From a virus: 25,203 nucleotides of DNA. Positions 1 through 25,203 of the stretch are shown in pieces. The notes beneath the pieces are model-generated. The model was not told the origin of the DNA and ran no database searches. It was given only the letters and a program-made list of their open reading frames with translations. Both the position numbers and the translations under genes were made by a program. The stretch lies in the IMG/VR virus record IMGVR_UViG_3300010939_000085, positions 1-25,203 of that record; one strand, given 5' to 3'. Each line of letters opens with the position of its first letter. Position 1 is the first letter of the stretch.

Positions 1-381
1 GATGATGACACAGCACCTACAGCTAACGAGGGTACACAAGTCGTCAGTCAAGTGATCACGATGACGGATAACAGCAATACCGTCCGTATCCACGGCGCTT
101 TTTTATGGTCCTCTAACACGTCTACTACAAATCTTACTATCTCTTGTTTCCGTGGTTCTACCCTAATTGGGACTATGCGGACTGGAGAGGGCGCTGGCGG
201 TGCCGCTAATATTGCATCTATAAGTTTCGATGATAGTCCAGCCACTTCCGGTAATATAACTTACGGCCTCCGTGTGGGCTTGAGTGGGCCTGGGACGTGG
301 AGAACGAACCAGATTAGTGTCGCGCGTTACGCTGGCAACTTGGCAAATTCTCGCATAATAATAGAGGAGATCGAAGCCTGA
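1..381 (+). CDS. Phage structural (tail-type) protein, C-terminal part
   Basis: The frame is open from the first base of the window, so only the last 126 residues are visible and the start lies outside. The visible part is rich in Thr, Ser, Asn, Gly and alternating hydrophobics, as in the beta-sandwich ends of phage tail and fibre proteins, and it ends in a hydrophobic strand followed by acidic residues (RIIIEEIEA). There are no cysteine clusters or nucleotide-binding motifs. The stop overlaps the next start by one base (TGATG), so the two genes are translationally coupled. It belongs to the rightward late operon that meets the leftward early genes at the terminator at 861-890. The structural role is inferred from composition and position; the exact part (fibre, appendage, decoration) cannot be told. 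Confidence 0.65.
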   Translation, partial: DDDTAPTANEGTQVVSQVITMTDNSNTVRIHGAFLWSSNTSTTNLTISCFRGSTLIGTMRTGEGAGGAANIASISFDDSPATSGNITYGLRVGLSGPGTWRTNQISVARYAGNLANSRIIIEEIEA

Positions 382-632
382 TGAACCCATATGTTGAGCA
401 AATCGGCAGAACCCATCCAGGCGTCGAAGTCGAGGCTGCGGGACCACTTTATGAAGATGTTGTGTGGAGGAACAGCCCGCCCATACCAAAGGCTGCTTTA
501 GACGCTGAAATCGCCGTGGCACCTTCACGGAAAACAAGATTGCCACTCACCGTCGAAGAATTGGCAACACAAATGATTAGGGACGGCACCATGACCCAGG
601 CCAAGATCGACGCCATAAAGAATAATAGATAA
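381..632 (+). CDS. Small tail-associated protein, unknown function
   Basis: This 83-residue protein starts at an ATG that overlaps the upstream stop. It contains a Trp-Arg-Asn-Ser-Pro-Pro-Ile-Pro stretch (about residues 29-36) followed by a charged helical C-terminus. Short proteins with a similar 'SPPIP' segment are common directly after tail fibre or tail tip genes in phages, where some are called XkdW-like. I infer a role in tail assembly or as a minor tail component from that position. It is the last clear gene of the late operon; the paired RNA region and the terminator at 861-890 follow. No catalytic motif is visible. Confidence 0.6.
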   Translation: MNPYVEQIGRTHPGVEVEAAGPLYEDVVWRNSPPIPKAALDAEIAVAPSRKTRLPLTVEELATQMIRDGTMTQAKIDAIKNNR

Positions 633-659
633 TATAATGCTAGAAAAATTAGAACAAAA

Positions 660-851
660 CTACGGAGCAGCTATGCCCTACACAGCTTCTGCCGCCAACG
701 CAGGAGTGGGGATGTGGGCAGCCCTAAGCTGATTAGGGTGTGGAAGGACAGAAACAGACCCCAGGGGTGAGGCTGTAGGGCCTATCTCTATATGCTTGGC
801 TGCCACCCTACCCGAACATAACAGATCCGTCTGTAGCCCTCTCTAAAGGGC
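660..851 (+). ncRNA. Candidate structured RNA at the end of the late operon
   Basis: This stretch has more perfect stems than expected by chance. They are 675-682 with 774-781 (8 bp), 686-692 with 700-706 (7 bp, one G-U), 722-727 with 733-738 (6 bp, five-base loop), 758-761 with 765-768, 821-825 with 830-834 and 836-840 with 847-851. An alternative 7-bp pairing, 717-723 with 798-804, crosses the 8-bp helix and would form a pseudoknot. The intrinsic terminator at 861-890 follows directly. The RNA could be an independent transcript or the processed 3' tail of the late mRNA. A 31-codon frame (637-732) overlaps it but has no ribosome binding site. Strand is inferred from the upstream operon. I cannot match it to a known RNA class. 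Confidence 0.4.
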
Positions 852-860
852 AATAAAAAA

Positions 861-890
861 GGGAACCCCTTTATACCAGGGTTCCCTTTT
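861..890. terminator. Two-way intrinsic terminator between converging operons
   Basis: An 8-bp perfect stem (861-868 with 879-886) with a ten-base loop is preceded by A6 and followed by T4. It therefore works as a rho-independent terminator in both directions. It lies exactly where the rightward structural genes meet the leftward early operon, the expected place to prevent read-through from either side. Confidence 0.85.
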
Positions 891-1168
891 CTGCTTTTAT
901 AGACGCAGCCATTTCGCCTAGCCTATCCTGAACCTTCCATCGGGACAGGTCTTAAAGCCCGATCACTAACAGCGTTTCCTATAGCCTACCGTTAGGAGAG
1001 CGGGGACATCAAGCACGGACTAAAAGGTAACGTCCTACTTCTCCTCTAGCGGATTCCTCCTGATTGACGAAATCACCGCGCACCTCAATTATTATTTGGG
1101 CCTTGGCTTCCTCTTAATGGGAGGCCCATGTTTCTTCATACGTTTCTTACTATATGATAGGGATATAT
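891..1168. other. Non-coding gap after the terminator, several hairpins
   Basis: No convincing gene is seen in these 278 bases. Short perfect stems are present: 939-944 with 958-963, 985-988 with 993-996, 1061-1065 with 1071-1075, and 1097-1103 with 1122-1128 (7 bp). The last falls inside a possible 15-codon minus-strand frame (1092-1139) that would encode a Lys/Arg/Pro-rich peptide after the lipoprotein gene; it has no clear ribosome binding site. The stretch could be the 3' untranslated region of the leftward operon. Confidence 0.4.
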
Positions 1169-1408
1169 TCATTCATCTGTTTCTCCTGTTATAACTATTG
1201 GCTCAGTACGTGGAGGACAAGCGGCATTAATAATGCTACGCCTATGCTTTCCTATCCTCCCCATAGCTCCTTGGTTTAATGTGCAAGCCCCTTTGAACCA
1301 TACCTCCACCTTAGCATCATAATAAGCGGAAGCAGTGCCAACAGCTTGTTCATAATAAGCACAACCAGAGAGAAGCATAATTATGGAGAGGGCTATAACC
1401 TTAATCAT
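1169..1408 (-). CDS. Small lipoprotein, probable lysis-region protein
   Basis: The protein has 79 residues with a short charged N-terminus, a hydrophobic stretch and a lipobox (LLSGC, Cys about residue 16), so it should be lipidated and anchored in the outer membrane or the outer face of the inner membrane. A longer frame reaches 1495. The ATG at 1408 is preferred because it directly precedes the signal sequence and has a GGGAG ribosome binding site seven bases upstream. It overlaps the stop of the holin-like gene by eight bases. Lipoproteins next to holins are often outer-membrane spanin subunits (Rz1-like), but no partner inner-membrane spanin is visible and two further cysteines are present, so the spanin reading is only possible. 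It is the last gene of the leftward operon. Confidence 0.75.
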   Translation of the reverse strand: MIKVIALSIIMLLSGCAYYEQAVGTASAYYDAKVEVWFKGACTLNQGAMGRIGKHRRSIINAACPPRTEPIVITGETDE

Positions 1409-1847
1409 CTTTCTTCTCCCCTGGCTCAGGTCCAACGGGCTTAAGTTGGACAACCTCTGCCCCCTCCTTCTCAAAATCAAACACCCTATTATCAAGACGG
1501 GTTTCTAACATTTCAATGATTCTCTTCTGTCCGTCTGTTGTCTTAGGATTGATACCAAATTTCTTAAGGGTATCGGGAACAGATTTAATTACATAATCAA
1601 CTGCCGCTCCCACCACCGCCCCCCTCACTCTTATAGGTGGGGTGTTTTTATATACAGCTCTTGCTCTATTAACAGCGAAGAGAACACTAAGGTTTAGGGC
1701 CTCACTTAACACTTCTCTATGCTTCCCTTCAACTTCCAACTTGAATCTAGTGTTGATATGCTTTCCTATTACAGCCACCACTCCTGTTATGACAACAGCC
1801 AATAAGCTTATGGCATAATCAAGGAATGGAACGACATCAATTTCCAT
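1401..1847 (-). CDS. Putative holin (one membrane segment, long soluble tail)
   Basis: This 148-residue protein has one clear membrane span (about residues 9-29, AISLLAVVITGVVAVIGKHI), then a long amphipathic, charged helical region and an acidic and lysine-rich end. This resembles LLH-type holins, which have one N-terminal span and a cytoplasmic helix, and that role is inferred from topology and the lipoprotein that follows. No endolysin gene is visible in the window. The start overlaps the previous gene's end by eleven bases. A tape-measure chaperone or membrane anchor cannot be excluded. Confidence 0.55.
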   Translation of the reverse strand: MEIDVVPFLDYAISLLAVVITGVVAVIGKHINTRFKLEVEGKHREVLSEALNLSVLFAVNRARAVYKNTPPIRVRGAVVGAAVDYVIKSVPDTLKKFGINPKTTDGQKRIIEMLETRLDNRVFDFEKEGAEVVQLKPVGPEPGEKKDD

Positions 1848-2568
1848 TCTCTTTCTCCTTTAGGAGTTCATGTAAATATCCGCTAGCATTAAACAGAGCG
1901 CCACAAAGCGCATCTTCTAAACTTTCTTCTGTTAGGTCTGCTCGACCTTCATGGTGTAACCATATTGTTTGAAGGTGACGCCACATGGATGTAATATAGG
2001 CTTCTAAAGGTATCCCTTTCTTCCAGTTATTTGATGATCTAGTCACACCATCGGTCTGTATTTGATGTTCGAGCATATAACGGCCAAACTCTTTTATAAC
2101 ATCTGAGGGCATGAACGCAGGGCTTTGTACACGACAAATCCCAAACACTTCCATCATACGCGCTGCTCTTCTTATATCCAAATAAGGAAATATTAATCTC
2201 GCTACTTCTGTCGCCGGTTGCCCATGTACTTGCCAAGAATAATTATCACGCCAATTCCCTTTATTTGTCTCTCCGGTTTTGTGTGTTTTATATGGCCCAT
2301 GAACTTTACCATACCCAACAATTAAACAAAACCTATCCAAAGGTCCACGATCACACATACGAATTTGTAATCTCGGTTGAGGCGGAGTTTGTGTAGAAGA
2401 GTAAACACACCCTTCTCCTTCAAACAGTCCGGCAGCCCAAGCAATAGAACGTTCTTGTATTTCTTTTTGGCTGATATGTTCCATAACTTGAGCTGATAAA
2501 AACCCACTATAGTCTGGCTTTCCTTGGTCCGTATCACGGGTTGCACCAGTATCAAAAGTTCTTGTCAA
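1837..2568 (-). CDS. dATP/dGTP diphosphohydrolase-like protein with inserted LAGLIDADG endonuclease
   Basis: The 243-residue protein consists of two halves of one phage family and an insert. Residues 1-33 (TGATRDT.QGKPDYSGFLS) and about 158-238 (helix-rich, with W.KGIPLEAY, SMWRHL and EDALCGALFN) match the N-terminal dATP/dGTP diphosphohydrolase family (PF18909 type), which controls deoxynucleotide pools. In ordinary members these halves are continuous. Here about residues 36-150 form a separate domain starting with AWAAGLFEGEGC, a LAGLIDADG motif, followed by a typical single-motif homing endonuclease fold. No intein splice residues are evident at its borders. The start is TTG with GGAG seven bases upstream, coupled to the previous gene (TTGA). 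The activity of the interrupted hydrolase is uncertain. Confidence 0.8.
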   Translation of the reverse strand: MTRTFDTGATRDTDQGKPDYSGFLSAQVMEHISQKEIQERSIAWAAGLFEGEGCVYSSTQTPPQPRLQIRMCDRGPLDRFCLIVGYGKVHGPYKTHKTGETNKGNWRDNYSWQVHGQPATEVARLIFPYLDIRRAARMMEVFGICRVQSPAFMPSDVIKEFGRYMLEHQIQTDGVTRSSNNWKKGIPLEAYITSMWRHLQTIWLHHEGRADLTEESLEDALCGALFNASGYLHELLKEKENGN

Positions 2569-2807
2569 TATACATCTCCGTTTTCTCTTATCCTTTGATT
2601 TTCAAAAGGCACAACTATCCGCCTATAGAATTCCATCTTAGCTCCCTCAAGGACTCCAATACAATCATTAATTCTCTGATAGGAAAGTTTTTCTTGATCT
2701 AAATAATCAATCAATAGCCTAGTTATATTATAATTTAATTCACCTGGATTAAGCATATCATCGTGAGCGTCCATATGAAACCTACTTTCTACATCAATAT
2801 AAGGCAT
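2565..2807 (-). CDS. Conserved small phage protein (DUF6899-like)
   Basis: The 80-residue soluble protein has the pattern NPGELNYNITRL (about 20-31), then a helical YQRINDCIGVLEGAK segment and an end resembling 'RENGDVY'. This pattern is common in small accessory proteins of phages with a nucleotide-metabolism block, and I recall it as the DUF6899 family; the function is unknown. It lies between a tiny membrane protein (14-base overlap) and the diphosphohydrolase-like gene (coupled stop-start), so co-expression is expected. No catalytic residues stand out. Confidence 0.7.
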   Translation of the reverse strand: MPYIDVESRFHMDAHDDMLNPGELNYNITRLLIDYLDQEKLSYQRINDCIGVLEGAKMEFYRRIVVPFENQRIRENGDVY

Positions 2808-2892
2808 AATCTATCACCAATGTAATTGCGAACACAATTAAAAGCCAACCAAACATTGTATCAGCTCTATCAGCTTCAGGTGGTCTAAACAT
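2794..2892 (-). CDS. Tiny single-span membrane protein (32 residues)
   Basis: An ATG at 2892 has GGAG seven bases upstream and overlaps the end of the DUF1937-like gene by eight bases; the frame ends 14 bases inside the next gene. The peptide has a short charged start (about residues 1-11) followed by one hydrophobic span (MFGWLLIVFAITLVI). The overlaps on both sides and the good ribosome binding site support it as a real coupled gene. The frame is open further upstream to 2994, but that part duplicates the coding strand of the neighbouring gene. Function unknown. Confidence 0.55.
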   Translation of the reverse strand: MFRPPEADRADTMFGWLLIVFAITLVIDYALY

Positions 2893-3244
2893 TTTTCCAC
2901 TCCATATAAAGAATAGGCTTTTCATCCTCTCTAAACTTATCAATCTCTGCCTTGATTCCTTTGCTCTTATTCCACCCTTCCATCTTAACAACAATCAAAC
3001 CAACCGCTGCTTCCATCAGTGGCATGTCAGCAGGTAGCCAGATCGTATGGTCCAAGGGATCAAGTTTCCCATACACGGCTATTGGATGTGTATGTGCAAT
3101 AGGACAATAAACTCTCACCCCACATTTAATCAGGCTTGCTGTTGCCTTAGCAGCTTCTTCAAACGCTGCTTCAATTCCTTCACTGTATTTACTATACGGA
3201 GTGGCTAAATACCAAAAAGGTTCCCGCGTAATTTTAGTCTCCAT
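2885..3244 (-). CDS. DUF1937-like, nucleoside deoxyribosyltransferase-fold protein
   Basis: The 119-residue protein starts with FWYLATPYSKY (about residues 10-20), continues with a helix and RVYCPIAHTHPI, and has LPADMPLMEAAVGLIVVKMEGWNKSKGI near the end. These are the features of the DUF1937 family (PF09152), which is related in fold to nucleoside 2-deoxyribosyltransferases. Its enzymatic role is not established. It sits directly after a second protein of the same fold, so both may act on nucleotides or salvage intermediates. A 14-codon frame (3234-3278) bridges the previous stop and this start and may couple translation; the start itself lacks a strong ribosome binding site. Confidence 0.8.
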   Translation of the reverse strand: METKITREPFWYLATPYSKYSEGIEAAFEEAAKATASLIKCGVRVYCPIAHTHPIAVYGKLDPLDHTIWLPADMPLMEAAVGLIVVKMEGWNKSKGIKAEIDKFREDEKPILYMEWKNV

Positions 3245-3274
3245 ACTTGTTATACCATTCTAAAATTATAAAGC

Positions 3275-3715
3275 TCATGTGCTGGTTTTTTCAGGCCAAT
3301 CTTTTATTTCGTCTATAATGTCATCTATATTATAAGCGCATCTTGTTGCAAACTGATACATAACGTCCCATCTGTCCGGGTCGTCAAGCCATATCCACCC
3401 TGGCTTCCCTTTTCCAATCATATATCCAAACTCTAGGTGACAACTTTTTCCAGCAGGGCATACAAGGATAGACCCCCAACACCTATCAAGATGATATTTA
3501 TCAAACTCATATACGTGCTTAGCAGACCAATTTTTTAAAGCCTCTCCATAATTCTGTCCTCTAGCTTCTGAATATTCTTTCCACTTATCATCGGCCTCCG
3601 GTCCAGGACTAATCCAATCATCGAAGCCTTCCATCCCTATAGCTCTTAGTTTATTTCCTGTTTCTATTACAAGCTCCCGGTTACGTAGGCTTCCGATTAT
3701 ATAGATTGCTTTCAT
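3275..3715 (-). CDS. Nucleoside 2-deoxyribosyltransferase-like protein
   Basis: The 146-residue protein begins with a Rossmann-like strand-turn (MKAIYIIGSLRN), has an acidic segment near residue 32 (FDDWISPGPEADD), and a later motif (ILVCPAGKSCHLEFGYMIGKGK, about 83-104) in which the glutamate corresponds to the catalytic position of deoxyribosyltransferase-fold proteins. This family moves or hydrolyses deoxyribose-base bonds. In phages such proteins often accompany nucleotide-pool genes, and here the next gene has the same fold. Start overlaps the upstream stop (ATGA). Specific substrate cannot be read from sequence. Confidence 0.75.
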   Translation of the reverse strand: MKAIYIIGSLRNRELVIETGNKLRAIGMEGFDDWISPGPEADDKWKEYSEARGQNYGEALKNWSAKHVYEFDKYHLDRCWGSILVCPAGKSCHLEFGYMIGKGKPGWIWLDDPDRWDVMYQFATRCAYNIDDIIDEIKDWPEKTST

Positions 3716-3855
3716 TCGTCTTCCTTATTTTTATCTTCTTTTATTTTTCTTTTTATTTCTTTAATCTCTGCCTTTGTATGTTTGCTAGAGGGTGCTCCAT
3801 AGTAGGGACAAACCCATCCATGTACGTCTCCACAACCACCGCAAAGCCACAACAT
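3712..3855 (-). CDS. Small zinc-finger-like protein (47 residues)
   Basis: The gene starts at 3855, overlapping the exonuclease stop (TAATG), and its stop overlaps the next start (ATGA), a chain of couplings that supports it. The peptide opens with LCGGCGDVHGWVCP (Cys 5, 8 and 16, with His 12), which could bind one metal ion, followed by a highly charged Lys/Glu helix. It may bind nucleic acid or a protein partner; this is inferred from the metal-site pattern only. Confidence 0.7.
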   Translation of the reverse strand: MLWLCGGCGDVHGWVCPYYGAPSSKHTKAEIKEIKRKIKEDKNKEDE

Positions 3856-4610
3856 TATATAGTTCCCACTAATACATTACGTCTCTTCTCTACATCAAGA
3901 GAAGTTAAACGCTCTCTGTTCCATGCCCCACAGCTCTGACACTGGTAACGTTGATAGGAGAGGGTTTTAGTGTGGTAGAAACCTCGTCTCTGTAAGTTGT
4001 GACTCCCACAATTGGGACAAACTGGCACTGCCTTATTACTAAAGAGAGCATGATTAGGATGGTTGGGTATCCAAGGAAGAAGCTTCTTATACACATCTTC
4101 AAGGAGACGTACATCTTGCTTGTTATATCTCTCCATTATCTTCCAAGCACTCGCATCACCAGCCATACAATCACGCCATAGCTGCATCCCCTTATGTTTA
4201 ACCTTCTCACCCAGCTCAAGATATTCAGCTATATAAGAGAGCTTATTACTAGGAAGACGGAAGCGCCTACGTGCTGTAAGAAGAAGGTCAATATTTATTG
4301 GGCTCTTAGAGGGGCTCATGCCTTCCTTCAAAAACTCTTGATTGAGAGTGGGAATGTCAAACCTGTTTCCGTTGTAATGTATAACAGCATCAGCTTCGCT
4401 AATAAGCTTATGAATAGCCCTAAGCATTTTTTCTTTTCTATCACTAAAGATAGATTGGAACATCATTTCTTTCTGCCCCACCCACTTAGCTGCCCAGCAT
4501 AACGTATACCCTGCCTCTTCAATCTGATTGATAGCTACATTCTGTTTCCATAAGCCCCATGTATAAACTTTGTGTGGGGCTGTTTCTATATCCAGGAGAA
4601 GTATTTTCAT
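3855..4610 (-). CDS. DnaQ-like 3'-5' exonuclease with C-terminal zinc ribbon
   Basis: This 251-residue protein has the three exonuclease motifs of the RNase H-like DEDDy family: LLLDIET (residues 4-10), IHYNGNRFDIP (about 77-87) and RYNKQD (about 161-166), with the Tyr four residues before the last Asp. Residues about 198-231 form a zinc ribbon (CPNCGSHN, then CQSCGAW). It should degrade DNA or RNA from the 3' end using two metal ions. Since the polymerase further along has its own exonuclease domain, this is probably a separate repair, recombination or host-DNA-degrading nuclease. An AGGA ribosome binding site precedes the ATG. Confidence 0.85.
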   Translation of the reverse strand: MKILLLDIETAPHKVYTWGLWKQNVAINQIEEAGYTLCWAAKWVGQKEMMFQSIFSDRKEKMLRAIHKLISEADAVIHYNGNRFDIPTLNQEFLKEGMSPSKSPINIDLLLTARRRFRLPSNKLSYIAEYLELGEKVKHKGMQLWRDCMAGDASAWKIMERYNKQDVRLLEDVYKKLLPWIPNHPNHALFSNKAVPVCPNCGSHNLQRRGFYHTKTLSYQRYQCQSCGAWNRERLTSLDVEKRRNVLVGTI

Positions 4611-4618
4611 TGCATATC

Positions 4619-4777
4619 CTATGTTAATATATTACTAGATACATATTCTACTTTAATAGGCCCTTTTTTAAATACTTTATTAAAAATCTTTTCTGCACTA
4701 GGTGCACTTCTGACCACTACATAACATACAAACGAATGTCTACCAATTATTCTCCATAAATAATCTGGTTCTTTCAT
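4619..4777 (-). CDS. Small protein of unknown function (52 residues)
   Basis: The ATG at 4777 overlaps the methyltransferase stop (ATGA), and the gene ends nine bases before the exonuclease start, so it fills an otherwise empty gap. The peptide has a hydrophobic strand (FVCYVVVRSAP), then a basic helix and a strand, compatible with a compact alpha/beta fold. I do not recognise the family. The coupling and position are the evidence that it is a gene. Confidence 0.6.
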   Translation of the reverse strand: MKEPDYLWRIIGRHSFVCYVVVRSAPSAEKIFNKVFKKGPIKVEYVSSNILT

Positions 4778-5286
4778 TTTCCTTTGCCCCATATTTCATA
4801 TTTACATTCTTCACTGTGCGGTCTATCCCAAATTGCTATAGCTAATGCCCTATCTGGACTTCCGCCTTTTCCTAAATAGTCTTCTCTCCAATTTAAATTT
4901 ACCCACACACTAGGACGGTGACGCTCAAACTGTTCTTGTCCTTTCTTACATGCCCATAACCGTTCTGGGCATACAAGCATCATTTGTTCCACACCTATAG
5001 TAAAGGCATGATCTATGAATTGCCGGATATATTTGAAGGGAGGGTTAGTTATAAGAATAGGAGAGACACATACTTTAGAATCAAAAAAATCAACACCAAT
5101 ATTAATATCACTACCATAAACTGTAACGTTAAATGTATCACCAATTGCAGTAGCAAGCCTACCATCGCCAACGCAAGGTTCCCAAACTGTATAGGGCCAG
5201 CGAGTAAGTATCGGCTCCCAATGAGCCAACATAACATCAATTATAGAATGGGGTGTTGGATAGAAGTCGTTAACTTTTCTGCTCAT
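4774..5286 (-). CDS. DNA adenine methyltransferase-like protein
   Basis: The 170-residue protein has the two hallmarks of class I S-adenosylmethionine-dependent N6-adenine methyltransferases: the cofactor motif WEPCVGDGRLA (about residues 35-45) and the catalytic NPPF (about 81-84). It also has an FYPTP motif near the N-terminus, common in phage methyltransferase-like proteins. It lacks an obvious DNA-recognition domain and is short for a complete enzyme, so specificity is unknown. It may mark phage DNA against host restriction. It lies between two small genes with ATGA overlaps. Confidence 0.8.
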   Translation of the reverse strand: MSRKVNDFYPTPHSIIDVMLAHWEPILTRWPYTVWEPCVGDGRLATAIGDTFNVTVYGSDINIGVDFFDSKVCVSPILITNPPFKYIRQFIDHAFTIGVEQMMLVCPERLWACKKGQEQFERHRPSVWVNLNWREDYLGKGGSPDRALAIAIWDRPHSEECKYEIWGKGK

Positions 5287-5519
5287 ATCTGAAACTGTTT
5301 AACATTAAACTTTATGTTTCTTTTATGAAGCATGTCAACAAACATTACATAGACATCAGCTCTATCTTTCTCTTTCACTTCACCAAACTGTTCCTTGAGC
5401 GACAGCAACACTTCATTATTAACAAGTCCTATGTTCGTGTCATACCCACCAAAGAATGTTTTTAGCATTTGATGTGCATGAAATTCATTCTTATCTCTCT
5501 GGGTTAGGAGTTCCATCAT
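5283..5519 (-). CDS. Small hypothetical phage protein (78 residues)
   Basis: A soluble, charged, helical protein with no recognisable domain or motif. Its start overlaps the HNH gene's end and its stop overlaps the methyltransferase start (ATGA), so it is a co-translated member of the replication block. The start has two consecutive ATGs. Function unknown. Confidence 0.65.
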   Translation of the reverse strand: MMELLTQRDKNEFHAHQMLKTFFGGYDTNIGLVNNEVLLSLKEQFGEVKEKDRADVYVMFVDMLHKRNIKFNVKQFQI

Positions 5520-5869
5520 TTCTTTTTCCTCTCGTCTTTAGTTTTACGTGTGTGGCAATCCTTACACAAAACTTGAAGCTTATCTACTTCTACAAACATC
5601 TTCTCTATCACCAAGTTCCATGTCTTAAATCCTTCACTTCCTATCACTGGATCAATGTGATCGACATACACCCCATCCTTCCATCTCACCTTATGCCATC
5701 TCTTCTTATACCCTACACACTTATACACACCATGGGAGAGACGGGCTTTCTTACGAGCCTCATTGATTGGCCCCCATCTCTTAGTGGCAGAACGTAAAGC
5801 TCCCTTAATGAAAGAGTTAAAACGTGCCTGTGTCCATTGCCCGCTATTGAAAGGTTTTAATTTTTTCAT
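5516..5869 (-). CDS. HNH endonuclease
   Basis: The 117-residue protein has the beta-beta-alpha metal HNH core near its C-terminus: VDHIDPV (about residues 69-75), an intervening WNLVIEKMF region, and LQVLCKDCHTRKTKDE (about 98-113). The His-Asp pair, the central Asn and the final His fit the catalytic set, and the Cys pair can hold a structural zinc. The N-terminal half is very basic, suited to DNA binding. In T7-like phages an endonuclease at this place resolves branched replication intermediates, but this protein could also be a homing-type nuclease. It overlaps the preceding gene by 26 bases. Confidence 0.85.
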   Translation of the reverse strand: MKKLKPFNSGQWTQARFNSFIKGALRSATKRWGPINEARKKARLSHGVYKCVGYKKRWHKVRWKDGVYVDHIDPVIGSEGFKTWNLVIEKMFVEVDKLQVLCKDCHTRKTKDERKKK

Positions 5870-6191
5870 CGGTTAAAAACTTCTTTTCGATAGTCCAATA
5901 TTCTCCAGCATCTAAGAAGCATGAAACACCATTAGTTTGTGTACTAACTAATGTCCATGTTCTTCCTTCATGGGAAAGAAACAGCTCTACTATATATCCT
6001 TTACTAGACAATCCTATCGCGAAAGGTCTTTCTGCGTATTGGTGTGCTAATAGGTTAATAACATATTCCCTTTCATTGCAAACAGAAGATATAGCCGGTT
6101 GTGCATTAGCTATAGGAACTGTAAGTGCTATTAATATGGCAGATGCTATGGCAATTAGTCCACCAATAATAGGCCATATTAGTTCTTTCAT
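5844..6191 (-). CDS. Exported protein with signal peptide
   Basis: The 115-residue protein starts with a signal sequence (positive start, hydrophobic core IIGGLIAIASAILIALTVPI) and a likely cleavage site after Ala-Asn-Ala, leaving a periplasmic domain with two cysteines (CNERE and VSCF) that may form a disulphide. The mature part, with RPFAIGLSSKG and GRTWTLVSTQ followed by DAGEYW, resembles small exported proteins common in alphaproteobacteria; that comparison is from memory. A start at 6212 is also open, but 6191 gives an ATGA overlap with the exonuclease stop. The role is unknown. Confidence 0.7.
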   Translation of the reverse strand: MKELIWPIIGGLIAIASAILIALTVPIANAQPAISSVCNEREYVINLLAHQYAERPFAIGLSSKGYIVELFLSHEGRTWTLVSTQTNGVSCFLDAGEYWTIEKKFLTDEKIKTFQ

Positions 6192-7039
6192 TCGCTCATC
6201 CCTCGTTGCCATATTACAGGGCTTCCGTCTTCATTGAGCTTTCTCACCACCCAAAGTAGTTGTCCTTGTTCTAATAAATAATCATCCCATGTACGCCCTT
6301 CAGTCCCATAGTACACCATTCCATAATGATCTTTATATACATCTTCAACTGTATCCATAAGGGACTGTTTAGTTTTTTCTTCTGTTTCCACTTCCAATAT
6401 AGGAGATAGAATTTCATAAGCCTTAACAGGGCCAATCTTAGGAACACCTGAAATATTATCCACTGTGTCTCCCATTAGCATTTGAGCACAGAAGAAAGCA
6501 AAGCCTGTTCCTGTAATTTTAGGCTTACGATTAGCATCACCATACAATGTTAGCCAACCTGGATCGCTGACAAGAAGGGGTCCAAAGGCTGCTTGATTAC
6601 CAAGCTCCCAACTATATATTAATCCTGGTACTTGTCGTAAGTCTTTATCCCTAGTGCATATAATATTTTCTTTGGGAGCTTTCCCTGCATCCACAGCGAG
6701 AGCATCATCTGCTTCGATAAAGGAAACAGTTTTGTGCTGTAATACACCCTGTATGTAGGCGGTGAGGTTGTCGAAGTGCCAGGGTTTGTTTTCTTTACGT
6801 GTTCCTTTGTACGGTTTTGTTTTTGCAATGTCATAACGAAAGGTGTGTCCTTCTGTTAAATACAAACAGTAAGAGTCACTGTTTGTCGCCTCCTGAATGG
6901 AAGCTATCCGTTGAAGAAGAAGCTTTTCTACATAATCAAAAGGGGGAACTTCTTCTGTCTCAGTGATAGCCTTCCATCCAGTGAGAGCGCCCCACCCTAT
7001 TTCATAGCGAAGAATGTCACCATCGATTAGAGCTTTCAT
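6188..7039 (-). CDS. 5'-3' exonuclease (T7 gp6 / flap endonuclease type)
   Basis: The 283-residue protein has the FEN/PIN-type metal site: MKALIDGDILRYE at the N-terminus, KPYKGTRKENKP (about residues 75-86), EADDALAVDAG (about 109-119), CTRDKDLRQVPG (about 128-139) and GDTVDNISGVPKIGPVKAYE, a helix-hairpin-helix DNA-binding segment (about 191-210). These enzymes remove RNA primers and 5' flaps and in T7-like phages also degrade host DNA and assist recombination. It sits among the replication genes, near SSB. A stop-start overlap joins it to both neighbours. Confidence 0.95.
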   Translation of the reverse strand: MKALIDGDILRYEIGWGALTGWKAITETEEVPPFDYVEKLLLQRIASIQEATNSDSYCLYLTEGHTFRYDIAKTKPYKGTRKENKPWHFDNLTAYIQGVLQHKTVSFIEADDALAVDAGKAPKENIICTRDKDLRQVPGLIYSWELGNQAAFGPLLVSDPGWLTLYGDANRKPKITGTGFAFFCAQMLMGDTVDNISGVPKIGPVKAYEILSPILEVETEEKTKQSLMDTVEDVYKDHYGMVYYGTEGRTWDDYLLEQGQLLWVVRKLNEDGSPVIWQRGMSE

Positions 7040-7278
7040 TTATTAAAACCCTTACTCTCAACTACATTTTCATTATGATCTTTTGGAACTTTCTCATCCC
7101 ACCTGACATAAGCTTTAGTATGCCCCGCGTGATCCTCACTGAATACAGCCCTAGCCGTAGGAGAAAAAGGGACATCCTTATGCTCTTCTCTAACAGCATT
7201 TAAAACTATTATATTTAACTCTTCTGCTGTTATATCTATAAAATTAGTGGCAGGTGGGTTATTTTTATACCGTCTCAT
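7036..7278 (-). CDS. Small hypothetical protein in replication block (80 residues)
   Basis: A soluble 80-residue protein without a recognised domain. It begins with a basic segment, has a central helix (ITAEELNIIVLNAVREEH) and a beta-type end (TKAYVRWDE). Start overlaps the SSB stop (TAATG) and its stop overlaps the exonuclease start (ATGA). I infer only a replication-related accessory role from its place. Confidence 0.65.
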   Translation of the reverse strand: MRRYKNNPPATNFIDITAEELNIIVLNAVREEHKDVPFSPTARAVFSEDHAGHTKAYVRWDEKVPKDHNENVVESKGFNK

Positions 7279-7964
7279 TAGAAAGGTACCTCATCTTCTA
7301 AGTCACCAAGAGTGGCAGTAACATCATCTTGTGTATGTGTATCAGCTTCAGCTCGCAATAGCTCATGTAACTTACTTCCTTGAAACTCAAGCCCACCCTT
7401 AATCTTATCTTGCACCCACTGAGGAAGGGCATCAAACGATTCTACATCTGGTGTGTCCATATCAAATACAACAGAAGGATTGACAAGATCAACAGTCTTT
7501 TCACGATCTTTAATACGCATTGCTGCTACATTGGCAATATTTACAAACACTTTTCCTGCGTTCTTTCCCTTACCGGGATTGTTAACAGTGGTGACGAGAC
7601 AGGGGATACTAATAAGCTCCTCCCAATCACCTTCTCCAATACCAGAAGGGTCAAGAGCCTTGTACCTCACCGTACTCTTAGCCCGCTCTGAAGCAAGAGA
7701 ATAGAGAGGGAAGCTTTCAGACAGCCAACGTGGCTTATCCGGCATCGCCTCTCCGTCTTCATCTTCCATAAACTCATCCACCAGCTCATAGGTGGTGAGA
7801 ATTTCATAAGCAGGGGGTTTCTCTTCGCCCTGCCAGGGCCGCTGAGGCTGCAAGCCTAAGTCTGCCACCACCACTAGCCTAGCAGGGTAGGTTGCAGGCT
7901 CCAGTTTCGGCGCAGAGCTTCCACCACTGCCTCCAGCATTCTTAGATTGATTAGCATTTAACAT
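7278..7964 (-). CDS. Single-stranded DNA-binding protein (T7 gp2.5-like role)
   Basis: The 228-residue protein has a beta-rich core consistent with an OB fold and ends in an acidic tail with terminal phenylalanine (DLEDEVPF), the protein-recruiting signature of bacterial and phage SSBs. The N-terminus is flexible, Gly/Ser/Asn-rich (about residues 1-18). SSB coats exposed strands and contacts polymerase and primase-helicase through the tail. It lies upstream of the 5' exonuclease as in T7-like replication modules. Assigned by tail signature, size and location; the core is too divergent for me to name a family. Confidence 0.8.
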   Translation of the reverse strand: MLNANQSKNAGGSGGSSAPKLEPATYPARLVVVADLGLQPQRPWQGEEKPPAYEILTTYELVDEFMEDEDGEAMPDKPRWLSESFPLYSLASERAKSTVRYKALDPSGIGEGDWEELISIPCLVTTVNNPGKGKNAGKVFVNIANVAAMRIKDREKTVDLVNPSVVFDMDTPDVESFDALPQWVQDKIKGGLEFQGSKLHELLRAEADTHTQDDVTATLGDLEDEVPF

Positions 7965-7965
7965 T

Positions 7966-8337
7966 CTATTCTCCTAAAGGTCTACGAAAATCACCAAGGT
8001 CTAAGGGATCAGGGCTCCTTTGAGCTTCATCATAAGCTCCAAGGTCAAGAGCATTATCATCTTGTGTACCACCTGTTGTCGTACTATCAACAACTCTTAG
8101 AGATGACGGCTGTTCCAAACTATCTTCCTCAGGCCACACAACTGATGATAAAATCCTTGGCCTACCTCTTGGGCCTATCTCCACGCCCATACCCACCAAC
8201 AAATCACGTACAACATAAGCTGTAACATCATATGTGTGAGCAATTTGTTTCAGCGAAGCGTTCTCTTTTCTATACATGTGAACAACATTATCAAACTCTC
8301 TACTAGCAATGTCATTCCTCCGTTTTCTTCCTCGCAT
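7966..8337 (-). CDS. Helix-turn-helix protein, putative DNA-binding regulator
   Basis: The 123-residue protein has a basic N-terminus (RGRKRR) and a helix-turn-helix (about residues 28-50, SLKQIAHTYDVTAYVVRDLL), followed by a Ser/Asp/Pro-rich, probably disordered C-terminal half. It may be a transcriptional regulator or a resolvase-like HTH unit that acts on phage DNA. It has an AGGAG ribosome binding site about six bases upstream and ends two bases before the SSB gene. No effector domain is visible. Confidence 0.7.
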   Translation of the reverse strand: MRGRKRRNDIASREFDNVVHMYRKENASLKQIAHTYDVTAYVVRDLLVGMGVEIGPRGRPRILSSVVWPEEDSLEQPSSLRVVDSTTTGGTQDDNALDLGAYDEAQRSPDPLDLGDFRRPLGE

Positions 8338-8346
8338 ATCTTTCTC

Positions 8347-8471
8347 CTAAAATAACAATGAGACTAAAAAGATCAATCCCCCTATTAGCACAAGTGCTAA
8401 GGCACCTAAGAAAATGAACCATAACATCGCGCCAAAAGCATAAAGACTATCTGCAAAAAAAAATCTAACAT
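8347..8471 (-). CDS. Small membrane protein needing a -1 frame change
   Basis: The ATG at 8471 follows a GGAG ribosome binding site and reads only MLDFFLQI and beyond to an early stop. A -1 change in the T9 run (8455-8463) instead joins it to a continuous hydrophobic frame that ends at 8347, giving a 41-residue protein with a single membrane span (AMLWFIFLGALALVLIGGLI). The run in the frame is T TTT TTT TTG, so U_UUU_UUU is a canonical -1 slippery heptamer in the correct phase. An internal ATG also exists for a shorter peptide. The break may be a recoding site, transcriptional slippage, or a missing base in the assembly. Confidence 0.5.
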
Positions 8472-8515
8472 CTCATTCTCCCTACATATATACTACTAAT
8501 TAAATGACAGTTTTG

Positions 8516-8770
8516 TTAGGATTTTTTCATCCATTTATATATTCCTCTAATATTAAAACTAATTATCACCACCTCCAAAGCAATCAAGGAAGTCATGTGT
8601 GCAGCATACCCCATCACCATAGCCAATCCAATCACCATCCAAAATACGCTGCTTATAAGAGAAAATATATAAGCCTTAATAACTTTGCCACTCCCCAATA
8701 GCCAATAGAATGCCCACAAACATAATGCTCCAGCCCATCCTACTGCGTCAAGCCAAGGAAGCTCTATCAT
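8516..8770 (-). CDS. Small integral membrane protein (CBU_0592-like)
   Basis: The 84-residue protein contains about three membrane segments (near residues 8-26, 34-55 and 57-75) separated by short loops, with a Trp/Lys-rich end. The AVGWAGALCLWAFYWLL start is typical of the CBU_0592-like small membrane family, whose function is unknown. It overlaps the upstream gene by 23 bases. It is next to a second small membrane protein; the pair could act at the host membrane, but nothing in sequence shows how. Confidence 0.65.
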   Translation of the reverse strand: MIELPWLDAVGWAGALCLWAFYWLLGSGKVIKAYIFSLISSVFWMVIGLAMVMGYAAHMTSLIALEVVIISFNIRGIYKWMKKS

Positions 8771-8954
8771 CTTCCTCTCCAGCCCTGACTAATGGCCCAT
8801 GAAACTCTATCGTTAATTCAGGGTTTATTTTAAGTCTTATAGACTTATGATAAAAGGCAGGTTCTGTGGTGTGGGTGGTTTCACTGAACTTTCTCATTTG
8901 CTCCTCTAACTGTTTATAGTCTTCATAAGATAAGCTAGTATATAATACTGTCAT
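8748..8954 (-). CDS. Small hypothetical protein (68 residues)
   Basis: A charged, probably soluble protein (MTVLYTSLSYEDYKQLEEQM start) with an N-terminal helix and beta segments (SIRLKINPELTIEFHGPLV). A GTG start at 8966 would add four residues; I prefer the ATG at 8954. Family not recognised. It is in the polymerase-downstream group of small genes. Confidence 0.55.
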   Translation of the reverse strand: MTVLYTSLSYEDYKQLEEQMRKFSETTHTTEPAFYHKSIRLKINPELTIEFHGPLVRAGEEDDRASLA

Positions 8955-8969
8955 CTTAATTCCCACTTA

Positions 8970-9194
8970 TCATTCATTGAATTTATCTATTTCTCTTATA
9001 AGAGTTTTTAACTCTGCCACAATACTTTTGGGCAGATATAAACTAACAGCTTGACCAGATGTTTCAGGATGTGTAAGTCCTCTTCCGAACAGGTTTATTA
9101 GATGCCAACATTTAATAGCTTGTTTCTCTGTTAAAAGTAAACCTGTTTCGATATCACAATTAAGGATAATTGGCTCGCTTTCAATGTGTTTCAT
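8970..9194 (-). CDS. Small hypothetical protein (74 residues)
   Basis: A soluble helical protein overlapping the polymerase stop by 14 bases. It has TEKQAIKCWHLINLFGRGL and a later amphipathic helix (SIVAELKTLIREIDKF). The family is not recognised. The overlap implies translational coupling to the polymerase, so a replication accessory role is possible. Confidence 0.55.
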   Translation of the reverse strand: MKHIESEPIILNCDIETGLLLTEKQAIKCWHLINLFGRGLTHPETSGQAVSLYLPKSIVAELKTLIREIDKFNE

Positions 9195-11065
9195 TCCAAT
9201 TCCTTCCTATCTTATATCCCCCTTCATGGGGGCAAGCGATCTGAAAATCTTCACCCGCAGTTGCAATAGCTTGTGCCGCATAACCACCAAGGGCATGTGC
9301 GTATTCTGGATGACATTCAAATTGTATTTCATCATGCATCCATATCACCGGACCCCAATGTTTACCTATCTCATACCCTTCTTTTTTTACCCACTCATGA
9401 AACAATACATATGCTGCTCCCATCTGTATAACCTCATCGCTCTGTAATGTATAGCACAACACCTTATGTTCACTGTCTACAAGGATAGGGCGACCATCCA
9501 GTCCTTTTATTCGCCCATTAATAAACACCCTTCTATTTTGATGTTTATCCCACCATGTCTGAGCGGTAGATCGCCACTCTTCTGTCAAATCATCAATACA
9601 TTTCTTAAGAAGAGGAAGCTCTTTCATGTATGTATTTAAAAATCCCCTAGCTTCTCTTGTGCTACACCCTATTGTAGAGGCAAGCTTCGGAACACCGGCT
9701 CCAAATATAAGCCCATAAAAGAAATTCTTAGCAGTTGAGCGTGGCGTGTTGCCAAGTCTAACCATGTTGGTATCATGGAAATCCGTCCCGTCTCTCTCCT
9801 TATCAAGCAAGGCATCCTTCATAAACTGTTCATCACCCATCCTTGCCGCAAGCTGTCTAATCTGATTGCCCTTACTGTCCACTCCCACCAACACCCATCC
9901 AGGCTTGGCTATAAACACCTCTCGCATTTGTCTAGCAAAGAAAGCTCCGCTGTGTGGACTTGGCACATTAACAATATCCTTATGCCTAAGCCGCCCTGTT
10001 GCAGCTATACCCCCTACCTTGGCTGCAATCCGCCCATCAGGACGTATAATCTTCTGCCACCCTTCTAACGTACCAATCCTATGTTTACATTGAACCCTCT
10101 TAGCTATCAACCTTCCAAGCCCACCTTGTATACCCTTGAAGGGATCATTCTTTGAGAGCTTGGCACTTGTATGCTCGCCTTCCTTATTCTCATTCCATTC
10201 TGCTGGCTCCCATCCAAGAGAAAGAAGGTACTCTTTCACCTCCTTGTTGCTATCTAAATTAACTTTCCTAAATTTAATCCTAGAAAAAGGCCCAATAATA
10301 TTACTATTTCTATCACAATTGCTCCTATCAATATACTCCCTAATATACTTAGTATATTCTCCATCTTTTTTGAAGGGTTTTCTAACATAGTTATATTCTC
10401 CATCTTTCTTTGTCTCATTTATTTCCACCACCAATGGCAACCTATTATTGATAGAACGATCAATACGATCAATCCAACGAATAAGACTAACGATATTTCC
10501 ATGTATCTTTTCCTTATCAACTAACCATCCATATTCTTCTTGTCTTTGCAACAGGGCGAAGAGCTTGGCGTTGAGGATGTGTGCTTCTTTCCACCCTTCT
10601 CCATGTCCTTCTTCAAGAAGGGTATGTAAAATCTTATACTGAATTTCCACATCCTCTTCGCATCGTCGTAATATGTTTTCACTCCACTCGGACCAAACCT
10701 CATTAGCGACCTTCTCATGTCCCAAACGCATTCCCCAAGCTTCAACACTATGGGGGCCTGCTCCAACTCCTTCCGGTTTTTTCCGATTTGGCCGTTGTGT
10801 TCTGGACATAAGGAGAGTGTCAACTTTATTTCCTTCATATTCCCACCCATATATTTTTCTAAGAACAGGGAAGTCAAACGCTATTGAATTGTGCCCTATT
10901 AAAACATCAAATGTATCAAGAAACTTAGTAAGCTGCCCAATATTATCAGGATGAAAACTAATGATGCTCCCATTAGCATGATCTTTAACAACAGCACACC
11001 AAATCTTTGTAACTTCATCTAATAACCCATCTGTTTCTATGTCGAAAAGTGCCTATACGTGTCAA
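9181..11065 (-). CDS. Family A DNA polymerase with 3'-5' exonuclease domain; frame break near start
   Basis: The full gene encodes exonuclease motifs FDIETDGLL and GHNSIAFDFPVL, then RCEEDVEIQYK as exo III, in which the usual Tyr four residues before Asp is Arg. The polymerase part carries VGVDSKGNQIRQLA (motif A), RSTAKNFFYGLIFGAG (motif B) and WMHDEIQFE (motif C). In motif A the steric-gate glutamate of T7 polymerase is Gln, as seen in some phage polymerases. A TTG at 11065 follows a perfect AAGGAGG and reads MTRIGTF, then needs +1 at TTT-C (11045-11048) to enter the DIETD frame, which otherwise lacks a start and follows a TAG. So the gene carries an indel or a +1 frameshift. It replicates the phage genome with the primase-helicase. 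Confidence 0.92.
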
Positions 11066-11102
11066 GTATACCTCCTTAAATCTTCAAGAACTTTCTCTTT
11101 GT

Positions 11103-11270
11103 TCAAATGTTGCTATTCGTTTCATCATCTATGATCTTATTTAGATCATCTGATGCACGAGCCATACCAGCTTCAAACCCTTGGTCAAACAGCTCGTCAA
11201 TAAGAGAAAATGTTCTATCCCAATTATTACATAATTCTTTTAGCCTATTATAACATTGTTTATCCATCAT
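11103..11270 (-). CDS. Small hypothetical protein (55 residues)
   Basis: ATG at 11270 overlaps the upstream stop (ATGA); the gene ends 37 bases before the polymerase start, filling the gap. The peptide is acidic, helical, with a DELFDQGFEAGMARASDDL segment and two cysteines near the start. No family recognised. Confidence 0.55.
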   Translation of the reverse strand: MMDKQCYNRLKELCNNWDRTFSLIDELFDQGFEAGMARASDDLNKIIDDETNSNI

Positions 11271-11512
11271 GCTGCTGCAAAGTCCTTCATTATAATTTCT
11301 GGCATTTCACCTTCTACAAAAAGCTCTTTACAAGAGGTGATCTCATGCTTCGCCCAGACATCACCACCTTCACTACCTGCGTCATCTGAGGCAAACATTC
11401 TAGCAATATATTCGTTTTCTGCTTGGATAATAAAACCAAATGCACAATCATACCAAGGGTTCCAAGGATCAGGGACTAAATTATCTCTTGGTTTTAATAT
11501 ATATATTTTCAT
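11267..11512 (-). CDS. Conserved phage hypothetical protein (81 residues)
   Basis: The protein has an MKIYILKPRDNL start, a WNPWYDCAFGFII segment, an acidic EYIARMFASDDAGSEG region and an IIMKDFAAA end. This pattern recurs in phage and bacterial small proteins without known role; recognition is from memory. It overlaps the sigma factor stop (ATGA) and the next small gene start. It is part of the regulatory/replication operon. Confidence 0.65.
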   Translation of the reverse strand: MKIYILKPRDNLVPDPWNPWYDCAFGFIIQAENEYIARMFASDDAGSEGGDVWAKHEITSCKELFVEGEMPEIIMKDFAAA

Positions 11513-12012
11513 TCAAACAGCCTCACATCAAATTTCCTTCTCAATGTCTTTCGGAAGGAATGTATTATAACACGAATGTTAGCATGGCTCTCTGGCACCA
11601 AGTCTGCTATCTCCTTAGTCTTATACTGCTCAAAGAAATATAATGTTAGAATATATTTTATATTATCTGGTTGCATGTGGATAATCTTTAGAACATCTTT
11701 AATCACTAAACGATTGAAAGCTTTGGATTGACTGTCCGATATTGTCCCATCAGTCTCAAAAAATCCATGCTGCTTCTCATCTTTAATTTTATCTTTAAGA
11801 CAGTTGATTAGGATACGACTAAACCATTTACGAAAGTCTTTCTCTACATTAAAACTGTTCCAATATTGCATAGCTCTAGTGTAAGCCTCTTGTACTATGT
11901 CCTCTCCGTTATGTCTACTGCCACTAGGCCCACGGAAACGCATAACTAGGTGCTTAAAATTGGAACGATAATGATCTTCTATCAATTCATAAACTTCAGA
12001 TTTGGCTAACAT
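11509..12012 (-). CDS. RNA polymerase sigma factor, ECF-like
   Basis: This 167-residue protein has the two-domain layout of ECF sigma factors. Region 2 is DIVQEAYTRAMQYWNSF followed by FRKWFSRILINCLKDK (about residues 38-78). Region 4 is YILTLYFFEQYKTKEIADL followed by a helix-turn-helix and a basic C-terminal helix (about 120-160). It should direct host RNA polymerase to phage middle or late promoters. Phages of the phiEco32 group also encode such a sigma factor along with a phiEco32-type amidoligase, present here at 17174-18013. Its target promoters cannot be identified with certainty from this window. Confidence 0.85.
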   Translation of the reverse strand: MLAKSEVYELIEDHYRSNFKHLVMRFRGPSGSRHNGEDIVQEAYTRAMQYWNSFNVEKDFRKWFSRILINCLKDKIKDEKQHGFFETDGTISDSQSKAFNRLVIKDVLKIIHMQPDNIKYILTLYFFEQYKTKEIADLVPESHANIRVIIHSFRKTLRRKFDVRLFE

Positions 12013-12033
12013 TATCTTCCTTCATTATGAAAT

Positions 12034-12291
12034 TTAATTTTGATCTTTTTTAGCCTCCAACACGGCCCGACCTGTCGAGGTAATTCGATAACCACTACCA
12101 GCCGGGCTGTCTGTATACTCAGACCAAAGCCCTTTAGCATATTCTGTTAGCCCCTTACGAGCCAACGCTCTGACAACTACCCGCACTCTCTTACGGCTTA
12201 ATCTTGTACTTTTTGAAATTGGTCTAAACGGTAAATAAAACTCTTCGGGCACACGAGCCAAGGCACGAAGTACTTTTTGCTCATCATTCAT
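12034..12291 (-). CDS. Winged-helix DNA-binding protein
   Basis: The 85-residue protein shows a winged helix: an N-terminal helix (NDEQKVLRALARVPEEF), a basic recognition part (SRKRVRVVVRALARKGL) and a two-stranded wing (GYRITSTGRAVLEAKK). It is small enough to be a lone DNA-binding domain and may regulate the replication genes. It overlaps the primase-helicase stop by eight bases and precedes the sigma factor, suggesting a role in transcription switching. Targets unknown. Confidence 0.75.
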   Translation of the reverse strand: MNDEQKVLRALARVPEEFYLPFRPISKSTRLSRKRVRVVVRALARKGLTEYAKGLWSEYTDSPAGSGYRITSTGRAVLEAKKDQN

Positions 12292-13942
12292 ATCCCACCT
12301 CCATATAGGTCTCAGTATTAGTGTTGAAATGTAAATTCACATACCCACTGCAACCAAACTCTCTATCTTCTAGCACAATAAGCTTACGCATAACACGCTG
12401 TTCCTCTGGAATGTCAGGGTCTTTATCGCCCTCCAAGCCCACCATCATGTGACAACTACGCATCATAGCCCTACTACCAGCAAACTGATTGGACATCACC
12501 TTGCCCCCTCTCTCATGTGGATCACCAGCCAAAGGGGCTTTCAGATGACAAAAAATCCATATCAACAGATCAAGATCAAGAGCAATAGAAGATAGCTCTT
12601 GTGCTATCTCTTGAAGGGCAGTGTTAGCTTCCCCTGAAGGCACACCATTAGTGAGGTTGGTAATGGGGTCTATGAACACCACCTTACATCCTTCTTGTGC
12701 TGCCACCATTATATCAGCACGAAGGCTATCCCAGCCCAAATGCTGATAAAGATTAAGGAGATATAAACTATCATCAACCACTGTGGCGGCTTTGTCATAG
12801 GCTTCAAAGTCAAAATCTTTTTCGGGATCATGGAACACCTTTCCTGCGATTTTTCCTAAAATTAATTTCCATGTTTGTTTGTTAGTTTCTTCGGGGCTAG
12901 CCATAAAAACCTTAAGACCATGCTCCGTTATAAGGTGAGCAGCAAGACTATTTCTTATAGAAGTTTTGCCCATCTTAACCCCCGCCCCAAGGTAGTAAGT
13001 CTCACCGAAGCGCATCCCTCGTGTGAGCTTGGTCATACCCTTCCAGGGGTAGGAGAGACCATACCTAGCAGGCTCTCTGCCAGCCTCATATAGAGAAGAG
13101 CCTACTACTATCCTTGTATTCTTTGGTGTAGATGTTTTGAATAGACAAGCGTTTGCAAGACTAAGTGATCTCCCTTGAATGATACATGCGTTTGCGTCCT
13201 TACCTGGAATAGAAACAGTACGAGCAGTAGGAAGAATTTGAAGCACTTCTTTTTCAGCTTTCTCCCCACTACCATCTCTGTCAAATACCAATACAATATC
13301 TTTGAAATTACTCCTTATCCTAGACAAATTATTGGTTATATCTCTCTTTGCACTACTACTACCACTAGTAAGAGAGACAACAGCCGGGGACATTTCTTCC
13401 CATTTAGTTCCTTTCTGTTTGTCCTTAAGGGCTTGATAGAGGGCACAGGCGTCTTCCTCTCCCTCTGTGATGTAGAGCACACGCGCTCCTGTGGAGATAG
13501 CCTGGAACCATCCAAACAGATTACGCTTACCCTTAAATTCACCCACCACCCACATCTCTTTAACAGGGATAAGCTTGGCCTTGTATGATGTAATATCTCC
13601 TACGTCATTATGGAAAGGGAAATAGGAGACGATAGGAGAAACGCCATCCTGCTCAGACACACTTGTCTTTACGCCAAACCAATCAAGGGAAGATTGACGA
13701 AGGGCACGGTCGCTTCGCTCTAAGATGGGGAGCTTGCTTATGTCATATAATTGTTCAGCAACGTCTTCAGGGGAGTAGAGAGGCGACGCCTTTTCTTCTT
13801 GTTGTCGGTCGCCGTATGGGGAGGGAATGAATGTGTCACAGTTAAAACAATACCCTGTATATTTATTTCTATTCTCAAAAACCTGAAGCGCGTCGCTGCT
13901 TCCGCACTTATCGTGCGGGAGCTTTTCTACGCAACGTGCCAT
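12284..13942 (-). CDS. Primase-helicase (T7 gp4-like)
   Basis: The 552-residue protein has the full T7 gp4 layout. A zinc site spans about residues 10-35 (HDKCGSSDA, then CFNC; the first zinc ligand is His where T7 has Cys). TOPRIM primase motifs are YITEGEEDACALYQAL (about 157-172) and VLVFDRDGSG (about 217-226). The RecA-type helicase has a Walker A (GAGVKMGKTS, about 319-328), a Walker B-like VFIDPIT and NQFAGSRAMMR downstream. It primes lagging-strand synthesis and unwinds DNA ahead of the polymerase. The start overlaps the previous stop (TAATG). Confidence 0.95.
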   Translation of the reverse strand: MARCVEKLPHDKCGSSDALQVFENRNKYTGYCFNCDTFIPSPYGDRQQEEKASPLYSPEDVAEQLYDISKLPILERSDRALRQSSLDWFGVKTSVSEQDGVSPIVSYFPFHNDVGDITSYKAKLIPVKEMWVVGEFKGKRNLFGWFQAISTGARVLYITEGEEDACALYQALKDKQKGTKWEEMSPAVVSLTSGSSSAKRDITNNLSRIRSNFKDIVLVFDRDGSGEKAEKEVLQILPTARTVSIPGKDANACIIQGRSLSLANACLFKTSTPKNTRIVVGSSLYEAGREPARYGLSYPWKGMTKLTRGMRFGETYYLGAGVKMGKTSIRNSLAAHLITEHGLKVFMASPEETNKQTWKLILGKIAGKVFHDPEKDFDFEAYDKAATVVDDSLYLLNLYQHLGWDSLRADIMVAAQEGCKVVFIDPITNLTNGVPSGEANTALQEIAQELSSIALDLDLLIWIFCHLKAPLAGDPHERGGKVMSNQFAGSRAMMRSCHMMVGLEGDKDPDIPEEQRVMRKLIVLEDREFGCSGYVNLHFNTNTETYMEVGYE

Positions 13943-14178
13943 TAATTCACCTGTTTATATTCATCGCTTTCTAGTAGCCAACCACTTACAAAGTCTATTG
14001 TATTTAGTCCAGTAAACCTAAAACTATCTCTAGCTGCTTCACTCACTTTCACTTCTTTATTGTTTTGGACAAACACAGCATCCATAATATTAATACGGTT
14101 TATTCGTGATTTTCTTTCAAGAATATCCTTCACCTCATCTAAATCAATTATACTCTTTATTCTGTTTTCCATCTTCAT
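13942..14178 (-). CDS. Small hypothetical protein before primase (78 residues)
   Basis: A soluble, helical, slightly charged protein; no motif recognised. Its stop overlaps the primase-helicase start (TAATG), so the two are probably translated together. A purine-rich ribosome binding region precedes the ATG; another ATG two codons on is possible. A loose sigma-70-like pair, TTAACA and TATATA 18 bases apart (14193-14222), lies upstream but would leave almost no leader. Confidence 0.6.
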   Translation of the reverse strand: MKMENRIKSIIDLDEVKDILERKSRINRINIMDAVFVQNNKEVKVSEAARDSFRFTGLNTIDFVSGWLLESDEYKQVN

Positions 14179-14218
14179 TCTTCTTCTCTCTATATATACC
14201 GCAGAAACGATGGGTTTG

Positions 14219-14476
14219 TTAAGACTTTTTTAAAATATTTAATGCCTGTCTAGCAGAAATTGGTGTCGCAATACCGATCATACCTATGTCCACTAAACGT
14301 ATAAAAGTACATGCCCATTTTGGTAGCTCATCTCTTGAGGGTAATACACTCTCTCCCCCAAGGTATCTTGCTATAGGACAATCTGTGCAATGATTACGCA
14401 TACCTACTGTAAGTTTTGGATTTATAAGATATTTCTTTACAAGCCAATCTTTAAACTGTTTACGTACAATTTTCAT
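14219..14476 (-). CDS. Conserved small phage protein (85 residues)
   Basis: The protein has a basic MKIVRKQFKDWLVKK start, then MRNHCTDCPIARYL, then a hydrophobic VDIGMIGIATPISARQALNIL end. This resembles small conserved phage proteins whose common feature is a 'GMRNH...CPIA' segment; function unknown. The frame is open to 14599, but the ATG at 14476 has AGGAG in front and is preferred. A 64-base gap above it contains a GC-rich palindrome (GGCCCGGCC) and TATACTATAC that could include a promoter or processing site. Confidence 0.65.
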   Translation of the reverse strand: MKIVRKQFKDWLVKKYLINPKLTVGMRNHCTDCPIARYLGGESVLPSRDELPKWACTFIRLVDIGMIGIATPISARQALNILKKS

Positions 14477-14540
14477 TTTCTTTTTCCTTTCTCCTAACAA
14501 AATGTGTGAATTCTTAGTATAGTATATGGGGCCGGGCCTA

Positions 14541-14696
14541 TTATATATCCATGGCACATTGATTGGTGCAAGCAGTACAACAATTACATAATTGTTCATC
14601 TTCTATATCTACACATCCGTCCATTTCATATGAGTAAGGACATTTGTGCCAATCTTCTGCTTCTCTTTCCTCACACCTACTACATTTTTCTTTCAT
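14541..14696 (-). CDS. Cysteine-rich small protein (51 residues), likely metal-binding
   Basis: ATG at 14696 overlaps the ATP-grasp stop (ATGA). The peptide contains eight or nine cysteines in compact groups (KCSRCEER, HKCPYS, then LCNCCTACTNQC), suggesting one or two zinc sites. The 'CNCC..C' end resembles small phage proteins I recall only in outline. It directly follows the ATP-grasp ligase in translation order and may be a product, a carrier or simply a neighbour of the amide-ligase cassette. Confidence 0.65.
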   Translation of the reverse strand: MKEKCSRCEEREAEDWHKCPYSYEMDGCVDIEDEQLCNCCTACTNQCAMDI

Positions 14697-15451
14697 CCTA
14701 TCCTCCTCATAGCTTCACAATAACGTTCTAGTGTTGTACCTTCAAGGCCCGGTGCTGTGTTCACCTCAAGGACATAACACATGTCTCTTCCCTTATTATA
14801 TATAATGTCTACTGCGCCAAAATCAAGAGAACATCTCTCTGTTGTCTCTAATGCCAGCTCTCTTAATCTATCTAAATAAGGAACTCTCTCAAGTCCTTCC
14901 CTCATATAGATAAATCCGTTATCATGGCTTCTAATTTGCCAATTTATTTCTTCATCGGGCACATCAACTCTTCGTGCCTTCCTCTGCACATCAATAGCCT
15001 CTCCATTAAAAACATGCACTCTATATTCATCTTTCTTTTTTATATATTTAACATATAAATGAGCGTCAGCCATTTCTTCTATTGAGCGAGTTATCACTAT
15101 TCCAACGCCACTATGTCCTGACAATACTGTGCGGCATACAACGCTCCCATCTTTAAGCCATTTCTCTGCTTCTGTCCTATCTTGTGCCCAATCTGGAAGC
15201 CATTCCCTTTGGCCTAATAAGGAGAAGAAAAACAATTTATTTGAAGCAATGTTTACATCATCGGGGTGGTTTAATAATCTACATTTAAAGACTTGTTTAT
15301 TATCTATATAACTACATCCCCAATTTACCACTATCTTCTTTTTATCTCCCACGAATTTACTGTTATTAATTTTGATCTTTCTTACAGGGACAGCTAAAGC
15401 CAGTCTATTCACTGTCCTACTACCTTCTCTATATGGGTATATATAATTCAT
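14693..15451 (-). CDS. ATP-grasp ligase (RimK-like)
   Basis: The 252-residue protein has a glycine-rich ATP loop (VLSGHSGVGIVIT, about residues 109-121), a YVKYIKKKDEYRVHVF strand pair (about 133-148) and the metal/ATP site LDFGAVDII plus VLEVNTAPGLEGTT (about 211-242). These proteins join a carboxylate to an amine with ATP through an acyl-phosphate. In phage cassettes with amidoligases and amidotransferases they are thought to add amino acids or amines to peptides or other carboxylates. It overlaps the amidoligase stop (ATGA), so it is co-translated with it. The substrate is not readable. Confidence 0.85.
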   Translation of the reverse strand: MNYIYPYREGSRTVNRLALAVPVRKIKINNSKFVGDKKKIVVNWGCSYIDNKQVFKCRLLNHPDDVNIASNKLFFFSLLGQREWLPDWAQDRTEAEKWLKDGSVVCRTVLSGHSGVGIVITRSIEEMADAHLYVKYIKKKDEYRVHVFNGEAIDVQRKARRVDVPDEEINWQIRSHDNGFIYMREGLERVPYLDRLRELALETTERCSLDFGAVDIIYNKGRDMCYVLEVNTAPGLEGTTLERYCEAMRRIG

Positions 15452-16575
15452 TCTCTAGGTTCCCCATCTGGGGGAATGTAGTAAACCGCTCTCCTCTGCA
15501 GCTCTCGCATCCTTTCCACTTCTTCCATTCTTTGTGCATTCAACACTGGAGGTTGCCTCTGTATTCTCCTTCTCGGAGCAAGATCTTCTGGTTGGGGAGC
15601 TTCTTCAGCTACATCAGCAGGACGTTCTGCTTCATCAATAGGAGCTTCTCTTATAGGCTCATCGAAATAATTGGGAAGATTTCTATTCAAATTTATTCCA
15701 CCAGGAGCAACATTAACCCTAACAAGCTCACCATCTTCTCTTTGTATTTGTCGTTTTCTTTTTGGAACATCTTTAATCTTTTTAAGGGGTGTATAGGCTA
15801 GAGTTTGTATTCTCCTAACTCCTTCCATTATTTTTTCGTTCATATTTTTATTCTTCAGCATATCAAAGTGCGGACCAAGAATTTTCTTCGCCCATTCGAT
15901 TTCCCCTTTAGCTGAACAATCAGATATGAACTCGCTTGCATCCTTCACTTCTAATGCTTTGCTTTTTATTCTTAAAAGAAGAGAAATATAGTCTTTTATT
16001 AATTGTGAAGTCTTTGGGGTTCGTAAAGACCTAAACTCCAAGCTCCCATAATATCGAATTGCTGCAACATTAATAGTACCGTACTTAAACGTATTCCTAT
16101 TCGTAACGATATTAAATATCCCACTATTTTTCTTATCATCAATTAAACTATAAACTAACCATTCTGCATCTCTTGCCCTTAAACAAAATAAATTACCTTC
16201 TCTATCTTCGCCGCACCACGATAAAATTAAGTCCTCTAATATCAAATAAAGTGTTATATAATTAAATACTTGTTCTATCTCCATATGTTGACAATTTATG
16301 TGGATATGGACACCGCACCTATCACTTGGCGTTATTTTAGTATGTTTTTTTAACATTTTATATAAAGAATCCAATTTTTTATATGCCCCTTCTTCGCTTA
16401 GCGGTCCGTTTAATATAAATTCCACTCCATGTCCTCTTAACGATCCATCCATGTCATTAGACCATCCACTACACTTATGGTCAAAGAGTCCTTCCCCCTC
16501 CATTTCTATTTCCAACCCTATTTCATTTTCTGGAGGCCATATGTGTAAACCAAAAACATCTTTTACTTTAGGCAT
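15448..16575 (-). CDS. Amidoligase (glutamine-synthetase-fold carboxylate-amine ligase)
   Basis: The 375-residue protein has the amidoligase motifs: EIGLEIEMEGEG (residues 18-29, with Glu 22, 24 and 26 as metal ligands), GHGVEF (about 48-53), CGVHIHIN (87-94) and SLEFRSLRTPK. Family members use ATP to form amide bonds between a carboxylate and an amine. The last about 100 residues form an extra Arg/Pro/Glu-rich tail (RRRIQRQPP region), probably disordered, that may bind nucleic acid or partner proteins; such a tail is unusual. Starts within the 204-residue gene's end (13-base overlap). Confidence 0.85.
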   Translation of the reverse strand: MPKVKDVFGLHIWPPENEIGLEIEMEGEGLFDHKCSGWSNDMDGSLRGHGVEFILNGPLSEEGAYKKLDSLYKMLKKHTKITPSDRCGVHIHINCQHMEIEQVFNYITLYLILEDLILSWCGEDREGNLFCLRARDAEWLVYSLIDDKKNSGIFNIVTNRNTFKYGTINVAAIRYYGSLEFRSLRTPKTSQLIKDYISLLLRIKSKALEVKDASEFISDCSAKGEIEWAKKILGPHFDMLKNKNMNEKIMEGVRRIQTLAYTPLKKIKDVPKRKRQIQREDGELVRVNVAPGGINLNRNLPNYFDEPIREAPIDEAERPADVAEEAPQPEDLAPRRRIQRQPPVLNAQRMEEVERMRELQRRAVYYIPPDGEPRE

Positions 16576-17177
16576 ATGGCTTTCTCCAACAACTGATTGA
16601 GATATAGGTAGTCATCGAATAACATAACTTCGTCCTTAAATAGCTTTCCAACAGGGCTTCTTAATTGTATGAATAGCAACTTTTTTCCTTCTATAGCAAA
16701 GTTTTTGTTAAATGCCTGTGAAGCAGCGTCTTTAGATTTAATCATCTTAATTATTTCTTCAACTTTCGGAAATTTCCCACAAACGCTTTCCTTAAAATAC
16801 ACAGACTTCATTATTTTTTCTTTTATATTACGCTGATTATATTTTTCAGGTATCATTTTCAAATTTTCTGCTGTTAGACCGATCCTCCATTGTCTAGCTG
16901 GGGTACGATAAGCTTTTATAGCTACTTTTTGTTTACCAAATTCTCTAAAGTTTATGAACCCTAGTGGAATAGGATTCATATCAACCCTCCCACTACTAAG
17001 ACCAACTTTACTTATTCCTTTGACCTTTTCTATAAGACGATAATGGAGGATATTTCTACGGACAGTGCGATTGTATTTTATATCTTCAACTACCACTGGC
17101 ATACCATCAATACGGATTATGGACCCAATTAAATATAAACGAGCGTGCTCTATATTAAAAAAATCCTTATTTTTCAT
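16563..17177 (-). CDS. Unknown protein in the amidoligase cassette (204 residues)
   Basis: The protein has LYLIGSIIRIDGMPVVVEDI (about residues 14-33), IPLGFINF, and a basic RTPARQWRIGLTAENLK region in the middle. I have seen similar 'GSIIR...PV.VEDI...PLGF.N' proteins beside phage amidoligases, but no function is established. It lies between the two amidoligases with overlapping ends on both sides (ATGA toward amidoligase 2), so it is probably a partner or substrate of the cassette. No nucleotide-binding motif is visible. Confidence 0.6.
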   Translation of the reverse strand: MKNKDFFNIEHARLYLIGSIIRIDGMPVVVEDIKYNRTVRRNILHYRLIEKVKGISKVGLSSGRVDMNPIPLGFINFREFGKQKVAIKAYRTPARQWRIGLTAENLKMIPEKYNQRNIKEKIMKSVYFKESVCGKFPKVEEIIKMIKSKDAASQAFNKNFAIEGKKLLFIQLRSPVGKLFKDEVMLFDDYLYLNQLLEKAICLK

Positions 17178-18013
17178 CGCACTAATTTCCTGTGTGTTAC
17201 AAACGCATATACATCGTACGAACCAATGGCGTAAGGGACATTTTGAATAAAATCTATTGCCTGAGCTATATTTTTATAGTTTATAATGCTCGATGCAATA
17301 TCATGATACTCTTTAAAGTAATCTACATCTTTATTTACAAATAAATCAAATGCTAATTTTGTTTGAGAAAATACAAATTCCATATACTTTTTGTTTTCAA
17401 TCCAGAAATTAGACAACACTCTGTATTCTAAACCATATGGTTTTGGTCTAAAACTACCGGCAATACCGTATAGCCCCTTTCTTATAACATCTTTATCTAA
17501 TATTACACTTGGAATCCCTAGAAAATAATCAAGTTGTTTTGTCATTTGACAACACGAAAGGAAGTGGGAGCTTTCCATAGGGTCTTCGTCCTCGGTCCAA
17601 CCTATATGAATATGCCCCCCTGCGGTTCTCATATATGACATTAGTATAGGAGTAGGTTTTTGACTTTCGGCATATGCATCAAAATCCGCTTCACAGCCAA
17701 GCGCTAAAGCTTCTGCGGGCTGTTCCTTTATATGGAGACGATCAAAGGTTGCTGATGCTGTATAGTTAAAAGAATATTTGTCTGGCACCATATCTCTTAA
17801 AGAAGAGAGGACACTTTCTACATTATGAACAAATTCTTTTTCTTCTTTGGCCGGATTGATATTAAACTCAAGGGCCATTCCATCCACTTGTACTGCCCCA
17901 TCTTTTACAGGGAAAGGATGTAATTTATTTCCTGGAACTATCCCATGAGCAGAATGAAATTTTCCATCCTTCTTAACAAATAATTCAGGATCAGCACCGA
18001 TTAAGATGTCCAT
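17174..18013 (-). CDS. phiEco32-like amidoligase (COOH-NH2 ligase type 2)
   Basis: The 279-residue protein has the phage type-2 signature: IGADPELFV (residues 5-13), VPGNKLHPFPV followed by GAVQVDGMALEFNI (about 39-52), GGHIHIGW (about 131-138) and GLEYRVLSNFW. Conserved acidic and histidine residues would hold Mg-ATP. This family (PF14395) is named after phage phiEco32 and is predicted to make an amide bond on a peptide or small molecule. It is distinct from the amidoligase at 15448-16575, so the cassette has two ligases. It overlaps the class II amidotransferase by one base. Confidence 0.9.
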   Translation of the reverse strand: MDILIGADPELFVKKDGKFHSAHGIVPGNKLHPFPVKDGAVQVDGMALEFNINPAKEEKEFVHNVESVLSSLRDMVPDKYSFNYTASATFDRLHIKEQPAEALALGCEADFDAYAESQKPTPILMSYMRTAGGHIHIGWTEDEDPMESSHFLSCCQMTKQLDYFLGIPSVILDKDVIRKGLYGIAGSFRPKPYGLEYRVLSNFWIENKKYMEFVFSQTKLAFDLFVNKDVDYFKEYHDIASSIINYKNIAQAIDFIQNVPYAIGSYDVYAFVTHRKLVR

Positions 18014-19053
18014 TATATTCCCTTCAAGAGTGAATCAATTCTAATTTTTTCTAATTGATCGGAAGTTGTGCAATTCCCACATGCAGCGAGATCATCGTCT
18101 ATAACTACAGCCGATCTCCAAATTAATTGAGTGGAACAAAGCGCACAATATTGGTATTTTTCATCAAATTTCTTCTTTGTCATTCCATCTATTTCTAGAA
18201 TTGATGAGGCATTCTCTGGCCACTCATCTTCTTCATTTTGCATTTCACGTGCGTCTAAAAATGTTCCTTCTTTGTTTTTTTTATACCATTTATCTAAATA
18301 CCCCTCATTAGGAGCAGTTTTTTTAAAAGGTTCATATTTTTTAAATGGTTCAAGCATTCGTCCGTTGATATGTATAATTTTTTTCTTTTCTTCATTATAT
18401 ATAAAAGAAAAAAGAACATTATTTTCAGGGTAATACACTTTATCCTTTTTTAGTTTTACTTTAAGCCGTTCGCACACTTTTCTTATCATCCAACCTTCAG
18501 ATGATATAATTAGTAGTCTATTTCCTTTTGTTGTAGCAAAAAATAAAGGTCTCTCACCGTTCGAGATAATATTTAATGTCTCATTGGCCTTATCATAATA
18601 GATTAAAGAAGCCGCTCCGTCTAAGTTTTCCCATGTCCAGTCAATACCTTTTTCATTAATGACATATGTTATTGATTGACTATCGGTAGAAAAATTATTT
18701 TTTTCTTTTGATTTTAAAAAAGCTTTTAATGTACCATTATGTACCAATGTTATATTGTTATAAACAATTGGATGTGCATTTTCTTTTGTCACCTTCCCTA
18801 TTGTAGCCGACCTATTATGCCCTATATAACAGTATGACTCCTTCACACTCATTGCAATATTTTCTCTATATTCTTTGCTCTTAATTAATTCTAAAGGCCA
18901 TACAGTGTCCTTAACGATAGAAGATGACTCTTTTCCTATGGATGCTACGCCTGTTGAATCTTTTCCTCTTAGTATCCCAACAGAAAGAAGAAGTTCAAGC
19001 ATAAATAACGTCTTTTCACTAGGAGCTCCCATTATTGCAATTAGTCCGCACAT
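18013..19053 (-). CDS. Class II glutamine amidotransferase with C-terminal zinc ribbon
   Basis: The protein starts with MCGLIAIMG, where Cys2 is exposed after Met removal and acts as nucleophile. It continues with RGKDSTGVASIG (about 29-40) and IGHNRSATIGKV, then AHPIVYNNITLVHNGTL, the glutamine pocket and oxyanion loop of Ntn-type amidotransferases such as GlmS and PurF. It releases ammonia from glutamine. The C-terminus has CALCSTQ followed by CGNCTT, a zinc ribbon not typical of the family. No synthase domain is fused, so ammonia would be handed to a partner, plausibly an amidoligase in the same cassette. Confidence 0.9.
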   Translation of the reverse strand: MCGLIAIMGAPSEKTLFMLELLLSVGILRGKDSTGVASIGKESSSIVKDTVWPLELIKSKEYRENIAMSVKESYCYIGHNRSATIGKVTKENAHPIVYNNITLVHNGTLKAFLKSKEKNNFSTDSQSITYVINEKGIDWTWENLDGAASLIYYDKANETLNIISNGERPLFFATTKGNRLLIISSEGWMIRKVCERLKVKLKKDKVYYPENNVLFSFIYNEEKKKIIHINGRMLEPFKKYEPFKKTAPNEGYLDKWYKKNKEGTFLDAREMQNEEDEWPENASSILEIDGMTKKKFDEKYQYCALCSTQLIWRSAVVIDDDLAACGNCTTSDQLEKIRIDSLLKGI

Positions 19054-19712
19054 ATTATACCCTTTTCAACGTAACCAGATGGAAATAAATATTTATAAAT
19101 ATAAACAAAATAGTGCATTTTCAAGTCAGGAACACCAACAAATTCAGGATGTGGTTGGAAACACAGCACTTTATGTTTCGGGTAGAATACAATTTCCGTA
19201 TCAAAATCGTTTAATTTTCTAACGTGATATTGTATCACATTGCCATTTTTTAAAACAGATGATCTAAATTTACTTTCATCTGCAACACCAATAATAATGC
19301 CACCTTCTGCTACTATCATCATTTGATGATGTGTCGATGTGGCTCTAAAGCTTTTATTTGTTATAACATCCAGTACTTCATGTGTTGTCCCATTGGAGTG
19401 CCCACAAACATCTTGCCATAGTTCTCCTCCGCACATAACATTCAAGAATTGACCCCCTCTACATATTCCAACCATAGGAATTTGTTTCCCTAATCCTAGC
19501 GCGAAAACTACTGCGTCTTTTTTGTCTCTTAATAAACTGTGGGTAGTTTTTGGATGTTTCTTTTGTCCGTATAAGTATGGAGATACGTCTACTCCACCTG
19601 TGAACTGAATTAAGTCGGCTTCATCTATTGTTCTCACTATTTCCCAGCCTTCGCCGTGGAACATTCTTTCGTACAACGGACTAGAAAAAGAAATAAACAC
19701 CTTAGCCTTCAT
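19041..19712 (-). CDS. Class I glutamine amidotransferase / gamma-glutamyl hydrolase-like (C26)
   Basis: The 223-residue protein has the class I triad: GICRGGQFLNVMCGG with nucleophile Cys 84, and FQPHPEF near the C-terminus providing His and Glu. FTGGVDVSPYLYG (about residues 37-49) is the usual glycine-rich loop. Such enzymes hydrolyse gamma-glutamyl bonds or supply ammonia. It may cleave gamma-glutamyl intermediates made by the ligases, the opposite reaction to amide formation. It overlaps the class II amidotransferase by 13 bases. Confidence 0.9.
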   Translation of the reverse strand: MKAKVFISFSSPLYERMFHGEGWEIVRTIDEADLIQFTGGVDVSPYLYGQKKHPKTTHSLLRDKKDAVVFALGLGKQIPMVGICRGGQFLNVMCGGELWQDVCGHSNGTTHEVLDVITNKSFRATSTHHQMMIVAEGGIIIGVADESKFRSSVLKNGNVIQYHVRKLNDFDTEIVFYPKHKVLCFQPHPEFVGVPDLKMHYFVYIYKYLFPSGYVEKGIICAD

Positions 19713-20547
19713 CTTTATTTCCTTTCCTTCTTAAATAGTTTAATTCAAATGTTTCTCTGATCCACTCTTCCATATCGACTTCATCATATATGTAAATAGT
19801 TTTCTTTGAGCCCACACCAAAAGTGTTTTCTAAGATTCTTTTTTTTGTTCTTTTTGGGTAGATGAGATTGCCCTTATCATCACATTGGCCAGGCCTATTA
19901 GAACTAAAAATAGAAATTAATGGACGGTAATTTAGGTCTTTAGACATAGATGGAAGGTTGCTCAAAGAAGAAAGATCGTGATTAACTACTTGAGTAAACT
20001 CTTTCTTGTTCCAATAATTTTGAAACCACATATGATTACTGTTGATTGATTTAAACTTACCCTCCCATACTGTATTATTGTGTGTCGAGAACATGTGAGC
20101 CATAATTATTGCCGCATCATAGGGGACATGTTTTTTAAATTTTTCCCAATTCTGAACTACTTGAGGGAATTCCCACATATATCTTAAACCAATCATTGCT
20201 AATACAACATAGCTGGCTGGATAAGAACAATCTAATATGCTACCTTTTTCTAATATTGTCCCTTCTTCCTTTGTAATGAAGGCATCGGCAACAAAACTAT
20301 CATTAACCCACCAATTTATATATTTTTCAGACAATTTCTTGGAGAGATGAGTGTAAGCCATATCTGTAATAAAGATGGCCCTCCGACTATATTCTTGCCA
20401 TAAAAGGGCCTGATAGCATACACGGTTAATGTGGTCATGACATTCTCCGTTGTCGAATATCACAGAAAATGTATTCTTCTTGTGCCCTTTAGAGGAAAGC
20501 CATTCCCGCTTTCTTTTTGCTACTTTTAACAATTCCTGTCTTTGCAT
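19702..20547 (-). CDS. Unknown protein in the amidoligase cassette (281 residues)
   Basis: I do not recognise the family. The protein starts with a basic helix, has a Trp/Tyr-rich middle (IGLRYMWEFPQ, NSNHMWFQNYW) and ends in acidic helices. There is no clear P-loop, Ntn or ATP-grasp motif. It has a strong ribosome binding site (AAGGA six bases before ATG) although its start lies 59 bases inside the upstream gene, and it overlaps the class I amidotransferase by 11 bases. Its place suggests a substrate, scaffold or novel enzyme of the pathway. Confidence 0.6.
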   Translation of the reverse strand: MQRQELLKVAKRKREWLSSKGHKKNTFSVIFDNGECHDHINRVCYQALLWQEYSRRAIFITDMAYTHLSKKLSEKYINWWVNDSFVADAFITKEEGTILEKGSILDCSYPASYVVLAMIGLRYMWEFPQVVQNWEKFKKHVPYDAAIIMAHMFSTHNNTVWEGKFKSINSNHMWFQNYWNKKEFTQVVNHDLSSLSNLPSMSKDLNYRPLISIFSSNRPGQCDDKGNLIYPKRTKKRILENTFGVGSKKTIYIYDEVDMEEWIRETFELNYLRRKGNKDEG

Positions 20548-20890
20548 TATCTTCCTTCACGTCTTTCTCATGTCTTGTATATGAGAGTAGTTTTAATTCT
20601 TCACCGTCTTCATATCCATTACCACATGCTACAACTTTAAACCCCAACTTAATAAAAATTTGTCCTATATTTCTCCATTGCTCATTGTTAAGGATAGCGA
20701 CAAGGAACGCTTGCCCGTCCCACATCTTTATTTTACTCTCCAATTCCTTTTTCAACGCTGCCTTTCCTGACGGACCTTTCCACCTATTTCCTATAGGGGT
20801 ACCACGCCAATCACGACAATTCCCAAAAAGGGCAAGAAATCTTGCTCCACAGCAAGCTTTAAGGCCTTCATCATGCATACTCACCGTCAT
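20489..20890 (-). CDS. Unknown phage protein (133 residues)
   Basis: The protein has ACCGARFLALFGNCRDWRGTPIGNRW (cysteines near the start; only part is quoted as a pattern), then a helix and FLVAILNNEQWRNIGQIF, then a basic tail. No known domain is recognised. Its start overlaps the gamma-glutamylcyclotransferase-like stop (ATGA). It overlaps the next gene by 59 bases, which is long for this genome; both frames look coding. Confidence 0.55.
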   Translation of the reverse strand: MTVSMHDEGLKACCGARFLALFGNCRDWRGTPIGNRWKGPSGKAALKKELESKIKMWDGQAFLVAILNNEQWRNIGQIFIKLGFKVVACGNGYEDGEELKLLSYTRHEKDVKEDNAKTGIVKSSKKKAGMAFL

Positions 20891-21309
20891 TTTTTTTGTC
20901 CTATATTAGAGGAAGGATTATTCCACCATTGAATGCCATTCTTATCTTCTATATCATTTGTATAATCTTTTAATGGCCTAACATTTGTTATAAAATAAGT
21001 CCAAGCTGATGTGCGTACTATTTTAGGACTCGTTATCCCTACAATACAGATTTGTTTTCTGTCATAAAAAGACGGGTAGCCCTCTAAAACATCTATAGGG
21101 TCTATATTAGTTATTTCAAATAGCTCTCCAGCTATTCTAAAGGTACAATTAAGCCCTGATGTCATGCCAGGAAAACCACCAAAACTTATTAAACGGTAGA
21201 AAGGAGCTGTGAGAGCTTTGCACTTGAAAATTCCACCAGCTTTTTGCATTACATGGAAATTACTTCCATCCTTCTTCAATGTTCCATAAACAAATACAAG
21301 CTCTGTCAT
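20887..21309 (-). CDS. Gamma-glutamylcyclotransferase-like (AIG2/GGCT) protein
   Basis: The protein opens with the substrate-loop motif LVFVYGTLKKDG (about residues 4-15) and later has GELFEITNIDPIDVLEGYP, in which Glu of GELFEI is the likely general base. The family acts on gamma-glutamyl amines and peptides, releasing 5-oxoproline. In amidoligase cassettes it is proposed to trim or remove gamma-glutamyl groups. A start at 21324 is open; I chose 21309 since it gives an ATGA overlap with the gene before it. The next three reactions (amidotransferases and ligases) lie downstream. Confidence 0.85.
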   Translation of the reverse strand: MTELVFVYGTLKKDGSNFHVMQKAGGIFKCKALTAPFYRLISFGGFPGMTSGLNCTFRIAGELFEITNIDPIDVLEGYPSFYDRKQICIVGITSPKIVRTSAWTYFITNVRPLKDYTNDIEDKNGIQWWNNPSSNIGQKK

Positions 21310-21734
21310 TCTCCTTCTTCCCATTTGATTTTAACAGTGTCCACAGGAAGAGGAACACCGTTTTTATGCGCGTTCAGACATGCTTCATCGGCTTCAATTC
21401 GTGTTCCATATACTCCACTTTGAAAAGCAATAGACTTATAATAGCCTACTTTAGCTTTATAAATATTCACCCACCCCTCTTTCTTCACCTTTGTTGGAAT
21501 GTTTATAAGGTCAACACATGAATCTGCACCTGCAGAACTAAAATATTTCCCATTGATGTTATATACCCTTAGCGCCCATACTCCTCCAGAGCAAGGATGT
21601 GATTGCCCCGTTTCAACAAAAGCAGTTAGGCTGTCATCTTCTGATGAGCGTATTATTACTTTTTTGCCATCACGAGTCTGAACTGGTTTTGAAGGGTCGA
21701 ATTTCTTAAGAAATTCTTCAGAAATTATTGACAT
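21306..21734 (-). CDS. Conserved phage hypothetical protein (142 residues)
   Basis: The protein has FDPSKPVQTRDGKKVII at the N-terminus, a central beta region, and SCVDLINIP...EGWVNIYK (about residues 73-92) followed by DTVKIKWEE at the end. The 'PVQTRDG...DLxNxP...GWVN' pattern recurs in phage small proteins of unknown function. It directly precedes the gamma-glutamylcyclotransferase-like gene (coupled). No catalytic motif. Confidence 0.65.
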   Translation of the reverse strand: MSIISEEFLKKFDPSKPVQTRDGKKVIIRSSEDDSLTAFVETGQSHPCSGGVWALRVYNINGKYFSSAGADSCVDLINIPTKVKKEGWVNIYKAKVGYYKSIAFQSGVYGTRIEADEACLNAHKNGVPLPVDTVKIKWEEGE

Positions 21735-21787
21735 CTATCTTTTCTCCTTCTTACAAAAGATTGGAATGGCTTTAACAAATGAATTAG

Positions 21788-22187
21788 CTAACCACCTACA
21801 ATATTATTGGTATCCGGATCGCGCTTCCATTCTCTTTTCCTAACAATATGTGGGGATTTTACGATTGATGGGGATTTTCACTGTTATTCCAACAGCGGGG
21901 GAAGCAAACGGATGTTTGCTTAGGGCAGCGAATGGGGCCTCTCCCCTTCTTTTTCCCCATTCCACTTGATAGTCTCCTCTTAGGGCGGTGCCATTCAAGA
22001 GGTGAGACATCACCCTGTCATATGTATTTGGATCAGACGAGTTGGCTCTTGCTTGTGCTCTTGCCACCACCTGACATTCAGGAACGTGTTTTCTTTGATG
22101 AAGGGCATATTTTCCACGGGAATGGCCGAGTTCTCCCTTTAAGATTGCTCGTTGTCTTGCCGCCATGAATTGAAGCATTGTTGTCAT
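21788..22187 (-). CDS. Unknown protein, frame broken near its C-terminus
   Basis: An uninterrupted 115-residue frame ends at 21840. Its last codons (KIPINRKIPTYC) look unlike the rest. A +1 change in the AAAA at 21875-21878 leads to VKSPSIVKSPHIVRKREW and on to DPDTNNIVGG, stopping at 21788; the repeated VKSP unit supports that frame. Total length would be 132 residues. The protein is basic and Ala/Arg-rich near the start (MAARQRAILKGELGHSRGKY), possibly nucleic-acid-binding. A ribosome binding site (AGGAG) lies upstream. As with the polymerase, it may be an assembly indel or a recoding site. Confidence 0.5.
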
Positions 22188-22204
22188 TATCTTCTTGCTC
22201 CTCT

Positions 22205-22279
22205 TTACAGGAAAGCAAATAAAACAAACAGGGCCACCAGCCCTGCAAACAGTAGCCCATCGCTAGTTTTCTTAGTCAT
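22205..22279 (-). CDS. Tiny membrane peptide (24 residues), second of a coupled pair
   Basis: ATG at 22279 overlaps the stop of the previous tiny frame (ATGA) with GAGG five bases upstream. Short polar start, then one hydrophobic span (LLFAGLVALFVLFAFL). Function unknown; a one-span peptide like this could help in lysis timing or membrane defence. Too short for family comparison. Confidence 0.4.
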   Translation of the reverse strand: MTKKTSDGLLFAGLVALFVLFAFL

Positions 22280-22341
22280 GGTTTCCTCATTGTAAGCCAA
22301 ATAATGCCCACCACAGCAAAAATAAACACTATTTCCATCAT
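22276..22341 (-). CDS. Tiny membrane peptide (21 residues), first of a coupled pair
   Basis: ATG at 22341 overlaps the stop of the 64-residue gene (ATGA). Sequence is mostly hydrophobic (IVFIFAVVGIIWLTM) with a basic end. The stop of this peptide and the start of the next one overlap. Both peptides are supported by the coupling pattern only. Confidence 0.4.
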   Translation of the reverse strand: MMEIVFIFAVVGIIWLTMRKP

Positions 22342-22532
22342 AGCATCACCTTTTGAACAAGGGAAATGAGACGGCCAGCTATTTCTAGCTTTGTCTTATC
22401 TTCTGAAGCTCTGTCAAATTCATCAATTAGAAATCCTATTTCTGCATAATCAAATGTCTTTTCAACACGATCTAGGTGTAGTTTTCTTATTATTTTTCTA
22501 TCTTCTCTAAGCTGTTCCTGCCATGTTATCAT
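22338..22532 (-). CDS. Small hypothetical protein (64 residues)
   Basis: A charged, fully helical protein with several Arg/Lys and Asp/Glu heptad-like positions (KIIRKLHLDRVEKTFDYAE, then EIAGRLISLVQKV). May form a coiled coil or bind nucleic acid. Start overlaps the stop of the ORF before it (ATGA). Family unknown. Confidence 0.6.
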   Translation of the reverse strand: MITWQEQLREDRKIIRKLHLDRVEKTFDYAEIGFLIDEFDRASEDKTKLEIAGRLISLVQKVML

Positions 22533-22810
22533 CTTGCCCGCCTTACTCGCGCTACCATATCTTTGTGACCCGCTTTGGCTTGTTTCTGAGCTGTGTAACG
22601 TTGCTGTTCACCATCAAGAAGCCCATCAAATCTAGAACGGGGGTAGAATGAAAAGGTGAGGGTTGGACATTTGACGGTCTTTCACGCCACTAATTCAGGG
22701 AAGCTCCAACTACCTACTGATTCAGTTTCCTTACTTATGCCCCACCCCTCGGACATGTATTTTGGCTTTCCATAAAGGCTCCTTGGAAAAGCCTTGCTAC
22801 TCACCATCAT
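22529..22810 (-). pseudogene. Coding-like frame interrupted by one TGA
   Basis: One frame runs from ATG 22810 to a TGA at 22682-22684, then continues in the same frame to a stop at 22529-22531 that overlaps the next gene's start (ATGA). The first part reads MMVSSKAFPRSLYGKPK and onward to SFPELVA; the second part has FDGLLDGEQQRYTAQKQAKA and a basic RVRRAR end. The same frame is open upstream to 22911 without a start. The second part alone has no start codon, although an extra A in the AAA at the boundary would create a GTG start. It may be a gene with a nonsense mutation, a readthrough ORF, or chance openness in a structured region. Confidence 0.35.
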
Positions 22811-22907
22811 GCCCAAACTGAAGTGGATGTGCAACGGACCAGACAGCCTAACAACACGGAGAGAGTGTTCGGTTTCCCTCTCATCCGATACCCCGTAAGG
22901 GTTGGAC
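22659..22907. repeat. Ten-base direct repeat AGGGTTGGAC
   Basis: The ten-mer AGGGTTGGAC occurs at 22659-22668 and at 22898-22907. Copy one's GTTGGA pairs with TCCAAC at 22705-22710. The two copies bracket a 250-base stretch with several stems (22764-22771 with 22785-22793; 22823-22831 with 22916-22924). It could be a protein site or an RNA element; too short to be sure. Confidence 0.3.
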
Positions 22908-22924
22908 GGGCATTACACATCCAC
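22823..22924. other. 9-bp stem-loop next to the inverted repeat
   Basis: GTGGATGTG (22823-22831) is the perfect complement of CACATCCAC (22916-22924). The closed 84-base loop contains two smaller stems (for example ACCC with GGGT around a CGTAA loop). Its right arm overlaps the left copy of the large inverted repeat, so the two pairings exclude each other and could act as a switch in the 3' untranslated region of the GC-rich gene. Confidence 0.35.
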
Positions 22925-23628
22925 ATCTGTGAGCTGACAAGCTAGAGGGAGGGGAAAGAAGTCTTAAGCGACGGCCTTCTCGGCCCGTTGCTCTTCATCC
23001 GACACGATTTCACTGCCGGTGACGCCGGGAACGACCGGTTCGGGTTCCAAGAGCGCAATCTGCCTCTTGAGCACTGTCGCCATATTCCGAGCGAGATCGA
23101 CTGCCTTAACGGCATTGTTGTCTTTGGGGATCATGTTCTCTCGGTCGAAATTGGCGATGGCCCTCGTGATGGGGACCACTACACCTTCGGCCTCGAAAAT
23201 GATCTTTTCCTTCTCCGGCGCAAAGTCAAAAAAGGGCTTTTCAAGAGCCTTCTTGAGCAGTTCGGGGTCGAATTCCTTGCTCTTATCGACGACCAAAGCG
23301 CTGCTCTCTATCTTTACGGGAGCGTAAGCCTTGAGCCAAAGCAAGTAGGCCGATTTCCGAACGTAGTTCTTTCCGGTGGTCTCGAGCGCCACCAGGAACT
23401 TCTGAAGGAACGCGATCTGACCGTGTTCGTAGAGGTGCGAGATTGCATAGTTGGCGATCTCCACGGCCAAATCTCGTGAAGCGGTTGTCGCCTTCGCCCA
23501 CGCTTCAAGCATCTGATCGAAATTGCGGGGTTTTGCGACGGCCTTGTTTGTGTTCTCTGTCATACTGTAAGCCTTTCTCGTCAAAAAGACGAAATTAACC
23601 TATCAGCTCACAGAAATAGATATGTGGA
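22920..23628. repeat. Inverted repeat enclosing the GC-rich gene
   Basis: Left copy TCCACATCTGTGAGCTGA (22920-22937). The right copy is TCAGCTCACAG (23603-23613) followed, after eight bases, by ATGTGGA (23622-23628). Read from outside inward both sides give TCCACAT then CTGTGAGCTGA, 18 pairs in total with an eight-base bulge on one side. Exactly one gene lies between the copies. This may be a terminal repeat of a mobile cassette or a 5'-3' UTR pairing in the mRNA. No flanking target duplication is evident to me. Confidence 0.55.
22964..23563 (-). CDS. Unknown protein in a GC-rich island (199 residues)
   Basis: An ATG at 23563 is chosen; the frame is open to a TTG at 23584 that falls in a small hairpin (23578-23592). 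AAAGG lies eight bases before the ATG. The protein is helical and mixed-charge (FDQMLEAWAKATTASRDLA, HGQIAFLQKFLVALETTGK), with an acidic, Val/Pro-rich end. I do not recognise a family. Its codons end mostly in G or C, unlike the AT-rich neighbours, and the inverted repeat at 22920-23628 frames it. This suggests recent arrival or strong expression selection. A phage DNA-binding or host-takeover protein is possible but unsupported. Confidence 0.75.
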   Translation of the reverse strand: MTENTNKAVAKPRNFDQMLEAWAKATTASRDLAVEIANYAISHLYEHGQIAFLQKFLVALETTGKNYVRKSAYLLWLKAYAPVKIESSALVVDKSKEFDPELLKKALEKPFFDFAPEKEKIIFEAEGVVVPITRAIANFDRENMIPKDNNAVKAVDLARNMATVLKRQIALLEPEPVVPGVTGSEIVSDEEQRAEKAVA

Positions 23629-23704
23629 GACTGCACCTAAACTTATCGCCGATAGAGAAGTGGACGGCGCAGAAACCTAACCCTAAACTCTAGGACTAAG
23701 AGAC
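23564..23704. promoter_or_regulatory. Leader / divergent region between the GC-rich gene and the large RNA
   Basis: This 141-base stretch includes the right copy of the inverted repeat, a TCGTC-AAAAA-GACGA hairpin (23578-23592) just upstream of the GC-rich gene's ATG, and a purine/pyrimidine-rich part. GACTAA (23694-23699) is complementary to TTAGTC (23738-23743) beyond it. I cannot place a sigma-70 promoter with confidence, but promoters for the leftward genes and perhaps the RNA should lie here or nearby. Confidence 0.35.
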
Positions 23705-24237
23705 CACGGCTTACTATCCCAACCCGTGCGATTACATTTAGTCGAACCCTTGGCCTTTCAGCATATTTGCCAAAGGGCAGTGATGCCCAATATGCTTCCA
23801 GGAAAGGCAATCATAGCGTCAATTACGCGTTAGGCACGCTATTAGGATTTTATAACAATCAGCTAATGTTTGCTCGATTGTCACCTATGCAATCCGATAT
23901 GGCTACCCTATCGCTAGGATAGTCTAAAGCACACTTAGCTGTCATTTATTCTAGGCATTACCGCCGGTTACTTAGGACGGTACTGAATGTGCTTAGGACA
24001 ATGCTAACGATACACTGTCACCTTGCGGCTTGGCACGATGTCGCATATGCCCCACTGGGGCGAGGGTCTGCCTCGCGGTAACAGGTTATGCCACACTGAA
24101 GCAAATCGCGCTTTACTATGCGGCGTTCGGGCTTTCCTTCCCCTAACGCCCAAAGCGTTCATGCTCGCTTGCCGCAAGGCTTGACGTTCTCTTTTGCCAA
24201 GCCTCATCATAAGCCTCATCGGTTGGGATACACCGTG
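23705..24237 (+). ncRNA. Candidate large ornate non-coding RNA (533 nt)
   Basis: No convincing coding frame crosses this region. It is closed by long-range helices: 23705-23709 with 24233-24237 and 23715-23724 with 24221-24230 (10 bp perfect). Inside are 23753-23759 with 23802-23808 (7 bp), 23760-23767 with 23789-23796 (8 bp), 23775-23779 with 23784-23788 around a GTGA tetraloop, 23814-23819 with 23836-23841, 23908-23912 with 23918-23922, 23927-23933 with 23988-23994, 23959-23963 with 23978-23982, 24021-24029 with 24171-24179 (9 bp), 24049-24053 with 24057-24061, 24061-24065 with 24071-24075, 24122-24127 with 24145-24150 and 24177-24183 with 24198-24204. The GNRA-type loop on the plus strand favours that strand. 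Size and multibranched layout recall phage ROOL and GOLLD RNAs, but I cannot show homology. Confidence 0.55.
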
Positions 24238-24348
24238 AAATATGTCTACCCATAAATGGCTATGAATAAATTTATTTCAAGGCATTATATTTTCCTTTAA
24301 TATCAATAGGATAGGCTTAGAATAGGCTTTTATTCCTATTTTCATGTT
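24238..24348. other. AT-rich spacer with short hairpins
   Basis: The stretch holds an AATAAATTTATT palindrome near 24264-24275 and an AATAGG/CCTATT hairpin (24320-24325 with 24334-24339) followed by T-rich sequence, a possible weak terminator of the preceding RNA. It may also contain the promoter of the rightward gene at 24428; no clear -35/-10 pair is visible. No gene seen. Confidence 0.3.
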
Positions 24349-24421
24349 TTCCCTTGTATCCTGCCCTTTCCTGATTATGTGGAAAGCACGGGTTGGATTG
24401 TCTAACCTGAATACAAGGGAA
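24349..24421 (+). promoter_or_regulatory. Three-helix leader that buries the ribosome binding site
   Basis: An 11-bp perfect stem (24349-24359 with 24411-24421) encloses two smaller hairpins, 24366-24371 with 24381-24386 (6 bp) and 24391-24394 with 24404-24407. The 3' arm of the long stem contains AAGGGA, the ribosome binding site of the gene starting at 24428. A three-way junction sequestering the ribosome site is a typical riboswitch or RNA-thermometer layout. The ligand or signal is unknown and no known class is recognised. Confidence 0.45.
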
Positions 24422-24427
24422 TATACA

Positions 24428-24910
24428 ATGGAAGCAAATACATACCCAAGTGAGCTTATCTATCCTTCATGGGTAGAGGAAGCAGCTGAGAGGCTTAAAA
24501 GGATTAAGGCAATCCACATTGGCGGATTGTTGGTAAGGGAAGCTTCCACAAGCGGGAGGCTAGGTCACATGGGGCATTACATACCCATTTGGATTGATCC
24601 GCCCTTTCCACCCTTCCCTGATGGTCCAATCCCTCTCACAAGGGAAGGGGAGGCTATTGAAGCATGGTTGTCCGTTCACAAGCCAGTCCCACTCGTTAGA
24701 CTGAAGAAGCAATGGCGCAAGCTCTCCGTCCCCTTCCCTGTCTTAGTGCCAATTGCCAAGGGTGCCCAAGAGCACGAAGGGGCCGAGGATAGGCAGGAGA
24801 GGTACAAGGCAACCCTCAAGACCGCCCATGGCGCCTCAGGCGGACCAAGGCGTACATGGCTAGATAAGCTCGTCATCCCAAGGCATGGGGAGGATAGGGA
24901 CAAATGGTAA
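24428..24910 (+). CDS. Unknown rightward early-type gene (160 residues)
   Basis: ATG at 24428 follows AAGGGA about eight bases upstream; a longer frame starts at 24344 but would run through the structured leader. The protein is basic with many prolines: an N-terminal helix (EEAAERLKRIKAI), a YIPIWIDPPFPPFPDG segment, and a Lys/Arg-rich C-terminal half. No family is recognised. It is the only clear rightward gene at this end, separated from the leftward operon by the RNA domain, so it may belong to an early or host-takeover unit. Confidence 0.6.
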   Translation: MEANTYPSELIYPSWVEEAAERLKRIKAIHIGGLLVREASTSGRLGHMGHYIPIWIDPPFPPFPDGPIPLTREGEAIEAWLSVHKPVPLVRLKKQWRKLSVPFPVLVPIAKGAQEHEGAEDRQERYKATLKTAHGASGGPRRTWLDKLVIPRHGEDRDKW

Positions 24911-24940
24911 GGAGACAGCCTGCCCCTTCCACTCATCCCC

Positions 24941-24959
24941 ATCAGGGCGTCAGCCTGAT
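24941..24959 (+). terminator. Weak terminator-like hairpin after the rightward gene
   Basis: ATCAGG (24941-24946) pairs with CCTGAT (24954-24959) around a seven-base loop, followed by a short T-rich stretch. It follows the rightward gene by 30 bases. The stem is short, so termination is only possible. Confidence 0.35.
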
Positions 24960-24989
24960 TATTCATACAGCTGTTTGATTAATAAATAC

Positions 24990-25009
24990 ATATGAATGAT
25001 CTTTCATAT
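24990..25009. other. Hairpin in the gap before the last frame
   Basis: ATATGAA (24990-24996) and TTCATAT (25003-25009) form a perfect 7-bp stem with a six-base loop. The gap 24911-25127 otherwise shows no gene. It could be an operator or part of an untranslated leader. Confidence 0.25.
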
Positions 25010-25127
25010 CAAATTGAACACCTTTCTTGCATATCTAGGAGGAGATTCCTATTCCTGTCTGTAAGTCTTTGAAAATAAATGACTTTGGAGGGTACTGCCC
25101 CCATCGACAATATGTAGGAGATACTAA

Positions 25128-25203
25128 ATGAGCCCTCCCATATATGCCAATTCAATATTAATGTTTAATTATTATATTAATGTTTCTTTTTTTCTTAACA
25201 AAA
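25128..25203 (+). CDS. Start of a possible rightward gene, cut by the window end
   Basis: ATG at 25128 follows AGGAG seven bases upstream, a good ribosome binding site, and the frame stays open to the end of the window (25 codons). The visible residues (MSPPIYANSILMFNYY and onward) are hydrophobic and aromatic, perhaps a membrane segment. Too little is visible to identify it. The T-rich composition also allows a chance frame. Confidence 0.35.
   Translation, partial: MSPPIYANSILMFNYYINVSFFLNK

Follow-up and report, generated by a model that had tools for sequence, protein, structure and literature searches.

A structured segment of early mRNA with a probable control or processing role and a new small protein family in a Zobellviridae-like phage

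We conclude that the folded region at positions 23705 to 24237 of a 25,203-base virus record (IMGVR_UViG_3300010939_000085, the whole stretch of DNA analyzed and here called the window) is a structured segment of early mRNA, probably for control or processing, that comes with a small protein of a new family. The window covers part of the genome of a Zobellviridae-like podophage. We are confident of the anatomy of the region, namely, a leftward early operon in which gene 1 is followed by a folded spacer and then by gene 2, an order shared by relatives. A sequence-only reading of the same region had seen a stand-alone, large, ornate RNA of the ROOL/GOLLD kind, lying on the plus strand and without a gene. 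The unusual RNA-level structure in a phage genome was borne out, while the stand-alone, gene-free RNA on the plus strand was not. A false candidate of the ROOL/GOLLD class is removed in this way, and what is defined instead is an unnamed family of early proteins to which a structured RNA segment is attached.

The replication genes of the window are Zobellviridae-like, with a primase/helicase 47 to 50% identical to those of Salinivibrio phage CW02, Vibrio phages, PA11, and CVT22. The phage family to which they point is widespread and poorly studied. A second record, L002 (IMGVR_UViG_3300032104_000024), overlaps the window at 24014 to 25203 with 99.8% identity and runs on into late genes with the terminase. 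Because this overlap continues into the late genes, the folded region can be placed in the middle of the genome, at the divergence of the early (minus-strand) and late (plus-strand) operons. The equivalent place in CW02, T2S1, Vibrio 1.264.O, PA11, and CVT22 is gene-free over about 0.6 to 1.1 kb. On the late side, the first reading frame encodes 160 aa without a family (24428 to 24910, plus strand), and the late operon with the terminase continues in L002. On the early side, a putative leader (5′ UTR) at 24208 to 24290 on the minus strand, with a TATAAT at 24284 to 24289, was assigned by reading the sequence. No good −35 element was found for this TATAAT, which the consensus scan did not report, and scanning for sigma-70 sites gave no convincing early promoter. 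Gene 2 of the early operon (22964 to 23563, minus strand) belongs to phrog_1448, of unknown function, and has a 33% identical homologue behind the equivalent spacer in G051. Scans with two neighboring proteins (160 aa and 198 aa) found no relatives apart from the overlapping record.

Gene 1 lies at 24004 to 24207 on the minus strand and takes up 204 of the 533 nt in which no convincing gene had been seen. It encodes a 67-aa arginine-rich protein (MRLGKRERQALRQ..PRGRPSPQWG..) that begins MRLGKRERQALR, and a Shine-Dalgarno-like GAGG can be read at 24214 to 24217. The gene was traced via a short conserved stretch in the divergence regions of relatives found by their terminases; on the minus strand, this stretch translates as MRLGKRERxALR. 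Nine diverged homologues occupy the same genomic position (L135, L132, L138, L140, G051, L210, G006, G007, and L222). The window protein matched that of L135 with a BLASTP E value of 2e-14, and G006 (E value of 4e-11) and G007 (6.6e-7) were recovered by a profile built without them. Ribosome-binding sites precede gene 1 in the homologues, e.g., AGGAGG in L210.

Over the first 12 codons in the nine homologues, the codon differences in the gene 1 frame were 209 synonymous to 84 nonsynonymous, compared to 14:288 and 10:287 in the other two forward frames of the same stretch. Amino acid identity to the window was 75 of 88, while random placement of the same nucleotide changes gave 29.8 (standard deviation [sd], 3.2). 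Because this synonymous bias shows protein coding, the gene-free RNA identity is refuted for the gene 1 part; the sequence-only reading had itself named such a bias as the sign that would speak against its RNA. Judged by its homologues and codon differences, gene 1 is a conserved protein-coding gene. Searches with its protein found no match in Pfam or PHROG, no relative in the named phage collection, and nothing meaningful in a PDB profile search, while a scan of genome contigs gave nine pattern hits, none of them confirmed. By these comparisons, the family (RLGKRER) is so far undescribed. AlphaFold2 predicted a confident helix at residues 5 to 26 and little other order (mean pLDDT of 65, with block values of 89 and 82 over residues 1 to 20 and 51 to 62 for the remainder).

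Positions 23705 to 24237 fold far better than dinucleotide shuffles, with z scores of −6.6 (plus strand) and −6.0 (minus strand), values that are inflated since the boundaries had been picked in the sequence-only reading. Positions 23690 to 24250 gave −5.5 (plus) and −4.5 (minus), and unselected 400-nt windows in the folded region gave −3.5 to −4.2. As a control, 88 windows of the same length from the same record had a mean z of −0.52 (sd, 0.96). The spacer alone (23585 to 24003) reached −3.1 on the early strand and −2.8 on the opposite strand; in the window itself, the plus strand folds as well as the minus strand. The helices described from the sequence exist: a 10-bp perfect helix closes the region (23715 to 23724 with 24221 to 24230, the latter arm just upstream of the gene 1 ribosome-binding site on the minus strand), and two 9-bp (24021/24179 and 24027/24203), one 8-bp, and several 7-bp perfect helices were confirmed. 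Both arms of the 24021/24179 helix fall within gene 1. At least one perfect helix of at least 10 bp occurred in 8% of shuffles, and one spanning more than 400 nt occurred in 1.7%. Single helices, the 10-bp closing helix included, are thus weaker evidence than the overall folding energy. Through an 11-bp perfect complement (23719 to 23729 with 24386 to 24396; CCAACCCGTGC/GCACGGGTTGG), the left arm of the closing helix could instead pair outside the studied region, which may reflect a switch or chance.

We compared ten homologous units of 600 nt each, from ATG − 50 to ATG + 550 of gene 1. On the early strand, the z score was −3.8 in the window and −4.1, −3.6, −5.8, −5.5, −4.6, −3.7, −4.5, and −5.7 in eight further units; the tenth, that of L222, scored −4.3 (fixed sd). 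Control windows from the same records had a mean z of −1.8 (n = 27; sd, 1.4). Four of the units (L210, G006, G007, and L222) had been picked by protein homology alone and are unbiased for folding. The opposite strand was clearly weaker than the early strand in 8 of the 10 units, the exceptions being the window and L138. Across the homologues, structure peaks in the 200 nt directly behind the gene 1 stop codon (mean z of −3.5), and in several of them, the gene 1 coding region is structured as well (gene z of −5.8 in L135). On the early strand, each spacer had on average 1.0 hairpins with a GNRA, GNRNA, or UNCG loop and a stem of at least 5 bp; the opposite strand had 0.1, and shuffles gave about 0.2. 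The earlier claim of a structure density beyond that of a spacer is upheld by the 88-window control and by its recurrence in nine distant relatives; the plus strand assumed there has to give way, as gene order and homologues point to the minus strand. We conclude that the early-strand RNA has been selected to be structured.

The RNA element proper is the hairpin-rich spacer at 23564 to 24003 (minus strand; about 440 nt without a gene), as indicated by folding z scores, the position of the peak, and loop enrichment. The order of small gene, spacer, and early gene repeats in all homologues whose contig extends far enough. BLAST between the loci found gene 1 starts and gene 2 conserved and spacers not, with the exception of one 41-nt match between L140 and L210. 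The spacers hold many long, nearly perfect stems of about 8 to 13 bp that differ between homologues. None of the stems described from the window could be traced between relatives, the spacers of the available homologues being too diverged to align, and no hairpin loop common to at least 3 of the 10 homologues was found in leader or spacer. What is conserved is the high structuredness of the early strand and not one particular fold. The comparison suggests that the region is a cis-acting, fast-evolving structured segment of early mRNA, where the mechanism is the part that we infer.

Few sequence likenesses were left among the spacers. An octamer, AATGCCTA, occurs in 5 of the 10 otherwise unalignable spacers (window, G006, G051, L132, and L135), compared to a maximum of 4 in 40 shuffled sets, and the L140 spacer has it minus the last base; this recurrence is the sole outcome of the shared-loop and k-mer tests and is a weak one. 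The window also has a hairpin, GGCG-GUAA-UGCC, with a GNRA loop (23954 to 23965, minus strand), whose counterpart in G051 is AGCG-GUAA-CGCU; in both, UAGA..UGACARCUA then follows. The likeness may be suggestive for these two loci. The motif was not found in the other loci, and aside from it, the window and G051 spacers gave no informative nucleotide alignment. The region had no homologue in nucleotide searches of phages and plasmids, and a 15-nt exact arm pattern had 23 matches in IMG/VR, none with the 3′ partner. A blastn search of the region against 50 relatives gave as its best match (83% over 30 nt, G007) the start of gene 1 and otherwise nothing convincing.

ROOL and GOLLD are recognized by covariance models, often lie near tRNA islands in phages (an association that is frequent and hence not strictly defining), and form homo-oligomeric RNA cages (PMC12286853). 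The studied region resembles ROOL, GOLLD, and OLE in being several hundred nucleotides long and very structured, and ROOL and GOLLD are likewise phage borne (PMC12286853). In contrast to them, it has no model match, lies in a window without a tRNA, holds a protein gene, and has a fold that is not conserved among relatives. The covariance models, a check which the sequence-only reading had proposed for its own RNA, gave no match for ROOL, GOLLD, or OLE in 22540 to 25203 up to an E value of 10, and none in the homologous loci up to an E value of 1 (10 for G051). Rfam at the gathering threshold gave no matches in the window; up to an E value of 10, the only match in the studied region was a chance lncRNA at 7.6, and in the homologous loci only tRNAs and implausible matches appeared. 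No tRNA was found in the window or in the stretch of L002 examined, and single tRNAs were found in only two homologous loci. On the covariance-model and tRNA evidence, the region is not a ROOL/GOLLD-type RNA.

As a working model, the promoter-proximal part of the early operon would be transcribed leftward through gene 1, the folded, fast-evolving spacer of about 440 nt, and gene 2. The spacer would act in cis within the nascent early RNA, and the gene 1 protein, with its N-terminal arginine-rich helix, and/or the RNA itself would act on the host RNA polymerase or Nus factors. Transcription could thereby pass the spacer and continue down the long early operon, which would make this an N/nut-like or put-like module. 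Taken as a whole, an early operon with gene 1 and a cis-acting antitermination spacer is our best explanation, and we offer it tentatively; the antitermination mechanism, taken by itself, is doubtful. Among relatives, arrays of two to three perfect rrn-type boxA copies, confined to the early strand, lie where the early operon starts in CW02 (L029; 41700, 41940, and 42166), T2S1 (L030; 33435, 33648, and 33852), and PA11 (L033; 43587 and 43897). These arrays likely mean Nus-dependent antitermination in Zobellviridae phages. Of the gene 1 homologues, that of L222 is flanked by two perfect rrn-type boxA copies (GGTGTTCTTTAACC), and L140 has one perfect copy. A boxA with at least 9 of 10 matches was not found in the window nor in most of the gene 1 homologues.

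The resemblance to lambda N/nut lies in a small arginine-rich protein encoded by the first gene of the early operon, with an N-terminal helix and little other predicted order, and in the boxA copies that lie beside gene 1 in L222 and within the early regions of several relatives. However, the relation to N is not significant: a 14-residue resemblance to the arginine-rich segment of N had a BLASTP E value of 0.15, and profile comparison with N was negative (hhalign probability of 1%). The window also has no boxA or defined boxB, and its spacer greatly exceeds a nut site in length and in structure. HK022 put, which mediates protein-independent antitermination, consists of two short stem-loops. 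Like put, the window element is structured RNA, sits close to the beginning of an early operon, and would act in cis; unlike put, it spans several hundred nucleotides, and the two have no motif in common. Because an arginine-rich helix that is conserved should have an RNA target that is conserved too, the absence of a common hairpin loop counts against antitermination, as does the equal folding of the plus strand in the window. The broadest form of the proposal, which we consider rather unlikely, is a new early-transcription control module in Zobellviridae-like phages that acts on the host RNA polymerase, composed of an undescribed arginine-rich family (RLGKRER) and a co-transcribed RNA of hundreds of nucleotides that changes nearly all of its sequence while remaining structured.

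We rate the main rival, RNase III-type processing or message stability, about equal to antitermination in likelihood. Under this possible but far from assured reading, the spacer holds RNase III-type sites or 3′-end protectors that part the gene 1 message from the rest, and gene 1 is a small host-takeover protein that is not involved. Long, near-perfect stems that differ in each homologue, a location that separates genes 1 and 2 of the same operon, and sequence turnover with structure kept, which fits sites that need a duplex and not a sequence, are all in keeping with it. However, each spacer has several stems where one would suffice, the coding region of gene 1 is structured too in several homologues (the −5.8 of L135), and the boxA copies in relatives go unexplained. 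The early region of T7 has single hairpin sites between most genes; the window is similar in having hairpins between early genes on one polycistronic transcript and differs in that several long hairpins cluster behind one gene. Lambdoid phages, in turn, have terminators behind the first early gene, and the location directly behind gene 1 and the stable hairpins would suit a spacer that is mainly a transcription attenuator or terminator, restraining the distal early genes without a dedicated antiterminator. We hold this to be very improbable, given that a scan found no minus-strand hairpin followed by a U tract.

Two further readings take the fold out of the early mRNA altogether. A stand-alone functional large noncoding RNA on one or the other strand, next to gene 1 or antisense to it, would account for the strong fold on both window strands and for the long-range 10-bp helix that closes the region. 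It is made improbable by the protein gene within the 533 nt, by the missing ROOL, GOLLD, and OLE matches and the lack of any plausible non-tRNA match up to an E value of 1 in the homologous loci, by helices that are untraceable in homologues, and by the less structured opposite strand in most of them. The fold could also be a by-product of palindromes that serve at the DNA level as a replication origin or protein-binding sites. While the early/late control region would be a fitting place for these and the window and L138 fold about as well on one strand as on the other, the early strand outfolds the opposite strand in 8 of the 10 homologues and the RNA-typical tetraloops are nearly confined to one strand, and we give this reading, too, a small chance.

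If gene 1 and the spacer, as a pair, control early transcription, they would be a compact switch made of RNA and protein in which structure, and not sequence, guides the evolution of the RNA half. The case is also a caution that a lookalike of an ornate noncoding RNA can be a protein gene plus a spacer on the opposite strand.

Some observations concern the neighborhood of the region. Perfect sigma-54-type promoter sequences lie upstream of the gene 1 ATG in L138 (about 96 nt; TGGCACGGTCCTTGCA) and L140 (about 105 nt; TGGCACGCCTCTTGCA); the pattern had 20 matches in 5.0 Mb of loci with both strands counted, and it would be unusual for phage early genes to be under sigma-54 control. About 400 nt between early genes at 22560 to 22960 of the window hold no convincing gene, and their folding is not unusual. 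Farther along the window, 14693 to 19712 (minus strand) hold a cluster of amidoligase, COOH-NH2 ligase, glutamine amidotransferase, and RimK-like ATP-grasp genes that resembles those of phiEco32-type phages and other Zobellviridae. In L002, the frame of the terminase large subunit, from about position 3085, is 825 aa long compared to 534 aa in relatives, and the insertion, directly behind the YIFDEA motif, is intein-like.
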